Origin: Phycisphaerales bacterium | GTDB lineage: Bacteria; Planctomycetota; Phycisphaerae; Phycisphaerales; UBA1924 | Assembly (NCBI GenBank): GCA_020849615.1 | Contig: JADLFW010000016.1 | Span: 62,001-126,000, forward strand | Direction of reading: 5' to 3' | Length of the DNA stretch: 64,000 nt | Shown here: positions 1 through 64,000 of the stretch, piece after piece | Numbering within the stretch: position 1 is the first letter of the stretch | How the letters are laid out: each line of letters starts with the position of its first letter | Notes under the pieces: model-generated | The model's input: only the letters and a program-made list of their open reading frames with translations | Told to the model about the DNA's origin: nothing | The model's database searches: none | Made by a program: the position numbers and the translations under genes

Positions 1-25
1 GCTGAACGTCGCCATCGCCACAAGC

Positions 26-811
26 CTACGGCCGCGGCAGGGCCTCGTGGTCCAGGTACCAGCGAAGTTCGCCGGCGAGCGGCAGCAGGCGCCCGGCGGG
101 CGGAGTCGCTTCCGCGGAGCCCACCCTTCGTCGCCGGGCCGCGCCGACCTCCGCGATGGCCCCCCGGCGCTCGGGCCCGGTCGCCAGCACGGCGATAAAG
201 CGGGCCGCGTTGATCATGGTCAGCGTGAGCGTGATCGCCGAACGTTCATCCCGCGCCAGGCCGGCGATCACCGCGAGCCGGCCCGGATCGGTGTCCGCGC
301 CCGTTCCCGGCTGCAGGCCCGCGATTCCGGCGTTGTCCCCGAGGCCCAGCAGGACGAAATCCAGCCGGTCGTGGCCCTTCTCGCGCCAGGCGAGATGCTC
401 GCGGAGGTCGGCCTCGTACCGGCGATCAGGCTCGACCTCGGCGGCCCGGATCGCGTGGGCCTGCTCGGCGGGCATGTCCGACTGCTCGACAACGAGCTGG
501 CGCAGGAGCTCGAAGCGGCTTTCTTCATCGCCGCCGACCGCGCGCTCATCAGTGATCCACAGGTGCGTCCGCTTCCAGGGCAGATCGCGGAGGGCCGGGT
601 CGTACATCAGCCGGCGCAGGAGCGGCTCGGTCAGCGGCGTCACCGACACCGCAAGGTGAAAATCCCCGAAAGCCCGCACACAGTTCTTGGCCTGGATCAG
701 CAGATCGGCGGCCGCGGCATCCAGCACATCATCCGCCGCCTCGCGCACCACCACCGGTCCCGGCAGATCGGGCCGGGCGGGCGGCGTGGGAGAACCGGAC
801 AGCTCGATCAT
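26..811 (-). CDS. pgl: 6-phosphogluconolactonase-like protein with an altered active-site loop
   Basis: A 261-residue member of the 6-phosphogluconolactonase / glucosamine-6-phosphate isomerase superfamily, whose usual role is hydrolysis of 6-phosphogluconolactone in the oxidative pentose phosphate pathway. The TDER motif (residues 87-90) is intact. The loop that in active lactonases reads G-x-D-G-H-T-A-S-L-F-P-G is here GLGDNAGIAGLQPG (about 156-169), so the usual Asp and His become Asn and Gly. The start is taken at the ATG at 811, where family similarity begins; an in-frame ATG 36 bases further out adds unrelated residues. It is divergent from the thiamine gene. The family is fairly sure; lactonase activity is not. 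Confidence 0.75.
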   Translation of the reverse strand: MIELSGSPTPPARPDLPGPVVVREAADDVLDAAAADLLIQAKNCVRAFGDFHLAVSVTPLTEPLLRRLMYDPALRDLPWKRTHLWITDERAVGGDEESRFELLRQLVVEQSDMPAEQAHAIRAAEVEPDRRYEADLREHLAWREKGHDRLDFVLLGLGDNAGIAGLQPGTGADTDPGRLAVIAGLARDERSAITLTLTMINAARFIAVLATGPERRGAIAEVGAARRRRVGSAEATPPAGRLLPLAGELRWYLDHEALPRP

Positions 812-896
812 CGGCACATTCTTCCAGAATCGGCCCGCGCGGGCCACCCGGGATTCGACGGGCCCCGAACGCCCCGGGGCGTGTCAACAATGCCCC

Positions 897-1988
897 ATGA
901 CCGCCCACGCCCGGATCCTGGATGCCAACGCGAACAGGGCCCGTGAAGCCCTGCGGGTCCTCGAGGACATTGCCCGCTTCGCGCTCGATGATGCCGGGCT
1001 GAGCGGCGAGCTCAAGGAGCTCCGCCATGAGCTGCAGGCCGTCATCGAGTCGCTGCCGATCGACCGTGGCGTCCTGCTGGCGTCCCGGGCCACGGAGTCA
1101 GATGTCGGAACCTCCATCCACACCGCCGCCGAGTACCGCCGTGACGGACTTGCGTCGGTTGCCGGCGCCGCCGCGGGCCGGGTGACCGAGGCATTCCGCT
1201 GCATCGCCGAGTTCGCGAAGGTGCTGGGCGCCCCGGATTCAGCGGCCCGCGTCGAACAGGCCCGGTACCGGGCTTACTCCATCGAACAGCGGCTCTTGCT
1301 CGCCATCGGCGGGGCCCGGCGGCAATGGCGCCTCTGCGTGCTCATTACCGAATCGCTCTGCAAGGCCATGCCGTGGGATCGCGTCGCCGAAGCCGCGCTC
1401 GCCGGCGGGGCCGACTGCCTGCAGCTGCGCGAGAAGTCGCTCGACGGGGGGGAGCTGCTCCGCCGGGCCCGGCGCCTGCGAGCCATCACCCGCGCCGCGG
1501 GCGCCTCGCTCATCATCAATGACCGGCCCGACATCGCCATGCTGTCCGGCGCCGATGGTGTGCATGTCGGCCAGAGCGATCTGTCAATCCGAGATGTCCG
1601 GGCCTTGGCGGGCTTTACCCTCCGCGTGGGTATCTCGACGAGCGGGCTCGACGAGGCCCGCCGGGCGGCCGCCGACGGCGCGGACTACTGCGGCGTCGGG
1701 CCGATGTTCCCCACAACTACCAAGGACAAGCCGCGACTGGCGGGCCCGGCGTACCTGCGCGATTACCTCGCGGATCCGGTGTCGGCGCGCGTGCCGCACC
1801 TGGCGATCGGCGGGGTGACTCCGGCCAACGCGGGCGAACTCGCCGTCCTGGGGTGCCGCGGCCTCGCCGTCTCTTCGGCCGTGTGCGGCTCCGCCGACCC
1901 CCGCAGCGCCTGCCGTGAACTCCTCGAGCTGCTGACGCCGGTGGCGGGGGGCGCGGCCGCCCGTGCTGGCGGGGCGGGCCCGTCGTAG
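897..1988 (+). CDS. thiE: ThiD2-ThiE fusion, thiamine phosphate synthase
   Basis: A 363-residue two-domain protein of thiamine biosynthesis. Residues 1-140 match the ThiD2 domain (ANRAREALRVLEDIARF near the N terminus, RVTEAFRCIAEF near 95-106), a family known as a monofunctional HMP-phosphate kinase fused to ThiE. Residues 145 onward are the ThiE barrel that joins HMP-PP to thiazole phosphate: QLREK (176-180), IINDR (206-210), HVGQSDL (223-229), then GVGPMFPTTTK and a GGV phosphate-binding turn. The ATG at 897 is used because similarity starts there; 70 further in-frame upstream codons look non-coding. No TPP riboswitch is visible in the 85 bases before it. The M16 peptidase gene follows after 16 bases. 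Confidence 0.9.
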   Translation: MTAHARILDANANRAREALRVLEDIARFALDDAGLSGELKELRHELQAVIESLPIDRGVLLASRATESDVGTSIHTAAEYRRDGLASVAGAAAGRVTEAFRCIAEFAKVLGAPDSAARVEQARYRAYSIEQRLLLAIGGARRQWRLCVLITESLCKAMPWDRVAEAALAGGADCLQLREKSLDGGELLRRARRLRAITRAAGASLIINDRPDIAMLSGADGVHVGQSDLSIRDVRALAGFTLRVGISTSGLDEARRAAADGADYCGVGPMFPTTTKDKPRLAGPAYLRDYLADPVSARVPHLAIGGVTPANAGELAVLGCRGLAVSSAVCGSADPRSACRELLELLTPVAGGAAARAGGAGPS

Positions 1989-1992
1989 CCGA

Positions 1993-1998
1993 TACACT
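1993..1998 (+). promoter_or_regulatory. -10 box for a leaderless start of the M16 peptidase
   Basis: TACACT ends six bases before the ATG at 2005. No Shine-Dalgarno sequence lies between, so a transcript would begin at or next to the start codon. No clear -35 is visible. Confidence 0.5.
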
Positions 1999-2004
1999 CC
2001 GGCC

Positions 2005-3228
2005 ATGCCATCCGAGTTCAAGCAAGCCGTCCTGCCCAACGGGCTGACCATCATCGCCGAGTGCGACCCCGAAGCGCACACCGCCGCCTGCGGGTTCTTC
2101 GTCCGCACCGGCGCCCGCGATGAGCGGCACGAGGTCATGGGCGTCAGCCATTTCCTCGAGCACATGATGTTCAAGGGCACCGAGAAGCTCACCGCCGATG
2201 ACATCAACCGCGGGTTCGATGAGCTCGGCGCCAGCAACAACGCGTACACCTCCGCCGAGCTCACCTGCTTCTACGCGCACCTCCTTCCGGAGAACCTCTC
2301 GCCGGGCCTGGGGCTGCTGGCGCAGATGATGCGTCCCGCCCTGCGCCAAGCGGACTTCGACACCGAGAAGGGCGTGATCCTCGAAGAGATCGCCATGTAC
2401 AAGGACAACCCTTTCTGGGTGCTGTACGAGGCGTGCGTCGAGAAGCACTACGCTCCGCACGGGCTCTCGCACCGCGTGCTGGGGACAACCGAGACGATCA
2501 CTGCGCTGCAGCGCGACCAGATGCAGTCGTACTTCGACAGCCGCTACGCCTCCGACAACACCGTGCTGGCGCTCGCCGGCCGGCTCGATTTCCGGCGCGC
2601 CGTCGATGAGGCCGCGGCCCTGTGCGGCTCGTGGACGCCCTCGGGCGTCGATCGCAGCCGGCGCCTGCCCGGACCGGCGGGCGGCCGGCTTGAGCTCCGC
2701 GATGCCAAGGTCAACCGGGCGTACATGCTCGCCATGTGCGAAGGCCCGTCAATGGATGATGAACGCAAGTACGCGGCGTCGCTGCTGGCGCAGGTGCTGG
2801 GTGCATCGGACAACAGCCGCCTGCACTGGTCGCTGATCGAGACGGGGATCGCCGAGGAGGCCCAGTCCGCCTTCGACCCCCACGACGGCGTGGGCGACTA
2901 TTACGTCTTTGCCGCCGGCGATCCCGAGCGGGCGGACGCGATCTGGGAGGCCATCGAGAAGGAACTGGCCCGGCTCATCGACTCGGTGACCGAGGATGAC
3001 CTGGTCCGTCTCCGCAACAAGGCGGCGACCGCGGCAACGCTGGGCGGGGAGCGGCCCGGCGACCGCATGCAGCGTCTCGGACGCATGTGGACCTACCTCG
3101 GAAAGCAGATCCCGCTCGAGGAGGAGCTCGACCGGATCAACCGCGTAACGCTGGATGATCTGCGATCAACCTACGAGGCGTTCCCGATCCGCGCTGCGAC
3201 GCTCGGGCGGCTGCTGCCGGGCACGTAA
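2005..3228 (+). CDS. M16 (insulinase / processing-peptidase) family zinc protease
   Basis: A 407-residue M16 peptidase. The inverted zinc motif HxxEH is seen as H49-F-L-E52-H53, and a downstream EEIAMYKDNP stretch (about residue 130) supplies the expected third glutamate ligand. The C-terminal half has the inactive M16_C-like fold region. No signal peptide is visible, so it is probably cytoplasmic, like the mitochondrial-processing-peptidase-like proteins of many bacteria. The ATG at 2005 is chosen over one 42 bases upstream because homology begins with EFKQAVLPNGL. Its substrate cannot be told from sequence. Confidence 0.9.
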   Translation: MPSEFKQAVLPNGLTIIAECDPEAHTAACGFFVRTGARDERHEVMGVSHFLEHMMFKGTEKLTADDINRGFDELGASNNAYTSAELTCFYAHLLPENLSPGLGLLAQMMRPALRQADFDTEKGVILEEIAMYKDNPFWVLYEACVEKHYAPHGLSHRVLGTTETITALQRDQMQSYFDSRYASDNTVLALAGRLDFRRAVDEAAALCGSWTPSGVDRSRRLPGPAGGRLELRDAKVNRAYMLAMCEGPSMDDERKYAASLLAQVLGASDNSRLHWSLIETGIAEEAQSAFDPHDGVGDYYVFAAGDPERADAIWEAIEKELARLIDSVTEDDLVRLRNKAATAATLGGERPGDRMQRLGRMWTYLGKQIPLEEELDRINRVTLDDLRSTYEAFPIRAATLGRLLPGT

Positions 3229-3245
3229 CCGCGACCGGTTCGGAC

Positions 3246-4778
3246 TCAGGCCGCGGCGCCGCGCAGCGGCGCGATCCGGACATCCCGGCACCCCGCCGCG
3301 CGCGACTCCTGCACAGCCCGGGCCGCCGCCATCACTAGCTCGGCCGGGTTCATCGGCCCGTGGCGCGCGACCGATTCCAGCGAGGCGATGCCCACAGCGC
3401 AGGCCAGGCCCGGCGCCCTGGCCCCGGCCGGCCGCGATGCTTCCTGTTCGGCCGGGCCCGCCCACGCGGACGCCAGCCGGCCAAACTCGCCGCGGAACTC
3501 ATCCGCGCTGCGCTCGACGGCCTTGAGCGCCGTGCCGAGGAACACGACCGCGAAGATCTCGGTGCCGACGCGGCACACGGCGCCGCCCATCGGCTCGAAG
3601 TGCTTCTTGAGGAGGGCCACCGTGCCGACGAGCACCTCGTCCGCGCGCTCCGGCGCGCTCTGCTCCGTCAACGCCCGGAACCCGTCGAGCGCGACGTTCA
3701 GGATCGACATCCGCTCGCCGCTCGATCGCGACAACTGGAACGCCCGCCGGACGGTCGCGTCGAACTCGGCCCGCGTCAGCGCCCCGGTGAGCGGGTCGAC
3801 CTGGTGGGAATCCAGCAGCAGCGCATCGAGCGCTTCGCCGATGGGCTCATCCTCCGCGGTCTCGCGGGAGACCTCGATCAGCTTCTGGTTGGCCAGCCGG
3901 ACGATCTCGTCGGGGTCGGCGTGCCGGCCCGTGTCGAGCCGGAAGAGCGCCGACATCTCCTTGGTCGCCTCGGCGATCCGGCGGAGGATGGCCGACATGT
4001 CGGTCGCGCTGATGCCGAACCACTCCTGCGCCTTGCCGTACAGCCGCCGCATGGAGTGGGCGGGCTCCTCGTCGGTGAGGGCGTCGTGCGCGTAGTTGCC
4101 CAGCCCCACCGCCTGCACGAGCTGCACACACCCCGCCGGCGCCGCGGTCGGACGCTCATGGTACTTGACCGGCATCACCAGCTCGTCGGGCAGTTTCCAC
4201 CGCTGGGCCAGCATCGCGCCCAGGTCGGCGTGCTGCACCTCCAGCTCGGTGAGCTCCAGCCGGGCCAGCCGGCGATGGTCGCCGGCCGTCCGGGCCATGA
4301 TGTCGAGGTACCGCTTGCCCAGCGCCCGGTACATCGCCATCTGGCCCACATCCTGGAGCAGACCGCCGAGGAACGCCTCATCAGCGAACCGCATGCGGGC
4401 CGACTCCGCGATGCACCGGGCCGCGACGCCCGTGAACAGCCCGCGCCTCCAGTACGCGACGTAATCGAAGGTGTTGTCGTGCTCATCCGTCAGCGATGAC
4501 ACCAGCGAGAAGCCCAGCGCCAGGCTCTTGACCGGCGAGAGCCCGAGCATCACGAGCGCCTTGTTGATCGTGGAGCAACGGGTGCGCAGCCCGTAGAAGC
4601 TCGAGTTGACCGTCCGGAGCACCTTGGCCGCCAGCCCCTGGTCGTTCTGGATCGTCTCGGCCAGCAGCTCCAGCGAGACGTTTCGGTCCGACGTCAGTTC
4701 GATCACGCGCAGCGCCACCGCCGGCAGCGAGGGCAGCGACGGGCAGCTCAGGACTTCTTCGAGCAGTTCGGAGTTCAT
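3246..4778 (-). CDS. HDOD-domain protein with a degenerate GGDEF domain
   Basis: A 510-residue signalling protein. Residues about 15-210 are an HDOD domain (LPSLPAVALRVIELT, then the VLRTVNSSFYG region typical of the family). Residues about 340-500 have the fold markers of a GGDEF diguanylate cyclase (DPLTGALTRAEFD), but the catalytic GGDEF signature is replaced by VGTEIF, so c-di-GMP synthesis is unlikely and a sensor or binding role is more plausible. Several catalytic-loop residues are also missing. It lies 78 bases downstream of recO on the same strand and ends convergently with the M16 gene, with only 17 bases between the two stop codons. Confidence 0.85.
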   Translation of the reverse strand: MNSELLEEVLSCPSLPSLPAVALRVIELTSDRNVSLELLAETIQNDQGLAAKVLRTVNSSFYGLRTRCSTINKALVMLGLSPVKSLALGFSLVSSLTDEHDNTFDYVAYWRRGLFTGVAARCIAESARMRFADEAFLGGLLQDVGQMAMYRALGKRYLDIMARTAGDHRRLARLELTELEVQHADLGAMLAQRWKLPDELVMPVKYHERPTAAPAGCVQLVQAVGLGNYAHDALTDEEPAHSMRRLYGKAQEWFGISATDMSAILRRIAEATKEMSALFRLDTGRHADPDEIVRLANQKLIEVSRETAEDEPIGEALDALLLDSHQVDPLTGALTRAEFDATVRRAFQLSRSSGERMSILNVALDGFRALTEQSAPERADEVLVGTVALLKKHFEPMGGAVCRVGTEIFAVVFLGTALKAVERSADEFRGEFGRLASAWAGPAEQEASRPAGARAPGLACAVGIASLESVARHGPMNPAELVMAAARAVQESRAAGCRDVRIAPLRGAAA

Positions 4779-4856
4779 GGGCGACCCGCCGTGTATGCAA
4801 TGCGGGCCGGGAGTCCGCCCCGCTCGGACGGCCCAAGCATCGTCAGCCGTCGCGCC

Positions 4857-5636
4857 CTACTTGATGCCCGGGTCCGGGGACCCGGGCCGCTCCAACGCCT
4901 CGATGTACGCCCTCATCGAGGGGGGCTCCAGCCCAAGCACTTCGCGCCAGTACGCCGCCAGCAGCCGGCCCGCCCGGAGTACGGTTTTCCCGGACTCCGG
5001 CCCGGCTGCCTCCGGTGAAAGCGCTCCCGATTCCAGCGATCGCAGGAGCGTCACGGTGCCGCTTCGGACCTTCCAGCCGTCCGTCGACCTCGCCTCGCCG
5101 GCGGCCAACCCGCCCAGACCCGGCAGGAACGTGTACGAACCCGATTCCGGCAGGTCCGCGCCCGTGCGCACATCCCGCGCCAGCTCCGGCTTGAAACCGG
5201 TTTCGACGAGCGCGGACCACTGAAACCGCAGCACCCCCCAGGCCGGCCCGGCCGGGCCGCCCAGTTCGCGCAAGGCTTCGACCATCGCATCGAACAGCCG
5301 CGGGTGTGGGTCCGAATCCCGCACGGCGTGGTGAACCAGGTCCGCCAGGTACATCCCGGCGTAGAACGCCGGCAGCGATCTCCGCACCGCCGGGAACGTC
5401 TCGAGCAGGTCCCATGCCGTGAGCGTCGCGAGCCCATCCGTCGGCTTGACGATGGCGATCGCCAGGCCGCGGGTGAGGATTTCAAGCCCACCCGAGAACC
5501 GGGCGTTCTCGCGCTTAGCGCCCTTGGCGACGGCCCGGAGCACGCCCGTCTGCCGCGCGAACAGCGACACCGTCTGGCTGGTCTCGGACCAGTCCCAGTG
5601 ACGGATGCAGACCGCTTCATCCTTGATCGTGGGCAC
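4857..5636 (-). CDS. recO: DNA repair protein RecO
   Basis: A 259-residue RecO, which helps RecR load RecA on SSB-coated gaps in the RecFOR pathway. The N-terminal OB-fold region (DEAVCIRHWDWSETSQTVSLF, then GVLRAVAKGAKR) is characteristic, followed by the helical domain (YLADLVHHAV, LFDAMVEALREL). The C-terminal region where many RecO proteins carry four zinc-binding cysteines has none here. Translation starts at a GTG at 5636; a TACCCT box lies nine bases before it. The divergent neighbour is the dehydratase gene at 5693. Confidence 0.85.
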   Translation of the reverse strand: MPTIKDEAVCIRHWDWSETSQTVSLFARQTGVLRAVAKGAKRENARFSGGLEILTRGLAIAIVKPTDGLATLTAWDLLETFPAVRRSLPAFYAGMYLADLVHHAVRDSDPHPRLFDAMVEALRELGGPAGPAWGVLRFQWSALVETGFKPELARDVRTGADLPESGSYTFLPGLGGLAAGEARSTDGWKVRSGTVTLLRSLESGALSPEAAGPESGKTVLRAGRLLAAYWREVLGLEPPSMRAYIEALERPGSPDPGIK

Positions 5637-5645
5637 GCCGCCCGG

Positions 5646-5651
5646 AGGGTA
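5646..5651 (-). promoter_or_regulatory. -10 box upstream of recO
   Basis: On the minus strand TACCCT is followed by nine bases and the GTG start of recO. The expected transcript would have almost no leader. Confidence 0.35.
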
Positions 5652-5681
5652 CCCCGCCGCCGACGGGCCGGGCCCGCCGCA

Positions 5682-5687
5682 TACCCT
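5682..5687 (+). promoter_or_regulatory. -10 box for the dehydratase-ACP cassette
   Basis: TACCCT is followed by five bases and the ATG at 5693, again a leaderless arrangement without a Shine-Dalgarno sequence. Confidence 0.4.
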
Positions 5688-5692
5688 CCCGC

Positions 5693-6139
5693 ATGCACTT
5701 CGATCTTGTGGATCGCGTGGTGGAGCTGTCCGCGCAGCACATCATCACGCTGAAGCTCGTCTCGGGCGCTGAGGAGTACCTTCAGGACCACTTCCCGACC
5801 TTCCCGGTCCTGCCGGGGGTGATGATGCTCGAGGCGATGGTCCAGGCCGGGCGCCGCCTGCTGGAAACGCACCCCTCCGCTGCGCCGGACCGGCCGCTGG
5901 TGCTGGGCCGGGTCCGGGCGCTGAAATACGGCAAGTTCGTCAAGCCGGGCTCCACGCTGCGTGTCCGCGTGGACCTCACCAAGGACCTGGGAGGGGGCGA
6001 GTTCGATTGCCGCGGGGAAGCGGTGCTGCTGGACCCGTCCGCCGAGCCCACCGCGGAGCCCCCCACCGCCGTGTCGGGCCGGCTGACATTCAGGCCCGCA
6101 CGGCTCGCCGCGGCCCCCGGACCGGTTAACGGGGGCTAA
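5693..6139 (+). CDS. FabZ-like 3-hydroxyacyl-ACP dehydratase
   Basis: A 148-residue single hot-dog-fold protein. DHFPTFPVLPGVMMLEAMVQ (about 32-51) contains the FabZ catalytic His and Glu in their normal context, so it should dehydrate 3-hydroxyacyl-ACP. It opens a three-gene cassette with an acyl carrier protein (44 bases downstream) and a second, more divergent dehydratase-like gene. The cassette has no ketosynthase or reductase, so it may serve a special lipid pathway or supply variants to the main fatty acid synthase. It is not necessarily the housekeeping FabZ. Confidence 0.8.
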   Translation: MHFDLVDRVVELSAQHIITLKLVSGAEEYLQDHFPTFPVLPGVMMLEAMVQAGRRLLETHPSAAPDRPLVLGRVRALKYGKFVKPGSTLRVRVDLTKDLGGGEFDCRGEAVLLDPSAEPTAEPPTAVSGRLTFRPARLAAAPGPVNGG

Positions 6140-6183
6140 TATCCGACCCCAGCGCCGCCGCACGGCGAATCCAGGACAGCAGA

Positions 6184-6570
6184 ATGACCAGAGACGCGAT
6201 TTTTGAGAAGGTCCGTGATGTGCTCGTGGATGCCCTTGCGGTGGACCACGACGAGGTGACCCCGACCGCGACCCTGACGGGCGACCTTGGGGCGGAGTCG
6301 ATCGACTTCCTCGACATCGTCTTCAAGCTGGAGCAGGCGTTCGGGTTCAAGATCGCCCAGGGTGAGCTCTTTCCCGAGAACGTCTCGCAGGATCCCGAGT
6401 ACGTCCGGGAGGGCAAGGTGACGGCCAAGGGGATCGCCACGCTCAAGGAGCGGATGCCGCACGCCGACTTCTCGGAGTTCGAAAAGGACCCGCAGATCGG
6501 GAAGGTCGCCGAGATCTTCACGGTCGACGCGATCGTCCGGTTCGTGGAGCGCAAGCTGGGCCGGGCCTGA
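6184..6570 (+). CDS. acyl carrier protein with a C-terminal extension
   Basis: A 128-residue acyl carrier protein. DLGAESIDFLD carries the phosphopantetheine-accepting Ser39. The helix pattern then continues through LEQAFGFKI, as in ordinary ACPs. It is longer than the usual 75-85 residues because about 45 extra residues separate the core (which seems to end around the LFPENV segment) from a final helix, VDAIVRFVERKLGR. A weak Shine-Dalgarno (AGGA) precedes the ATG. It sits between two FabZ-like genes, 5 bases from the second, so it probably carries their substrate. Confidence 0.85.
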   Translation: MTRDAIFEKVRDVLVDALAVDHDEVTPTATLTGDLGAESIDFLDIVFKLEQAFGFKIAQGELFPENVSQDPEYVREGKVTAKGIATLKERMPHADFSEFEKDPQIGKVAEIFTVDAIVRFVERKLGRA

Positions 6571-6575
6571 CCACC

Positions 6576-7112
6576 ATGCGCTGGATGTGGATCGATCGCA
6601 TCGTCGAGCTCGAACCGCGCCGGCGGCTCGTCGCGATCAAGAACATCTCGCTCGCCGAGGAGCACCTGCACGATCACTTCGCGGCCCGGCCCGCGCTTGA
6701 CGGGCGGCCCGCCCGCCCCGCGCTGCCGATCATGCCCGCCTCGCTGATCATCGAGGGCATGGCCCAGACGGCGGGGATCCTGGTGGGCCACGCGGAGGAG
6801 TTCCGCGAGAAGGTCATCCTCGCTAAGATCGGCCGGGCCGAGTTCGACCGCGATGTGACGCCGGGCCTGACGCTCCGCTACACGGCGACGATCCAGCAGA
6901 TCGACAAGGTCGGCGCATCAACGGCCGGGCTGGTCGAACTGCTCGACCTCTCGGACCCGGCCCGCGCGGCCGCCGAGATCGGCCGCATCGACCTGATGTT
7001 CAGCCACATCGATCAGAACATGGCCGGGCTGGACTTTCCCGAGCACAACTTCGTCTTCGGCGAGGGGTTCAAGACGCTGCTGCGCATGAGCGGCATCGCC
7101 GTGCCGGGCTGA
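6576..7112 (+). CDS. second FabZ/FabA-like hot-dog dehydratase
   Basis: A 178-residue hot-dog-fold protein related to 3-hydroxyacyl-ACP dehydratases: DHFAARPALDG is the position of the catalytic His, and PIMPASLIIEGMAQTAGIL holds the family Glu. It carries an insertion between these elements compared with the first dehydratase and extra C-terminal sequence. It follows the ACP gene by 5 bases, so the two are probably co-translated. The substrate is unknown. It ends 12 bases from the convergent aroDE gene. Confidence 0.75.
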   Translation: MRWMWIDRIVELEPRRRLVAIKNISLAEEHLHDHFAARPALDGRPARPALPIMPASLIIEGMAQTAGILVGHAEEFREKVILAKIGRAEFDRDVTPGLTLRYTATIQQIDKVGASTAGLVELLDLSDPARAAAEIGRIDLMFSHIDQNMAGLDFPEHNFVFGEGFKTLLRMSGIAVPG

Positions 7113-7124
7113 TCGCGGCACAGA

Positions 7125-8771
7125 TCACGCGGACCGATCGCGGGCCAGGTGCTCCCTGACTTTCCAATCGAACAACCGAATCGGCGCTTCCTTCCCCGTC
7201 CACGCCTCGAACTGCGCGGCGGCCTGGCGCACGAACATCTCCACACCATCCACGGTCTTCCACCCGCGTGCGCGGGCCGCCTTCAGCAGCGGCGTCTCCA
7301 CAGGGTTGTACACCGTGTCCAGCACGGTCACTTCGCCCTCAGCCCCCATCAGCGCATCGATCGCGATGGCGCTCTCTCCCACCGCGGGCCCGCCGGTCAT
7401 GCCGACGGGCGTGCAGTTAACCCAGCGATCGCAGAAGTCGCCGGCGGCCATCGCGAGCTCTCTCGCGATCAGCCTCGCACGAACTCGCCCCTCCAGTTCC
7501 CGCACGAGCGCTTCGGCCTTCGCCAGTGTCCGGCCGTAGATCGCGACCGTGATCGCCGCGCCCATCGCGATGATGGCGGCGCGCGCCACGCCGCCCGCGC
7601 CGATCACACCCACGCGCAGCCCGCTCACCGGGCCGATCGCATCACGGAGCGCATGGACATCCGTGTTCTGCACACTCAGCTTGATCGGGCAGCCCGCCGC
7701 CCGCTCCACGATCAGCGTGTTCCCAGCCCCGACTGCCCGGGCGACGTCATCCAGCTCCCACCCGCTCTCCTCGGCCAGGCGCACCAGGTGCTCCTTGTGC
7801 GGCAGGGTGACGCTGCACCCCGAGAAATCAAGCCGCGGGTGGTGGACCAGCTCCAGCATCGTCGCCTTGAAGCTCTCGTATCCCCCAGCGCCGCCTTCGC
7901 CGGTCGGGATAGGCAACGGCACGTAGACGCCATCGTGCCCAACCTTGCCGAACCCGGCGTTGTGAATCAGCGGGGACATCGAGTGCCCGACGGGCCAGCC
8001 GACGACGCCGTACACCTTCGTGGCCGGCCCGATCGAACGGAAGCGGTAGAGGTCCAGGAGTTCAGCCACCGTCGGCTGCCCGGGCGCAGTGGTCGTGGTC
8101 GGGCGGAGACTCGCGAACGTGAGAAACCCCCCGAACTTCGGCGCGAGGATCCGGCTCATCAGCCCGAACTCACCCATGCCCAGCGCGATCATTGGCCGGT
8201 CGCGCTCCGCGAGCAGATCGAAGAGCTCGAGATTGTCCCGCAGCGACCGGGCCCGGTACGCCACCTTCAGCACGCTCGCCGCTCCCTCGCCGCGCATGGC
8301 AATCAGACGACGCGTCAGGTCCGCGGGCCGGGCCTGGAAATCATGCATGGAAAGGATCAGCCCGGTTCGAAGGTCCCTCACCTGCGCCGGGTGGTCGACC
8401 GCCAGGTTGATCTTCTGGCGCAGGTTCGCCGACCGCGAGTACGCCGCGTGTTCGATGTCGAGGTAGCGGGGCGGGAGTTCGCCCGGGCCCGACGCTGTCC
8501 CGAGTCGCTCGTACAGCGACACACGGGCCATGTCATCGCCGTCGTAGTTTCCGCCCTCCGCGGCGGCCCGGCAGGTGACGATGCACGGGAGCGGGCTCTG
8601 GGCGCACAGCCGCAGCACCAGCTTCTCTTCGCGTTCATCCCCCGAACCTGAGAAGACATCATCGATGCGGAACTCGACGAGGTCAGCGCCCGCCCCCTTG
8701 GCCGCGCCGGCATCGGCGAGCGCTGACGGCTCATCCTGGACCATGATGGGGATACAGAGCAAAGTGGACAT
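7125..8771 (-). CDS. aroDE: bifunctional 3-dehydroquinate dehydratase / shikimate dehydrogenase
   Basis: A 548-residue fusion of two shikimate pathway enzymes. Residues 1-225 are a type I dehydroquinase with the catalytic His143 (SMHDFQ) and the Schiff-base Lys169 (VLKVAYRA). Residues about 250-545 are shikimate dehydrogenase: GHSMSPLIHNAGF (262-274), catalytic Lys326 in SVTLPHK, a GAGGVARA nucleotide-binding loop, and NCTPVGM. Such AroD-AroE fusions are known in plants, chlamydiae and planctomycetes; most bacteria keep separate genes. It is last in a run prfA - flavoprotein - aroDE, 27 bases after the flavoprotein gene, but has its own TACAGT box eight bases before the ATG. Confidence 0.93.
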   Translation of the reverse strand: MSTLLCIPIMVQDEPSALADAGAAKGAGADLVEFRIDDVFSGSGDEREEKLVLRLCAQSPLPCIVTCRAAAEGGNYDGDDMARVSLYERLGTASGPGELPPRYLDIEHAAYSRSANLRQKINLAVDHPAQVRDLRTGLILSMHDFQARPADLTRRLIAMRGEGAASVLKVAYRARSLRDNLELFDLLAERDRPMIALGMGEFGLMSRILAPKFGGFLTFASLRPTTTTAPGQPTVAELLDLYRFRSIGPATKVYGVVGWPVGHSMSPLIHNAGFGKVGHDGVYVPLPIPTGEGGAGGYESFKATMLELVHHPRLDFSGCSVTLPHKEHLVRLAEESGWELDDVARAVGAGNTLIVERAAGCPIKLSVQNTDVHALRDAIGPVSGLRVGVIGAGGVARAAIIAMGAAITVAIYGRTLAKAEALVRELEGRVRARLIARELAMAAGDFCDRWVNCTPVGMTGGPAVGESAIAIDALMGAEGEVTVLDTVYNPVETPLLKAARARGWKTVDGVEMFVRQAAAQFEAWTGKEAPIRLFDWKVREHLARDRSA

Positions 8772-8779
8772 GGCCCGCC

Positions 8780-8785
8780 ACTGTA
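8780..8785 (-). promoter_or_regulatory. -10 box upstream of aroDE
   Basis: On the minus strand TACAGT is followed by eight bases and the aroDE ATG at 8771. It lies in the short gap after the flavoprotein gene, so aroDE may have its own promoter. Confidence 0.35.
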
Positions 8786-8798
8786 GCGAAGGGTGGAG

Positions 8799-10100
8799 TT
8801 ACGGTTCCGCCGCAGCGGCGGCCGATCCCGCGGCGTACCCGCTGGCCCACGCCCACTGGAAGTTGTACCCGCCGATGCGGCCATCCACATCGCAGATCTC
8901 GCCGCACAGGTAGAGGCCCGGGCACACCCGGCTCTCCATCGTGTCGAGGTGGACTTCGGAGAGCGGCACGCCGCCCGCGGTGACCTCGGCGTGCAGAAAC
9001 CCGCGGTCGCCCGTGACGGGGAGTGCCATCTCCGTGACCCCGGCGACAATGGCCCGGCGCTGCTCGCGGGTGAGGAGGTTGACCGGCGTGCCGGGGTCGA
9101 GGGCCACCTGTTCGCAGAGCGCCCGGGCCAGGCGTTCGGGCATTCCTCGGTCGCGGTGCCCCACCACGCTCGCGGCGTGAGAAGCCGACCCGCTGAGCCA
9201 GCGCCCGATGCCGATGCCCTTGGCCGCGAGCAGCTCGCGGTCGAGCGATTCGTGGCCGACGCCGGGGAGCCAACTGATCAGGAGGCGGGCCTCGGGCCCG
9301 GCGGCGGTCCAATACCGGCTGATGTCCAGGATCGCCGGGCCCGAGAGCCCGAAGTGCGCGCAGAGCGTCGAATCGGTGAAGGCGGCGATGCACTTGCCCC
9401 GCGCATCCCGCACTTCCACGGTGGTCGGGACCGTGAGGCCCGACAGCGAAACGATGAAGTGGTCCTTTGGGAGCGTGAGCGGGACCAGCGCGGGAAAGAC
9501 TCGGGGCGTGATGGAATGGCCCAGCGACCGGGCCAGCGTGTAGCCCTGGCCGTCGGAGCCCGTCTTGGGCAGGCTCTTGCCGCCGGTGGCGAGGATGACG
9601 CGGCGGGCGTGGATGTCATCGACCGGCTCTCCGCTTTCCCGGGCGCGGCGGATCACAAAGCCGCGCTCCGCGCGGTCGATCGCATCCACGCGCCATGGAT
9701 GGAGCAGCTCAGCGCCGGCATCGCCGGCTGCGGCGAGGAGGGCATCCAGCACCGTGTGCGCATTGTCGGTGACCGGAAAGAGCTTGCCGGTGTCCTCGCG
9801 CTTCAGTTCAACACCCAGTTCGCGAAAGAACTCGACGGTGCGGTCAACGCCGAACCGGCCCAGCACCTTGCGGATGGCCGGGCGGGAGGACCCCGAGTAG
9901 GCGGTCTCATCCACGGCATCGTGCGTCACGTTGCATCGCCCGCCCCCCGCGACGAGGATCTTGGCGCCGATGCGACGGGCGCCATCGATGGCAACGACCG
10001 TTCCCCCGCCCGATGCCCGCAGCGCCCGGCCCGCCGAGATCGCCGCCATGAGCCCCGCGGCCCCGGCGCCGATGACCGCGATGTCGCACTCACGCGGCAC
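8799..10100 (-). CDS. HI0933/BaiN-family FAD-dependent oxidoreductase
   Basis: A 433-residue flavoprotein. The N terminus has the dinucleotide-binding GAGAAGLMAA, then the family signature GAKILVAGGGRCNVTH (about 48-63). Further in are LATGGKSLPKTGS and, near the C terminus, the second FAD contact GEICDVDGRIGGYNFQWA. This family (YhiN, BaiN) is widespread but its physiological substrates are mostly unknown. It starts at a GTG 6 bases after the prfA stop and so is translated from the prfA message. Confidence 0.85.
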   Translation of the reverse strand: MPRECDIAVIGAGAAGLMAAISAGRALRASGGGTVVAIDGARRIGAKILVAGGGRCNVTHDAVDETAYSGSSRPAIRKVLGRFGVDRTVEFFRELGVELKREDTGKLFPVTDNAHTVLDALLAAAGDAGAELLHPWRVDAIDRAERGFVIRRARESGEPVDDIHARRVILATGGKSLPKTGSDGQGYTLARSLGHSITPRVFPALVPLTLPKDHFIVSLSGLTVPTTVEVRDARGKCIAAFTDSTLCAHFGLSGPAILDISRYWTAAGPEARLLISWLPGVGHESLDRELLAAKGIGIGRWLSGSASHAASVVGHRDRGMPERLARALCEQVALDPGTPVNLLTREQRRAIVAGVTEMALPVTGDRGFLHAEVTAGGVPLSEVHLDTMESRVCPGLYLCGEICDVDGRIGGYNFQWAWASGYAAGSAAAAAEP

Positions 10101-10106
10101 GTCGTC

Positions 10107-11213
10107 TCACAGCTCCGCCAGCCGCCGGGCCGTTTCCTGGCGCAGCAGGTCGCGGAAAAGGTCCTCGAGATCGCCCGCCACGATGTCCCGCAGTTTGTAC
10201 TCCCCCGGGAGCCGCTCATCGGCCACGATGCCATCCTTGTACCGGTACGTGCGGATCTTCTCGCTGCGGTCGCCGGAGCCGATCTGCGACTTGCGGGCCG
10301 CCGAGCGCTCGGCGTGCTTGCGCTGCTGCTCCATGTCGTAGAGCTTGGTCATCAGCAGACGCCGGGCCTTCTCGCGGTTCTGCTGCTGGCTCTTGGATTC
10401 CTGCATGCGGATCACGATGCCGCTGGGCTTGTGGTGCAGCTGCACCGCGGTCGCGACCTTGTTTACGTTCTGCCCGCCCGGGCCCTGCGAAGTCGTGACG
10501 TGCTCTTCCACGTCGCTCGCCCAGTCGATCTTGACATCGACATCCTCGGGCTCGGGGAGCACCGCGACGGTCGCGGTGGAGGTGTGGATGCGGCCCTGGG
10601 CCTCGGTGGCGGGGACTCGTTTGACCGAGTGAACCCCGGCCTCGAAGGCGAGCTCGGTCCACACGCCGGGCCCGCGGACGTTGACGACGGCGCTGCGGAC
10701 GCCGCCGGCATCCGACTCGGGCGTCAGGTCGAGCATCTCGAAGTCCCACCCGCGCCGGGCCGCGTACTTGCCGTACATGTCGAGCAGGTCCCGGGCCCAC
10801 AGGGCCGCTTCATCGCCGCCCGTCCCGGCCCGGACCTCCATCATGACCGATCCGATCTTGCTGTCATCGGCCTGCACGAGCCGCGCGAGGATCTGGCCGA
10901 TCAGCCCGGAAGCATCGGCCCGGACCTGCGGGAGTTCCTCCCGGGCCAGTTCGGCGAGCTCGGCGTCGGGCCCGCGCAGTGTTGATTCGAGCTCGGCGGC
11001 CTCGGCGGTGAGCCGCTTGAACCGTCGGTAATCCTCGACCATGCGGTCGAGCGCTGCCTTCTTGATCGAGATCGCGCGCACCGCGCGATGGTCGGCGAGC
11101 GTGGCGGGGTCCTCGAGGCTCCGGACCAGCTGGGCGTGCTGGGAATCGAGTTCTTCCAGCTTCTGAACAACTCGCGGCGGGATCTCCGATTGGGTGGGAG
11201 GCGTCTCGGGCAT
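10107..11213 (-). CDS. prfA: peptide chain release factor 1
   Basis: A 368-residue class I release factor. The stop-codon reading tripeptide is PAT (in KRVPATEAQGRIHTS), which identifies RF1 (UAA/UAG) rather than RF2 (SPF). The GGQ motif (GPGGQNVNKV) places the catalytic Gln in the ribosomal peptidyl transferase centre. No programmed frameshift is present, as expected for RF1. A TACTGT box ends six bases before the ATG. The gene normally found beside prfA, the RF methylase prmC, is not adjacent; a flavoprotein gene follows instead. Confidence 0.95.
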   Translation of the reverse strand: MPETPPTQSEIPPRVVQKLEELDSQHAQLVRSLEDPATLADHRAVRAISIKKAALDRMVEDYRRFKRLTAEAAELESTLRGPDAELAELAREELPQVRADASGLIGQILARLVQADDSKIGSVMMEVRAGTGGDEAALWARDLLDMYGKYAARRGWDFEMLDLTPESDAGGVRSAVVNVRGPGVWTELAFEAGVHSVKRVPATEAQGRIHTSTATVAVLPEPEDVDVKIDWASDVEEHVTTSQGPGGQNVNKVATAVQLHHKPSGIVIRMQESKSQQQNREKARRLLMTKLYDMEQQRKHAERSAARKSQIGSGDRSEKIRTYRYKDGIVADERLPGEYKLRDIVAGDLEDLFRDLLRQETARRLAEL

Positions 11214-11219
11214 CGCCAG

Positions 11220-11225
11220 ACAGTA
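11220..11225 (-). promoter_or_regulatory. -10 box for a leaderless prfA start
   Basis: TACTGT on the minus strand ends six bases before the prfA ATG at 11213, with no Shine-Dalgarno sequence. Confidence 0.5.
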
Positions 11226-11308
11226 CCCCCGGCCCGGGCCGGGGTGTAACGCCCGGCGCCGGTTCGTGGAATAATGGACGCCAGTTCGACGGTTCCGCGC
11301 GTGGGAGA

Positions 11309-12301
11309 GTGAACTTGACCGATGCCATTCAGATCCGGGGGGTCACCAAGACCTTCGGCCCCAAGGTCGCCGTCCGCAACCTGGATCTCACGATCCCCCA
11401 GGGAAGCCTCTACGGCTTCATCGGGCCCAACGGCGCGGGCAAAACCACCACCATCCGCATGATCATGTCGATCATCTTCCCCGACAAGGGGGACCTGGAG
11501 GTGCTGGGACGGACCTCGGCGCTCGATTCCAAGGACCAGATCGGCTACCTGCCCGAGGAGCGCGGCGTCTACCGCAAAATGCGCGTCGGCGCGTTCCTGA
11601 ACTTCATGGGCCGCCTGAAGGGCGTCGACGCCCTCCACCTCGACCGCATCGTGCGCGACTGGCTCGACCGCGTGGGCCTGAAGGACTGCTACCGCAAGAA
11701 GTGCGAAGAGCTATCCAAGGGCATGCAGCAGAAGGTCCAGTTCATCGCGGCCGCGATCCACAAGCCCCAGCTCCTGATCCTGGATGAGCCCTTCTCCGGG
11801 CTCGACCCCGTCAACCGCCGCCTCCTGCGCGAGCTCATCATGGAGCAGCACCGCGCGGGCCACACCGTGATCTTCTCCACCCACGCCATGTTCGAGGCCG
11901 AGCAGCTCTGCGATCACCTCTTCATGATCCACAAGGGCGACAAGGTCCTCGACCTGCCCATCGGGGAGGTCTGGCGCAAGTACGACCCTCGGACGGTCAT
12001 CATCGAGCCGATGGAGGCCCTCCACGATGTGGATTCATCATCGTGGGCCTCGCTGCCGGGCGTGCGCGAGGTCCAGCAGGGCGGGCGGGGCTTTGATCTC
12101 CGCCTGACCGACGATGCGGACCCCTCGGCGGTCATGGAGGCCGTGACGCGCACGACGCGCGTCCGGCGGATGGAGATCAAGCGGCCCAGCCTCGAGGACA
12201 TCTTCATCGACCTGGTGGGCGGGGAGGCGGCGGGCCTGCGGGCCGAGCTTGAGGCCGAGCACGGCGCAACCCCGGAACTGACGGAGGTGGCCCGTGCGTA
12301 A
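11309..12301 (+). CDS. ABC transporter ATP-binding protein (NatA type)
   Basis: A 330-residue ABC ATPase. Walker A is GPNGAGKT (39-46), the signature is the variant LSKGMQQ, and Walker B is LLILDEPFSGLD with the switch His further on (FSTHAM). A C-terminal extension of about 90 residues is of the DUF4162 kind seen in NatA-like exporters. Translation begins at a GTG preceded by GGGAGA. The permease gene overlaps its end by 8 bases, so the two form a two-component exporter. The substrate is unknown; sodium/drug efflux or protein export are family precedents. Confidence 0.88.
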   Translation: MNLTDAIQIRGVTKTFGPKVAVRNLDLTIPQGSLYGFIGPNGAGKTTTIRMIMSIIFPDKGDLEVLGRTSALDSKDQIGYLPEERGVYRKMRVGAFLNFMGRLKGVDALHLDRIVRDWLDRVGLKDCYRKKCEELSKGMQQKVQFIAAAIHKPQLLILDEPFSGLDPVNRRLLRELIMEQHRAGHTVIFSTHAMFEAEQLCDHLFMIHKGDKVLDLPIGEVWRKYDPRTVIIEPMEALHDVDSSSWASLPGVREVQQGGRGFDLRLTDDADPSAVMEAVTRTTRVRRMEIKRPSLEDIFIDLVGGEAAGLRAELEAEHGATPELTEVARA

Positions 12302-13691
12302 GACCCTCGCCGTGGCGTGGCGCGAGTTCTGGGCGACCGTGGGGACCAAGGGGTTCATTCTCGGTGTCTTCCTGCCGCTCATCATCATGGGCGGCGCCCT
12401 CTCGCTGATGCCGATCCTCATGAACAAGTCGGCCCCGGCGGTGACGGGCCGGATCGGCGTGATCGATCATTCCGGCGCCGTCGCCGACAAGCTGGCCAAG
12501 GCCTTCTCGCCCGAAGAGCTCAAGAAGCGGACCGAGAAACGCGTCAAGCGGCGGATGGAGCAGGCCGGGCAGATGAACCCCGCGATGGCGGATGAAAAGA
12601 CCAAGCGGCAAGCCGAGATGGCGCTGCAGGCGATGTACAAGGCGCCGGAACTGTCCGTCGACATCCTCGGGCCCGACACCGACCTGGACGCCGCCAAGGC
12701 GCCGATCATGGAAGTCGCGGGCAAAGCGCGGGATGCCGGCGCCGCGCACCAGCGGCTCGCGCTGGCGGTGATCCCCGCCGGCGCGGTGAAGGCGGCGGAG
12801 ACGGGCGGTTTTACACCCTACGAGTTCTTCATCGCGCCCAAGCTCGACCCCGAGGTGCAGGATGACATCCGCGAACAGATCAGCCGGGCCGTCGTCGATG
12901 CGCGCCTCGAGGCGGCCGGGCTGGAGGCCGCGAGCGTTCGCTCCATCATCGAGCAGCCGCGCTCCGAAACGCGGGTGGTGACCAAGGAAGGCGAACGCAG
13001 CTCCAACGAGGTCGCGGCGCTGCTGATGCCCATGGGCTTCATGATGCTGCTCTGGATCTCGGTGATCACCGGCGGACAGAGCCTGCTCTCTTCAACGGTC
13101 GAGGAGAAGGGCAGCCGCATCATGGAGGTGCTGCTGAGCGCTGTCTCCCCCATGCAGCTCATGGTGGGCAAGATCATCGGCCAGATGGGGGTGGCGCTGG
13201 TCATCCTGCTGGTCTACGCGGCACTGGGAGTCGGGTCGCTGGCGGCGTTCCGCCAGATGCACATGCTCGACCCCATGAACCTCGTCTATCTCGCTGTTTT
13301 CTTCGTGCTGGGCTTCTTCATGGTGGCGTCGATGATGGCCGCCATCGGGAGCGCGGTGAACGACATCCGCGAGGCCCAGGCCCTGATGGGCCCGGTCATG
13401 ATGGTGCTGGTCATCCCCATGGTGCTGTGGATGCCGATCAGCCGGAACCCCAACTCGACCTTCGCGCAGGTCTGCAGCTACCTGCCCCCCATCAACCCGT
13501 TCATCATGGTGGTGCGCCTGGCGGGCAGCGAAGAAATCCCGGCCTGGCAGATCCCCATCTCGATCCTGACCGCGCTCTTCGGCGCGGTGGTCTCCGCGTG
13601 GTTCGCCGCCAAGGTCTTCCGCATCGGCGTGCTCATGTACGGCAAACCCCCGAACTTCCGCACACTGCTCAAGTGGGTCCGCATGGCCTGA
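12294..13691 (+). CDS. ABC-2 type permease (NatB type)
   Basis: A 465-residue permease with one N-terminal membrane segment (about 18-42), a large extracytoplasmic domain (about 45-245, where the family's soluble loop lies), then a cluster of about five membrane segments. The segment GQSLLSSTVEEKGSRIMEVL is typical of the NatB/YhgE ABC-2 group. It starts at a GTG overlapping the ATPase stop by 8 bases, so the pair is translationally coupled. The exported substrate cannot be inferred. Confidence 0.85.
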   Translation: MRKTLAVAWREFWATVGTKGFILGVFLPLIIMGGALSLMPILMNKSAPAVTGRIGVIDHSGAVADKLAKAFSPEELKKRTEKRVKRRMEQAGQMNPAMADEKTKRQAEMALQAMYKAPELSVDILGPDTDLDAAKAPIMEVAGKARDAGAAHQRLALAVIPAGAVKAAETGGFTPYEFFIAPKLDPEVQDDIREQISRAVVDARLEAAGLEAASVRSIIEQPRSETRVVTKEGERSSNEVAALLMPMGFMMLLWISVITGGQSLLSSTVEEKGSRIMEVLLSAVSPMQLMVGKIIGQMGVALVILLVYAALGVGSLAAFRQMHMLDPMNLVYLAVFFVLGFFMVASMMAAIGSAVNDIREAQALMGPVMMVLVIPMVLWMPISRNPNSTFAQVCSYLPPINPFIMVVRLAGSEEIPAWQIPISILTALFGAVVSAWFAAKVFRIGVLMYGKPPNFRTLLKWVRMA

Positions 13692-13701
13692 CCCACCCCG
13701 C

Positions 13702-14466
13702 ATGGACCGCTACGACCTCTACGAGCTCGCCGTCACCTACCCGCCGCGGCTGGCCCGGTTCATCGACGCCGTCCACGGGCGCCGCCCGCGCATCCTCCGC
13801 GAGGATTTCTCCGGCTCGGCCGCCCTGGCCCGTCACTGGGCCGGGCTGAGCCCCAAGCACACCGCCATCGCCGTGGACCTTGACCGCGAGCCACTGGCCC
13901 GGGCCGCGGGAACGCCGCGCCTCGCCATCCGCCGGGCCGATGTCCGCCGGGCCCACGACCGGGCCGACATCATCGCCTGCACCAACTTCCCCCTCGGCTA
14001 CTGGCACACGCGCCGCGACCTGGTCGCGTACCTGAAGCACGCCCGGGCCTGCCTCCGCCCGCGCGGACTCTTCATCGCCGACCTCTACGGCGGCGCGGAT
14101 GCCTTCGAGCCGGGCCGGACCACCACCCGCCTGCGCGGGCCCGGCGGTGAGCGCATCGAGTACACCTTCGAGCAGCGCAGCGCCGACCCGATCACGGGCC
14201 GGGTCGTGGATGCCCTGCACTTCAAGGTCCGCGAGCGTGGGCGGGCCCGCGCCACCATCATCCGCGATGCCTTCATCTACGACTGGCGCTTGTGGTCGAT
14301 CCCCGAACTGGCGGATGCGTACGCCGAGGCCGGGTTCCGCGCCATCGAGGTCTACAACACGCTCGGCGATGCGATCGACCAGGATGGACAGCTGCACGTC
14401 CGCCCGGTACAGCCGGGCGAAGACCTCGGGCGCTCGTGGGTCGTGTACCTCACGGGCCGGAAGTGA
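13702..14466 (+). CDS. class I SAM-dependent methyltransferase (paralogue A)
   Basis: A 254-residue methyltransferase-fold protein. The SAM-binding region is REDFSGSAALARHW and then AVDLDREPL, where the acidic residue at the end of strand 2 would hold the ribose. The C-terminal half contains AFIYDWRLWSIPEL and AEAGFRAIEVY. The same landmarks occur in the gene at 17498 (REDFCGTY, AFTYDWRLWTLPEV, AEAGFKRITVY), so the two are paralogues 3 kb apart. It follows the ABC permease by 10 bases and overlaps the end of the convergent DNA methyltransferase gene by 17 bases. The methyl acceptor is unknown. Confidence 0.75.
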   Translation: MDRYDLYELAVTYPPRLARFIDAVHGRRPRILREDFSGSAALARHWAGLSPKHTAIAVDLDREPLARAAGTPRLAIRRADVRRAHDRADIIACTNFPLGYWHTRRDLVAYLKHARACLRPRGLFIADLYGGADAFEPGRTTTRLRGPGGERIEYTFEQRSADPITGRVVDALHFKVRERGRARATIIRDAFIYDWRLWSIPELADAYAEAGFRAIEVYNTLGDAIDQDGQLHVRPVQPGEDLGRSWVVYLTGRK

Positions 14467-15316
14467 ACCGCTCACGCTCGGCGTCGAGCCGCTGCCGGGC
14501 GATCGCCACCGCGGCCTCGCTGGTGTCGCAGCCGACGGCCCGGCGCCCCGCGCGGAGCGCCGCCACCAGCGTGGTGCCGCTGCCGCAGCAGGGATCAAGG
14601 ACGAGCCCGCCGGGCGGGCAGCAGGCCCGGATGAGCAACTCGAGCAGCGCTACCGGCTTCTGCGTCGGGTAGCCCGTGCGCTCGCTCGCCATGTTGTTCA
14701 GCGAGGGGACCCGGAGGACATCCCCGACGTCTTGCGCCTGTGCCACGGGCGGCTTGCCCGCCCGTGCCGGATCCTCCCAATCCGCATTGTCGAACTCGAA
14801 CTCGATCACATCCGTCGACTTCTTTTGCTGCCCGCGCATCCGTCGACTCGTCGCGGGGACCATCGGCGGCTCGAACCAGTACTTCGCGGGGTCGATGCAG
14901 TAGAAGAGGATGTCATCGTGCTTGCGGGCGAAGCGCCGCGGGCTGGACCCGCCCAGCCCGTAGCTCCAGATCAGGTGGTTCACGAAGCGGTCCGGGCCGA
15001 AGACTACATCGAGCAGCAGGCGGATGTGGTGACAGGCCCGGTGATCGCAGTGGATGAGCACGTTCGCCGAGGACTTGAGCGCGGGCCGCGCGGCGACCAG
15101 CCGCTCGCGCAGCCACGCAATGTACGACTTCATGTCGGGCCAGGAGTCCGCGTACGCGGCCCGGGCGGAGCGGCCCGCCTTCGCCGCGCCGGGCGGGGTC
15201 ACCTGCATCTCGCCGGTGTTGAACGGGGGGTCGGCGTAGAGGAGGTCGACCGAGTCGCGTTCCAGATCGCGAGCACATTCCACCCAGTCACCAAGATGCA
15301 AGGGCTCGCTCGTCAC
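14450..15316 (-). CDS. orphan DNA methyltransferase (N6-adenine/N4-cytosine class)
   Basis: A 288-residue DNA methylase of the beta class: the catalytic motif IV, DPPFNTG (near residue 27), comes before the SAM-binding motif I, DPCCGSGTTLV (near 245). DPPF favours adenine N6. TQKPVALLELLIRACCP near the C terminus is typical of the family. No restriction endonuclease gene is adjacent, so it is probably a regulatory or housekeeping modification enzyme. I start it at the GTG at 15316, which overlaps the previous stop as GTGA; the ATG at 15364 would overlap the upstream gene by 52 bases. The recognition site is unknown. Confidence 0.85.
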   Translation of the reverse strand: MTSEPLHLGDWVECARDLERDSVDLLYADPPFNTGEMQVTPPGAAKAGRSARAAYADSWPDMKSYIAWLRERLVAARPALKSSANVLIHCDHRACHHIRLLLDVVFGPDRFVNHLIWSYGLGGSSPRRFARKHDDILFYCIDPAKYWFEPPMVPATSRRMRGQQKKSTDVIEFEFDNADWEDPARAGKPPVAQAQDVGDVLRVPSLNNMASERTGYPTQKPVALLELLIRACCPPGGLVLDPCCGSGTTLVAALRAGRRAVGCDTSEAAVAIARQRLDAERERFTSGP

Positions 15317-15675
15317 GGCGGCGACCCCGATCCACCGGCACGGGGGGTCCTCAGCAAACTCCACCCCGCCAGCCCCAGCAGCCCGGCCGAGCTAATTCCG
15401 AGCCACGCGACCGCGGCCCGCACGGCCCGCTCCTGCCGCTCGACGCTGCCGTTGAGCACGAAGTCGGCGAACTCATCGCGGGTCTCGGGGATGGGCCGCC
15501 CGAACCCGTAGCGCTGGTCGCGGCGCGCAAAGTCCACCGCGCCAGATTCCCACAGAATCCACGCCTGCGCCCGCGTGCCGTTCTGCAGCAGCGCCAGCGT
15601 GTCCACGACACGGATGACGGCCCAGCCGCCGGCGCCGAGGTTGATGACGAACAGGATCAGCAGCGCTCGGGTCAT
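15313..15675 (-). CDS. small two-helix membrane protein, unknown
   Basis: A 120-residue protein with a membrane segment at each end (about 4-24 and 88-108) and a soluble middle rich in charged residues. I do not recognise the family. Its layout resembles that of the next upstream gene (15686-16000), suggesting a divergent tandem duplication. It is translationally coupled to the DNA methyltransferase through a GTGA overlap. A TAGACT box sits seven bases before its ATG. Confidence 0.6.
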   Translation of the reverse strand: MTRALLILFVINLGAGGWAVIRVVDTLALLQNGTRAQAWILWESGAVDFARRDQRYGFGRPIPETRDEFADFVLNGSVERQERAVRAAVAWLGISSAGLLGLAGWSLLRTPRAGGSGSPP

Positions 15676-15682
15676 GCGGGCC

Positions 15683-15688
15683 AGTCTA
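15683..15688 (-). promoter_or_regulatory. -10 box upstream of the small membrane protein gene
   Basis: TAGACT on the minus strand ends seven bases before the ATG at 15675. It overlaps the stop codon of the preceding gene, so it could be an internal promoter for the DNA methyltransferase pair. Confidence 0.3.
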
Positions 15689-16000
15689 CACCGGATCGCT
15701 CTCCCGCTTCACCGGCGGTGGCGTTCGCTGTTTCCACGCGATCATGCACAGCGCGATCCCGGTGACCGCGAGCACGAGCTCGGCCCAGAATGACGGCGAA
15801 GTCAATACAAGGACCCTTTCCCGGATCTGCTCGTATTCCGGGCTACCAGCCTCTGCGCCGGCCAACCGCGAGAAGTAGACCACACCACTCGGATACTGGT
15901 GTCCGAATCTGACGATCCTGATTAAAAAGGCGATCGCGGCGACCGCCAAATTGGCCAAGCCGAGAATGAGCAGCGCCGTGCGCAGCCAGCGTGCCGTCAT
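15686..16000 (-). CDS. small two-helix membrane protein, unknown
   Basis: A 104-residue protein with membrane segments at about 8-27 and 72-90 and a charged central loop. The family is not recognised. It starts 4 bases after the stop of the UDP-glucose dehydrogenase gene, so it probably shares that message. Its shape (N- and C-terminal helices around a polar loop) is like that of the next gene downstream. Confidence 0.6.
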   Translation of the reverse strand: MTARWLRTALLILGLANLAVAAIAFLIRIVRFGHQYPSGVVYFSRLAGAEAGSPEYEQIRERVLVLTSPSFWAELVLAVTGIALCMIAWKQRTPPPVKRESDPV

Positions 16001-16004
16001 CTGC

Positions 16005-17372
16005 TTACCCCACCCTCACCGGCGCCCGCCCCACGCTGTAGTACGCCCAGCCCAGCTCCCGCATCTGGCTGAGCCGGTAGAGGTTCCGCCCGTCGAAGAT
16101 CGTCTTTCCCTTCATCAGCCCGGCCAGCTTCGCGAAGTCCGGGCTCTTGAACTCATCCCAGTCGGTCGAGATCACCAGCGCATCGGCGCCCTTGGCGGCC
16201 TCGTACATGTCATCCACCACCGTCGCGGCCGGGCCCAGCTCGGCCCGGGCGTTCTCCCCGGCCACCGGATCGAAGGCGACACACACCGCGCCGTAGCCCG
16301 CCGCCTTGCGGATGAGGGTGAGGGCCGGCGCCTCGCGGATGTCATCGGTCCGCGGCTTGAAGGCGATCCCCCAGAAGGCCAGCTGCTTCCCTTGCAGCCC
16401 CGCGGGCCCGCCGCCCACGCCCGTCTTGCCGCCGAAGTGCCCCACGATCTTGTCGAAGAACCGCTCCCGCTGCTTCTGGTTCACCTCGTGGACGCTCTTG
16501 CTCAGCCGGGCCTCGATGCCCGCCTTGTCGCCCATCATGATGCACGCCAGCGTGTCCTTCGGGAAGCACGACCCGCCGTACCCCAGCCCCGGGTACAGAA
16601 ACTGGTGGCCGATCCGCTTGTCCGAGCACATCCCCTCGCGCACCTTGCCGATATCCGCCCCGTACGCCTCGCACAGGTTCGCCATCTCGTTGATGAAGCT
16701 GATCTTGGTCGCCAGAAAGTTGTTGCTGGCGTACTTCACCATCTCCGCCGACAGGATGTCCATCAGGTAGATCGGGTGCCCGTTCCGCACGAACGGGTCG
16801 TACAGCTCGCGGAACTGCTCGCCCGTCCGCTCGTTCTCCACCCCCACCACCACCCGGTCCGGCTTGTTGAAGTCGTTGATCGCGTCCCCTTCCTTCAGGA
16901 ACTCGGGGTTGTCCGCGACCTCGAACAGAATCTCCGGGCCCACCCGCGCCCGGATCCGCTTCTTCACCTCCAGCGTCGTCCCCACCGGCACCGTCGACTT
17001 CATCACGATTGTCTTGGGCTTCTGCTTCGGGCCCAGGCTCTTGATCACATCGGCGATGTCATCCGCCGCCGAGTGCACGTACTTCAGGTCGGTGTGCCCC
17101 CGCTCGTTGCTGGGGGTGCCCACGCAGATGAACACCATGTCGGCATCGCGGTACGCCTCGGCCTTGTCGAGCGTGTAGCGCAGGCGTCCCGCCTTGGTGT
17201 TGCGCTCCATCAGCTCCTCGAGCCCCGGCTCGTAGATCGGGCAGACGCCCTGGCGCAGCTTCTCGATCTTGCGGGCATCCACATCCAGGCACACCACATC
17301 GTTGCCCGTGTTGGAGAAGCACACGCCCGTGACCAGCCCGACATACCCCGTCCCGACCATCGTCAATCGCAT
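16005..17372 (-). CDS. ugd: UDP-glucose 6-dehydrogenase
   Basis: A 455-residue NAD-dependent enzyme that oxidises UDP-glucose to UDP-glucuronate for exopolysaccharide or cell-envelope sugars. The N-terminal Rossmann loop is GTGYVGLVTG, the substrate-domain marker NNFLATKISFINE is present, and the catalytic Cys lies in GYGGSCFPKDT. The length is normal. The ATG at 17372 is chosen because the Rossmann strand starts there and AGGGG lies just upstream; 27 further upstream codons have no family similarity. Two small membrane-protein genes and a DNA methylase follow on the same strand. A related member of the UDP-mannose dehydrogenase group is less likely. Confidence 0.92.
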   Translation of the reverse strand: MRLTMVGTGYVGLVTGVCFSNTGNDVVCLDVDARKIEKLRQGVCPIYEPGLEELMERNTKAGRLRYTLDKAEAYRDADMVFICVGTPSNERGHTDLKYVHSAADDIADVIKSLGPKQKPKTIVMKSTVPVGTTLEVKKRIRARVGPEILFEVADNPEFLKEGDAINDFNKPDRVVVGVENERTGEQFRELYDPFVRNGHPIYLMDILSAEMVKYASNNFLATKISFINEMANLCEAYGADIGKVREGMCSDKRIGHQFLYPGLGYGGSCFPKDTLACIMMGDKAGIEARLSKSVHEVNQKQRERFFDKIVGHFGGKTGVGGGPAGLQGKQLAFWGIAFKPRTDDIREAPALTLIRKAAGYGAVCVAFDPVAGENARAELGPAATVVDDMYEAAKGADALVISTDWDEFKSPDFAKLAGLMKGKTIFDGRNLYRLSQMRELGWAYYSVGRAPVRVG

Positions 17373-17485
17373 CGCGATACCCCTGTGCAGGTGCTTCGCC
17401 GCCGAACCGCCGAAAGGCCCCAAGTTTAGGCCCGGCGCTCCGCCGCCCGGCATCGCCGGGCCCGTCCACGGTCACGGGCCGGGCC

Positions 17486-17491
17486 TATTCT
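17486..17491 (+). promoter_or_regulatory. -10 box for a leaderless methyltransferase start
   Basis: TATTCT ends six bases before the ATG at 17498 and there is no Shine-Dalgarno sequence. Confidence 0.5.
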
Positions 17492-17497
17492 CGGCCC

Positions 17498-18364
17498 ATG
17501 CCGATCCAGCCCCGCCCCGCCCCCCGCCGCCGCGCCGGAAAATCTCCCGATCGCGCCACCCCAGCCCTGTCGGCCCGCACCGCCGACCGGCACACCCTCT
17601 ACCAGGTCGCCGTCCAAAACGTCGAAGCCGAGATCGACTTCGTGGACCGCACCTACACCAAGCTCCGCGGCCGCCGGGCCCGGCGCCTCCGCGAGGATTT
17701 CTGCGGTACCTACGCCTCCAGCTGCGAGTGGGTCCGCCGCCGGGCGGACAACACCGCCATCGGCCTTGACCTCGACCAGCCCACGCTCGACTGGGGCCGC
17801 GCACACAACCACGCGAAGCTCAAGCCCGACGCCGCGGCCCGCGTTGCCACCATCCGCCGCAACGTCCTCCACCCCCCCGCCATCGCCCGCGGCGTCGATG
17901 TCCTGCTCGCCATGAACTTCAGCTACTGGGTCTTCAAGACCCGCGAGCAGATCATCGCGTACTTCCGAGCCGCCCGGGCCTCACTCGCCCCCGGCGGCTT
18001 GTTCTTCCTCGATCACTTCGGCGGATGGGAGTCGATGAAGCCCCAGCAGGACCGCCGCCGCGAGAAGGGCTTTACCTACATCTGGGACCAGGCCCGGTAC
18101 AACCCCATCACCGGCGACTACACCTGCCACATCCACTTCAAGTTCCGAGATGGCACCACGATGCGCCGGGCCTTCACCTACGACTGGCGCCTCTGGACCT
18201 TGCCGGAAGTCCGCGACCTCCTTGCCGAGGCTGGGTTCAAGCGCATCACCGTCTACTGGGAGGGCGATGACGGCAAGGGCGGCGGCAACGGCGTCTTCCG
18301 CCCCTCGCTCACCGGCGAGGCCTGCGCCGCGTTCATCACCTACATCGTCGCCGATCCCCGCTGA
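17498..18364 (+). CDS. class I SAM-dependent methyltransferase (paralogue B)
   Basis: A 288-residue paralogue of the methyltransferase at 13702. Shared landmarks are REDFCGTYASS (motif I region), GLDLDQPTL (acidic end of strand 2), and AFTYDWRLWTLPEV with AEAGFKRITVYW near the C terminus. A basic, low-complexity N-terminal stretch of about 25 residues precedes the fold. It is divergent from ugd and upstream of the polyprenyl synthase gene by 50 bases. The acceptor substrate is not known. Confidence 0.75.
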   Translation: MPIQPRPAPRRRAGKSPDRATPALSARTADRHTLYQVAVQNVEAEIDFVDRTYTKLRGRRARRLREDFCGTYASSCEWVRRRADNTAIGLDLDQPTLDWGRAHNHAKLKPDAAARVATIRRNVLHPPAIARGVDVLLAMNFSYWVFKTREQIIAYFRAARASLAPGGLFFLDHFGGWESMKPQQDRRREKGFTYIWDQARYNPITGDYTCHIHFKFRDGTTMRRAFTYDWRLWTLPEVRDLLAEAGFKRITVYWEGDDGKGGGNGVFRPSLTGEACAAFITYIVADPR

Positions 18365-18414
18365 CTACCCCGCCGGGGGATCGGCCGCGGTCTCCTACGC
18401 TCCCCGGATCGCCC

Positions 18415-19452
18415 ATGTCACTGCCCGTCCCCATCCCCGATTCGCTCGCCCCGCTCCAGGCTTTCCTGGCGGGCGCGCTCGCGCGCGTCGAGGCCCGCTT
18501 CGACCTTCAGCTTCGCTCCGATTTGCCGCCCGTCTCCAAGCTCTGCACCCACATCGAGCGCTACCGCGGCAAGATGCTCAGGCCCACCCTCGCGATCCTT
18601 GCCGGGCTGGCCGCCGACCCCCGGGCCGCCCACGCGCCGCCCGAGGCGATCGTCTCCGAGGACCACATCCTCATCGCCGCCGTCTGCGAGATGGTCCACA
18701 TGGCGACCCTCGTCCACGATGATGTGCTCGATGAGGCCGAGACCCGCCGCCGCGGCCGCACCGTCAACCGCCTCCACGGCAACGAGGCCGCTGTCATCCT
18801 CGGCGACTACCTCATCGCCTCCGCCTACCACCTGTGCTCGCAGCTCGCGGACCAGTCGATCGCCCTGGAGATCGCGCGCGTGAGCATGACGCTGTGCGCG
18901 GGCGAGCTCCTCCAACTCCACCACCGCCGCGACTACTCGCTGGATGAGCCCACCTACTTCGAGATCCTCGACCGCAAGACCGCCGCCCTCATCGCCGCCG
19001 CCGCCGAGCTCGGGGCCCGCCGCTCCGCTCCCGAGGCTTCGCCCGCGCCCCGCCTCCTGGCCGACTACGGCCGCCGGCTCGGCGTCGCCTTCCAGATCCA
19101 GGATGACCTCCTCGACCTGACGGGCCAGGATGCCGTTGTCGGCAAGCCGACGGGCCGGGATGTCCAGAAAGGCAAGCTCACCCTCCCGCTCATCCACCAC
19201 CTGGCCGCCGCGGATGCCACCCTCCGCGGCCACACCCTCCGCCTGCTCGAACGCCTCGATGAGCACGCCGACCCCGAGGCCCGGTCCCGCTTGCTCGACG
19301 CCCTCGAGTCCACCGAGTCGATCGACCACGCGCGTAAAACCGCCGAGCGGCTGGTGCGGGAGGCGCAGCAGGCGCTCGGCGGCATTCACGACTCGCAGGC
19401 CCGGCGGCTCCTGGACCTGATGGCCCGGGCCGTCATCGCCCGCTCGTTCTGA
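18415..19452 (+). CDS. polyprenyl diphosphate synthase
   Basis: A 345-residue trans-prenyltransferase. The first aspartate-rich motif DDVLDE is at residues 102-107 with RR at 111-112, and the second, QDDLLD, is at 229-234. The small residues just before the first motif (HMATLVH) suit a medium- or long-chain synthase of the IspB/octaprenyl type, which would supply the quinone side chain; undecaprenyl synthases belong to another family. Its stop is 3 bases from the convergent dockerin gene, leaving no room for a conventional terminator. Confidence 0.88.
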   Translation: MSLPVPIPDSLAPLQAFLAGALARVEARFDLQLRSDLPPVSKLCTHIERYRGKMLRPTLAILAGLAADPRAAHAPPEAIVSEDHILIAAVCEMVHMATLVHDDVLDEAETRRRGRTVNRLHGNEAAVILGDYLIASAYHLCSQLADQSIALEIARVSMTLCAGELLQLHHRRDYSLDEPTYFEILDRKTAALIAAAAELGARRSAPEASPAPRLLADYGRRLGVAFQIQDDLLDLTGQDAVVGKPTGRDVQKGKLTLPLIHHLAAADATLRGHTLRLLERLDEHADPEARSRLLDALESTESIDHARKTAERLVREAQQALGGIHDSQARRLLDLMARAVIARSF

Positions 19453-19455
19453 GGC

Positions 19456-20496
19456 TCAGGAGTTGTACCAGTTCAGGAACTCGAGGTAGTCGGCGAAGTC
19501 GACGATGCAGTCGCCGTTGTAGTCGGCGCTGGGGTCGGCCGAGTCATAGGCGTTCAGGAAGTCCAGGTAATCGGTGAAGTCAACGATCCCGTCGCCGGTG
19601 CGGTCGGCCAGCTGCCCGGTCATCACCACCAGCTCCAGCTTGGCGGTCCAGCCGTTGATCAGCGCCGTGGGGTTCTCCTTGGTGAAGAACGCCGGGTAGG
19701 TCGGGTCACCCGTGCCGCCCGACGGGCCGCCCTGGGCCGGAGAGAGCGAGGAGATCATCAGCCGCAGCTTGCCGCCCTGCAGCGCCCGCTGGAAATACTC
19801 CCGCACCGTCGGCTGGCACAGATCGACGACGAACTCCATCTCCGTCGCCGCGGGCACCAGTTCGCCGGTCGCCAGGCCGTCGATCCGGCCGATGGCCATG
19901 GGCTGCCAGTCGAAGCCCTCACGCACCTGGCGGGAGATGTCGCTCGCCACCCCCGCCCCGTCGAACATCGCCGGGAAGACGTTCCGCGCGCCCTCGGCCG
20001 GCGGGACGATCGGCACGCCGCCGAACGGGCTGGTCTCGAGGAACGTGTCGACCGTCCAGCCGTTGCGGTAGCCCACGCCGAACAGCTCGACCGGCTTGCC
20101 GGTGTCGGCATCCGGCGTCCAGCTCGGATCATCCTCGGCGAACAGCGTGCTCACCGGATCGAACGAGGGGTCATAGCGGAACTGCTGGTCGGAGCTCACG
20201 ACCACCTTCACCCGGGCCGAAACGACCAGGTACGCCGAAGGGTCCAGGCCCGGCGTCACCTGCGATGCGGTGTCGAACCCGACCAGGAACTGCCCATCCC
20301 GGTCGTCAAAGCCGGGCTGGAGGATCGCCCCGAACGTGGGGGCGACCACCTCGCGCCCCGGGTTGGAGGCGAACGGGTACACCCAGCGGTCCAGCGCCGG
20401 CTGCTGAAAATCGACCGTAATCACGTCCGCCGACGCCGCGAATGCCGCAGCCGATCCGATGAGACCGGCCGCCACGATCTGGTTCAAACGTGTCAT
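19456..20496 (-). CDS. exported protein with C-terminal dockerin-like repeats
   Basis: A 346-residue secreted protein. A signal peptide (QIVAAGLIGSAAAFAASA) precedes a unique, mainly beta-looking region of about 260 residues with no family I recognise. The C terminus has two copies of a calcium-loop repeat, GDGIVDFTDYLDFLNAY and NGDCIVDFADYLEFLNWY, of the dockerin-like type found on many exported Phycisphaerae proteins. The ATG at 20496 is used because it places the signal peptide correctly; AGAGTT precedes it. It is divergent from the pseudopilin gene and shares a 170-base control region containing a palindrome. Confidence 0.75.
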   Translation of the reverse strand: MTRLNQIVAAGLIGSAAAFAASADVITVDFQQPALDRWVYPFASNPGREVVAPTFGAILQPGFDDRDGQFLVGFDTASQVTPGLDPSAYLVVSARVKVVVSSDQQFRYDPSFDPVSTLFAEDDPSWTPDADTGKPVELFGVGYRNGWTVDTFLETSPFGGVPIVPPAEGARNVFPAMFDGAGVASDISRQVREGFDWQPMAIGRIDGLATGELVPAATEMEFVVDLCQPTVREYFQRALQGGKLRLMISSLSPAQGGPSGGTGDPTYPAFFTKENPTALINGWTAKLELVVMTGQLADRTGDGIVDFTDYLDFLNAYDSADPSADYNGDCIVDFADYLEFLNWYNS

Positions 20497-20529
20497 ATGG
20501 AACTCTCCAAAAGAGGGGGTACCGAAAAG

Positions 20530-20558
20530 TGGACAAGACGACCGCATGCTCTTATAGT
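20530..20558 (+). promoter_or_regulatory. sigma70-type promoter of the pseudopilin gene
   Basis: TGGACA (20530-20535), a 17-base spacer, and TATAGT (20553-20558). Both hexamers are close to consensus. The start site would fall in the palindrome just downstream. Confidence 0.6.
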
Positions 20559-20561
20559 CTT

Positions 20562-20575
20562 TGAGACGAGTCTCA
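20562..20575. promoter_or_regulatory. palindromic operator candidate TGAGAC-GA-GTCTCA
   Basis: A perfect 6+2+6 inverted repeat lies at the predicted start site of the pseudopilin promoter and in the divergent control region of the dockerin gene. A related element sits at the same place relative to the heme oxygenase promoter (22566-22582). This suggests a repressor site shared by the two promoters. Confidence 0.5.
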
Positions 20576-20666
20576 CTTGGTCAAGTTCAAGGAAGTGATT
20601 TTGCGCGACATGGGGCCAAGACTTCAGCCTCCCGTCGCCCGAGCCGGATCCCAGCGGGAGAGGTCC

Positions 20667-21587
20667 ATGAGCGCCATGCACGAATCGACGGCGGCCCCCA
20701 CCACCCCGAACGCTCCGCAAACGCGGCTCCACCGCGCCTTCACGCTCATCGAGCTTCTCGTGGTGATCTCGATCGTGTCCGTGCTGGTCTCGCTGCTGCT
20801 CCCCGCCCTCGCGGGCGCCCGGGCGTCGTCGCGGCAGGTCCGCGAACTCGCCTCCTCCCAGCAGCTCATGCTCGCCTTCACGCTCTATGCCGACGCCAAC
20901 AAGGGTTTCGTCCTGCCGGGCTACCCGCCCCGCCGCTGGGTCGACGGGCCCATGCCCGTCTACGACGAGAACGGCGACCGCCTCTTCAACGAGGAAGCGC
21001 AGCGGTTCCCCTGGCGCATCGCCCCGTACCTCGATTACGACTTCCGCGGCCTCTACGACGACATCAAGCTCCTCAAGGACATCCGCGCCGGGCAGACCGA
21101 CTACACCCAGTACGGCATCGACTACCGCTACGTCGTCAGCCTCTTCCCGGCCCTTGGACTCAACGTCGCCTTCGTCGGCGGCAACGACAAACAGCAGGAG
21201 TTCGACAAGATCTTCCTGAAGCAGTTCGGCCGGGTGTACATCGAGCGCCTCGACGAGGCCCAGCACCCCAGCGGCCTCATGACCTTCTGCTCCGCCCGCG
21301 CGGAGATCCAGCCCCTCGCCCCCAACCTCGGACGACCCGAAGGCTTCTTCCGCGTCGAACCCCCTTACTTCGCGGAAGCCCAGGGCCGCCTGTGGGATGC
21401 GACCTACGACCCCCAAGCCGCCTCCCCGGGCATCAACTCCGGCTTCATCTCGCTCCGCCACCGCGGAAAGGCCGTCGTCGCGCTCATGGATGGCCACGCC
21501 ACCACCAAGGACTGGGCGGGCCTGAACGACATGCGCCTCTGGGCCGACCGCGCCGACCGCGCCGACTGGGGCTTCAAGGCCCGCTGA
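20667..21587 (+). CDS. planctomycete-type pseudopilin with H-X9-DG motif
   Basis: A 306-residue type IV pilin-like protein. The prepilin cleavage and methylation motif is AFTLIELLVVISIVS, followed by a membrane helix to LLLPALAGAR. Near the C terminus RHRGKAVVALMDGHA contains His, nine residues, then Asp-Gly, the H-X9-DG signature of planctomycete pseudopilins (DUF1559-like group). It would be inserted in the membrane and processed by a prepilin peptidase not found in this window. The ATG at 20667 has a good Shine-Dalgarno (GGGAGAGG). The function of these very numerous proteins is poorly known. Confidence 0.85.
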   Translation: MSAMHESTAAPTTPNAPQTRLHRAFTLIELLVVISIVSVLVSLLLPALAGARASSRQVRELASSQQLMLAFTLYADANKGFVLPGYPPRRWVDGPMPVYDENGDRLFNEEAQRFPWRIAPYLDYDFRGLYDDIKLLKDIRAGQTDYTQYGIDYRYVVSLFPALGLNVAFVGGNDKQQEFDKIFLKQFGRVYIERLDEAQHPSGLMTFCSARAEIQPLAPNLGRPEGFFRVEPPYFAEAQGRLWDATYDPQAASPGINSGFISLRHRGKAVVALMDGHATTKDWAGLNDMRLWADRADRADWGFKAR

Positions 21588-21691
21588 CCCGCGGCCCGGG
21601 CGCAGAAACACCCGCGGTCGTCGCCGCGATGCGGGCTTGGTGTTGCCCAGGTTCATGACCATGCACCCGGCCGGGCCCGGCCCGGCAGTTC

Positions 21692-22372
21692 CTAGCGCGC
21701 CCCGGACGGGCCGGAAACACCCGCCTCGGGATGGGCCGCCAGCACCGCGCTGCCCACGCGGCTCACCGCGTCGAACATCCACCGCGCCGCCGCCACCATC
21801 GCCTCGGCCTCGCCCGGCGTGAACCCGGCCCCATCCATCGCCTGCTTGAACGCGATCCACGCGGGCCGCTGCCCCTCGCCGTGCGGGTTCAGCCACCGCG
21901 TTCCCTCCGGGCCCGCCAGCCCGTACGCCCGGGTCACCGCCTTGGCGATGAACACCCCGCCGTTGGTGCTGCCCTCGAGGACGTACACCATGCCCAGCGC
22001 CGCCAGGGGTTCACGCGCCGCCAGCACCCGCAGTTCGTCCACCAGCCCCGCCACTTCCGGCAGCGCCTGCGCTGCGCCCGGCTCCATCCCGAGGAACCTC
22101 AGCTCTGATTCAAACGTGCCCGAATGAAACCGGTTTTCGCCGATGATCGCCGCGACCCGCGGGTCGCTCTCGCGCAGCGTCCGCAGCCGGGCCTCCAGCT
22201 CTGCGTGGATGAACATCAACTGCGCAATGTTCTCGCGGTACGCGGGCCGGGGCAGCCGCCCCGACACCAGCGCCTTCTGGAACGGATGCTTCTCGGCCCG
22301 CTCGTGGTGCTCCGTCGTGCGGGTCCGCAGGGCTTCCATGACGCCGGGGAACGGTTCCACCATCGAGTTCAT
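21692..22372 (-). CDS. biliverdin-producing heme oxygenase
   Basis: A 226-residue heme oxygenase that would open heme to biliverdin, CO and iron. TTEHHERAEKHPF (about 19-31) provides the proximal His (22 or 23), and YVLEGSTNGG is the strongly conserved distal-helix motif. The start at 22372 is preceded by AGAGGAG. Downstream of a tiny membrane-protein gene by 37 bases, it appears to be transcribed from a promoter with a palindromic site. Expected roles are iron release from heme or bilin supply to a phytochrome; no phytochrome gene is nearby, so iron use is favoured. Confidence 0.88.
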   Translation of the reverse strand: MNSMVEPFPGVMEALRTRTTEHHERAEKHPFQKALVSGRLPRPAYRENIAQLMFIHAELEARLRTLRESDPRVAAIIGENRFHSGTFESELRFLGMEPGAAQALPEVAGLVDELRVLAAREPLAALGMVYVLEGSTNGGVFIAKAVTRAYGLAGPEGTRWLNPHGEGQRPAWIAFKQAMDGAGFTPGEAEAMVAAARWMFDAVSRVGSAVLAAHPEAGVSGPSGAR

Positions 22373-22409
22373 GTCGGCTCCTCTGAGTTTGCCCGGGCCC
22401 GGCCCGAGA

Positions 22410-22541
22410 TCAGCTCCTCCACGCCACCAGCACCGCCGGGATGGCCAGCCACAGAAGGCCTTTGACCAGGAAGAACATGAACCCCACCACGCCGAACCTC
22501 GCGAACCAGCGGAGCAGCGGCTTCGGGAAGGGACAGTGCAT
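22410..22541 (-). CDS. 43-residue membrane protein in the heme oxygenase operon
   Basis: A short open reading frame encodes a 43-residue protein. It starts MHCPFPKPLLRWFARFG, continues with a strongly hydrophobic stretch (VVGFMFFLVKGLLWLA, about residues 18-33) and ends AVLVAWRS. It has one or two membrane passes and a basic N terminus. The ATG lies 36 bases after the predicted start of the promoter at 22584-22611, and the heme oxygenase gene begins 37 bases after its stop. I know of no named family. Composition, position and length argue that it is real, but only comparison across genomes would prove it. Confidence 0.6.
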   Translation of the reverse strand: MHCPFPKPLLRWFARFGVVGFMFFLVKGLLWLAIPAVLVAWRS

Positions 22542-22565
22542 CTCGGCGACCTCAATAGTAAATAG

Positions 22566-22582
22566 TTGAGACTGGGTCGCAA
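22566..22582. promoter_or_regulatory. operator candidate for the heme oxygenase operon
   Basis: Minus strand TTGCGACCCAGTCTCAA, an imperfect 7+3+7 inverted repeat (one mismatch). It starts one base after the -10 box. It resembles the palindrome at 20562-20575 and occupies the same place relative to its promoter. Confidence 0.5.
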
Positions 22583-22583
22583 G

Positions 22584-22611
22584 ACGATACGAGCATAGAG
22601 GAGGTCGTCAA
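22584..22611 (-). promoter_or_regulatory. sigma70-type promoter of the heme oxygenase operon
   Basis: On the minus strand TTGACG (22611-22606), a 16-base spacer, and TATCGT (22589-22584). It would give a leader of about 36 bases before the small membrane-protein gene. Confidence 0.55.
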
Positions 22612-22727
22612 GCGGATGGCGGCCGAAATTCGTGTCAAACGAGAAAATTCCCGCCGACCCGGCTCTCACCACCTGCGCGCCGGGAGTGCCCCGCGCCCGC
22701 CGCAGTCGACAGTCCGGCGGCCATCTC

Positions 22728-22733
22728 TATCCT
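22728..22733 (+). promoter_or_regulatory. -10 box upstream of tyrS
   Basis: TATCCT ends eight bases before the ATG at 22742; no Shine-Dalgarno sequence follows. Confidence 0.4.
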
Positions 22734-22741
22734 TGCCTCCC

Positions 22742-24181
22742 ATGCCTACCCCCCACTCCGACTTCATTTCCGACCTGCAGGCCCGCGGACAGATCCAACA
22801 GGTCACCGATGAAGCCGGGCTGCGCTCCCACCTCGCCGACCCCGCCGGCCACCCGCGCCGGGCGTACGTCGGCTTCGATCCCACCGCGCCCTCGCTCACG
22901 ATCGGGAACCTCGTCGGCATCATGAACCTCGTCCGCTTCGCCCTCGCGGGCCACCGCCCCGTGATCGTGGTCGGCGGCGCGACGGGCCTCATCGGCGACC
23001 CCTCCGGGAAGTCCGCCGAGCGAACGCTCAACACCCCCGAGACCGTGGCCGACAACGTCGCGGGCCAGACCCGCATCTACCACACCATCTGGCAGAACGC
23101 CTCCGCGTTGTCCGGCATCCCGCTCGGCGAGCCCCCGATCCGCAATAACTACGACTGGTTCAAGGCCATCTCGTTCCTCGATGCCCTCCGCGACATCGGC
23201 AAGTACTTCTCCGTCAACATGATGATCCAGAAAGAGTCGGTGAAGGAACGCCTCACCAACCGCGACCAGGGCATCAGCTACACCGAGTTCAGCTACATGC
23301 TGCTTCAGGCGTACGACTACCAGCACCTCTGGGAGAAAGACGGCGTCACCCTCCAGATGGGCGGCTCCGACCAGTTCGGCAACATCGTCTGCGGCATCGA
23401 CCTCATCGACCGCCGGCACACGGCGATGGCGACCCACGCCGAGGATCTCAAGGAAATCTCCTCCTCGCCGACGCGGACCGCGGTCGAACGCAATGAGGCC
23501 GCCCACGTGCTCGCCGAACTCCAGCCCTGGTTCGACGCTCACGAGCCCGTGGAACGTTTCGGGCTCACCTGGCCCCTCGTCACCAAGGCCGATGGCGGCA
23601 AGTTCGGCAAGACCGAATCCGGGGCGGTCTGGCTCACCGCCGACCGCACCAGCCCGTACGCCTTCTACCAGTTCTGGCTCAACGCCGCGGATGAGGATGT
23701 CATCCGGTTCCTCAAGACCTTCACGCTCCTCCCGGTCATCGAGATCGAAGCCCTCGCCGCTTCGCACACCGCCAACCCCGGCGAGCGGGCCGCCCAGCGG
23801 GCCCTGGCCCGGCACATGACCGAACTCCTGCACGGGCCGGAGGAGCGCGACCGCGCCGAAGCCGCGGCCCGGGCCCTCTTTTCCGGAGAGATCGCGGGCC
23901 TCCCCGAATCCACTCTCCGGGAAGCCCTCTCCAGCGCCCCCTCCACCCAGCACGACAAGGCCCAACTCTCCGCCGGCATCCCCATCCTCGACCTGCTCAT
24001 CACCACCAAGCTGGCCCAGTCCAAACGCGAGGCCCGCGAGTTCCTCGCCGGCGGCTCGGTGCTCGTCAACGGCCGCAAGGCCGGGCCTGACGACAAGCTC
24101 ACCACCGCCGACCTGCTCCACGACTCCATGATCGCCCTCCGCCGCGGCAAGAAGAACTGGCACCTGACGATGTGGGAGTGA
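22742..24181 (+). CDS. tyrS: tyrosyl-tRNA synthetase
   Basis: A 479-residue class I synthetase that charges tRNA-Tyr. FDPTAPSLTIGNLVG (45-59) is the HIGH region with the variant TIGN, and KFGKT is the KMSKS loop. The C-terminal S4 RNA-binding domain is visible as KREAREFLAGGSVLVNG. The region YTEFSYMLLQAYDYQHL and QMGGSDQFGN form the tyrosine pocket, including Asp and Gln residues expected for tyrosine rather than tryptophan. The ATG at 22742 is where homology starts; 42 preceding in-frame codons are non-coding. Confidence 0.95.
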   Translation: MPTPHSDFISDLQARGQIQQVTDEAGLRSHLADPAGHPRRAYVGFDPTAPSLTIGNLVGIMNLVRFALAGHRPVIVVGGATGLIGDPSGKSAERTLNTPETVADNVAGQTRIYHTIWQNASALSGIPLGEPPIRNNYDWFKAISFLDALRDIGKYFSVNMMIQKESVKERLTNRDQGISYTEFSYMLLQAYDYQHLWEKDGVTLQMGGSDQFGNIVCGIDLIDRRHTAMATHAEDLKEISSSPTRTAVERNEAAHVLAELQPWFDAHEPVERFGLTWPLVTKADGGKFGKTESGAVWLTADRTSPYAFYQFWLNAADEDVIRFLKTFTLLPVIEIEALAASHTANPGERAAQRALARHMTELLHGPEERDRAEAAARALFSGEIAGLPESTLREALSSAPSTQHDKAQLSAGIPILDLLITTKLAQSKREAREFLAGGSVLVNGRKAGPDDKLTTADLLHDSMIALRRGKKNWHLTMWE

Positions 24182-24271
24182 TCGGGTTCCCCGAGCCAGG
24201 TCAGTGCCCACCACTCGCGATCGTGTATGCTCCGCCTGCGCCACCGGACCGGCGCCTCTGGAGCCCGCAGC

Positions 24272-25864
24272 ATGGACCCGCTGCTCGCCGCCGCCACGCT
24301 CCGCCCCCTCGACTGGGCCATCCTCGCCGCCTACTTCATCCTCCTGGCCTTCACCGGCTGGTGGTTCTCCCGCGTCAAACACAAGACCACCGAGGACTAC
24401 TTCCTCGGCGGCCGCTCCATGCCCGTCTGGGCCGTCGCCATCTCCATCCTGGCAACCGCCCAGTCCGCGGCCACCTTCGTCGGCGTCCCCGAATCCGCCT
24501 ACGCCGGCGACCTGACGTACCTCTCCACCAACATCGGCGGGCTGATCGCCGCGGTCATCATCGCCGGGGTCTTCATCCCCGCCTATTACCGCCACAACGT
24601 CTCCACGCCCTACCAGCTCCTCGAAAGACGATTCGGCCCCGGCGCCAAGCTCGCCACCAGCTGGGCCTACATGATCGGCCGCGTCTTCGCCAGCGGCGCC
24701 CGCGTCTACGTCGGCGCCATCCCGGTTTCGCTCGCGATCTTCGGCGACATCGACCCGGGCCACCTTGCCATCTCGATCGCCGCCTTCATGGCCTTCGGGA
24801 TCGTCTACACCCTCGCGGGCGGGATCGCCAGCGTCATCTGGACCGATGTCTTCCAGGTCTGTGTGTACCTCGGGGCCGCCGTCGTCGCCGCGATTCTCCT
24901 CTGGCGCGCCATCCCGGCCGATGCCACGCAGATCCTCTCGGCCCTCTCCACCGGCATGCCCGATGGCTCCTCCAAGCTCACGCTCGTCCGGCCGGGGCTG
25001 GATTTCTCTAAGGCAAAGCTGGGCTTTGACCTCTCCGCCGAGTTCACGCTCATCACCGCCGTGACCGGCTGGATGCTGATCACCATCGCCTCCCACGGCA
25101 CCGACCAGGACCTCGTCCAGCGCATGCTCACCTGCAAAAACGCCGCCAAGGGCGGGCGGTCGGTCATCACCGGAATCCTTGTCGGCATCCCGACCGTGCT
25201 CCTCTTCGCCACCCTCGGCCTGCTCCTCTGGGTCTATTACAACCGCCCGGAACTCGCGGGCGGCGTGCACTCCCCCGCGACCATCGACGGCGCCCAGGTC
25301 TTCCTCCGCTACATCCTCACCGAGATGCCGCCCGGCGCCGCCGGGCTCATGATCGCCGGCGTCATGGCCGCCGGGCCCGCGGGCATCAACGCCTCCCTCA
25401 ACAGCATGTCAAGCACCTTCGTCGGCGATGTCTACCGCCCCGCCCGCCCGGGCCGGCCCGACCGCCACTACCTGCAGGTCGGCCGCCTCGCCACCATCGC
25501 GTGGGGCATCATCCTCGGCCTCTTCGCCATGCTCTGCATCCTGTGGCAGCAGCAGTCGCAGGAGAAGGTCCTCCCCTTCGTCCTGGGCGTCATGGCCTTC
25601 GCCTACGCCGGGCTGCTGGGTGTCTTCCTCACCGCCCTCTTCACCCGCCGCGGCAACACCGCCTCCGCGATCACCGCCCTCATCACCGGGTTTCTGATCG
25701 TGCTGCTTCTCCAGCCCGTCATCCTGAGCGCCATCACCGCGGGCTCACCGCTCGAGAGCCTGAAGCTCGCTTCCCCATGGCGGCTGGTCATCGGTACCGC
25801 CATCGCCACCCTCGTCTGCTGCGCGGGCCGGCCGCGTACCGTGATCCCCGCCCATGCTTCCTGA
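24272..25864 (+). CDS. sodium:solute symporter (SSS family), possible muramic-sugar importer
   Basis: A 530-residue SSS transporter with about 13 hydrophobic segments. The first begins with LDWAILAAYFILLAFTGWW; family markers are TTEDYFLGGRSMPVWAVAISI and, later, GGIASVIWTDVFQ and the GTDQDLVQRML segment. Its gene overlaps the GH20 gene by 11 bases and is followed by anmK and murQ, so imported substrate is inferred to be a peptidoglycan sugar (GlcNAc, MurNAc or anhydroMurNAc). SSS-family MurNAc import has been reported elsewhere (Tannerella, from memory). The substrate is inference from context only. The ATG at 24272 follows GGAG. Confidence 0.85.
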   Translation: MDPLLAAATLRPLDWAILAAYFILLAFTGWWFSRVKHKTTEDYFLGGRSMPVWAVAISILATAQSAATFVGVPESAYAGDLTYLSTNIGGLIAAVIIAGVFIPAYYRHNVSTPYQLLERRFGPGAKLATSWAYMIGRVFASGARVYVGAIPVSLAIFGDIDPGHLAISIAAFMAFGIVYTLAGGIASVIWTDVFQVCVYLGAAVVAAILLWRAIPADATQILSALSTGMPDGSSKLTLVRPGLDFSKAKLGFDLSAEFTLITAVTGWMLITIASHGTDQDLVQRMLTCKNAAKGGRSVITGILVGIPTVLLFATLGLLLWVYYNRPELAGGVHSPATIDGAQVFLRYILTEMPPGAAGLMIAGVMAAGPAGINASLNSMSSTFVGDVYRPARPGRPDRHYLQVGRLATIAWGIILGLFAMLCILWQQQSQEKVLPFVLGVMAFAYAGLLGVFLTALFTRRGNTASAITALITGFLIVLLLQPVILSAITAGSPLESLKLASPWRLVIGTAIATLVCCAGRPRTVIPAHAS

Positions 25865-27707
25865 CCCCGCCGCAATCGACCCGCTCCTCATCCCCGCCCC
25901 GCGCCGGCTCGACCGCCGCCCGGGCCACGCCTCGCTCCCGCCCGGCACGGGCCCGGATTCCCTACGCCCACTGATCGCAAGCCCGGACCCTTCCGCCGGG
26001 CCGCTGCCTCCTTGGCTCACCCTCCGGGCCGGCGGCGCGGCCTGCGGCATGAAGCCCACCGCGCTACAGGGCTACTCCCTCCGTATCGGCGAGTCCGGGC
26101 CCGTCGCCATCGAGTCCCCCACGACCGCGGGCCTGCGCCACGGCCTCGCCACGCTCCGGCAACTGCTTCGGCAGTACGGCCCGCGCCCGCCCGCGCTCGA
26201 GATCATCGATGCCCCCGCCTTCCCCACCCGCGGCGTCATGCTCGATGTCTCCCGCGACCGCATCCCCACGATGCCCGAGTTCCGGGCCATCATCGACCAG
26301 CTCGCCGACCTCAAGTTCAACCACCTCCAGCTCTACACCGAGCACACCTTCGCCTACGCGGGCCACGAAGACATCTGGCGGGGCTGGTCCTCGCTCACAC
26401 CCGAGGAAGTCGTCGAGCTCGATTCCTACTGCAGCCTCCGCGGCATCGACCTCGCCGCCAACCAGAACTGCTTCGGGCACCTGGCGGTCTGGCTCCGCCA
26501 TCCCAGGTACGCAAGCCTCGCCGAAACCCACGGCGACTGGAAGTTCTACCACTGGACCCGCAGCGGCCCGTTCAGTCTCTGCCCCGGCGACCCCGGCTCG
26601 ATCGCGCTCGTAGAGGATTGGCTCGAGCAACTCCTCCCGTGCTTCAGCTCCGGCCTGTGCAACATCAACGCCGATGAGACCTTCGACGTCGGGCAGGGCC
26701 GCTCGAAGGAGGCCGTCGAGCAACGCGGCCACGCCGCTGTCTACTTCGAGTTCATCGGGAAGGTCTGCAACGCCGTCCGCCGCCACGGCAAGCGACCCAT
26801 GTTCTGGGCCGACATCGCCCTCACACTCGAGAAGCAGGGCCATCCCGAGTCGATCGCCCTCATCCCCGCGGACCTCCTCTGCCTCGCCTGGGGCTACGAG
26901 CCCGAAGCCCAGTTCGGGCACTGGTGCGACCTCCTCCGCCGCGCGGGCCGCGAATCCTGGGTCTGCCCGGGCACCAGTTCCTGGCGATCCACGACGGGCC
27001 GCACCGCCGAGCGCCGGGCCAACCTCGACCGCGCCGCCCGCGACGGTCTCCACCACGATGCCACGGGGTACCTCATCACCGACTGGGGCGATGTCGGCCA
27101 CACTCAGCAATGGCCCGTCTCCCTTCACGGGATCGCCGAGGCCGCCCACGCCGCGTGGACCGGCGCTGTCGCTTCAGCCGATTCCCGCGCGGTGTTCCAC
27201 CGGGCCGAATCGCTCCACACTCTCGATGACCGCTCACTCACCCTCGCCTCCTGGCTCGACCGCCTCGGCGAGGTTGATGCTCCGATCCGAAGCGCCTGGG
27301 CCACTTCGCCCGAAGGCCGGCCCGTCCGCCTCCACAACGCGACCGCCCTGTTCAACGATTTCCGCCTGCCTTGGCGCGAACAACCCAGACCCGGCTCGGT
27401 CGCAGACTGGTCCGATGCCGCCGATCGGCTCGAAGCACTGGCCAGCGCCATGCCGCCGGGCCTGCCCGCCTTCACCCGCGAAGAACTCGACCACACGATC
27501 GATGTCGCGCGAACCTCGATCGCCCGGGCCATCGCGCGACGCCGGGCCGATGCCCCCACCTCGGCCGACCGCGCTGCCCTCGGCGAGTCCATCCACCGCA
27601 TCATGACCGGCCACGCCCGCCTCTGGGCCCGGCGCTCCCGCCCGGGCGGGCTCGACAACAGCCAGAAACATTACCAGAAAGTGCTTGACGAACTCTCGTC
27701 TTCCTGA
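25854..27707 (+). CDS. GH20-like beta-N-acetylhexosaminidase
   Basis: A 617-residue glycoside hydrolase family 20 relative. Residues 1-120 resemble the GH20b accessory domain. The barrel begins with TRGVMLDVSRDRIPT (125-139), and the catalytic Asp-Glu pair is D274-E275 in INADETFDVGQ; the strand-2 stretch KFNHLQLYTEHTFAY is typical. The C-terminal 200 residues are helical. No signal peptide is evident, so it probably acts in the cytoplasm on imported disaccharides, for example removing GlcNAc from GlcNAc-anhydroMurNAc. It overlaps the symporter gene by 11 bases and lies upstream of anmK. Exact specificity is inferred from context. Confidence 0.82.
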   Translation: MLPDPAAIDPLLIPAPRRLDRRPGHASLPPGTGPDSLRPLIASPDPSAGPLPPWLTLRAGGAACGMKPTALQGYSLRIGESGPVAIESPTTAGLRHGLATLRQLLRQYGPRPPALEIIDAPAFPTRGVMLDVSRDRIPTMPEFRAIIDQLADLKFNHLQLYTEHTFAYAGHEDIWRGWSSLTPEEVVELDSYCSLRGIDLAANQNCFGHLAVWLRHPRYASLAETHGDWKFYHWTRSGPFSLCPGDPGSIALVEDWLEQLLPCFSSGLCNINADETFDVGQGRSKEAVEQRGHAAVYFEFIGKVCNAVRRHGKRPMFWADIALTLEKQGHPESIALIPADLLCLAWGYEPEAQFGHWCDLLRRAGRESWVCPGTSSWRSTTGRTAERRANLDRAARDGLHHDATGYLITDWGDVGHTQQWPVSLHGIAEAAHAAWTGAVASADSRAVFHRAESLHTLDDRSLTLASWLDRLGEVDAPIRSAWATSPEGRPVRLHNATALFNDFRLPWREQPRPGSVADWSDAADRLEALASAMPPGLPAFTREELDHTIDVARTSIARAIARRRADAPTSADRAALGESIHRIMTGHARLWARRSRPGGLDNSQKHYQKVLDELSSS

Positions 27708-27740
27708 CTCTGCCCCCTGTCCCCTGTTCCCTTCCTTCCC

Positions 27741-28895
27741 ATGGCTTCCCGACTTGCCGCAGGCTGCATGACCGGAACGAGCCTCGATGGGCTCGATGTT
27801 GCGCTTGTCGCCATCGAGGGCGCGGGCCTCTCGATGTCCGCGAAGTTCATCCGCGCCGTTTCCCGGCCGCTGGGCCCGGTCGCGGAGCCCCTCCGGCGCC
27901 TCGCCGACCAGCAGCCGATGACCGCGGGCGATATCGCCCGGGCCTCCCGCGATTTCGCCCTTCTTCACACCGAGGCCCTCCGCGAGCTCGCGGGACCCGA
28001 CAAGCTCGATCTCATCTGTATCCACGGGCAGACGGTCTTCCATCAGCCGCTCCCTCGTTCAACAACAGGGGGGGCGGGCGTCCGGCCCGCATCTTCACCC
28101 TCTTCAACTGGCCTCTCCTGGCAGCTCCTCAACCCCTTCCCGATCGCCCACGCCCTCCGCTGCCCCGTCGTCTACGACCTCCGGGCCGCCGACATCGCCG
28201 CGGGCGGCCAGGGCGCCCCCATCACGCCCATCGCCGACTGGGTCTTCTTCGGCCACCTCGACGGGCGCACCGCCATCGCCAACCTCGGCGGCTTCTGCAA
28301 CATCACGACGTTGCCCGCGCGCGTCACGCCCGCGAGCCCCAGCGACCCGGCCCTCATCCGCGGCTTTGACCTCTGCGCTTGCAACCAGCTCCTCGATGGC
28401 ATCGCCCGCAAGCTCCTCCACCAGCCCTTCGACGCCGATGGCGCCCGGGCCGGCTCGGGCGAAGTCAGTAGCGACGCCCTCGCCGACCTCGAGGGCATCT
28501 TCAACACCCAGCGCGCGGGCCGGCGCTCCCTGGGCACCGGCGATGAGCTCCACGAGTGGATCTCCCGCTACCGCGCCCACCTGCCCCCCGAAGCGATCGC
28601 CGCCACCGCGTGCGAGGCCATCGCCCAGGCCATCGCCGAGGCCACCCGCGGCTGCCGCCGCCTCCTGCTCGCTGGCGGCGGCCTGAAGAACAAGACCCTC
28701 ACCGCCGCCATCCGCTCGTGCAGCTCTTCCATCGTCGAGCCGACCGATGCCCACGGCCTGCCCGCCGGGTTCCGCGAGGCCGCCGAGTTCGCCGTGCTCG
28801 GCGCCCTTTGCCAGGACCGCATCCCCATCACCCTCCCACAGGTCACCGGTGTACCCGACCCCGCGCCAATATCGGGGGCGTGGGTCTTCCCCTGA
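27741..28895 (+). CDS. anmK: anhydro-N-acetylmuramic acid kinase
   Basis: A 384-residue AnmK, which opens 1,6-anhydroMurNAc and phosphorylates it to MurNAc-6-phosphate. The N-terminal GCMTGTSLDGLD (8-19) is the ATP-binding signature; CIHGQTVFH and DLRAADIAAGGQGAP follow. Relative to the family a stretch of about 22 residues (103-124, codons 28047-28112) is extra and lies just where the nucleotide sequence looks like an intergenic hairpin. The gene lies between the GH20 gene and murQ, which uses its product. Confidence 0.92.
   Translation: MASRLAAGCMTGTSLDGLDVALVAIEGAGLSMSAKFIRAVSRPLGPVAEPLRRLADQQPMTAGDIARASRDFALLHTEALRELAGPDKLDLICIHGQTVFHQPLPRSTTGGAGVRPASSPSSTGLSWQLLNPFPIAHALRCPVVYDLRAADIAAGGQGAPITPIADWVFFGHLDGRTAIANLGGFCNITTLPARVTPASPSDPALIRGFDLCACNQLLDGIARKLLHQPFDADGARAGSGEVSSDALADLEGIFNTQRAGRRSLGTGDELHEWISRYRAHLPPEAIAATACEAIAQAIAEATRGCRRLLLAGGGLKNKTLTAAIRSCSSSIVEPTDAHGLPAGFREAAEFAVLGALCQDRIPITLPQVTGVPDPAPISGAWVFP
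28047..28112. other. in-frame insertion in anmK, repeat-like
   Basis: Codons 103-124 of anmK encode a Ser/Pro/Gly-rich stretch absent from typical AnmK proteins. The DNA holds GGGGCGGGC-GTCC-GGCCCGC, a GC-rich hairpin of a kind usually seen between genes. The insertion keeps the reading frame and lies between HGQTVFHQ and the next conserved block. Confidence 0.4.
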
Positions 28896-28929
28896 CCCAA
28901 TATCATCTCCTTCGCCGTCTCACCGACTT

Positions 28930-29856
28930 ATGCCCCTCCCTCCCGACCGCTCCCATCTCCTCACCGAGCAGCGCAACCCGCGCTCGATGTCTCTCCACAC
29001 CCTGTCCGCCGCCGAATGCGTCGCCCTCATCAACCGCGAAGACCGGACCGTCCTCGACGCCATCGAGAAGGCCGGGCCCGCACTCACGGCGCTCATCCAG
29101 GCCGCGGAACCCGGCTTCACCGCCGATGGCCGCCTGATCTATGTCGGCGCCGGCACCTCCGGCCGCCTTGGTGTGCTCGATGCCTCCGAAGCCCCCCCCA
29201 CCTTCCAGGTCGAGCCGGGCAAAGTCGTCGGCCTCATCGCCGGCGGCGACTCCGCCCTCCGCAAGTCCAGCGAGGGCAAGGAAGATGACCCCGATGGCGC
29301 TCGTCCCGAACTCGACGCTCTGAACCTCACCCCACGTGACACCGTCATTGGCATCGCCGCCGGCGGCACCACGCCCTACGTCCTCGGGGCCCTGCGACTC
29401 GCCAAGGCCCGGCCCGCGCCGCCGCTTACCGCACTCATCGCCTGCTCACCGGTCCCCAGACCTTCGGGGGCCGACCACCTCATCATCCTCGAGACCGGGC
29501 CCGAGGTCCTCACCGGCTCCACCCGCATGAAAGCCGGAACCGCTACCAAGCTTGCCCTCAACACCATCTCCACCACCCTCATGGTCCGCTCGGGCCGCGT
29601 CTATCAGAATTTGATGGTCGACCTCCGGGCCACGAACGCCAAGCTCCGCGACCGCGCGGCCCGGATCGTCGCCACCCTCACGGGCCTCCCGCGCGATGAC
29701 GCCTTCGCCCTCCTCGATGACGCCGGCGGCGCGGTCAAGACAGCCATCGTCATGCACCGCCGCGGCATCCCCCGCGCCGAGGCCGAGGCCCTCCTCACCC
29801 GCACGGGCCAGCGCCTCGACGCCGCCCTGGATACCCCGCTCCATGGCCCGGCATGA
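28930..29856 (+). CDS. murQ: N-acetylmuramic acid 6-phosphate etherase
   Basis: A 308-residue MurQ, which splits MurNAc-6-phosphate into GlcNAc-6-phosphate and D-lactate. The N terminus TEQRNPRSMSLHTLSA matches the family start; the SIS sugar-phosphate fold follows with YVGAGTSGRLGVLDASEAPPTF (catalytic Glu in SEAPPTF), IAGGDSALRKSSEGKEDD and GSTRMKAGTATKLALN. It is 34 bases after anmK. The next enzymes needed, NagA and NagB, are not in the window. The start at 28930 is placed by homology; no Shine-Dalgarno sequence is visible. Confidence 0.93.
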   Translation: MPLPPDRSHLLTEQRNPRSMSLHTLSAAECVALINREDRTVLDAIEKAGPALTALIQAAEPGFTADGRLIYVGAGTSGRLGVLDASEAPPTFQVEPGKVVGLIAGGDSALRKSSEGKEDDPDGARPELDALNLTPRDTVIGIAAGGTTPYVLGALRLAKARPAPPLTALIACSPVPRPSGADHLIILETGPEVLTGSTRMKAGTATKLALNTISTTLMVRSGRVYQNLMVDLRATNAKLRDRAARIVATLTGLPRDDAFALLDDAGGAVKTAIVMHRRGIPRAEAEALLTRTGQRLDAALDTPLHGPA

Positions 29857-29891
29857 AGACGGTTTCACCTGAACGGACCGTCCTCAGTCTC

Positions 29892-29897
29892 TAAGCT
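29892..29897 (+). promoter_or_regulatory. -10 box supporting an ATC start of the TSUP gene
   Basis: TAAGCT ends six bases before the ATC at 29904, the same spacing seen at eight other genes of the window. Its first three bases are also the last stop codon in the permease frame. Confidence 0.4.
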
Positions 29898-29903
29898 CTC
29901 CGG

Positions 29904-30725
29904 ATCGAGACTCTCGGCCTCGCCATCCTCGGCCTCATCGTCGGCACGCTCGGCACCCTCATCGGCGCGGGCGGGGGGTTCATTCTCGTGCCCATCCTCG
30001 CCATGCTCTATCCGAGGGCCCAACCCACCGACATCGCCAGCCTCTCCCTCGCCGCCGTGTTTTTCAACGCCGCATCGGGCTCGCTCGGCTACGCCCGCAT
30101 GAGGCGCATCGACTTCCGCTCCGGCGCGATCTTCGCCGTCGCCTCGATCCCCGGCGCCATCCTCGGCTCCCTGGCCACCCGCCACGTTCAGCGCAGCCTC
30201 TTTGACCTCCTGCTGGGCCTCGCCGTCATCGCCGGCTCCGCCTTCCTCTTCATCGCCTCCGGCGCCCGCCGCATCGACCTCCACCCGGCCGCCCACTCAC
30301 CCCCCACCGGCGGGAAGCTCATCGCGGGCATCCTCATCAGCCTCATCGTCGGCTTCGCCTCGAGCTTCCTGGGCATCGGCGGCGGCATCGTCCACGTCCC
30401 CGCGCTCGTGCTCCTCCTCGACTTCCCCGTCCACATCGGGACCGCCACCTCCCACTTCGTCCTGGCGGTCAGCGCCCTGGCCGGCACCCTCATGCACCTC
30501 AGCCACGGTGAATACCACGGACTGGAGATCCAGACCCTCGCCCTCGCCGCCGGAACGCTCGCCGGCGCCCAGCTCGGCGCCCGGCTCTCCACCCACGTGC
30601 CGGGCCTGGTGATCCTCCGCGTCCTGGCCATCGCCCTCGCCCTCGTCGGCATCCGGGTCATTACCGATGATCTCGTGATGCGTCTCGAGCAACGGGCCTA
30701 CGAGCAACCCGCCGAGAATCCCTGA
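29904..30725 (+). CDS. TSUP-family permease with a probable ATC start
   Basis: A 273-residue membrane protein of the sulfite exporter TauE/SafE family, about eight membrane segments in two related halves. The first half-motif is GTLIGAGGGFILVP and the second is SFLGIGGGIVHVP. The frame is open back to a stop at 29892, and the first ATG/GTG/TTG is a GTG at 29988 that would cut off the first helix and its GAGGGF loop. The ATC at 29904 restores the helix and falls exactly six bases after a TAAGCT box, so I use it. If ATC is not accepted, the gene is 29988-30725 and lacks part of the pore. It ends before the dehydrogenase gene; substrate unknown. Confidence 0.7.
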   Translation: METLGLAILGLIVGTLGTLIGAGGGFILVPILAMLYPRAQPTDIASLSLAAVFFNAASGSLGYARMRRIDFRSGAIFAVASIPGAILGSLATRHVQRSLFDLLLGLAVIAGSAFLFIASGARRIDLHPAAHSPPTGGKLIAGILISLIVGFASSFLGIGGGIVHVPALVLLLDFPVHIGTATSHFVLAVSALAGTLMHLSHGEYHGLEIQTLALAAGTLAGAQLGARLSTHVPGLVILRVLAIALALVGIRVITDDLVMRLEQRAYEQPAENP

Positions 30726-30735
30726 TTCTCGCCCG

Positions 30736-30741
30736 TATGAT
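30736..30741 (+). promoter_or_regulatory. -10 box upstream of the COG3804-type dehydrogenase
   Basis: TATGAT ends nine bases before the ATG at 30751, giving a leader of only a few bases. Confidence 0.35.
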
Positions 30742-30750
30742 CCCCCCACC

Positions 30751-31755
30751 ATGAACCGGATCCTCCACGTCGGCGCGGGGCCCCTCGGCCTGCGGGTCCT
30801 TTCCGAGTACCTCTCCCGACGCATGGGCCCGGTCGTCGCTGTCGTGGATTCCTCCCCCGACCTGGCAGGAAAGCCCCTCTCCGCCCTCATCCCCGGCGCT
30901 TCCCCCGAACTCAAGGTCCTCCCCTCCCTCGATGCCATCCAGAACTGGCCCGACATCGACGCCGCCATCGTCGCCACCAGCTCCGACCTCCGGGCCTGCG
31001 AGCCCACCTTCCGCCACATCCTCCAGCAGGGCAAGGCCATCATCACCACCTGCGAGGAGGCCCTCTTCCCCTGGCTCCGCCACGACAAGCTCGCGCAGGA
31101 ACTGCACGCCCTCGCGCTCAAGCACGGCGGCCGGCTCCTGGGCACCGGCGTCAACCCCGGCTTCCTGATGGATTCCCTCCCGGTCTTCCTCACCGGCGTC
31201 TGCAAGTCGGTCCGCAGCATCGAGGCCTACCGCGTCCAGGATGCCTCGGCCCGGCGCATCCCCTTCCAGAAGAAGATCGGCGCCGGGCTCACCGATGACG
31301 AGTTCAACACCCGCGTCGCCGATGGCTCCATCCGCCACGTCGGCCTCGGCGAATCCATCCACTTCATTTCCCACTACTGCGGCCTCAAGATCGAACGCTG
31401 GGATGAGGACATCGCCCCCATCCACGCCGAACGCGACATGGTCAGCGGCATGGGAGTCATTCCCAAGGGCCGCATCGCCGGCGTCCGCCAGGTCGCCCGG
31501 GCCTACGCGGATGACCAGGTCGTCATCCGTTTGGATTTCCAGGCCGCCATCGGCCAGCTCGACCCCTACGACCGCATCGTCATCCACGGCGAACCGGACA
31601 TCGACACCATCCTCTCCGGGGGCGTCCACGGCGACCTCGCCACCTCCGCCATCACCTGCAACGCCCTCCCCCGACTCCTCGCCGCCCAGCCGGGCCTGCA
31701 CACCATGGCCACCATCCCCATGGTCCACACCGTTCAGCAAATCCGCGGCAGTTGA
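30751..31755 (+). CDS. COG3804-type NAD(P)-dependent dehydrogenase (DapB / 2,4-diaminopentanoate dehydrogenase-like)
   Basis: A 334-residue protein. The N terminus ILHVGAGPLGLRVLS is a Rossmann loop. The catalytic-domain segment GTGVNPGFLMDSLPVFL is typical of the dihydrodipicolinate-reductase-like group that includes 2,4-diaminopentanoate dehydrogenase of ornithine breakdown. It is not a normal DapB (which is shorter and has a different substrate motif). An alpha-oxoamine synthase gene follows after 27 bases, so the two probably act on linked amino-ketone chemistry. The natural substrate is unknown. Confidence 0.75.
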   Translation: MNRILHVGAGPLGLRVLSEYLSRRMGPVVAVVDSSPDLAGKPLSALIPGASPELKVLPSLDAIQNWPDIDAAIVATSSDLRACEPTFRHILQQGKAIITTCEEALFPWLRHDKLAQELHALALKHGGRLLGTGVNPGFLMDSLPVFLTGVCKSVRSIEAYRVQDASARRIPFQKKIGAGLTDDEFNTRVADGSIRHVGLGESIHFISHYCGLKIERWDEDIAPIHAERDMVSGMGVIPKGRIAGVRQVARAYADDQVVIRLDFQAAIGQLDPYDRIVIHGEPDIDTILSGGVHGDLATSAITCNALPRLLAAQPGLHTMATIPMVHTVQQIRGS

Positions 31756-31782
31756 ACCGCCTTGTTGGCCGATTGAATTGGC

Positions 31783-32967
31783 ATGCCGCTCAGCCTCGTC
31801 GACTCCGCCAGCCACCCGGACTTCGCCGCCGCCTCCCTCCGCTCGACCCCTCCGGCCCGCACCATGGGACGAATCTCGATCGAAGCCTTCAGCCCCACCC
31901 ACGCCACCATCGGCGGCCGCGAAATCCTCACCTTCGGCGGCTGCGGCTACCTCGGGCTTTCCCACCACCCCCGCGTCCGGGCCGCGCTCATCGAGTCCCT
32001 CGACACCCTCGGCCTCAGCACATCCGCCTCCCGCGAGACCACCGGCAACACGCTCACCCACGAAGCCCTCGAGCTCGACCTCGCCTCCTTCCTGAACACC
32101 GAGTCGGCCATCCTGACCCCCGAGGGCTACACCGCCAACCTCGCCCTCGCCCAGGCCCTGGCCTGGCGCTACCGGGTCGCCATCGTCGATGAGCGCAGCC
32201 ACCGCAGCGTCGGCCACGCCGTCGCCGCCGCCGGGCTGGATGTCCACACCTTCGAGCACCTCAGCGCGGGCCAGGCCGCTTCCCTCGCGGCCCGTCACGC
32301 CGACCGCGGCGTCGTCATCTACACCGATGGCGTCTTCGCGGCCGATGGCTCGGTCGCCCCGGCCGACAAGCTTTACGCGGCCCTGCCTGAACGAAACTCG
32401 CTCCTCATCATCGATGACTGCCACGGCTTCTGCGTCCTGGGTGACAACGGCCGCGGCACCGCCTCCCAGTTCGGCATCGCCGGCCCGCGCCTGTGCATCA
32501 CGACCACCCTCGCCAAGGGCCTGGGCTGCTACGGCGGCGCCATCGCCGGGCCCGGCGACCTCATCCGCGACATCCAGACCCACGCCGGCGTGTACCGCGG
32601 CACCACGCCCGTCCCGCCCCCCATCGCCGCCTCCGCCCGGGCCGCGCTGGCGGTCGTGGCGCAGGATGGCTCCCTGGTGCAGAGCCTGCGCAGCAACATC
32701 GCCCACATGCGATCCATCCTCAGCGCCGCCGGGCTGCGCTTCCCCGAGCCCGCGGTCCCGATCTTCACCTTCATGCTCGACTCGACCGAGCGCATGGAAG
32801 CCATCCACCACGCCCTCTTCGAGCGCGGCATCCTGGCCCCGCTGATCGAATACCCGGGCGGCCCGGCCAGCCGCTACTTCCGCCTCAGCATCACCGCCGC
32901 CCACACGGCCGAGCACATCGACCGGCTGGGCCGGGAGCTGGCAGCGCTGATCCGGATGGCGGCGTAG
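31783..32967 (+). CDS. PLP-dependent alpha-oxoamine synthase family protein
   Basis: A 394-residue fold-type I PLP enzyme of the alpha-oxoamine synthase group (KBL, BioF, ALAS, serine palmitoyltransferase). The PLP lysine lies in TTTLAKGLGCYGG, the cofactor Asp in IIDDCHGFCVLG, and SASRETTGNTLTHEALE is the helix near the substrate. These enzymes condense an amino acid with an acyl-CoA. BioF-like activity is possible, but no other biotin gene is nearby. The partner dehydrogenase upstream suggests the aminoketone product is further reduced or aminated. Which acyl-CoA and amino acid are used cannot be told. Confidence 0.78.
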   Translation: MPLSLVDSASHPDFAAASLRSTPPARTMGRISIEAFSPTHATIGGREILTFGGCGYLGLSHHPRVRAALIESLDTLGLSTSASRETTGNTLTHEALELDLASFLNTESAILTPEGYTANLALAQALAWRYRVAIVDERSHRSVGHAVAAAGLDVHTFEHLSAGQAASLAARHADRGVVIYTDGVFAADGSVAPADKLYAALPERNSLLIIDDCHGFCVLGDNGRGTASQFGIAGPRLCITTTLAKGLGCYGGAIAGPGDLIRDIQTHAGVYRGTTPVPPPIAASARAALAVVAQDGSLVQSLRSNIAHMRSILSAAGLRFPEPAVPIFTFMLDSTERMEAIHHALFERGILAPLIEYPGGPASRYFRLSITAAHTAEHIDRLGRELAALIRMAA

Positions 32968-33046
32968 GTGGCACCGGCTTCCAGCCGGTGTCTTCTCCCG
33001 CAAACAGAACGTGACCAGCACGCGGCTTCGAAGCTGGTGTCATGCC
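32966..33046. repeat. two-hairpin intergenic repeat (GGTGGCAC family)
   Basis: Begins GGTGGCACCGGCTTCCAGCC; the first hairpin is CACCGGCT-TCC-AGCCGGTG (32972-32990) and the second pairs ACCAGC with GCTGGT around CACGCGGCTTCGAA. The same two-hairpin layout and opening bases occur at 56271-56342. It lies just after the alpha-oxoamine synthase stop and before the cupin gene. Confidence 0.6.
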
Positions 33047-33054
33047 CCGGCCTG

Positions 33055-33060
33055 TACGAT
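33055..33060 (+). promoter_or_regulatory. -10 box for a leaderless cupin start
   Basis: TACGAT ends six bases before the ATG at 33067; no Shine-Dalgarno sequence. Confidence 0.45.
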
Positions 33061-33066
33061 GCGACC

Positions 33067-33435
33067 ATGAAGGTCAATCTCGACCGCGCGTTTGCGACAT
33101 TCAGCGAGCACTGGTCACCGCGGATCGCGGCCGACCTCAACGGCCAGCAGGTCAAGCTCGTCAAGTTCAAGGGCGCCTTCGACTGGCACCACCACGAGCA
33201 CGAGGATGAGCTGTTCCTCGTTCACAAGGGCTCGTTCGTGATGGAGTTCCGCGACCGCCGCATCGAGCTGCACGCGGGCGAGATGCTGATGGTGCCGCGC
33301 GGCGTTGAGCACCGCCCCGTTGCGGAGCACGAGGTCGAGGTCATCCTCTTCGAATCGGCGACGACGCTGAACACGGGGAACGTCATCACGGAGAAGACGG
33401 TCGCGGAGTTGAAGCGGCTCGACGAGAGCCCTTGA
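33067..33435 (+). CDS. small cupin-domain protein
   Basis: A 122-residue single cupin barrel. The first metal-binding motif is WHHHEHEDELFLVHKGS (His and Glu ligands in the normal G-x5-H-x-H-x3-4-E arrangement), and the second is the GVEHRPVA segment with the fourth His. Such stand-alone cupins include isomerases and metal sensors; none can be assigned here. It has its own promoter box and is separated from the synthase gene by a hairpin repeat, so a link to that pathway is only possible. Confidence 0.8.
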   Translation: MKVNLDRAFATFSEHWSPRIAADLNGQQVKLVKFKGAFDWHHHEHEDELFLVHKGSFVMEFRDRRIELHAGEMLMVPRGVEHRPVAEHEVEVILFESATTLNTGNVITEKTVAELKRLDESP

Positions 33436-33440
33436 GCTTT

Positions 33441-33581
33441 TTCACGCCGCAGGCGTGACCGAAACTGCCAATCCCCTCTTCACGCCGAAGGCGTGACCGA
33501 AAGTAGCCGGGGGCAAGTCCGCCGCAGGCGGACACCGCCCCCGGAAAGCCGAGAAGACGGGCCCGACCCTGCAAGGGTCGG
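33441..33581. repeat. composite of four short hairpins with GCA/GAA triloops
   Basis: Hairpins: TCACGCC-gca-GGCGTGA (33442-33458), TCACGCC-gaa-GGCGTGA (33480-33496), GTCCGCC-gca-GGCGGAC (33517-33533, itself inside CCGGGGGC / GCCCCCGG at 33507-33514 and 33537-33544) and CGACCCT-gca-AGGGTCG (33564-33580). The first two sit in a repeated unit ending GACCGAAA. This resembles hairpin mosaics in planctomycete intergenic DNA. The gap 33436-33710 holds no gene. Confidence 0.65.
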
Positions 33582-33710
33582 AGAATAACGTTCTTGACCC
33601 TCGTCGCACAGGCGGAAAGACTCAACCTCGCCACCACCGCCGAGGCGGACGTCGAGCAAGGACGTAAGATCGCGGCCAACTGCCGGAGGGAAGACCCGTT
33701 AGTGACAGAG

Positions 33711-34550
33711 TCACTTTCTAAGCATGCTCAGGATTTTCGCCGTCTGGCCATCGCTTCGTTCCCGTGAATAGTCCGCAGCACTGCGTCCCGACGCATCTAC
33801 GGCATCTACATTGCGACTTGATTGCAGAGCTTTCTGGACGATGTCCAGGCCACAGTAGCGGCACGCGAACATCAACACGGTCGTGCCATCCTTGAACCGC
33901 GCCCCCACGAGTTCATCCCCGGACAAGCCGCAGTCGAGCATGGCGTCCAATGCCACATCGCTGCCGCGAGTTCCAACCGCTCCGCAGGCGAGTTCGATGC
34001 AGGTCACGCCGAAGTTATCTACTCGTCTGAAGTCGACATTTCTCCGCACGAGTTCTCTTGCAGCAGCGTCACGACAGTGGGAGATCGCGGAATACAGGGC
34101 GTTCTGACCGGCAAAATTGACGACATGAATGTCAATCGCCGGGTGCTGGATCAAGGCGGCGACGACTCCGTCGCTACCCTCTCCAATTGCCCACGCCAGG
34201 GGTGACCGGTGCCCCACGGGTTTGTTGACATCCGCGCCGCCAGCCACCAAGGCTTCGACAGCGGCGTCGCTGCCACCCCGAACTGCCCAGACCAATGGCG
34301 TGTACTTCAACGAGGTCTTGTCGAACAGCAACCGCTGCTCCTGGTCGGGATCCGCGCCAGATCGAAGCAGTTCCCGAATCCTCGCAACATCGCCGGCTCG
34401 ACTGGCGGCGTGCAGGCCGCGCGGGCTCGAGAGCACGCTCCCACTCCAGAAGCAAACGGCCAAAATCGCGACCACCGCGATGGCTGTCCAAGACCACCAC
34501 CGGTGACGCTTCTTTCGCAGATCCAACACTGACTCCGACGACCAGTTCAC
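33711..34550 (-). CDS. ankyrin-repeat protein with an N-terminal membrane anchor
   Basis: A 279-residue protein. A hydrophobic segment (about 18-42, WWSWTAIAVVAILAVCFW) anchors it, and the rest is about six ankyrin repeats: GLHAASRAGDVARIRELLRSG, then TPLVWAVRGGSDAAVEALVAGGADVN and further units ending GRSAADYSRERSD. The GC content is lower than that of its neighbours. It is transcribed on the minus strand, and the dihydroorotase gene ends 6 bases from its start codon. Ankyrin stacks bind proteins; the partner is not known. Confidence 0.75.
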   Translation of the reverse strand: MNWSSESVLDLRKKRHRWWSWTAIAVVAILAVCFWSGSVLSSPRGLHAASRAGDVARIRELLRSGADPDQEQRLLFDKTSLKYTPLVWAVRGGSDAAVEALVAGGADVNKPVGHRSPLAWAIGEGSDGVVAALIQHPAIDIHVVNFAGQNALYSAISHCRDAAARELVRRNVDFRRVDNFGVTCIELACGAVGTRGSDVALDAMLDCGLSGDELVGARFKDGTTVLMFACRYCGLDIVQKALQSSRNVDAVDASGRSAADYSRERSDGQTAKILSMLRK

Positions 34551-34556
34551 AAGGGT

Positions 34557-35864
34557 TTACCTTCCCCCCTCCCACTTCACCTCTCCCCCCACCACCGTCG
34601 CGATGGCCCGGCCTTTGACCTTCCGCCCCAGGAACGGTGTGTTGTTCGAGGCCCCCACCAGGTCCTTCTGCCCGATCGTCCACTTCACTTCCGGGTCGAT
34701 CACCGTCACATCGCCCGGGCCGCCGACTTCAAGGCGGCCCAGACCCATCCGGTCCAGCCCGCACAGCTTCGCCGGGCCGACCGTCATCAGCTGCACCAGC
34801 TTCATCCACCCGATCACCCCGCTGCTCACCAGCGCCTCGATGTACAGCGCCAGCGCGGTCTCCAGCCCCACCAGCCCGAACGGCGCCTCCTCGAACGGCA
34901 GCGCCTTCTCGCTGTCGGTGTGCGGCGCGTGATCGGTCGCCAGCACGGTGATCGTGCCGTCCGCGATTCCCTCCCGCAGCGCCTTCATGTCCGAGGTCTC
35001 GCGCACGGGCGGGTTCACCTTCGCCATCGTGTTGTACCCCAGCCCATCGGCCCCGATGCACGCCTCGTGCGTCAGCAGCAGGTGGTGCGGCGAGGCCTCG
35101 CCGCTCACCGGCTGCCCCTCGGCCCGCGCCCGCCGCAGGATCGCCACCGTCTCCCCGCTGGAGATGTGCTGGACGTGGTAGCGGCAGCCGATGCCGCGGT
35201 TGAGCCGGATATCCCGCTCGACGATCACTTCCTCGGCGACCCGCGGCCAGCCCCCCAGCCCCAGCTTCAGCGCAATCTCCCCGGCGTGCATCGAGGCGCC
35301 CTTGGTCAGCGTCGGGTCCTGGGCGTGCTGCATGATCGCCAGCCCGGTCGGCTTCACGACCGCCAGCGCCCGGGCCATCAGCCCCGCCGAGGCCACGCAG
35401 TCCCCATCATCGCTGAACCCCACCGCCCCCGCCCGGGCCATCAGCGAGATCTCCGCCAGTTCGTTCCCCCGCCGCTGCTTCGAGATCGCGGCGACCGGAA
35501 ACACCCGCGCGGCAGACTGCTCACCCCGCCCCAGCACGAACCGCACCAGCTCCGGCGTGTCCAGGGCGGGGCTCGTGTTGGGCATGCAGCAGACCGTCGT
35601 GAACCCGCCCGCGACCGCGGCCCGGGCCCCGCTGGCGATCGTCTCCTTGTGCTCCTGCCCCGGCTCGCGCAGGTGCACGTGCGGATCGATCAGCCCCGGT
35701 GTCACCAGGCACCCTTCGGCATTGATCACCCGGTCGACGCCGGGCCGGGCCAGTCCCGGGCCGATCGCCGCGATCTTGCCATCCTTCACCGCCACATCCG
35801 CGGCCCGGTCGAGTCCCGAAGCCGGATCCAGCACCCGCCCGCCCGCGATCAAGACTGACGCCAT
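34557..35864 (-). CDS. pyrC: dihydroorotase (type I)
   Basis: A 435-residue amidohydrolase for pyrimidine synthesis, closing carbamoyl aspartate to dihydroorotate. The zinc motif DPHVHLREPGQEHKET, the GARAAVAGGFTTVCCMPNT segment with the carboxylated-lysine neighbourhood, and ATDHAPHT near residue 305 identify a type I dihydroorotase rather than allantoinase or dihydropyrimidinase. The ATG at 35864 is chosen because homology starts there and a TATCCT box ends six bases before it. No pyrB neighbour is present. Confidence 0.93.
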   Translation of the reverse strand: MASVLIAGGRVLDPASGLDRAADVAVKDGKIAAIGPGLARPGVDRVINAEGCLVTPGLIDPHVHLREPGQEHKETIASGARAAVAGGFTTVCCMPNTSPALDTPELVRFVLGRGEQSAARVFPVAAISKQRRGNELAEISLMARAGAVGFSDDGDCVASAGLMARALAVVKPTGLAIMQHAQDPTLTKGASMHAGEIALKLGLGGWPRVAEEVIVERDIRLNRGIGCRYHVQHISSGETVAILRRARAEGQPVSGEASPHHLLLTHEACIGADGLGYNTMAKVNPPVRETSDMKALREGIADGTITVLATDHAPHTDSEKALPFEEAPFGLVGLETALALYIEALVSSGVIGWMKLVQLMTVGPAKLCGLDRMGLGRLEVGGPGDVTVIDPEVKWTIGQKDLVGASNNTPFLGRKVKGRAIATVVGGEVKWEGGR

Positions 35865-35870
35865 GCCCCG

Positions 35871-35876
35871 AGGATA
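35871..35876 (-). promoter_or_regulatory. -10 box for a leaderless pyrC start
   Basis: On the minus strand TATCCT ends six bases before the pyrC ATG at 35864. Confidence 0.5.
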
Positions 35877-35961
35877 CCGCTCCCGACGCCCGCGCGGCCG
35901 CCCGGGCCCGGCTTGCGGTCGCGCTCGATGCCCCGCCGCGTCGGAACCGGGCCGGGCCAAC

Positions 35962-35990
35962 TTGGCCCCCCGGCTTTGCCCCCCTATCCT
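35962..35990 (+). promoter_or_regulatory. possible promoter of tRNA-Pro
   Basis: TTGGCC (35962-35967), 17 bases, TATCCT (35985-35990), about 49 bases before the tRNA. The -35 is weak. Confidence 0.4.
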
Positions 35991-36038
35991 CCCTTCCTTG
36001 CCGCGCGGGCCCGGCCCGCACGGCGACATCCTGATCGG

Positions 36039-36113
36039 CGGGGTATAGCGCAGCTTGGTTAGCGCGTCTGACTGGGGGTCAGAAGGTCGGCGGTTCGAAT
36101 CCGCCTACCCCGA
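36039..36113 (+). tRNA. tRNA-Pro (anticodon GGG)
   Basis: A complete cloverleaf: acceptor CGGGGTA (36039-36045) with TACCCCG (36106-36112), D arm with GCGC pairs, anticodon stem TCTGA/TCAGA around loop CTGGGGG with anticodon GGG at 36074-36076, and T arm GGCGG-TTCGAAT-CCGCC. C1-G72 is usual for bacterial tRNA-Pro. The discriminator is A36113 and CCA is not encoded. It reads CCC (and CCU by wobble). A strong hairpin follows. Confidence 0.95.
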
Positions 36114-36126
36114 TTGAACGGCGAAG

Positions 36127-36151
36127 CCCCGCAGGTCAAAGATCTGCGGGG
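36127..36151 (+). terminator. hairpin terminator after tRNA-Pro
   Basis: CCCCGCAG (36127-36134) pairs with CTGCGGGG (36144-36151) around a short loop, followed by TTGTCGTTT. It sits 13 bases after the tRNA and is the obvious stop for its transcript. Confidence 0.7.
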
Positions 36152-36259
36152 TTGTCGTTTGGGGCGCTGGCGATTGCTCTCGCCGGCGAGTTCGATTGCC
36201 CGATCAAACCGCGGCGCGGATTTTGCCACGTGAATCGACGCTCACCCGAAGGCGGCAAA

Positions 36260-37183
36260 ATGGAAGTTACCGCGGATCGATTCGTTGGGTGCCTGCTTGG
36301 CCTTTCCCTCGGCGATGCGCTCGGTGCGCCGTATGAAGGTGGAGTTCTCGAGCGGGCAGTCTGGCGGGTAATCGGAAGGACTCCGGCCGGAGAAATGCGT
36401 TGGACTGACGACACGCAGATGTCGGTCGATCTGCTCGAATCACTGCTGGCGACCGCGCAGCTCGATCTCGATGATGTCGCCGCTCGCTTTGCAAGAAGCT
36501 ACCGGTGGACCCGCGGGTACGGGCCGGCGACAGCCCGCTTGCTGAAGAAGATCGCCCGCGGCGCGAATTGGCGGGAAGCAAGCCGCTCGACCTTTCGTGG
36601 CGGCTCCTTCGGTAACGGCGCGGCGATGCGAGCCCCGATCATCGGCCTTGCGTTCGCGACCAGGCCAGGCGAACTTGTAGAGGCCGCCTGCAAGTCCGCG
36701 ACCATCACCCACTCGCACCCACTGGGAATTGAGGGTGCCGTCCTCATCGCTCACGCGACCGCGTGGGCGGCCGGTGGGAACGACCCCCCCGCCGTTTTCC
36801 GCCGCGCAGCGACGGCGTGCGCGCAGGAGCAGTTCACCGCACGACTGGCGATCGCGAACGCATGGCTCGATAGCGGCCATAACGTCCCACCCTCCGAAGC
36901 GGCGCGGCAACTCGGGAACGGAATCACCGCCCATGAATCGTGCGTAACCTCGCTCTACGCTGCCGTGCGGTTTCTTGATCGGCCGTTCCTCGACATGCAC
37001 AGATTCATCACCGCAGGCGGCGGAGACGTCGACACAATCGGAGCCATGGCCGGGGCAATCTGGGGGGCGGCCAACGGGTCGGAGTCGTTGCCCGCGGCAC
37101 AACTAAGCAAGCTGGAGCAACGCGAGAAACTTGAGAATCTCGCTTTAGCCCTGCATCGGCTTGTGAACAGTCGCTCGGACTGA
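36260..37183 (+). CDS. ADP-ribosylglycohydrolase family protein
   Basis: A 307-residue member of the ADP-ribosylglycohydrolase (DraG/ARH) family. Binuclear magnesium-binding landmarks are visible: LGDALGAPYEG near the N terminus, MRWTDDTQMS (about 48-57), GGSFGNGAAMRAP and GGDVDTIGAMAGA near the C terminus. Enzymes of this fold remove ADP-ribose from arginine, serine or nucleic acid. No ADP-ribosyltransferase or DraT gene lies near. The ATG at 36260 is used because homology begins with the next few residues. Its codon use and GC seem lower than those of neighbours, which may reflect transfer. Confidence 0.85.
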   Translation: MEVTADRFVGCLLGLSLGDALGAPYEGGVLERAVWRVIGRTPAGEMRWTDDTQMSVDLLESLLATAQLDLDDVAARFARSYRWTRGYGPATARLLKKIARGANWREASRSTFRGGSFGNGAAMRAPIIGLAFATRPGELVEAACKSATITHSHPLGIEGAVLIAHATAWAAGGNDPPAVFRRAATACAQEQFTARLAIANAWLDSGHNVPPSEAARQLGNGITAHESCVTSLYAAVRFLDRPFLDMHRFITAGGGDVDTIGAMAGAIWGAANGSESLPAAQLSKLEQREKLENLALALHRLVNSRSD

Positions 37184-37205
37184 ACGGCCGCCTGCACCAC
37201 CCCCG

Positions 37206-37862
37206 TCAAAGCCCGGAGGCGCGCGGCATCACATTCCGTGTGGAAGAGGCATGAGCTTCCGACTCCTCCATCGCCGCCCGAACCAGCGCCCGCACGGCCC
37301 AGCTCTTGATCCGCCGGGCCTGGGCCTCCCCGATCCCCAGCACATCGCTGAACACCACCATCGATTCCACCCCGTACATCAGCGCCAGCGCTGCGCACAG
37401 CGTGTCGTGCGCCTCCCCGCTCATCCTCGACCGGGCCGGCGCCAGCGCCGCCCTGATCAGCGGCATCCGCCGGTTCTGACGCACCGGCACCCCCTCGGCC
37501 CGCGCTTCTCCACGCTGAAGACTCGCCGCCAGCATCGCCCGCAGTTGTCCCTCGTTGCGGTACACCATGTCGTGCAGGATCGCCTCGGCCCGGTCGGCCC
37601 GATCGACCGGATCGGTTGAAGGGTCGCCCCCGAACACTTCAGCCGGGCCCGGCACCGCGCCATCCAGCGGCGCCTCCACCAGCAGGGCCTCCACACTCGG
37701 GAAGTAGCGGTACACCGTCGCCCGCGACACCCCGGCCTCGGCCGCCACATCATCCATGCCGGGCGAGCGCCCCATCCGCAGCAGCCTCGCCGCCGCGGCC
37801 AAAATGTCCTTCCGCGTCCGCCGACGCTGGTTGATCCGCCCGGCCTCGCCCTGGCTCTCCAT
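37206..37862 (-). CDS. TetR-family transcriptional regulator
   Basis: A 218-residue regulator. The N-terminal helix-turn-helix is visible as TRKDILAAAARLL, then GMDDVAAEAGVSRATVYRYFPS (about 36-57). The rest is an alpha-helical ligand-binding domain without a recognised ligand. The start at 37862 lies 2 bases after the stop of the SnoaL-like gene, so both are co-transcribed from the promoter near 38317-38345, probably with autoregulation through the TTGTCTCACAA site at its start. Confidence 0.85.
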   Translation of the reverse strand: MESQGEAGRINQRRRTRKDILAAAARLLRMGRSPGMDDVAAEAGVSRATVYRYFPSVEALLVEAPLDGAVPGPAEVFGGDPSTDPVDRADRAEAILHDMVYRNEGQLRAMLAASLQRGEARAEGVPVRQNRRMPLIRAALAPARSRMSGEAHDTLCAALALMYGVESMVVFSDVLGIGEAQARRIKSWAVRALVRAAMEESEAHASSTRNVMPRASGL

Positions 37863-37864
37863 GC

Positions 37865-38287
37865 TCAGCTCCCGCCGAGCTGCTGGAGGATCGCCGCCAT
37901 GTCGATCCATACGTTCTCGCGAGCGATCAACCCATCCTCAGTGAACTCGACAACATGCAAAAGACGGAACTTCACCGGCCGGTTGCGGCCTTCGATCCCG
38001 AACGGCCGGCCCGGGGCGCGGCCCTCCCAGATGGATTCATCCACCAGGAAGTTGTCGCCGTACAGCCGCTTCACCACCGTCACACGGCTCTCCGACAAGT
38101 CGCCGAACGTCCGCTCGTAGAACGCCCTGGCTCCCTCCCTCCCGTGCGATGGACCGCCGGGCCAGCCGACGATGTCGTGCACAGCATCCGGCGCCAGCGT
38201 GCCGAGTACCCCTTCGACATTGTCCGCGGCCTCAAATCCGAAGTGCTCGTCAATCTTGCGGTCCATCTGCTCACGACTCAGCCCCAT
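37865..38287 (-). CDS. SnoaL-like / nuclear transport factor 2-fold protein
   Basis: A 140-residue NTF2-fold protein (SnoaL/ketosteroid isomerase-like). Markers are DNVEGVLGTLAPDAVHDIVGWPGG and REGARAFYERTFGDL. Acting as small isomerases, hydrolases or ligand carriers, such proteins cannot be assigned by sequence alone. The ATG at 38287 follows a good Shine-Dalgarno (GGAGGT). It is the first gene of an operon with the TetR regulator, so its substrate may be the regulator's inducer or related to it. Confidence 0.75.
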   Translation of the reverse strand: MGLSREQMDRKIDEHFGFEAADNVEGVLGTLAPDAVHDIVGWPGGPSHGREGARAFYERTFGDLSESRVTVVKRLYGDNFLVDESIWEGRAPGRPFGIEGRNRPVKFRLLHVVEFTEDGLIARENVWIDMAAILQQLGGS

Positions 38288-38301
38288 GTGTACCTCCAAG
38301 T

Positions 38302-38312
38302 TTGTGAGACAA
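38302..38312. promoter_or_regulatory. operator candidate for the SnoaL-TetR operon
   Basis: TTGTGAGACAA, a short inverted repeat (TTGT / ACAA around GAG) that covers the predicted start site of the operon. It would suit the TetR protein encoded downstream. Confidence 0.4.
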
Positions 38313-38316
38313 CTGT

Positions 38317-38345
38317 ATCATAATGAGTTGCACGTCTATTTTCAA
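38317..38345 (-). promoter_or_regulatory. sigma70-type promoter of the SnoaL-TetR operon
   Basis: On the minus strand TTGAAA (38345-38340), a 17-base spacer, and TATGAT (38322-38317). Both hexamers are near consensus and lie 30 bases before the Shine-Dalgarno and ATG at 38287. Confidence 0.65.
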
Positions 38346-38390
38346 TCGCCATCGGTTGCTCGGACTGAGGGAATTCACTTAACTATTGAG

Positions 38391-38418
38391 TTGACTGTCC
38401 GACGGGCTCCGATATACT
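38391..38418 (+). promoter_or_regulatory. sigma70-type promoter of the ArsR-SRPBCC operon, leaderless
   Basis: TTGACT (38391-38396), 16 bases, TATACT (38413-38418). The ATG at 38426 is seven bases after the -10 box, so the transcript would start at the start codon. Confidence 0.7.
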
Positions 38419-38437
38419 CAATGATATGGTTGAGTAT
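38414..38437. promoter_or_regulatory. operator candidate ATACTCAA-N8-TTGAGTAT
   Basis: A perfect 8+8+8 inverted repeat spans the -10 box and the first codons of the ArsR gene. The half-site TTGAGTT also occurs at 38386-38392, beside the -35. This is where an autoregulatory ArsR repressor would bind. Confidence 0.6.
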
Positions 38438-38821
38438 TCGCCCGCCACTCTCGACAGCATCTTCCAGGCCCTTGGCGATCCCTCCCGCCGCCACATCCTC
38501 CACACCCTCGCCGCGGGTGAGGCTTCCATCAGCGACCTCGCCCGGCCTCTCCGGATGTCCCTGGCGGCCGTCTCCAAGCACATCCAGACCCTGGCCCGCG
38601 CGGGACTCATCCGCCGGGCCAAGCGCGGCCGCACCCACTACTGCCAGCTCGAGCCCGCCGCGTTCGCAGAGGCCCACCAGTGGCTCGCCTTCTACGAGCG
38701 GTTCTGGTCGAGCCGCCTTGATGCGCTCGAGGCCCAGCTCCGCCGCGAGGACCAGCACTCCGCGCCCGGCGCCTCCCCGACCTCCCACATCCCCCACACC
38801 CCTGAAAGGAAAGAAACATGA
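38426..38821 (+). CDS. ArsR-family transcriptional regulator
   Basis: A 131-residue ArsR-type winged helix protein. The helix-turn-helix is LGDPSRRHILHTLAAGEASISDLARPL with MSLAAVSKHIQTLARAGL (about 15-62), followed by the wing RRAKRGRTHYC. It has no metal-binding CxC motif, as in the group paired with SRPBCC proteins. It overlaps the SRPBCC gene by 4 bases (ATGA) and appears leaderless. A perfect palindrome over its own start suggests autorepression. Confidence 0.9.
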   Translation: MVEYSPATLDSIFQALGDPSRRHILHTLAAGEASISDLARPLRMSLAAVSKHIQTLARAGLIRRAKRGRTHYCQLEPAAFAEAHQWLAFYERFWSSRLDALEAQLRREDQHSAPGASPTSHIPHTPERKET

Positions 38822-39387
38822 CCGCCACCACCAAGACTTCCTCCACCCTCACCAACCCGGGCCAGATCACGGCCCCCGACACCATCCGCTTCGAGCGCCG
38901 CCTCCCGGGCCCGATCGAACGCGTCTGGAGCTACCTCACCGATCCCGAGAAACGAGGCACCTGGCTCGCCTCCGGGCCGATGGACCTTCGCCCGGGCGGC
39001 CGGGCCGACCTGCACTTCCAGCACGCCCGCATCAGCGACCACCGCGAGCCCGCCCCGGAGCGGTTCAAGGCCTTTGAGCAGGGAGTCGAGCACAAGTGCA
39101 CCGTCGTGCACTGCCAAGCGCCCAGGCTCCTCACGCTCTCCTGGAGCCACGGGTCCGCGCCGAGTTCGGAGGTGACCTTCGAACTCACCCCCGCCGGCAA
39201 TGAAGTGCTCCTCGTGCTGACGCACCGTCGTCTGCCCAACCGCGATGAGTTCCGCAGCGTCGCCGGCGGGTGGCACACGCACCTGGCCATCCTCGAGGAT
39301 GAACTCACCCGCCGCGAGCGCCGGGCCTTCTGGTCCAACTTCGAACGTGCGGAGGCGGAGTACGACCGCCTCATCCCCCAGTCCTGA
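38818..39387 (+). CDS. SRPBCC (AHSA1-like) family protein
   Basis: A 189-residue START/SRPBCC-fold protein of the AHSA1 type. RFERRLPGPIERVWSYLTDPEKRGTW is the family opening; GWHTHLAILEDELTRRERRAFW covers the C-terminal helix. Its ATGA overlap with the ArsR gene and a Shine-Dalgarno (AAGGAAAG) indicate co-translation. ArsR-SRPBCC pairs are common in bacteria and usually respond to an unknown small ligand bound in the SRPBCC cavity. Confidence 0.85.
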   Translation: MTATTKTSSTLTNPGQITAPDTIRFERRLPGPIERVWSYLTDPEKRGTWLASGPMDLRPGGRADLHFQHARISDHREPAPERFKAFEQGVEHKCTVVHCQAPRLLTLSWSHGSAPSSEVTFELTPAGNEVLLVLTHRRLPNRDEFRSVAGGWHTHLAILEDELTRRERRAFWSNFERAEAEYDRLIPQS

Positions 39388-39419
39388 ACCCCGCGGGCGG
39401 GCCCGGCGTACCCCCGCTC

Positions 39420-39704
39420 ATGCTCTACATGGTGATCGAACGATTTAAGGGAGGCGATCCCTCGGCGGCCGGCGAACGCTTCATGCTCCGTGGCCGCCTC
39501 ATGCCGGAGAACTCAGGCCTCGCCTACATCGCCAGCTGGATGGCCGCCGATGGCTCCCGCTGCTACCAGTTGATGGAATCTCCCTCCCGCGCAGCGCTCG
39601 ATCCCTGGATCGCCAACTGGGCCGACCTCGTTGACTTCGAGGTCGTGCCCGTTCAGTCCTCGGCCGACTTCTGGGCCACCCGCCCGCCGGGCCCATCGCG
39701 CTAG
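39420..39704 (+). CDS. DUF3303-family small protein
   Basis: A 94-residue protein. It matches the DUF3303 pattern: an N-terminal MLYMVIERFKGGD, ASWMAADGSRCYQLME in the middle and DLVDFEVVPVQSSADF near the end. The fold is ferredoxin-like and the function is unknown. Thirty-two bases separate it from the ArsR-SRPBCC pair upstream, with which it may be transcribed. Confidence 0.8.
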   Translation: MLYMVIERFKGGDPSAAGERFMLRGRLMPENSGLAYIASWMAADGSRCYQLMESPSRAALDPWIANWADLVDFEVVPVQSSADFWATRPPGPSR

Positions 39705-39719
39705 CGCTCGGCCCGCGTG

Positions 39720-39725
39720 TACCAT
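39720..39725 (+). promoter_or_regulatory. -10 box for a leaderless lipoprotein-hydrolase start
   Basis: TACCAT ends six bases before the ATG at 39732. Confidence 0.45.
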
Positions 39726-39731
39726 CGGCTC

Positions 39732-40787
39732 ATGCCGCTACCCGCGATCCGCTCCATCGCCTTCACGCTCCTTCTCCTCCTGGCCGCGGGGTGCCGATCG
39801 GCCGGGCCCGCCCCGAGTGAATCGCCTGTCGCGGGAACGCCGTTCCTCCGGTGCGACACGGCGACCTCCCCGCCGATCCGCTATTACCTGGCCCCCGCGC
39901 CCGATGGCCCGCGCCCCCTGTTGGTGGTGATCCAGGGCTCGGGCTGCGGCCCGCTCTTTGAGGCCAGGCGGGATGGCCTCTCCGCCACCTCGGCGCAGGA
40001 CCTCATCTTCACGCTCGCCGCGGGCCGCTTCGCCGTGCTCGTCGTCGAGAAGCCGGGCGTCATCCCCGAATCGCCGCCGGTTGACGACGCCGGCACCGCC
40101 GACCAGGCCTCTCCCGAGTTCCGCCGGCTCCATTCACTCCCATCCTGGGCCCGCGCTCTCTCCACCGCCATCGACGCCGCCCGCGCCGATCCCCGCATCG
40201 ACGGCCGGGCCGACATCCGTCTCCTGGGCATGTCGGAGGGCGCCATCACCGCGGCCCGGCTCGCCCGGCAGCGCTCGGATGTCAGCCACATCGCCTTCAT
40301 CTCCGGCTTCGGGTGCGACCAGTGGGATGACATGCTGATCGTGGCCCGCCGCGATGCCCTCGCCGGCGCCTCGACCGCCACGACTTCCGCCGGCGATTGG
40401 GCCATCGCGGTCCGCGCTGCGCTGGCCCGCACCGAGGCCGGGCTGCGCGCTGTCGCGGCCCGGCCCGACTCCACCGAACTCTTCGAAGGCCAGACGCACC
40501 TCTTCTGGTCCACCTTCGGCCGGGCCTGCCCCGCCGATGACCTGGCCCGGGCCCGCGCTGAAGTCCTGGTGGCCTACGGCACCGCCGATGAGCAGGTCGA
40601 TGCGGACGGTGTCGAGGCCATCCGCGCAGCCCGGATCGAGGCCGGCAGGCCCATCACCGTCATCCCGATCCTCGGCGGCGACCACATGCTCAACACCCGC
40701 GACACGGCCCCGTTCCAGAACCTGGTGGGGGTCTTCCGCGAGTCGCTGGACTGGATGACGCTCGAATCCCCCCGTAGCCACAGGTGA
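39732..40787 (+). CDS. lipoprotein alpha/beta hydrolase
   Basis: A 351-residue alpha/beta hydrolase with a lipoprotein signal peptide, MPLPAIRSIAFTLLLLLAAGC, whose Cys would be lipidated. The nucleophile elbow is GMSEG, the acid is probably in GTADEQVD and the catalytic His in GGDHML. The N-terminal domain has LLVVIQGSGCGPLF, likely the oxyanion-hole region. It is expected at the periplasmic face of the membrane; the substrate is unknown. The start at 39732 is preferred to the one 15 bases upstream because it fits the signal peptide and the promoter box. Confidence 0.8.
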   Translation: MPLPAIRSIAFTLLLLLAAGCRSAGPAPSESPVAGTPFLRCDTATSPPIRYYLAPAPDGPRPLLVVIQGSGCGPLFEARRDGLSATSAQDLIFTLAAGRFAVLVVEKPGVIPESPPVDDAGTADQASPEFRRLHSLPSWARALSTAIDAARADPRIDGRADIRLLGMSEGAITAARLARQRSDVSHIAFISGFGCDQWDDMLIVARRDALAGASTATTSAGDWAIAVRAALARTEAGLRAVAARPDSTELFEGQTHLFWSTFGRACPADDLARARAEVLVAYGTADEQVDADGVEAIRAARIEAGRPITVIPILGGDHMLNTRDTAPFQNLVGVFRESLDWMTLESPRSHR

Positions 40788-40898
40788 AGCGCAGGTGGGC
40801 GCAGTCCGCCGGAGCGTAACCCGTGGAATCGTGACGATGATGCAGCCTCGCCCCAGAGGGGCAGAGGAAGGCCATTGTCTGTGGTCTACGCGGTGTGA

Positions 40899-40928
40899 TT
40901 GGCGGATAGGGCTGTTGGTGCCTATCCT
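40899..40928 (+). promoter_or_regulatory. possible promoter of the AIPR gene
   Basis: TTGGCG (40899-40904), an 18-base spacer and TATCCT (40923-40928). The leader to the ATG at 41035 would be about 100 bases and contains the perfect palindrome CCAGCGCTGG (40971-40980). The 247-base gap 40788-41034 holds no gene. Confidence 0.35.
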
Positions 40929-41034
40929 CTACATGCCAGTTCCGGCCATAACGCTTGGCGATCAGGCGGGCCAGCGCTGGTAACACAATCGAGCGGCGGG
41001 CATCGCCTTCCGCTCACGTCGAAAGGACTGCCAA

Positions 41035-42303
41035 ATGGCACGTTCGGCTCTCACTGCGTCTGAAAGCTCGCCCAAGTCTCTCACGTTCACTATCCCCGTT
41101 GACGAGTATCGAAGCATTCCCATCCCCGGCTTCGCGAACGCGAAGTTGGGGACCTGCTATGTACGGGTGACGGATCTGCCGTCAGATCTGGATGATTTCA
41201 TGCGCGTGAATCCGCGCGTTCCGAACCGCACAGACAGTAACCGCCTCAGTGGGCCCGTGCCAAAGGCAATCCTCCAGACTTTGCGAGAGTCCCCTGAAGA
41301 CATGGCTCTGAAGAATGCAGGCATCTTCTTCCTTGTTGCCTCTGCAGAGCAAACGAAGGGAAAGGGAGGAGTCGGGCTGCTCAACGTTCACCTCGATGAC
41401 GCAGACACCCACGGGATTGTCAACGGGGGACACACCTACGCCGCCATTCAGCAAGCTCGTGAGGACGCGGACGAAGAGGAGCTCAGGGCCCTTCGCAGCG
41501 CGTTCGTTCGCCTGCACTTCCTCAAGGGAGTCCCTGAGGAAAAAGTCGTTGAAATCGCAGAAGGACTGAACCGTTCCAAGCAGGTGCAGATCCCATCACT
41601 TGAAAACCTGAAGGGCAGTTTTGACATTATCAAGAACGCTCTGCTTGGAAAGCCCGGCGCCGATCAAATCGCTTATCGTGAAGGCGATCCAGGCGATGTG
41701 TACATCGGTGAGTTGATTAGTTTTATCGAGATGTTCAATCTAGACCGGTATGGACACGATGTTCAACCTCATGACTTGTATAGTCGGCAATACAAGGCCA
41801 TTGCGGAATTCGGAGATGACCTGACCGACAACAAGCGAGCGGTGGAACTGATTGTCTCTCATCTGCCAGAGATCCTCTTGCTAGCCGACAAGATTCGCAG
41901 AGATGCCCCGATCGCGGCCAAGAGCGAGGACGTCAATTTCGAGATCGGTCGCATGAAAGTGAAGCCCAACGGAAGTGGTCGAGTCGCCAGTCCCGAGCAC
42001 AAGAATACTCCGCTGCATTTCTTGGGAGAGAAGACGAGGTACCGTCTACCGAACGCTTGGCTCTTCCCGATGCTCGCAGCATTTCGCGCTAATGTCGAGT
42101 GGGATTCATCCAAGCGACTCTTCCGGTGGCGAGTGCCAAATGATGAACTGCTAGCTGAGTGCCTGCCCAAGCTCGTATCTGCGTGTGTTCGTGAACATCG
42201 CAATAACCGCGACAAGCCGGAATGGGTCGGTAAGAAGGACTCGGCGTATGAACAGTGCAGCCTGCACATTCGCCTCTATCTCGCCGAACGTCGGCGTAAC
42301 TGA
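41035..42303 (+). CDS. AIPR-type putative abortive-infection protein
   Basis: A 422-residue protein whose central region fits the AIPR (abortive infection phage resistance) family: NPRVPNRTDS, VPKAILQTLRESPED with KNAGIFFLVA (about 83-105), then IVNGGHTYAAIQQ and GLNRSKQVQIPSLENLKG. The C-terminal 200 residues are not family-recognised. Its GC is visibly lower than that of its neighbours, it has its own Shine-Dalgarno (AAAGGA), and it stands alone between unrelated genes. Some AIPR-family proteins are linked to phage resistance; their mechanism is little known. A defence role is inference. Confidence 0.72.
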   Translation: MARSALTASESSPKSLTFTIPVDEYRSIPIPGFANAKLGTCYVRVTDLPSDLDDFMRVNPRVPNRTDSNRLSGPVPKAILQTLRESPEDMALKNAGIFFLVASAEQTKGKGGVGLLNVHLDDADTHGIVNGGHTYAAIQQAREDADEEELRALRSAFVRLHFLKGVPEEKVVEIAEGLNRSKQVQIPSLENLKGSFDIIKNALLGKPGADQIAYREGDPGDVYIGELISFIEMFNLDRYGHDVQPHDLYSRQYKAIAEFGDDLTDNKRAVELIVSHLPEILLLADKIRRDAPIAAKSEDVNFEIGRMKVKPNGSGRVASPEHKNTPLHFLGEKTRYRLPNAWLFPMLAAFRANVEWDSSKRLFRWRVPNDELLAECLPKLVSACVREHRNNRDKPEWVGKKDSAYEQCSLHIRLYLAERRRN

Positions 42304-42313
42304 ACGAGAGCGC

Positions 42314-42337
42314 GTGGGGCGCTGAAAGGCGCCTCAC
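42314..42337 (+). terminator. hairpin after the AIPR gene
   Basis: GTGGGGCGC (42314-42322) pairs with GCGCCTCAC (42329-42337), one G-T pair, around TGAAAG. No U-run follows. It begins 10 bases after the AIPR stop. The gap 42304-42509 holds no gene. Confidence 0.35.
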
Positions 42338-42475
42338 TCCGCCTTCCGTCGCCTCTTCGTGGTGGCCCACGAACCTGATATCCCTCTCCACGGGTTCCGC
42401 TTGCTGCGCGAGCGTCACCCGTGGCTACATGCCCGCAGCCCCATCGGGCCCAGAAACGGCGTCGTACGCCCGATA

Positions 42476-42481
42476 TATCCT
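42476..42481 (+). promoter_or_regulatory. -10 box upstream of the GH38 gene
   Basis: TATCCT within CGATATATCCTCC. It would give a leader of about 22 bases before the ATG at 42510. Confidence 0.35.
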
Positions 42482-42509
42482 CCTGATCTCACTGGGAACC
42501 CGTACCGCG

Positions 42510-45500
42510 ATGCCCAAAGACCCCTTCCAAGAACTCCACCTCGCCACCCACCGCTACAAGGTCTTCCTCCGCGATGTCCTCGAGCCCGCGGTGTACGGGC
42601 CGACCGCGCCGCTGAAGATCGAAGCCGCCCAGTTCGCTCCTTCCGACACCGACCCGCCCACGTACGAGCAGGCCCGCGCCGCCACGTACCGCCCCGTCGA
42701 GCTCGGCTGGGCCTGGGGCCCCAAGTGGTCCACGGCGTGGTTCCGCCTCACCGGCGCCATCCCCGATTCCATGCGCGGGCGGCCCGTCGCGCTCCGCTTC
42801 AGCAGCGGCACCGAAGCCCTGCTCTGGTCCGCTGATGGCGTTCCGGTTCACGGACTCGACAGCAACCGCGACGCCATCCGCCTCTTCGAATCCGCCCGCG
42901 GCGGTGTGCCGATCCGCCTCCACATCGAGGCCGCCTGCAACCACCCCTTCGGCGTGCTGGGCTTCGACTGGGACCCGCCCGAACTCCGCCGACGCTGGGA
43001 ATCACCCACGCCGGGCCTGCTCGAACGGGCCGACCTCGCGGTCCTCCATCCTCTCCTGTGGGACCTCCGCTGCGCGTACGCCTTCGCCATCGCGCTGCTG
43101 CTCGAACTCCCGACCGACCAATCCCGCCACCACCAGCTCAACGCCTCGCTCCGCCGGGCCACCAACCTGATCCTCGACACCGACCCCGAGGCATCGGCCC
43201 GGCCCGCGCTCGAGATCCTGAACGAAACCCTCCGCATTTCCGCGGCCGGCTCTGCACCGACGGGCCACGCCGTCGGGCACGCCCATATCGACACCGCCTG
43301 GCTCTGGCCCGCCCGTGAGACCAAACGCAAGTGCCTCCGCACCTTCGCCACCGTGCTGCGGAACATGGAGCGATTCCCCGACTTCCGTTTTCTGTGCTCG
43401 CAGGCCCAGCAGTACGCATGGGTCGAGGAGCGCTCCCCCGCACTCTTCGAGCAGATCCGGGCCCGCGTCGCCGAAGGGCGCTGGGAGCCGGGCGGGGCGA
43501 TGTGGATCGAGCCCGATGCCAACATCATCTCGGGCGAATCGCTCATCCGCCAGATCCTGCACGGTGAACGCTACTGGCGCTCACGCTTCGGCGCAGCCGG
43601 GCGGCAGCGGTTCCTCTACCTGCCCGACACTTTCGGCTTCTGCCCGGCACTGCCGCAGATCATGGCGCAGGCGGGCCTCGACACCTTCATCACCAACAAG
43701 ATGATCTGGAGCCAGTTCAACACCTTCCCGCACACCACCTTCCGCTGGCGCGGGCTTGATGGCACCGAGATCCTCACCCACTTCACGCCGGGCCACGACT
43801 ACAACGCCTCCAACACCCCGAAACAGCTCCGCCATGCCGAGACCCACCACCGCAACCGCGACCAGGGACGGGCCGGCGCTTCGCGAGCGCCCGGGCCCGC
43901 GCGATTCCTCCAGCCCTTCGGCTTCGGTGATGGCGGCGGCGGGCCTACCGACTGGAGCATCCGCTACACGCAGTTGGCTGCGGACTGCGACGGCCTGCCC
44001 CGCATGAAGCTCTCGACGGCCGGCGAGTTCTGCGATGGGCTCCACGCCGACCACGCCTCGCTCCGCGCGGCCGGCGAAGACCTCCCCGTCTGGTCGGGCG
44101 AGCTGTACCTGGAGCTGCACCGCGGCACGCTGACGACGCAGGCCCGGATCAAGCGGGCCAACCTCCGCGCCGAGCAGTCCCTTCGCCTCGCGGAGCTGCT
44201 CTGCGCAAACTCACCGACTGGCGGCCCGATGGCCCGCGCTGAGCTCGATGAAGCCTGGAAGCTGACGCTGCTCAACCAGTTCCACGACATCATCCCGGGG
44301 TCCTCGATCGGGCCCGTCTACGACGATGCGATCAAGGACCACGCGCGCATCGAGGCGATAGCCACCGGAATCATCGAGCGATCGATCCCCGGCTGGATCG
44401 AGCGCCTCGGGACCGATGGCATCGCCGAGCCCATCGCGGTCTTCAACCCCGGCAGCCGCCCGCGCAGCGGCATCGTCGAAGTCGCCGGGCCCGGCGGCGA
44501 GAAACGGCCCGTCTTCGCATCGGAGGTTCCCGCGCTGGGAATCGCGGTCGTGGATGCCGGAGCGGGTTTGCCCTGCCCCGTCCATGCCGCGTCCGCGGGC
44601 GATTCGGTCACGCTCTCCAACGGCGTGCTGACGGCGGTGATCGACGCCTACGGGCGCATCACCAGCCTCCGGCGCGGGGCGGCCGGGCGGGAGGTCTGCG
44701 CTGCCGGGCCGCTCAACCAGCTCGTGCTCTACGAAGACCGCCCCACCATGTGGGATGCCTGGGACATCGACTGGTTCTACGCGCAGAAGCCCTGCCCGAT
44801 TAGCGCCGGGACGCGGGCCGACGTTCGAATCCTCAGCGCCGGCCCGGCGCGGGCTGATGTGGAGATCGCGATGCCTGTCGGCGAGTCCAGCCGGCTGACC
44901 CAGATCTTCCGCCTGGATGTGGGATCTCCAAGGCTGGACATCATCACGCGGGTTGGCTGGCACGAATCGCGCCGCCTCCTGCGGGCGCTCTTCCCGACAG
45001 ATGTAGTTTCCGATCATGCGACGTATGGAACCCAGCTCGGACATATCCGCCGCCCTACACATCGCAATACCTCGTGGGACATGGGCCGCTTCGAAGTCTG
45101 CGCCCACCGATTCGCCGATCTCTCCGAGCCCGGCTTCGGCCTCGCGCTGCTCGCCGACTGCAAGTACGGGTACTCGGCCCACGACTCGACGCTGGGGCTG
45201 AGCCTGCTGCGCAGCCCCAAATGGCCCGACCCCGATGCCGACATGGGCGATCACGAGTTCACGTACGCCCTGATGCCCCACGATGGCGACTGGCGGGCCG
45301 CGGGCGTCGATGCCGAGGGCGAAGCGCTCGCTGCGCCCATGCGCGCCCGGCCCGTTGAGCCGCGGCCCGGAAAGTTGAATCGCTGGTCACCTTTCCGGAT
45401 TTCGACAGATGGCCCGGTCGGAATCGCGGTCGATGCGTTCAAGCCCGCCCATGATGATGATCGGCTGATCCTGCGCCTGCACGAACACCACGGCGGCCGC

Positions 45501-45677
45501 GGCACAGCGCACATCGACTGGAACATCCCGCCCCGCGCGGTGGCGGCCACCGATCTCCTCGAGCAACCCACAGATTTGAGGGGGCTGGAGCATCGCTCAG
45601 ACTTGAGGGCGGGCCAGCCCCGAACGAGTGTGCCGCTGCGTCCGTTCCAGATCGTGACGCTCGCGATCTCGATGTGA
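42510..45677 (+). CDS. GH38-family alpha-mannosidase
   Basis: A 1055-residue glycoside hydrolase family 38 enzyme. The zinc site is GHAHIDTAWLWP (HxHxD) and the nucleophile Asp lies in LYLPDTFGF; PFGFGDGGGGPT and NQFHDIIPGSSIG are further hallmarks. Domains in order are an N-terminal beta region, the catalytic barrel, a three-helix bundle and beta-sandwich C-terminal domains. No signal peptide is seen, so it should be cytoplasmic and remove alpha-mannose from glycans. It lies beside no sugar transporter. The ATG at 42510 is taken by homology. Confidence 0.9.
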   Translation: MPKDPFQELHLATHRYKVFLRDVLEPAVYGPTAPLKIEAAQFAPSDTDPPTYEQARAATYRPVELGWAWGPKWSTAWFRLTGAIPDSMRGRPVALRFSSGTEALLWSADGVPVHGLDSNRDAIRLFESARGGVPIRLHIEAACNHPFGVLGFDWDPPELRRRWESPTPGLLERADLAVLHPLLWDLRCAYAFAIALLLELPTDQSRHHQLNASLRRATNLILDTDPEASARPALEILNETLRISAAGSAPTGHAVGHAHIDTAWLWPARETKRKCLRTFATVLRNMERFPDFRFLCSQAQQYAWVEERSPALFEQIRARVAEGRWEPGGAMWIEPDANIISGESLIRQILHGERYWRSRFGAAGRQRFLYLPDTFGFCPALPQIMAQAGLDTFITNKMIWSQFNTFPHTTFRWRGLDGTEILTHFTPGHDYNASNTPKQLRHAETHHRNRDQGRAGASRAPGPARFLQPFGFGDGGGGPTDWSIRYTQLAADCDGLPRMKLSTAGEFCDGLHADHASLRAAGEDLPVWSGELYLELHRGTLTTQARIKRANLRAEQSLRLAELLCANSPTGGPMARAELDEAWKLTLLNQFHDIIPGSSIGPVYDDAIKDHARIEAIATGIIERSIPGWIERLGTDGIAEPIAVFNPGSRPRSGIVEVAGPGGEKRPVFASEVPALGIAVVDAGAGLPCPVHAASAGDSVTLSNGVLTAVIDAYGRITSLRRGAAGREVCAAGPLNQLVLYEDRPTMWDAWDIDWFYAQKPCPISAGTRADVRILSAGPARADVEIAMPVGESSRLTQIFRLDVGSPRLDIITRVGWHESRRLLRALFPTDVVSDHATYGTQLGHIRRPTHRNTSWDMGRFEVCAHRFADLSEPGFGLALLADCKYGYSAHDSTLGLSLLRSPKWPDPDADMGDHEFTYALMPHDGDWRAAGVDAEGEALAAPMRARPVEPRPGKLNRWSPFRISTDGPVGIAVDAFKPAHDDDRLILRLHEHHGGRGTAHIDWNIPPRAVAATDLLEQPTDLRGLEHRSDLRAGQPRTSVPLRPFQIVTLAISM

Positions 45678-45703
45678 TCGGGCCGAAACCGTGGCCCTCC
45701 ATC

Positions 45704-45732
45704 TTGACTGCGCCCGTGCTTTGAGGTAACTA
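45704..45732 (+). promoter_or_regulatory. possible promoter of the metalloprotease gene
   Basis: TTGACT (45704-45709), 17 bases, TAACTA (45727-45732). The -35 is good, the -10 weak. The leader is about 110 bases long. Confidence 0.35.
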
Positions 45733-45821
45733 ACAGACTCTCGCGGCCGCCGTTCGTTGCGGCCCGTTTCGGTTGGGGGGTCTTCCCGCGTGGGGACCGA
45801 CATTCCCCTGCATGAACATGA

Positions 45822-45837
45822 GCCGCAGTTCTGCGGC
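45822..45837 (+). other. hairpin just before the metalloprotease Shine-Dalgarno
   Basis: GCCGCAG-TT-CTGCGGC is a perfect 7-base stem with a 2-base loop. The Shine-Dalgarno GGAGG begins a few bases later and the ATG is at 45851. It could shield or expose the ribosome site. Confidence 0.4.
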
Positions 45838-45850
45838 CGGAGGTACGCGC

Positions 45851-47026
45851 ATGCTCGTCCGTCGACTCGATCGTTGTGCACTCCCCGTCGCCCTGGCGGC
45901 CGTCGCCGGGCTGGCCGCTCCGGCCCTGGGCCAGGATGCCGGGCAGCTCCAGCCCGGCGCTGTCCGCTACATCGTTCCGACCGGGCCGCAGGCCGCCACG
46001 GTGGTCGCGACGGGGCAGGCCCTTACCATGGAAACCCAGCGGGTCTGGAAGCCCGTCTGCGGATTGGGTTCTGACCGCATCACCGTCGCCGACCTGCAGC
46101 GCATGGATGCGGTGCACACCGCGGCCCTCGCGGATGGCAACAAGGTCATCATCGTCGACCGCCAGCACGGCGTGACCCCCCGGGCCGGGCTGAACCTGGT
46201 GTACACGCTGGGAGGCTCGGTACCCGCCGGGGCGGTCGCCGCCTTCGCCGCGGCCGAGGCGTACCTTGAAGGCCAGTTCCCCAACGACCCCATCACGGTG
46301 AGCGTGACGGTCAGCTTCGCGGCCCTCAGCCCGGGCGTCATCGGCGGCACCAGCAGCAGCTACGGCTACGTGGACTGGGCCACCAGCCGCAGCGTGCTGG
46401 TGACCGGCGCCGATGCCTCCGACACCATCCAGGCGTCGCTGCCGACCGCCTCCCTCCCCGTCCGGTACAGCACCAGCAGCACCACCAGCGAGAACCGCGT
46501 CTTCTGGACCTTCGCCAACTGGAAGGCCGCCGGCGGGACGGTGACGGGCGCTGACGCCAGTATGCAGTACTCGACCGCCTTCCCCTTCGACTTCGACCCC
46601 GCCAACGGCGTCTCGTCGGGCACGATCTCCCTCCAGGATGTCATCATCCACGAGACGGGCCACGCCATGGGCTTCACCTCTGCCGTCGATTTCCGCTCCC
46701 GCGATGTCGAGGTCCTCGACCTCTTCCGCTTCCGAAACACCGACGGCACGGGCTCCTCCGACTTCAACCCCGACACCGCCGCCGAGTTCACGGCCCGGCC
46801 GCGCTGGATGGTCCGCAACAACCCCAACAACGATGTCAACTTCGACAACATCGCCTCCGAGTACCCCTTCTCCGACGGCTCTCCCTACCAGGCCAGCCAC
46901 TTCCGCCAGCTGATCCCCGCGATCGGCATCATGGATCCCGCCTTCGACTACGGCGAGACCTTCTATCCCAACTTCCTCCGCACCACCGATGTCAGCGCCT
47001 TCGACGCCATCGGCTGGGACCGCTGA
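45851..47026 (+). CDS. exported zinc metalloprotease (HExxH type)
   Basis: A 391-residue secreted protein with a signal peptide (LDRCALPVALAAVAGLAAPALG, cleaved after AxG/Q near residue 27). The zinc motif is IHETGHAMGFTSA (HExGHxxGF), as in an NCBI-named exported metalloprotease family (NF038122, from memory) with PEP-CTERM-like architecture. The protein has no recognisable C-terminal anchor here; its C terminus ends DVSAFDAIGWD, a motif common in these proteases. The ATG at 45851 follows a strong GGAGG. Substrate unknown. Confidence 0.8.
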   Translation: MLVRRLDRCALPVALAAVAGLAAPALGQDAGQLQPGAVRYIVPTGPQAATVVATGQALTMETQRVWKPVCGLGSDRITVADLQRMDAVHTAALADGNKVIIVDRQHGVTPRAGLNLVYTLGGSVPAGAVAAFAAAEAYLEGQFPNDPITVSVTVSFAALSPGVIGGTSSSYGYVDWATSRSVLVTGADASDTIQASLPTASLPVRYSTSSTTSENRVFWTFANWKAAGGTVTGADASMQYSTAFPFDFDPANGVSSGTISLQDVIIHETGHAMGFTSAVDFRSRDVEVLDLFRFRNTDGTGSSDFNPDTAAEFTARPRWMVRNNPNNDVNFDNIASEYPFSDGSPYQASHFRQLIPAIGIMDPAFDYGETFYPNFLRTTDVSAFDAIGWDR

Positions 47027-47160
47027 TCCGCGCCTTCATCGCGTGTGGACGCGTCCATGACCGGGTCGGCCCAGCACCGGGCCGGCCCGGTCTTACTTTT
47101 GGTCCCGCCGGGCCCGGCGGGCCGACGATTGATGCTCCCGCCCGTGCGCGGGTCGCTTCC

Positions 47161-48213
47161 ATGACCATCCGCCCTTTCATCACCCTTCTGTCCGGGCTGA
47201 TCACCCTCGCGCTGATCGCGGGGTGCGCTGCGCGGCCGCCGCAGCCCCTGGCCCGGCGCGGCGATGAGATCATGATCGCGGGGCAGTTGTTCCACACGGG
47301 CGCCCCTGTGGTGCTCTGGACCGACCCCGGCGGGTACGATGCCTACCGCACGGAGCGCCGGTTCGCGCCCTGGGACGGGTCCGAATGGGGGAAGGGCGGC
47401 GAGAAGGGCCTCGAAACGCCGGCCCGCTACGGCGTCCGCCGTGTTCCGCTGTCCCCCGAGGAGTTCGAGCAGGTGCGGGGCGGGGGCTGGACCCTCGACC
47501 TGCTCCGGCGGCACGTCGATCAGTTCGTCATCCACTACGACGCCGCCGGCACCAGCCGGACGTGCTTCCGCATCCTCCACGACCTCCGCGGCCTCTCCGT
47601 CCACTTCATGCTCGACCTCGATGGCACCATCTACCAGACCCTCGACGTCAAGGAACGGGCCTGGCACGCGACGATCGCCAACGACCGCTCGGTCGGCATC
47701 GAGATCGCCAACATCGGGGCCTACCCGCCCGACAAGGCCGCGGTGCTCTCCCGCTGGTACACCGCGGATTCCTCGGGGCTCACCCGGATCACGATCCCTC
47801 CCGAACTCGGCGATGGCGGGCTGCGCACGCCGGGGTTCGTGGCCCGCCCGCGGAACGCACACCCGATCACGGCGGTCGCTCAAGGCCAGGTCTTGACGCA
47901 GTACGACCTGACGCCGCAGCAGTACGACTCGCTCATCAAGCTCACCGCGGCGCTGTGCACCGCCCTGCCCGCCATACGCTGCGACTATCCGCGCGATCCC
48001 GATGGGCGGCCGCGGGGCACCGCCCTGTCGCCTTCCGAGTTCGCCGGGTACACCGGGCTGCTGGGCCACCTGCACGTCCAGGAGAACAAGGCCGACCCTG
48101 GCCCGGCGTTTGACTGGGAGCTCGTCACCCGCGAGGCCCGCCGCCGGATGGGCAGCCGCCCGGCGCCCTATCAAGGCCCGGCGTCCTTGGCTCGCGAGGA
48201 CGGGGCGCGGTAA
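47161..48213 (+). CDS. N-acetylmuramoyl-L-alanine amidase (Amidase_2), lipoprotein
   Basis: A 350-residue protein. A lipoprotein signal (FITLLSGLITLALIAGC) would anchor it. The amidase zinc site appears as FVIHYDAAG (first His), the WHATIANDRSVGIEI segment, and GHLHVQENKADPGPAFDW (second His and Asp). The family cuts the bond between MurNAc and the stem peptide of peptidoglycan. A GHL10-like hydrolase and a ROK kinase follow, which fits breakdown of the freed glycan. It may act on imported or envelope wall fragments. Confidence 0.85.
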   Translation: MTIRPFITLLSGLITLALIAGCAARPPQPLARRGDEIMIAGQLFHTGAPVVLWTDPGGYDAYRTERRFAPWDGSEWGKGGEKGLETPARYGVRRVPLSPEEFEQVRGGGWTLDLLRRHVDQFVIHYDAAGTSRTCFRILHDLRGLSVHFMLDLDGTIYQTLDVKERAWHATIANDRSVGIEIANIGAYPPDKAAVLSRWYTADSSGLTRITIPPELGDGGLRTPGFVARPRNAHPITAVAQGQVLTQYDLTPQQYDSLIKLTAALCTALPAIRCDYPRDPDGRPRGTALSPSEFAGYTGLLGHLHVQENKADPGPAFDWELVTREARRRMGSRPAPYQGPASLAREDGAR

Positions 48214-48248
48214 TCTCCGCGGAAGTGCTGCCGCGGAAAGGACTCCCG

Positions 48249-49496
48249 ATGCCACTCTTCCGGCCCGTGTTCTTGTCACTCCTGTTGATCGTGGCGGCCA
48301 TGGCGGCCGTGCCCGGCGTAGCCCCGTCTGCCCGGGCCGATGAGCCCTTCCGCGGCGTGTGGGTGACCCGCTGGGACTTCCGGACGCCCGATGATGTGCG
48401 GCGGGTCATCGCCGAGTGCGCCTCGGTCCAGGCGACCGATGTGATCTGGCAGGCGCGGGGCCAGGCCGATGCGTTCTACCGCAGCGAGCTGGAACCGTGG
48501 GGGCGGGAACTGTTCCGCGACCTGCCGCCCGGCGCGACCGACCCGGGGTTCGATCCGCTCGCGCTGGCGGTGAAGGAGGCCCACGCCCGCGGCATGAAGC
48601 TGCACGCCTGGGTCAACGTCATGCCGCTCTGGAAGGGCCCTGTGCCGCCGACCGATCCCCGGCACCTGCTGAACTCCAGGCCCCAGTGGCGCCTGCACGA
48701 CGCCGCCGGCAGGCCGCAGCCTCTCAACGACCACTACGTGATCGTGAACCCGGTGCTGGAGGAGGTGCAGGACTACCTCGTCGCGGTCTTCGGGGACATC
48801 GTCTCGCGGTACGAAATCGATGGCCTGCACCTGGACTACATCCGGTTTGTCTCCGAGAAGATGGACGCTTCCACACTCTACCCGGCGGACCCCGCATCGC
48901 TCGAAGCCTTCAAGTCCGCCACGGGCCACGACACCCCCGCTTCCCCCGATGAGATCGCGGCATTCCAGGACTGGAAGCGCGCCCGGATCACCGACCTGGT
49001 CCGCCGCATCCGCCGCGACGCCGTCGATCGCCGGCCCGGCTGCGTGCTCACCGCCGCCGTGTGGCGCCGGCCCGACCTTGGGCTCAACCAGTACCTGCAG
49101 GACGGGCCGGCCTGGCTGAGCGACGGGCTGCTCGACCGCGCGTTCCCCATGATCTACACCGCCAAGCCCGAGCAGTTCAGCTCCGACCTCGCGGCCTGGA
49201 TCGAGGCCGCGTCGGGCCGTCCCATCACCCCTGGGCTGGCCGTCTACCTCCACGTCCCCGGACAGACCGCCGACCAGGCCGAGACCGCCCGGGCCATGGG
49301 CACCGACGGCTTCGCGCTCTTCTCCTACGAGTCGTTCTTTGAGAGCGTCAATCCGGAGCAGTCCAAGACGCCCGAGATGATCGCCACCCGCGCGGGCCGG
49401 CTCGCCGCGTTCCGCGACTGGCTGCTCCGCCAGCCCGTGCTCTCCCCGCACGAATCCTCCCCGCCGTCTTCGTCCCCGTCCGAGCCACCCAAGTGA
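48249..49496 (+). CDS. GHL10 (DUF187 / DigH-like) glycan hydrolase
   Basis: A 415-residue exported protein. The signal peptide is RPVFLSLLLIVAAMAAVPGVAPSARA. The hydrolase-like barrel opens with FRGVWVTRWDF and includes GLHLDYIRF near residue 200, characteristic of the glycosyl hydrolase-like 10 family. E. coli DigH of this family cleaves peptidoglycan strands after amidases remove the peptides. Here an amidase gene lies 35 bases upstream, which supports a matched pair. The substrate assignment is inference from this pairing. The ATG at 48249 follows AAAGGA. Confidence 0.8.
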   Translation: MPLFRPVFLSLLLIVAAMAAVPGVAPSARADEPFRGVWVTRWDFRTPDDVRRVIAECASVQATDVIWQARGQADAFYRSELEPWGRELFRDLPPGATDPGFDPLALAVKEAHARGMKLHAWVNVMPLWKGPVPPTDPRHLLNSRPQWRLHDAAGRPQPLNDHYVIVNPVLEEVQDYLVAVFGDIVSRYEIDGLHLDYIRFVSEKMDASTLYPADPASLEAFKSATGHDTPASPDEIAAFQDWKRARITDLVRRIRRDAVDRRPGCVLTAAVWRRPDLGLNQYLQDGPAWLSDGLLDRAFPMIYTAKPEQFSSDLAAWIEAASGRPITPGLAVYLHVPGQTADQAETARAMGTDGFALFSYESFFESVNPEQSKTPEMIATRAGRLAAFRDWLLRQPVLSPHESSPPSSSPSEPPK

Positions 49497-50353
49497 CCGC
49501 CCTCGGCATCGACATCGGCGGCTCCAGCGTGAAGACCGCGCTGCTCCGCGGTGAGGCCGTCATCGCGACGGGCCAGAGCCCGCGGTACTCCGGCCCCGAT
49601 GCCCGGGCCATCGCGGCCGCCATCGCCGCCGCCATACCTTCGGAAGCCCGGCTCTCCTTTCCACCGCCCGATGTCGGCGTCTGCGCGCCGGGCCTTTACG
49701 ACCCGGCCCGGCGGTGCATTACTACCTCCGTCAACCTGCCCGGGCTGGTCGGTGTTGACCTGCGGGACCTGATCTCGCAGGCGCTGGCCCGGCCGGTGAC
49801 AGGACTATCGGTGCGGACCGATGCGCACGCCGCCGCCGTGGATTACTGGACGCTGCACCCGGGCCCGGATCGCGTGCTGGCGCTCTCCCTGGGCACCGGC
49901 GTCGGCGCCTGCGTGCTGGATGACGGCCGGCCCGTGCGGCTGACGGGCCCGTCCTCGGGGCACCTGGGACAGATGGATGTGTCGGTCGAGGGTGAGCCGG
50001 TCCCGCTCGGGCCCGATGGCGGCCGCGGCAGCCTCGAGGGCTACATCGGCCTGCCGGCGCTCATCGCCAGGTACGGGCCCGACCTTCGCGGCGCGTTCGC
50101 GGAGCCGGCCCCCGCCGCGCCGCTGCGGGCGCTGGCCCGTGCGATCCGTATTACCCACGCCGTCTACCGGCCGCAGCGCACGGTGCTGCTCGGCGGCGTC
50201 GGGCTGCTGCTCGCGCCATCGCTGGAAGTGCTGCGAGCGCTGGTGTCGAAGGAGCTCACTTCGCTGGCCCGGCCCGGGTGGGAGCTGGCGTGCGGGGACC
50301 ATGCGCACCACGCGGCGGCCGGGGCGGCGCGACTGGCCCGCGCGGCGGGCTGA
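49493..50353 (+). CDS. ROK-family sugar kinase
   Basis: A 286-residue ROK protein. GIDIGGSSVKTAL is the ATP-binding start, LALSLGTGVGACVL the second phosphate loop and SGHLGQM the GHxG-type motif. The zinc-binding CxCGxxGC of many ROK kinases is absent. It starts at a GTG overlapping the previous stop (GTGA), so it is coupled to the GHL10 gene. A likely role is to phosphorylate an amino sugar released by the amidase and hydrolase, for example GlcNAc. Specificity cannot be read from sequence. Confidence 0.75.
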   Translation: MTALGIDIGGSSVKTALLRGEAVIATGQSPRYSGPDARAIAAAIAAAIPSEARLSFPPPDVGVCAPGLYDPARRCITTSVNLPGLVGVDLRDLISQALARPVTGLSVRTDAHAAAVDYWTLHPGPDRVLALSLGTGVGACVLDDGRPVRLTGPSSGHLGQMDVSVEGEPVPLGPDGGRGSLEGYIGLPALIARYGPDLRGAFAEPAPAAPLRALARAIRITHAVYRPQRTVLLGGVGLLLAPSLEVLRALVSKELTSLARPGWELACGDHAHHAAAGAARLARAAG

Positions 50354-50365
50354 GCGAAGCACCGA

Positions 50366-50710
50366 TCAGTCGCCTTCATCGACGTGGAAGCGGTGCATCA
50401 GGCGGTGGAACAGGGGTGTGACGACGACCGCGGCCATGGTCAGGACGATCATGGCGGAGAAGAGGGCATAGCAGCTGGCGAAGACCTTGCCGGCGCTGGT
50501 GCGGAGCGGCGCGGTCGGGCCCATGCCCGTGAGGATGAACGATGCGTTGTAGAACGCATCGATCCAGTTCATGCCCTCGGTGATGCGGTATCCCATCACG
50601 CCGATGGTGAGCGAGACCGCGACCAGCACGAGGGCGATGGCGATCGCCCGGGCCAGCCTGATGAGGAACGCCCGGCGGTCGATCACCGGCTCGTGACGTT
50701 TCTCGAACAT
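50366..50710 (-). CDS. two-helix ion-channel-like membrane protein
   Basis: A 114-residue protein with two membrane segments (about 24-43 and 75-97) around a re-entrant-looking loop NWIDAFYNASFILTGMGPTA. The arrangement resembles the pore of two-segment potassium channels, but the selectivity filter TVGYG reads TGMGP here. The length and basic ends also fit. It may be a divergent channel or a former one. The ATG at 50710 follows GGAGG. Confidence 0.55.
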   Translation of the reverse strand: MFEKRHEPVIDRRAFLIRLARAIAIALVLVAVSLTIGVMGYRITEGMNWIDAFYNASFILTGMGPTAPLRTSAGKVFASCYALFSAMIVLTMAAVVVTPLFHRLMHRFHVDEGD

Positions 50711-50770
50711 GACCCGGGCCTCCGTGGAAGCGCGCCAGTCTATGCCCGCTGGTACGGGGAGGATGCGCAG

Positions 50771-50803
50771 GAAAAAGGCCCGTTCGACGGCGAACGGGCC
50801 TTC
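50771..50803 (-). terminator. intrinsic terminator of the haloperoxidase-like gene
   Basis: A perfect 12-base stem AAGGCCCGTTCG-acgg-CGAACGGGCCTT (50775-50802). On the minus strand it is followed by TTTTTC. It begins 20 bases after the stop of the gene at 50823-52247. Confidence 0.85.
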
Positions 50804-50822
50804 CGGAATCGCGCAGGTCGGC

Positions 50823-52247
50823 TCAGCAGCCGGCTTCGAACAGGTTGAGGAACTCGAGGTAGTCGGCGAAGTCGACCAGCCCATCGCGGGTCAGGTCGGC
50901 CTCGAGATCGCCGGCGTCGTACAGGTTGAGGAAGAGCAGGTAGTCGGAGAAATCGGACAGTCCGTCATCGGTGAAGTCGACAGGGCAGGTGGGCCGCAGG
51001 TAATACGCCCAGACCCGTTCCGCGACCTTGTAACCCTGCTGGTTCGACCAGAAGCAGTCCGAGCGCCAGTGAACGCCGAGGTAGATGCGGCTGAGCGCGT
51101 TCTCCCAAGCGGCGTCGCTGAAGCGGTGGAACGTCCGGGTGGTCCCCGCGGGCACGAACGGGTCGTCGGTGCCGAACGTGAAGGTCATCTCGTCGGTGCG
51201 GAAGAACCGCTCGAGGAGCCCGGCGTGCTGCGCCCCCATGATCGCGTGCCCGGAGATGTACGCCGGGAAGGGCGGCGTCATGTCCGACTCTGTCGTCCAG
51301 ATCGGGTCGGCGATCGTGTCGGGGTTGCCGTCTTCCGAGGCCCGGCGGATGGCATCGACCGGGCGCCAGAAATCGATGTCGGTGGCGTACTTGGCATCCC
51401 ACGCCACGATGACGCCGTCGGCCATGCCCAGGGAGATGAGCGCGAAGAGCCGCGCATTCTCGGCCATCGACAGGCCTTCCTGGGCGCAGATGACCTCGGT
51501 GATGTAGGTGAGGTGGCACGGCGGCTTGTACGTGCGGTCGCGGTCGTTGCCCCAGAAGTGGGCGATGAGCGTCTGTTCCGGCGTCCGGTCCGGGCTGCCG
51601 AGCTTGCCCATGACCTTCGCCTCGTTGAACTCCTCGGCGTACTGCGCGCTGGTGAGCGCGGGCGGCGGCGGCGGCCGGAAGAAGTCCCCCGTCGGCATCG
51701 TCCATGGCTTCACCTTGTACCAGTTGCTGCCGTGCGCGGGCTGGCCGGGCCAGGGCCTCCACTGCCCAGGCTCCATGCTCGCGACGTAGGGTGTCATGTC
51801 GGCCGAGCCGTCGCCCGTCCGCAGGGCGATGATGGCGTTCGCGCAGGTGATGCCCAGCGCGATGCCCTCGGTCTTGGCGGGCCCGTCGGGGATCGCCGCC
51901 AGTTGCGACGCCAGGCGCGGGTCGAACATCGATGACGTCAGCGCCGGGTACACGGTGCTGAGCACCTTGTGCCCCGCCGTCGCCGCCGCCGCTTCCATCG
52001 ACGCGGTCGATGTCGGCGCAAACGTCGCGTACGCCTGGTGCCGCTGGTCGATCGAGTTCACCGCGTCGTACATCGCGACATGCATCATCGCCTGGGCCCG
52101 CGAGATCGGGCACGGGCCGCCGCCGACAGCGCGGACGACATCGCGCAACGTCGCATCCCATTCTGTGATGACATCGGCATTCGCCGCGGTCGTCAGCCCC
52201 ACCATCGCGCTGAGACAGACCGCCGCAACCCGCGAGTGGCTCCCCAT
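50823..52247 (-). CDS. vanadium-dependent haloperoxidase-like protein with dockerin tail
   Basis: A 474-residue exported protein with a signal peptide (CLSAMVGLTTAANA). The vanadate/phosphate site shows K-x6-R in KYATDIDFWRP, SGH in PAYISGHAIMGA and R-x5-H in SRIYLGVHW, as in vanadium haloperoxidases and acid phosphatases of the PAP2 fold. The C terminus has two dockerin-like repeats, DGLSDFSDYLLFLNLY and DGLVDFADYLEFLNLF, and ends in Gly-Cys. It could be a haloperoxidase or a phosphatase. The ATG at 52247 follows AAGGAG; a strong terminator follows the gene. Confidence 0.82.
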   Translation of the reverse strand: MGSHSRVAAVCLSAMVGLTTAANADVITEWDATLRDVVRAVGGGPCPISRAQAMMHVAMYDAVNSIDQRHQAYATFAPTSTASMEAAAATAGHKVLSTVYPALTSSMFDPRLASQLAAIPDGPAKTEGIALGITCANAIIALRTGDGSADMTPYVASMEPGQWRPWPGQPAHGSNWYKVKPWTMPTGDFFRPPPPPALTSAQYAEEFNEAKVMGKLGSPDRTPEQTLIAHFWGNDRDRTYKPPCHLTYITEVICAQEGLSMAENARLFALISLGMADGVIVAWDAKYATDIDFWRPVDAIRRASEDGNPDTIADPIWTTESDMTPPFPAYISGHAIMGAQHAGLLERFFRTDEMTFTFGTDDPFVPAGTTRTFHRFSDAAWENALSRIYLGVHWRSDCFWSNQQGYKVAERVWAYYLRPTCPVDFTDDGLSDFSDYLLFLNLYDAGDLEADLTRDGLVDFADYLEFLNLFEAGC

Positions 52248-52308
52248 GATCCGAGCTCCTTGTTCCGGCGTTTCCCCCGGATGCCGCCAGATTACCGACT
52301 TTCCGCTG

Positions 52309-53457
52309 TCAATCAAGAGACATTGTGAATCCACCGGCGTCTTCCGCTCGACGCCGCCGACGCCGGAACCCCAGCACGCCCCCCGCCGCCGCCAGGCCCG
52401 GCCATCCCGGCGACGGGATCGTCACGATCCACGCCTGCGACCTTCCCAGTGCGTCGTAGCCGTTCCCCACGATCGTCAGACCATCCGCCGATACGCCGAC
52501 GGCGTCCCGCAGCCGCCAACCTGAATAGTCGATCCCCAGGTCAGTCAGGATCTGCGTCAGCGGCCGCATGCCCGTTTCAGGCGTCCACACGAACGCCACC
52601 TCATCGAACAGTGCCGCCGAATAGGTCTGCCCGACGATGGTCCGCCCGTCAGCAGATAAGGCCCGCGCCACGCTCCCGCCCCCACCCGGTATCGCGCCCA
52701 GGCTCTGAATCCCATCCTCCGCCGTCCACCGAAACGCCGGGCCCAGCAGCGTGCTCTCGATCGATGACCCCCCCACCACCGTCTTTCCATCCGGCGTCAC
52801 GGCGTGGGCGATGCTGAACACCTCCCCCGGCAGCACACCCAACAGCTGCATCCCGCCCGCCTGCGTCCAGCGGAACGCGCGGGCCTCCGGGCCCAGCGAA
52901 ACGCCAACCACGACCGAGCCGTCGGCGTTGGCGCCCCGGGCTTCACTCCCCGCTGCGCCCGGAGCGATCCCGAGATCCTGCATCCCGCCCGCTTCCGTCC
53001 ACCGGATGGCCCGGACCCGCGTACCGTCGTCGCTCGACCCTACCACCGTCAACCCATCGCGTGACACGCCGTTGGCGAGACTGTTCACGCCCCCCGGCAG
53101 CGTTCCCAGCGTCTGCGGCCCGGCCGATGTCCACCGCGTCGCCCTGCGCAGAACGCCATCGTCGTACCCGACGACCACCGAGCCGTCGGCGGAAATCCCC
53201 GTCGATGCGGCGATCTCTCCGAACACCGTTCCCAAGCCGTCGATCTCGGCGCCCCTCGTCCACTTCGCTGCCTGGAAGATCCCGGCGATCGACACCGCGG
53301 TGATCGAGACGGCCCGCCCGTCATCAGAGACACCCGTGGCGTAACTGGACTTGTAGCCCTCCAGGAACCCAAGCCCCTCAACGGCCGGGCCCGCCATCGC
53401 CGCGCCACCACACCCCAGCGCTGCGGCCATCGCAGCACCCACCTGCCGCCGTCGCAT
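52309..53457 (-). CDS. exported HAF-repeat protein with a PEP-CTERM-like tail
   Basis: A 382-residue secreted protein. The signal peptide is QVGAAMAAALGCGGAAMA. It consists of repeating units like WTxAGGMQxLGxxPGxxxSxAxGVSxDG, the HAF repeat, about seven copies. Near the C terminus IPSPGWPGLAAAGGVLGF followed by RRRRRR is a PEP-CTERM-type sorting signal (Pro-rich motif, hydrophobic stretch, Arg cluster). Thus it is likely processed by an exosortase or relative. Function unknown. The start at 53457 has GGGGAGG upstream. Confidence 0.78.
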   Translation of the reverse strand: MRRRQVGAAMAAALGCGGAAMAGPAVEGLGFLEGYKSSYATGVSDDGRAVSITAVSIAGIFQAAKWTRGAEIDGLGTVFGEIAASTGISADGSVVVGYDDGVLRRATRWTSAGPQTLGTLPGGVNSLANGVSRDGLTVVGSSDDGTRVRAIRWTEAGGMQDLGIAPGAAGSEARGANADGSVVVGVSLGPEARAFRWTQAGGMQLLGVLPGEVFSIAHAVTPDGKTVVGGSSIESTLLGPAFRWTAEDGIQSLGAIPGGGGSVARALSADGRTIVGQTYSAALFDEVAFVWTPETGMRPLTQILTDLGIDYSGWRLRDAVGVSADGLTIVGNGYDALGRSQAWIVTIPSPGWPGLAAAGGVLGFRRRRRRAEDAGGFTMSLD

Positions 53458-53602
53458 GGTCCCCGCCTTCCTCCCCGAATGGTCCGGCAGCTCGCCGAAC
53501 CCGCCGGCGTCAATGTACACGATGAGGACTCGCGATCCAAGAGGGGAACACAGGTCCCGGCGCTGCCCGGCCCGCCCGGTCCGAGAAGTCCGGGCCGGCA
53601 AC

Positions 53603-55561
53603 TTAGTTTGTTTGCGCGCCGCGGTTCCAGAGCACCATCAGCGTGATGTCATCGTGGCGGACCGCTCCCTGGAATCGTTCCAGTTCGTCGAGCACCCGTC
53701 CGCAGATCGCGCCGGGCCCGTCGTTCCGCACCCCCGCCAGAAGCCCCGCAAACCGCTCATCCCCGAAGAACTCGTGCGCGGGTGATCTGGCCTCGGGGAT
53801 CCCATCGGTGTAGAGCACCAGGCGCTCGCCCGGCTTCACCTCGCCCTCGCCTTCGTCGTACCGCGACTCCGGGAACACCCCCAGCAGCGTGCCGGTGGCT
53901 TCCCCCATCCGCCGCACACGGCCATCGCACCCCAGCACCAGCGGCGGCGGATGCCCGGCATTGGCGTAGCGCAGCCTCCCGGTCGCGGCCACGTACTGGG
54001 CCAGGTAGATCGTCACGAAGAACCCCGCGTCATTGTCCCTCGCCAGCGCCGCGTTGGTGAGCGTCAGCAGCTCGGCGGGATCTCGGGCCCGGCCCGCATC
54101 GGCCGCGAGGCTGCGCAGCGTCGTCCGGGCCAGGGCCATGAACATCGCGGCCGAGACCCCGTGGCCCGACACATCCGCCATCACCAGCGTCAGCACGCCC
54201 GGGGCGGACTCGTACGCATCGTAGAAATCGCCCCCGATGAACGCGGCGGGCGCGTTGACACCGGCGACCTCGAACGCCGGGCTGACCGGGAACTCCCGCG
54301 GCAGCATCGAGAGCTGAATCGATCGCGCCACCTTGAGCTCGCTCTCCACCGCCTGCCGGGCCGCGGTCTCCCGCTCCAGGGCCTCCACGTGGTTCTTGAG
54401 CTGGCCCATCATGCTGTTGAACGCCGTGGCCAGGCGGCCGATCTCATCCTTGGCCCGCACGCCTTCAACATGGGTGTCCAGGTCGCCCGCCGAGAGGCGC
54501 CCGACCGCCTCTGCGAGCCGGCGCGTCGGCCGAACGATCCACGAGCCCATGACGATCACCACCGCCAGCAGGGCGACCATGATGGCCAGGCCGAACGCGG
54601 TGCGCTCCCGCAGGGCCTTGTACACCGGCGCCATGATCTGGCCTTCCTCGACGACCCCCGCCAGCGACCATCCGGTGGAGGGCACCGGGGCGAAGAAGGC
54701 CAGCATCGGCTCCCGCTCGTTCGTGACCATCTGGATGCGCGCAGCGCCCCGCTCCCCGGCCCGCATGCGCCGCCCCAGCTCCGCGACCTCCGGGCACTTC
54801 CACTTCTCCGCGAGCGTCTCGGCGGTCTCGTTCATGATCCAGCCCGCGACGGGGGCCAGCACCAGGGCGCCCTCGCGGCTTCCCACCCAGAACTCCATCC
54901 CCTTGGGCCGCCCGGCCATCATCTGCTGGCGGAGCGATTCCAGCCGCACATCCACCGTGACCACCCCCACGATCCGCCCGCCGCGGCGCAGCGGGACCGA
55001 GTGCGTCACCATCGCCACGTTGCCCGCGCCGTAGTCAAAGAACGGCTCGGTCCAGTAGGCCTGGCCCGTCCGAACCGGCACCCCGAACCACGTCCAGCGC
55101 GGCGCGGTGTAGTCGTACGCATCCTCGACCTGCATGGCGGTCAGGCCCGCCGGGCCGCGATAGACATACGGGCCGAACAGGCCGCCGCCAGAGATCGCCG
55201 CGGCTTCGCCGGGCGGCGCCCCCGTCAGCCACGCCTTCGCCTCGCCGGGCAGAAACGCGGCGCAGCTCCCGTAGATCAGCGGGTTGGCCTCGACGTTGCG
55301 CCGCAGCACCGCCTCGAGCTGGGCCCGGGTCGGGTTCGGATCCGTCTCGAGGTACGCGGCCGCCGACTCGGCCACCTGCGCGATCGCCATGAAGGCGCCG
55401 TTGAACTCCGCCGCGTAACGGTCGGCGAGTTCGGTCACCCGCTCTTCGGTCGCCCGCAACGCCTCGGCCTTGAGCTGCACGTGCCCCAGCCCCAGCGCCG
55501 CCGTCATCAGCGCCACCAGCGGCAGCCCGATCGCGAGGATCAACTTCCAGAGAATTGGCAC
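53603..55561 (-). CDS. SpoIIE-type PP2C phosphatase with sensor and HAMP domains
   Basis: A 652-residue membrane receptor. A first membrane segment (about 8-28), an extracellular double-Cache-like domain (about 35-300), a second segment near 310-330, a HAMP domain (RPTRRLAEAVGRLSAGDLD) and a SpoIIE/PP2C domain from about residue 400, with GGDFYDA, MADVSGHGVSAAMFM, and the metal-binding RHDDITLMV near the end. Such proteins dephosphorylate anti-anti-sigma factors. No STAS partner is in the window. Translation starts at a GTG. Confidence 0.9.
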   Translation of the reverse strand: MPILWKLILAIGLPLVALMTAALGLGHVQLKAEALRATEERVTELADRYAAEFNGAFMAIAQVAESAAAYLETDPNPTRAQLEAVLRRNVEANPLIYGSCAAFLPGEAKAWLTGAPPGEAAAISGGGLFGPYVYRGPAGLTAMQVEDAYDYTAPRWTWFGVPVRTGQAYWTEPFFDYGAGNVAMVTHSVPLRRGGRIVGVVTVDVRLESLRQQMMAGRPKGMEFWVGSREGALVLAPVAGWIMNETAETLAEKWKCPEVAELGRRMRAGERGAARIQMVTNEREPMLAFFAPVPSTGWSLAGVVEEGQIMAPVYKALRERTAFGLAIMVALLAVVIVMGSWIVRPTRRLAEAVGRLSAGDLDTHVEGVRAKDEIGRLATAFNSMMGQLKNHVEALERETAARQAVESELKVARSIQLSMLPREFPVSPAFEVAGVNAPAAFIGGDFYDAYESAPGVLTLVMADVSGHGVSAAMFMALARTTLRSLAADAGRARDPAELLTLTNAALARDNDAGFFVTIYLAQYVAATGRLRYANAGHPPPLVLGCDGRVRRMGEATGTLLGVFPESRYDEGEGEVKPGERLVLYTDGIPEARSPAHEFFGDERFAGLLAGVRNDGPGAICGRVLDELERFQGAVRHDDITLMVLWNRGAQTN

Positions 55562-55569
55562 GCGGGTGG

Positions 55570-55575
55570 AGTGTA
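55570..55575 (-). promoter_or_regulatory. -10 box upstream of the SpoIIE-type gene
   Basis: TACACT on the minus strand ends eight bases before the GTG at 55561. Confidence 0.35.
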
Positions 55576-55606
55576 TCCCCGGCCCGGTCCCCCGCTTCCA
55601 GCCCCG

Positions 55607-55813
55607 CTAGGCGTACGTGTCGACGCCCCCGGCCCGCGATGCCACCGAGATCGCCGACTTCTGCACATCCCCCGCCGCGCGGATCATCTTCACGACCGCC
55701 GCCCCCTGGGACCGGGCCTGATCCAGCGCTTTAGCCGCGACCGCCATGCTCACCGCGCTGGACACATCCGCCCTCGCCGCCACGCCCGAGATTCCCAATG
55801 CGCTGCCGCTCAT
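55607..55813 (-). CDS. YjfB-like putative motility protein
   Basis: A 68-residue protein beginning MSGSALGISGVAARADVS. The core SAVSMAVAAKALDQARSQGA and the ending AGGVDTYA match the short YjfB-type putative motility proteins, which end in a similar Asp-x-Tyr/Arg-Ala. The ATG at 55813 follows an AAGGGA Shine-Dalgarno; a longer frame on this strand extends upstream but is compositional noise. It is 45 bases upstream of the SpoIIE gene and could be co-transcribed with it. Confidence 0.6.
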   Translation of the reverse strand: MSGSALGISGVAARADVSSAVSMAVAAKALDQARSQGAAVVKMIRAAGDVQKSAISVASRAGGVDTYA

Positions 55814-55987
55814 GTCCCTTGCATCGGCTGGCGCGGGCCCGCCGTTCCACCCAGCATTCACGGGCCGGGCCGATATCGAGCGGGCGCGTCCCTCGTACCT
55901 CCCGCTTCCAGGGGATGGTCCGCGCCACCCAACCCCCGGCCAGACCCTCCCAGACCCGCCCCGACCTCCTCCCGCCGGGCCCGGCTC

Positions 55988-55993
55988 TACCCT
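55988..55993 (+). promoter_or_regulatory. -10 box supporting a TTG start of the DUF3185 gene
   Basis: TACCCT ends seven bases before the TTG at 56001; there is no Shine-Dalgarno sequence. Confidence 0.4.
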
Positions 55994-56000
55994 TGCCGCG

Positions 56001-56246
56001 TTGCGCGCACCCCTGGGCATCTCCCTCACCGCCGGCGGCGCGGTCCTGATCTGGCTGGGGCTGCGGGCCTCCGATTCATTCGCGTCCGGCGTCACCCGGC
56101 TCTTCTCCGGCTCCCCCACGAAGGAAAGCGTCCTCCTGCTCTCCGCGGGAGCGGCCGCCAGCGCTGCCGGCCTCTGGCTCGTGCTCACCGCCGCACGCCG
56201 TCCGCGATTCCGGCGGCGCCGCCGCGGACGATCCCGCCCCCGCTAG
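56001..56246 (+). CDS. DUF3185-family small membrane protein
   Basis: An 81-residue protein with two membrane segments, GISLTAGGAVLIWLGL and VLLLSAGAAASAAGLWLVL. Between them GLRASDSFASGVTRLFSGSPTKES matches the DUF3185 pattern (ASDSxxSxxSxxFxGSPT). The start is taken as TTG at 56001 because it begins just before the first helix and follows a promoter box; an ATG at 55746 would add 85 low-complexity residues that overlap the motility-protein gene. The C terminus is very basic. Function unknown. Confidence 0.65.
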   Translation: MRAPLGISLTAGGAVLIWLGLRASDSFASGVTRLFSGSPTKESVLLLSAGAAASAAGLWLVLTAARRPRFRRRRRGRSRPR

Positions 56247-56270
56247 GTCGTTTTTGATGGATCGATTCCG

Positions 56271-56342
56271 GGGTGGCACGGTTCTCCGAACCGTGCATTT
56301 CCATCGGTGTTTCCATGCCCGGCTCGCAGAGCCGGGCCACCC
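56271..56342. repeat. two-hairpin intergenic repeat (GGTGGCAC family)
   Basis: Outer arms GGGTGGC (56271-56277) and GCCACCC (56336-56342) enclose two hairpins: GCACGGTTC-tcc-GAACCGTGC (56276-56296) and GCCCGGCTC-gca-GAGCCGGGC (56317-56337). The opening matches the repeat at 32966. It fills most of the gap between two small membrane-protein genes. Confidence 0.7.
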
Positions 56343-56403
56343 AAAGGCATCCGTCAAACAGAACCTCGCGCACCGCCCCCGCCGATCGGCGACAATCCGG
56401 GCC

Positions 56404-56691
56404 GTGCCCCCCTGGCTCCTGTTCATCCTCGGCTGCTACGTCGTCGCGAGCCTCATCACCTTCGCGGCCTACGGGCTCGACAAGCGTGCGGCCCGGCTGG
56501 GCCGGTGGCGCATCCCCGAGCGGCGGCTGCACCTCTTCGAACTGCTGGGCGGCTGGCCCGGCGCGTGGCTCGCGCAGCGCACGTTCCGGCACAAGACCGT
56601 GGACCCCGGCTTCCGCCGCGTCTTCCTGGCGATCATCGCCCTTCACGCGGTCGCGTGGATCACGCTGGCCGTGCTCCTTCTCCGATGGTGA
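56404..56691 (+). CDS. DUF1294-family membrane protein
   Basis: A 95-residue protein with hydrophobic segments near both ends. AYGLDKRAARLGRWRIPERRLHLFELLGGWPGAW and the FRHKTVDPGFRRVF stretch are the DUF1294 signature. Translation starts at a GTG at 56404 directly before the first helix; upstream in-frame sequence is the hairpin repeat. Function unknown. Confidence 0.8.
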   Translation: MPPWLLFILGCYVVASLITFAAYGLDKRAARLGRWRIPERRLHLFELLGGWPGAWLAQRTFRHKTVDPGFRRVFLAIIALHAVAWITLAVLLLRW

Positions 56692-56777
56692 GCCCCGCCG
56701 GCGGGGAATTTCCCGCGCGAGCCGGTTCACCTCCCGAGCCCGGGCCGGTAAGCTCCCACGAGCACCCGGAGTCCTGC

Positions 56778-58148
56778 TTGGAGCCGATCGACCCCATCCA
56801 GCCACTGCGCGACGCCCTGAAGGTCTCGCCCGAGAACCTGCCCCTGCGCAGGCACCTGGCTCAGATGCTCGCCGCCGCGGGGCGGTGGGAAGAGGCCGAG
56901 CGTGAGCTGCGCGACCTGCTCACCCGCGCCCCGGATGATCGCGACGCCAAGGCGCAGCTCGCGGTCGCGTTCGTCCGCCAGCAGAAACTCTCCCAGGCCA
57001 TGGTTCTGACCGAAGACCTCGTCCGCCGCGGCGATGCCGCCCCGGCCATCCTCGTACTCTTCGCCCGGCTGCTCCACCACAACGGCCAGACCAGCGCCGC
57101 CGTCCATCAGTACAAGAAGGCGATCGACGCCGAGCCGTCCGTCCGCGATACCGCCCTGGAGGCCGACCTGGGGCTCGGCTCGCGGCGGTCGGCGCCGGAG
57201 CCGCAGTCCGGCGACGATCTCGACACCGATGATGATCGCTTCGAGGACGGGCCCGAGCCCGGGGCGATGCTGATCTCCCCCGATGACCTCGAGCGCCCCC
57301 AGATCTCCTTCGCCGACGTCGGGGGCATGGAAACCGTCAAGGAGCAGATCGCCCTCAAGATCATCCATCCCCTCCGCCACCCGGAGATGTACAAGGCCTA
57401 CGGCAAGGCCATCGGCGGCGGTGTGCTCATGTACGGGCCGCCCGGCTGCGGCAAGACCCACCTCGCCCGCGCCACCGCCGGCGAAGTCCAGGCCCACTTC
57501 CTCGCCATCGGCATCAACGATGTCCTGTCCATGTGGATGGGCCAGAGCGAGACCCAGCTCCACGAGCTCTTCGAGCAGGCCCGGGCCCACAAGCCCTGCG
57601 TCATGTTCTTCGATGAGGTCGATGCCCTCGGCGCCAGCCGCTCCGACATGCGCAACAGCGCGGGCCGGCAGCTCATCAACCAGTTCCTCGCCGAGCTCGA
57701 CGGCATCGCGGCCCGCAACGATGGCCTGCTCATCCTCGCCGCGACCAACGCCCCCTGGCACCTCGACCCCGCCTTCCGCCGCCCGGGCCGCTTCGACCGC
57801 GTCATCTTCGTGCCCCCACCCGACGCCGCGGCCCGCGCCGCGATCCTCCGCATCCACCTCAAGGACAAGCCCGCCGAGGAGGTCGATGCCGACGCCATCG
57901 CGAAAAAGACTGACGGCTGCTCGGGCGCCGACCTCATGGGCATCATCGACCGGGCCGTGGAGTCCAAGCTCCGCGAGGCCCTCGCCAAGGGCAAGGTCTC
58001 GCCGCTCACCACACGCGACCTGCTCGACGCCGCCAAGGCCACCAAGCCCACCACGCGGGAGTGGTTCGCCACGGCCCGGAACCACGCCCTCTACGCCAAC
58101 CAGGGCGGCGCGTACGACGATGTCCTGGCGTATCTCAAGCTCACCTGA
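56778..58148 (+). CDS. TPR-AAA ATPase
   Basis: A 456-residue protein. Residues 1-140 are TPR-like helices (LRRHLAQMLAAAGRWEEAERELRDLL). Then an acidic linker precedes an AAA domain with Walker A GPPGCGKT, Walker B VMFFDEVDAL and the arginine fingers in RRPGRFDRV. The AAA type resembles classical p97/FtsH-like ATPases without a peptidase. I choose the TTG at 56778, which has GGAG upstream and starts the TPR region; an ATG at 56685 overlapping the previous gene is the alternative. A TPR-membrane protein gene follows 3 bases later. Likely a remodelling ATPase; substrate unknown. Confidence 0.8.
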   Translation: MEPIDPIQPLRDALKVSPENLPLRRHLAQMLAAAGRWEEAERELRDLLTRAPDDRDAKAQLAVAFVRQQKLSQAMVLTEDLVRRGDAAPAILVLFARLLHHNGQTSAAVHQYKKAIDAEPSVRDTALEADLGLGSRRSAPEPQSGDDLDTDDDRFEDGPEPGAMLISPDDLERPQISFADVGGMETVKEQIALKIIHPLRHPEMYKAYGKAIGGGVLMYGPPGCGKTHLARATAGEVQAHFLAIGINDVLSMWMGQSETQLHELFEQARAHKPCVMFFDEVDALGASRSDMRNSAGRQLINQFLAELDGIAARNDGLLILAATNAPWHLDPAFRRPGRFDRVIFVPPPDAAARAAILRIHLKDKPAEEVDADAIAKKTDGCSGADLMGIIDRAVESKLREALAKGKVSPLTTRDLLDAAKATKPTTREWFATARNHALYANQGGAYDDVLAYLKLT

Positions 58149-58151
58149 AAC

Positions 58152-59420
58152 ATGACTTCCTTCTCACCCGATTCGGCGCACCTCCAGCGGGCCATGCTGC
58201 TCTTCGGGCAGCAGCGCCTCGATCTCGCCGAGCCCGAGCTCCGCCGCGCCCTGGGTGATGACCCCCAGAACTCCACCGCGCACGCCATGCTCGCGCTCTG
58301 CCTGGCCCGCCGCAAGAAACCCGACGAGGCCCTGAACGAGGCCCGCCTGGCGGTGGGCGCAGCGCCGGATGACTCTTACCCCCACTACGTGCTCGCCTGC
58401 GTGCTCGACGACCTCCACGAGTTCGACGAGGCCGAGGCCTCCATCCGTCAATCGATCGCGCTCGACCCCCACGATCCCGACGCCCGCGCCCTGCTCGCGA
58501 GCCTCCACTTCCAGCGCCACCGCTGGAAGGATGCCCTCGCCGCGGCCGAGGAAGCCCTCGAGCAGGACCCCGAGCACGTCGCCGCCAACAACCTCCGGGC
58601 CATGTCGCTGATCAAGCTGGGCCGCAAGGCCGAGGCGGGCCAGACCATCGATTCCGCACTCGCCCGCGACCCCGACAACGCCGTCACCCACGCCAACATG
58701 GGCTGGACGCTCCTCCACCAGAACGACAGCCGGGCCGCGATCGACTCATTCCGCGAGGCCCTCCGCCTCCACCCCGGGCTCGAGTGGGCCCGCGTCGGCC
58801 TCGTCACCGCGCTCAAGGCCCGCAACCCCGTCTACGCGGTCTTCCTGCGCTACGTCCTCTGGATGCAGAAGCTCTCCCCCAAGGTCCGCACCGCCGTCAT
58901 CATCGGCCTCTACATCCTCTACCGCATCCTTGCCGAGATCCGCCGCAACCAGCCCCAGTACGCCCCCTACATCCTCCCCCTGCTCATCCTCTACGCCGCG
59001 TTCGTGCTCATCTCCTGGCTCGCCGATCCGCTCTTCAACCTGCTGCTCCGGCTCCACCCGCTGGGCCGGCACGCCCTCACCGCCAGCGAACGGCGATCGG
59101 GCGAGGCCCTCGCCGTCTGCCTCCTCATCGCCGCCGCGTGCGTCGGCGCGTGGTACGCCACCCGCAACGACGACTACTTCATCGCCGCCATGGCGTTCGG
59201 CGTCCTGGCCCTGCCGACGACCTCCGCCCTCGCCGCCGGGCCCGGCTCCCAGCGCATCGTGATGGCCACGTGCGCGGGCCTGGCGGCTGCGCTCGCCATC
59301 CCGGGAGTGGTGCTCATCGCCGCCGGCCTCAAGCTTGGCGGTGTGCTCTGCGCCCTGGCGATCTTCATCGCCGTGATCTCATCATGGCTCAGCATCCCGG
59401 CGGGCCTGGCCCGTAGGTAA
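58152..59420 (+). CDS. TPR-repeat membrane protein
   Basis: A 422-residue protein. Residues 1-210 contain about six TPR motifs (for example DPEHVAANNLRAMSLIKLGRKAEAG). After residue 225 there are about five or six hydrophobic segments, including TAVIIGLYILYRILAEI and LPLLILYAAFVLISWLADPLF. It starts 3 bases after the AAA ATPase gene, strongly suggesting a functional pair in which the ATPase docks on this membrane protein. No family name is known to me. Confidence 0.7.
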   Translation: MTSFSPDSAHLQRAMLLFGQQRLDLAEPELRRALGDDPQNSTAHAMLALCLARRKKPDEALNEARLAVGAAPDDSYPHYVLACVLDDLHEFDEAEASIRQSIALDPHDPDARALLASLHFQRHRWKDALAAAEEALEQDPEHVAANNLRAMSLIKLGRKAEAGQTIDSALARDPDNAVTHANMGWTLLHQNDSRAAIDSFREALRLHPGLEWARVGLVTALKARNPVYAVFLRYVLWMQKLSPKVRTAVIIGLYILYRILAEIRRNQPQYAPYILPLLILYAAFVLISWLADPLFNLLLRLHPLGRHALTASERRSGEALAVCLLIAAACVGAWYATRNDDYFIAAMAFGVLALPTTSALAAGPGSQRIVMATCAGLAAALAIPGVVLIAAGLKLGGVLCALAIFIAVISSWLSIPAGLARR

Positions 59421-59444
59421 CGGCCGCCCGCGGGACGACGCCGT

Positions 59445-60005
59445 TCACGCCGCCGTGGGCCACAGCGCAGCGAACACCAGGCCCGTGATCAGCCCCTGCA
59501 CCACGCCGTCAAACGCGCAGGTGAGCACCGCCCGGCCCTTGGCCTGGAACCAGATCGCGTTGGGCAGCGCGCCGAACACATACCCCAGAATCCCCGCCGT
59601 TCCCAGCACCCGCAGCACGTGCGAGAACGCAGCCCCCCGCCCGATCGCCACGGCGCCGATGTACCCCACGAGCAGGCTCACCAGCAGGTACACGACGAAC
59701 GACAACGCCATGTTCCGGCCCATGCTCATCGGACCCCACACGTTCAACATCCCCGACGGGCCCGTCTTCCACTTCTCCATGAACTTCGGGTCCTTGCAGT
59801 CGGCCTTCGACTTGGGCCGCGGAAATCCGTACACGCCGGGCCTGATCCCCAGCCCGCGGATCGCCGCCATCAGCGCATCCTCATCGGGCGCCCCCTCCAT
59901 GTCCCCCGCGTGGTGCCCCATCACCATCCACGCCAGCGCGCTGTACACCCACACCGCCGCCGCCGACACCACGATCGGGACCACCAGGCTCACCAGCATG
60001 TCCAT
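59445..60005 (-). CDS. four-helix membrane protein, unknown
   Basis: A 186-residue protein with about four membrane segments (LVSLVVPIVVSAAAVWVYSALAW, then FVVYLLVSLLVGYIGAVAIG, LGTAGILGYVFGALPNAIWF and a last one). A segment with SKADCKDPKFMEKWKTGPSG lies between the first and second. I recognise no named family. The ATG at 60005 follows GGAGG; an ATG six bases downstream is possible. Its stop is 24 bases from the convergent TPR gene, with AACGGC / GCCGTT arms between them. Confidence 0.65.
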   Translation of the reverse strand: MDMLVSLVVPIVVSAAAVWVYSALAWMVMGHHAGDMEGAPDEDALMAAIRGLGIRPGVYGFPRPKSKADCKDPKFMEKWKTGPSGMLNVWGPMSMGRNMALSFVVYLLVSLLVGYIGAVAIGRGAAFSHVLRVLGTAGILGYVFGALPNAIWFQAKGRAVLTCAFDGVVQGLITGLVFAALWPTAA

Positions 60006-60213
60006 ACCGCCTCCAGGGGCTCTGCCCCGCACGAGTTTGCCGATGCGACACCCCCGCCACCAAGAGCGAAACTCGCCCCTTCGAGCCCCGATCCAGAGCG
60101 GACCGGGCCATATCCTGCCATCCGCCCCGCGCCCGCGTCAAGCTGCCCGTTTCCCACCAGACCCCGGGGCCCGCGGTTGACTTGCCCCTCCCACCCCCTC
60201 CACGATCCCCCCG

Positions 60214-61158
60214 ATGACGGCTATCGAGTTCTACAAGGTCCACGGCCTGGGCAACGACTTCATCCTCGTGGATGGATTGGCCCGCCGCGAACTCGCCGAC
60301 CTCGATTGGCCCGCGCTCGCGCCCCGGCTGTGCAACCGCCACACCGGCATCGGCGCCGATGGAATCCTGCTCCTCACCCCCGCGCCCCCGGCACAGTCGC
60401 CCGCCGCCGACATCCGGATGCGCATCTTCAACGCCGATGGCTCCGAAGCGCAGATGTGCGGCAACGGCATCCGCTGCATCGCCCGCCACATGGTCATCCA
60501 CCACCGCTGGCCCGGGCCGCTGCTCCGCGTGCTGACCCCTCGCGGCGTCCTTCCCATCACCTTCGACGCTGGGCCGGGAGCATTCACCGCGACAGTCGAC
60601 ATGGGTGAACCCATCCTTTCCGCGCGCCAGATCCCCATCGACTCACCCGCCGACCGTTTCGTCGATCAGCCCCTGCTCCTGCGGCCCGACCTCAACGACC
60701 GCGACCTCGCAGCGGCCGTGACAGCCCTCGGCCCGCCCGCCCGCGCGATCGATCGCTCGATCGAAATCCGCGCCACCGCGGTCTCCATGGGCAACCCCCA
60801 CGCCGTGGTCTTCATCTCCGATGCGCCGGGCCTGCCGCTGGCCGCGCTCGGGCCCGCGCTCGAGTCCCACCCCGCCTTCCCCGAGAAGGCCAACGCCCAG
60901 TTTCTGCACGTGACCGGGCGGAGCGCTGCCACGCTCCGCACCTGGGAACGCGGCGCCGGGCCCACGCAGGCCTGCGGCACCGGCGCCTGCGCCGCCCTCG
61001 TCGCCGGCGTCCTCGCAAGTCATCTCGAACGCCGGGCGACCATTCACCTGCCGGGCGGGCCGCTGCTGATCCGCTGGGATGAGGCCTCGAACCACGTCTT
61101 CATGACCGGGCCCGCCGAAGAGGTCTACCGCGGCGTAGTGGCCCTCACGGGCCGGTGA
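60214..61158 (+). CDS. dapF: diaminopimelate epimerase
   Basis: A 314-residue DapF, converting LL- to meso-diaminopimelate for lysine and peptidoglycan. The two catalytic cysteines lie in QMCGNGIRC and ACGTGACAA, each at the expected place in the two-fold fold. Start region FYKVHGLGNDFIL is the family opening. The length is slightly above normal because of loops after residue 130. A TTGACT-like -35 precedes a weak -10 (CACGAT). Its presence supports a meso-DAP peptidoglycan in the organism. Confidence 0.93.
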   Translation: MTAIEFYKVHGLGNDFILVDGLARRELADLDWPALAPRLCNRHTGIGADGILLLTPAPPAQSPAADIRMRIFNADGSEAQMCGNGIRCIARHMVIHHRWPGPLLRVLTPRGVLPITFDAGPGAFTATVDMGEPILSARQIPIDSPADRFVDQPLLLRPDLNDRDLAAAVTALGPPARAIDRSIEIRATAVSMGNPHAVVFISDAPGLPLAALGPALESHPAFPEKANAQFLHVTGRSAATLRTWERGAGPTQACGTGACAALVAGVLASHLERRATIHLPGGPLLIRWDEASNHVFMTGPAEEVYRGVVALTGR

Positions 61159-61177
61159 ATGCCGGCCGGGCCCGTGA

Positions 61178-61183
61178 TACGCT
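61178..61183 (+). promoter_or_regulatory. -10 box for a leaderless lipoprotein start
   Basis: TACGCT ends six bases before the ATG at 61190. Confidence 0.5.
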
Positions 61184-61189
61184 GCAACC

Positions 61190-62161
61190 ATGAACACCTC
61201 ACGTTTCGGGGCCCCGCTCGCGGCGGTCGGGATCGCGGTCGGGGTTGCGCTGCTCTCCCTGCCGGGCTGCATCGTCGGCGAGATCCGCGATGAGCTCAAG
61301 AGCGCCAACAGCCAGCTCGGCGATGTCCAGCAGTCGCTCGGCAAGCTCGACCAGACCAACGAGCAGATCGCCCGCACGAACGAAGAGCTGATCCGCACCT
61401 CAAAGCTCATCGATGAGGTGCAGCAGGGCCTCGGCCGCATCGACACCACCAACTCGTCGCTGAACCAGGTCGACCAGCAGCTCGCCATCCTCAACTCCAT
61501 CAACACGTCGCTCAACCACCTTGATGCCCACCTCGCCTCGCTCCGCAAGACGATCTCCAGCCTTGATGACAGCATCCCCTTCTTCAGCTTCGGCGACAGC
61601 GCCGACGAAGCAGCCGCTATTCCCGCACCCGATGCCGCCCCGACCGCTCCGGCCGGCGAGCCCGCTCCTGCCCCGGCGCCGCCCGAACCGGCCGCGACCG
61701 AGGTCGCCGCAGCACCCGCCGCCGCCCCCGCCGATCAATCCCCCGCCCGCGACCCCATGGTCGGCGCCTGGGTCACCCGCTACCCCGATGACACCCGGGC
61801 CATCATCTTCGCGCCCGATGGACGGTTCATCCTCAGCCGCCGCATGCCCGATGGAACTGCAACCGAGTTCCTCGGCGAGTGGAAACGCGATCAGCGATCA
61901 CTCAAGCTGACGGGCCTGCCGATCGCGGCTTCCCAGTCCATCCCGGCCGCCGCCCCCACCCAGCCTCCCGCCCCCGCCCCCGCCGCTGCCGCCCCGAAGC
62001 CGCCCACAGCCGCTCCATCCACGCCGGCGACCCCGGGCGAGCCGGCCGCGGCCCCGGTTGACCCCCAACCCATCACTCGAGTCGTCGAACTCGTCATCAT
62101 CACGGGCCGCTCGGTCACCATCCGACTCGATGGCGAGTTGATCATCCTCGTCCGCCCGTGA
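61190..62161 (+). CDS. lipoprotein with coiled coil and Ala/Pro-rich linker
   Basis: A 323-residue protein. The lipobox is LLSLPGC (residues about 22-28). Residues about 30-125 are a coiled coil rich in Asn and Gln (SANSQLGDVQQSLGKLDQTN). A proline/alanine-rich linker and a second low-complexity region flank a small domain with GAWVTRYPDDTRAIIFAPDGRF, of the kind that reports on lipocalin-like or DUF4488-type folds. No family is certain. It probably lies at the inner surface of the outer membrane or in the periplasm. Confidence 0.7.
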   Translation: MNTSRFGAPLAAVGIAVGVALLSLPGCIVGEIRDELKSANSQLGDVQQSLGKLDQTNEQIARTNEELIRTSKLIDEVQQGLGRIDTTNSSLNQVDQQLAILNSINTSLNHLDAHLASLRKTISSLDDSIPFFSFGDSADEAAAIPAPDAAPTAPAGEPAPAPAPPEPAATEVAAAPAAAPADQSPARDPMVGAWVTRYPDDTRAIIFAPDGRFILSRRMPDGTATEFLGEWKRDQRSLKLTGLPIAASQSIPAAAPTQPPAPAPAAAAPKPPTAAPSTPATPGEPAAAPVDPQPITRVVELVIITGRSVTIRLDGELIILVRP

Positions 62162-62183
62162 TCCCCGCAGCCTCGGAAACCTC

Positions 62184-62189
62184 TACCAT
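62184..62189 (+). promoter_or_regulatory. -10 box for a leaderless start of the basic protein gene
   Basis: TACCAT ends six bases before the ATG at 62196. Confidence 0.45.
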
Positions 62190-62195
62190 TCCGGG

Positions 62196-62474
62196 ATGAC
62201 CGACCCCTCTCCCGCCGAGCAACCGGCCGCGACCCCGCCCGCCATTTCCGAGGAAACGCTCAAGGCCGCCCTCACCGCGTTCAAGAAGCGCTTCAAGCTC
62301 ACCAAGCTGAACGATGAATCCAAGCTCGGCGCCAGCCGCCCCATGACGGGCGGCAGGAAATCCGAGATCCAGGGCATCATCCCGCCCAACGATTTCAAGC
62401 GCGAAGTCTGGCAGGAACTGGCCCGGCAGGGCAAGATCAAGAACATGGGCGGGGGCTTCTACGGCCTCTCCTGA
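62196..62474 (+). CDS. small basic protein, unknown
   Basis: A 92-residue protein. After a proline-rich start it has a lysine-rich helix (LKAALTAFKKRFKLTKL), then GRKSEIQGIIPPNDFKREVW and a C-terminal glycine-rich GGGFYGLS. No domain is recognised; the pattern of conserved small and charged positions suggests a genuine gene rather than noise. The promoter box at 62184 and the following PepSY gene suggest an independent transcript. Confidence 0.6.
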   Translation: MTDPSPAEQPAATPPAISEETLKAALTAFKKRFKLTKLNDESKLGASRPMTGGRKSEIQGIIPPNDFKREVWQELARQGKIKNMGGGFYGLS

Positions 62475-62537
62475 TGCCGGGCCCGCGCCTTTCCCCCGAA
62501 CTCCCGGCCCCCGGCCCCTCCCGGAGCTCACGCCGAC

Positions 62538-63056
62538 ATGCGTCTGAAGACCACTCTCAACATCTGGGCACGCAGGCTCCACCGCTGGGGCTCGGTCGCG
62601 TGCGCCCTTCCCCTGCTCATCGTGCTCTGCACCGGCATCCCGCTGCTGCTCAAGAAGAACATCGCGTGGATCCAGCCGCCCACCGCAGCCCCCGCCGTCG
62701 CGATCACCCCGCCCGCTATCACCTTCGACCAGGCCCTTGACGCGGCCCGATCCATCCCAGAGGCCGAAGTCACCAGCTGGGATGATGTCCATCGCCTCGA
62801 CATGCGCATCAAGGATGGTGTGCTCAAGGTCCAGGCCCGCAGCGGATGGGAGGTCCAGGTCTGCACCACCACCGGCGCGGTCCTTCACCACGCCCAGCGC
62901 CGCAGCGATCTCATCGAGTCACTGCACGATGGCTCCTTCTTCCACCCCGCCGCCAAGTACTTCATCTTCCTCCCCAGCGCCGTCATCGTCCTCTCGCTAT
63001 GGCTGACGGGCCTGTGGCTCTGGCTCATGCCCTATCTGCGCCGCCGCCGGGCCTGA
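62538..63056 (+). CDS. PepSY-domain membrane protein
   Basis: A 172-residue protein with an N-terminal membrane segment (RRLHRWGSVACALPLLIVLCTGIPLLL), a PepSY-like periplasmic domain (about 60-130, FDQALDAARSIPEAEVT) and a C-terminal segment (FLPSAVIVLSLWLTGLWLWL). This is the size and shape of one half of PepSY-associated membrane proteins, often linked to iron or siderophore reduction. It may be a truncated or minimal version. No partner is adjacent. Confidence 0.75.
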   Translation: MRLKTTLNIWARRLHRWGSVACALPLLIVLCTGIPLLLKKNIAWIQPPTAAPAVAITPPAITFDQALDAARSIPEAEVTSWDDVHRLDMRIKDGVLKVQARSGWEVQVCTTTGAVLHHAQRRSDLIESLHDGSFFHPAAKYFIFLPSAVIVLSLWLTGLWLWLMPYLRRRRA

Positions 63057-63096
63057 GCCCGCGATTCCGGCGACCGCGTTCCTCAACCTCGATGAC

Positions 63097-63123
63097 CCAC
63101 GAGCCCGAATCGTAAACGAGGGC
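63097..63123. repeat. short ACGAGCCCGAA...AACGAGGG repeat
   Basis: CCCACGAGCCCGAATCGTAA followed by ACGAGGG. From memory it resembles a short element common in planctomycete intergenic DNA; only one copy is seen here. Confidence 0.35.
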
Positions 63124-63128
63124 CCCAC

Positions 63129-63166
63129 GTGGATCACCGCCTCCATGGTGGATCACCGCCTCCATG
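63129..63166. repeat. 19-base perfect tandem duplication
   Basis: GTGGATCACCGCCTCCATG occurs twice head-to-tail (63129-63147 and 63148-63166), just downstream of the mutase stop. Confidence 0.85.
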
Positions 63167-63174
63167 GAAGAAAA

Positions 63175-64000
63175 CTACCACTCCGGCCCGCCGCTGTACC
63201 GCCCGTACACATCCGCCATCGCCTGCACCATCTCCCCCAGCGTGCAGTTCGCCAGCGCCCCATCCACCAGCGCCGGCATCACGTTGGTCGCATCCAGCCC
63301 GGAGTTCCCCGCCCCGCCCAGCCCCGGCATCTCGTGCTGCAGCGTGAACGCCCGGCCCTGGCACGCGGCCCGGATGTTGTCGAGCGCCCGGGCCACCTTC
63401 CCCGCATCCCGCCGCTTCTTGAACGCCGCCAGGCGCTCGCACTGCTGCACCTCGACATCGTGCCCGATCTGCAGGATCTCGATCGGCCGCTTCTCATCAT
63501 CATCCGTGTACGCGTTCACACCCACGATGATCCGGTCGCCCGCCTCGCACTCCTCGCTGTACCGGTAGCTCGCCTCGGCGATCTGCCGCCGGAAGTACCC
63601 GCGGTTGATCCCCGCCACCACGCCCCGCCCGTACGTGCGCTTGGGCTTGTAGGCGGCGTGCCCCGCGAGCGACGCCGAGTCACCCTCCGTGCCCTCGTGC
63701 CTCCGTGCCCTCGTGCCTTCCCCGTACTCGCCCATCCGGTCGATCTCATCGATGAACCGCAGCCCCTCGCGCTCCATCGTGTCGGTCAGCTGCTCGATGA
63801 ACCAGCTCCCCCCCAGCGGGTCCGCCACCCGCGTCACGCCCGTCTCGTGCGCCAGGATCTGCTGCGTCCGCAGCGCCACCGTCACCGCCTGCTCCGTCGG
63901 CAGCCCCAGCGTCTCATCCATCGAGTCGGTGTGCAGGCTCTGGCACCCGCCCAGCACCGCCGCCATCGCCTGGTAGGCCACCCGCACGATGTTGTTCAGC
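63175..64000 (-). CDS. methylmalonyl-CoA-mutase-type large chain, 3' part
   Basis: The last 275 residues of a B12-dependent acyl-CoA mutase catalytic chain; the gene continues past the window edge. VLGGCQSLHTDSMDETLGLPTEQA and GVTRVADPLGGSWFIEQLT are mutase family landmarks. The protein ends SGGPEW soon after GEMVQAMADVYG, with no following B12-binding domain, so the cobalamin domain must be a separate small subunit, as in HcmA/IcmA or archaeal enzymes. A stretch of about 36 residues (63622-63729) is extra relative to the family and includes a perfect tandem DNA repeat. The exact acyl-CoA substrate cannot be decided from this part. Confidence 0.82.
   Translation of the reverse strand, partial: LNNIVRVAYQAMAAVLGGCQSLHTDSMDETLGLPTEQAVTVALRTQQILAHETGVTRVADPLGGSWFIEQLTDTMEREGLRFIDEIDRMGEYGEGTRARRHEGTEGDSASLAGHAAYKPKRTYGRGVVAGINRGYFRRQIAEASYRYSEECEAGDRIIVGVNAYTDDDEKRPIEILQIGHDVEVQQCERLAAFKKRRDAGKVARALDNIRAACQGRAFTLQHEMPGLGGAGNSGLDATNVMPALVDGALANCTLGEMVQAMADVYGRYSGGPEW
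63685..63716. repeat. perfect 16-base tandem repeat inside the mutase gene
   Basis: CTCCGTGCCCTCGTGC occurs twice (63685-63700 and 63701-63716) and is followed by CTTCC. The reading frame stays open through it. Confidence 0.8.

Follow-up and report, generated by a model that had tools for sequence, protein, structure and literature searches.

The breakdown of muramic sugars is described in two systems that come close to the locus presented here. Recycling of the Escherichia coli type relies on AmpG, NagZ, AnmK, MurQ, NagA, and NagB. The murTKQ operon of Tannerella forsythia encodes a transporter, a kinase, and MurQ (PMC5388701, PMC10465942, PMC7670621), the transporter MurT being described as the member of a novel transporter family (PMC7670621). 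MurNAc is the substrate of the kinase MurK in this system, for which no AnmK is predicted. At the level of the polymer, DigH of E. coli hydrolyzes peptide-free glycan strands (PMC12288456). Peptidoglycan has been demonstrated in several planctomycetes (PMC5147048), so that its presence in this group, referred to as long disputed in the initial annotation of the DNA analyzed here, is no longer disputed in principle. For Phycisphaerales, no gene-level account of muramic-sugar salvage was found in the literature searched.

A four-gene cluster in a Phycisphaerales genome

The window, meaning the whole DNA stretch of 64,000 nucleotides that was analyzed, belongs to a member of the Phycisphaerales (Planctomycetota), in agreement with the planctomycete host that had been named for it. 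The host genome is a 4.57 Mb draft in 47 contigs, and is 92.6% complete. Pfam and NCBIfam profiles identify four genes in the order given by the initial annotation, namely a symporter, a GH20 hexosaminidase, AnmK, and MurQ; all four are complete and arranged head to tail on the + strand.

The sodium:solute symporter (SSS) gene (24227-25864, +) scores above the cut-offs of PF00474 and TIGR00813 (187.4 bits against 184 for the latter), and the solved structure closest to its product is the SSS symporter 5nv9. Two in-frame ATGs are present, at 24227 and, internally, at 24272 (MDPLLAAATL...), and the second of them, from which the cluster had originally been counted, may be the true start. Muramic saccharides are proposed as the cargo of this importer from its gene context. 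The GH20 exo-hexosaminidase gene (25854-27707, +) overlaps the symporter gene by 11 nt and matches PF00728 with 45.1 bits (cut-off 22.3). It is followed, after a gap of 33 nt, by the AnmK gene (27741-28895, +), whose product is matched by PF03702 over its full length (residues 7-373) with 173 bits, against a cut-off of 24. A further gap of 34 nt leads to the gene of MurQ, the N-acetylmuramic acid 6-phosphate etherase (28930-29856, +), which reaches 328 bits with TIGR00274, above the curated equivalog cut-off of 302, and can be aligned with 4s12 over its entire length. For MurQ, 28930 is the most likely start, which gives a protein of 308 aa; the open frame from 28747 would overlap AnmK. The short overlap and the two short gaps are spaced as in an operon, the upstream neighbor of which is a tyrosyl-tRNA synthetase gene.

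Several other features of these surroundings can be mentioned. On the 3' side of MurQ (30751-32967) lie a 2,4-diaminopentanoate dehydrogenase-like gene, a TauE gene, and a BioF/KBL-like gene, with TauE in the middle, and a KBL-like gene is also found downstream of MurQ in the loci L168, L169, and L171. On the - strand, the gene at 19456-20547 encodes a GC-type dockerin domain (NF041540). In the alignment of AnmK proteins, those of the window's order read D[LVI]C[ATV]CN at the position of the DTGPGN motif.

GH20 and NagZ across the class

The survey of the class covered 198 genomes, in which a score of at least 120 bits defined membership of the GH20 subfamily (92 genomes). Because all of them belong to one class, these genomes share ancestry, and Fisher p-values overstate their independence. 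AnmK and MurQ are both present in 114 of the 198 genomes (Fisher p 9e-16, a significance inflated by kinship). Their genes adjoin in 66 of the 198, and 64 of these 66 pairs lie on the same strand with AnmK upstream of MurQ. Members of the GH20 subfamily adjoin AnmK or MurQ in 19 genomes, distributed over at least nine families. Taken together, the adjacency of AnmK and MurQ and the linkage of GH20 indicate a gene order that is not explained by chance. Loci were retrieved around AnmK, MurQ, or GH20 in genomes of the class, and 25 of these 44 contain an SSS gene. Two natural fusions lend further support to a muramic-sugar pathway: an AnmK::MurQ protein of 699 aa in genome G149 (L149:8613-10712, -), and a ROK::MurQ protein of 626 aa in genome G023 (L053:10942-12822, -), for which the profile search gave no AnmK match.

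The GH20 protein of the window carries a catalytic Asp-Glu pair (D274-E275) that does not vary among 17 cluster members and 30 wider relatives, and the top relatives in its alignment come mostly from Phycisphaerales and other Planctomycetota. Its AlphaFold model, predicted with confidence (pLDDT 93), is matched best, along almost its full length, by the folds of GH20C from Streptococcus pneumoniae and GcnA from S. gordonii (14% identity, Z about 35). A strongly hydrophobic N-terminus is seen neither in this protein, nor in the other cluster GH20s, nor in the cluster NagZ proteins, the starts of the last being uncertain. The lack of an N-terminus of the signal-peptide type, together with the resemblance of its model to GH20C and GcnA, makes the cytoplasm the most likely place of action of the GH20 of the window.

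In five genomes of the window's family (G003, G013, G032, G090, and G096), a NagZ-like GH3 gene lies near AnmK-MurQ, and no such GH20 is found anywhere in the genome; the position in G003 was taken from the profile search. These NagZ proteins score 171-187 bits, under the NCBI cut-off of 207, NagZ being by far the best-matching family, and an SSS gene also accompanies the NagZ-type cluster in four of the five genomes. The host, a second genome of the same family (G119), and two more of the same order (G107 and G172) have GH20 in an SSS/GH20-AnmK-MurQ cluster, and the profile search with NF003740 gives no NagZ match anywhere in these four genomes. Among the 34 genomes of the order, NagZ is present in 13, each of which also has AnmK, and GH20 in 8, with both in none (p 0.013, inflated by kinship). 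Over the class, the two are found together in 2 genomes, where 12 would be expected (p 1e-5, likewise inflated by kinship). NagZ also lies beside AnmK-MurQ in two genomes from outside the order (G031 and G068).

Given this mutual exclusion and the shared cluster position in relatives, GH20 and NagZ are most simply understood as having one and the same function, with a cytoplasmic GH20 replacing NagZ. What is proposed for the host glycosidase is a NagZ-like activity, not NagZ identity. AnmK is also present, in one case on a truncated contig, in seven genomes of the order that have neither NagZ nor this GH20, which suggests that the cytoplasmic glucosaminidase can sometimes be dispensed with or that another enzyme takes its part. 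In a tree of 98 GH20 proteins, the linked ones fall into a Phycisphaerales/Calditrichota clade, a separate clade of 14, and two isolated rows, so that the link with AnmK/MurQ arose more than once or was often lost; outside the linked clades, most GH20 genes of this kind are not near AnmK/MurQ. Many of the records are metagenome bins, whose phylum labels may in some cases be wrong. GH20 may have replaced NagZ repeatedly, acting along with SSS in place of AmpG/PTS and with a MurNAc-phosphorylating ROK that is fused to MurQ in the relative with no AnmK match, a tentative scenario that we rate at about one chance in three.

A second gene set and further steps in the host

About 17 kb away from the operon, the window holds a second set of three genes. 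An Amidase_2 gene, for an N-acetylmuramoyl-L-alanine amidase (47161-48213, +; PF01510, 76 bits), encodes a protein with a lipoprotein-like hydrophobic N-terminus. Next to it, a GHL10 glycosidase gene (48225-49496, +; PF02638, 105.8 bits) encodes a protein that is predicted to be exported and also has a hydrophobic N-terminus, and a gene for a ROK-family sugar kinase (49493-50353, +; PF00480) encodes a proposed GlcNAc or MurNAc kinase. A GH38 alpha-mannosidase gene is located upstream of this set, at 42429-45677.

Relatives of these genes are linked to those of the operon in other genomes. Genome G023 (L053) has SSS, GHL10, ROK::MurQ, and GH20 in one single-strand gene run, an amidase homolog adjoins a GH20 of this kind in G078 (L056), and a ROK homolog lies behind SSS-GH20-AnmK-MurQ, on the opposite strand, in L168, L169, and L171. 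Judging from this linkage, the amidase, GHL10, and ROK probably belong to the muramic-sugar pathway. The cluster as initially annotated stands with its four genes, and the probable further part at 47161-50353 lay outside the scope of that description.

The specificity of MurK-like kinases is associated with small residues replacing bulky Glu/His and with Thr replacing Asn before the catalytic Asp (PMC10465942). All five ROK proteins have Thr or Ser at this Asn position, and their Glu position aligns with His. A match with MurK at both specificity positions was considered and dropped, since the alignments show His, not Ser, at the ExGH glutamate. With one of the two positions in agreement, either GlcNAc or MurNAc may be the substrate of the ROK kinase.

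Profile searches of the 92.6% complete host draft, on which all absences reported for this genome rest, gave no match to AmpG (TIGR00901), nor to the SLT and MltG lytic transglycosylases. MurC and the Mur ligases are present, so that the host can probably make peptidoglycan. A SpoIID/LytB-domain protein is encoded shortly upstream of two Mur ligase genes (L253:7212-13484, contig G000:C24), and SpoIID proteins can be lytic transglycosylases. MltG and SLT were considered as the source of the host's own anhMurNAc; neither was found, and SpoIID was, so that this source would rest on SpoIID.

Of the two enzymes to which the initial annotation had pointed for the fate of GlcNAc-6-phosphate, NagB is present (TIGR00502, 241 against 236.9 bits), solely as a NagB-PIG-L fusion that lies elsewhere in the genome, and the profile search of the host found nothing above the TIGR00221 cut-off for canonical NagA. 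The fusion protein has 683 aa and scores 983 bits with NF002557 (L248:7195-9246, -, contig G000:C6). Its PIG-L domain could deacetylate GlcNAc-6-phosphate, which makes the fusion a candidate for both the NagA and the NagB steps. Profile searches found no NagB above the cut-off in the five same-family genomes with NagZ, and the fate of GlcNAc-6-phosphate may therefore differ there.

Proposed pathway and comparison with known systems

The operon probably serves the uptake and catabolism of peptidoglycan sugars, with a cytoplasmic GH20 in the role of NagZ. The direction of the pathway, from the import of muramic sugars to their breakdown to GlcNAc-6-phosphate, had already been suggested from the window itself, and is strengthened by the genome comparison, the substrates and the direction of transport being inferred. 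Outside the inner membrane, the amidase would strip the peptides, and the glycan would be cut by GHL10 and by SpoIID, if the latter is a lytic transglycosylase. A small saccharide would then enter with sodium through the SSS symporter, and the cytoplasmic GH20 would take GlcNAc off GlcNAc-anhMurNAc (or GlcNAc-MurNAc), a step for which relatives would use NagZ. AnmK would convert anhMurNAc to MurNAc-6-phosphate, which MurQ would turn into GlcNAc-6-phosphate and D-lactate. Free GlcNAc or MurNAc would be phosphorylated by the ROK kinase, and NagB-PIG-L may then deacetylate and deaminate GlcNAc-6-phosphate to fructose-6-phosphate.

The sugar may come from the host's own wall or from that of other bacteria. 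We give nearly an even chance to scavenging, in which the walls of other bacteria would be cut outside by secreted enzymes and the fragments imported as a carbon and nitrogen source; this differs from the pathway above solely in the sugar source. The MurQ route leads to catabolism, an SSS importer fits uptake from outside, and both are consistent with scavenging, as are the missing SLT, MltG, and AmpG matches and the export-type N-termini of the amidase and GHL10. However, MurC, the Mur ligases, and the nearby SpoIID suggest that the host builds a wall of its own, which it could also turn over, and AnmK requires anhydro ends, which a transglycosylase of the host itself would make.

Two other explanations concern the substrate. 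Chitobiose and other glycans are further substrates of GH20 enzymes, and GH20 and SSS might handle chitobiose or GlcNAc oligosaccharides, with AnmK-MurQ fed by another route and GlcNAc-6-phosphate as the shared endpoint. Many solved GH20 relatives do act on chitin-type or host glycans, the nearest folds, GH20C and GcnA, are those of general hexosaminidases, and such GH20s also occur away from AnmK/MurQ; this explanation is nonetheless unlikely, as NagZ occupies the GH20 position in close relatives, no genome of the order has both, and the association recurs across separate GH20 clades. It is far less probable still that the operon is not intended for muramic sugars, the divergent AnmK using levoglucosan or some other anhydro-sugar. 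Levoglucosan kinase does belong to the superfamily of AnmK, the window AnmK remains under the per-group cut-offs of NCBIfam PRK09585 (best 216.8 against 387 bits, the groups being narrow and the window clade divergent), and its clade reads DLCACN at the site of the DTGPGN seen in the other AnmKs of the class. Yet its best solved relative is the AnmK of Pseudomonas aeruginosa, against which it scores better than against levoglucosan kinase structures, MurQ follows AnmK in the operon, and the two are fused in G149. The protein also retains the Asp of the GFD motif, presumably the catalytic base.

If salvage of peptidoglycan sugars is confirmed, it would provide a gene-level account of this process in Phycisphaerales, with three candidate replacements, SSS for AmpG, GH20 for NagZ, and NagB-PIG-L for NagA plus NagB. 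The use of NagZ and AmpG as markers would score such genomes as lacking recycling. The biochemistry is known in kind; what is new is the likely exchange of GH20 for NagZ, an SSS importer in a genome with no AmpG match, and the link with the amidase, GHL10, and ROK, no description of which was found in the open papers searched. Precedents for GH20 in the place of NagZ, or for an SSS-type MurNAc transporter, were likewise not found in the open literature, and subscription journals could contain one. For the earlier statement of SSS-type MurNAc import in other organisms, this literature offered no backing; the MurNAc importer MurT is described as a novel transporter family (PMC7670621).

Compared with recycling of the E. 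coli type, the AnmK and MurQ steps and the GlcNAc-6-phosphate route are shared, whereas in the host SSS is present without an AmpG match, GH20 without NagZ, and NagB-PIG-L without a canonical NagA. In T. forsythia, the genes of a transporter, a kinase, and MurQ likewise share an operon, but MurT is described as a novel transporter family, and the kinase is MurK. Streptococcal GH20C and GcnA share their fold with the GH20 of the window over nearly the whole protein in spite of the low identity, and we know of no role for them in peptidoglycan metabolism. Lastly, E. coli DigH, which we take to be a GHL10 protein, differs from the GHL10 proteins described here in its setting: the gene of the window is grouped with those of an amidase and a ROK kinase, and that of the relative G023 sits inside an SSS/MurQ/GH20 operon.
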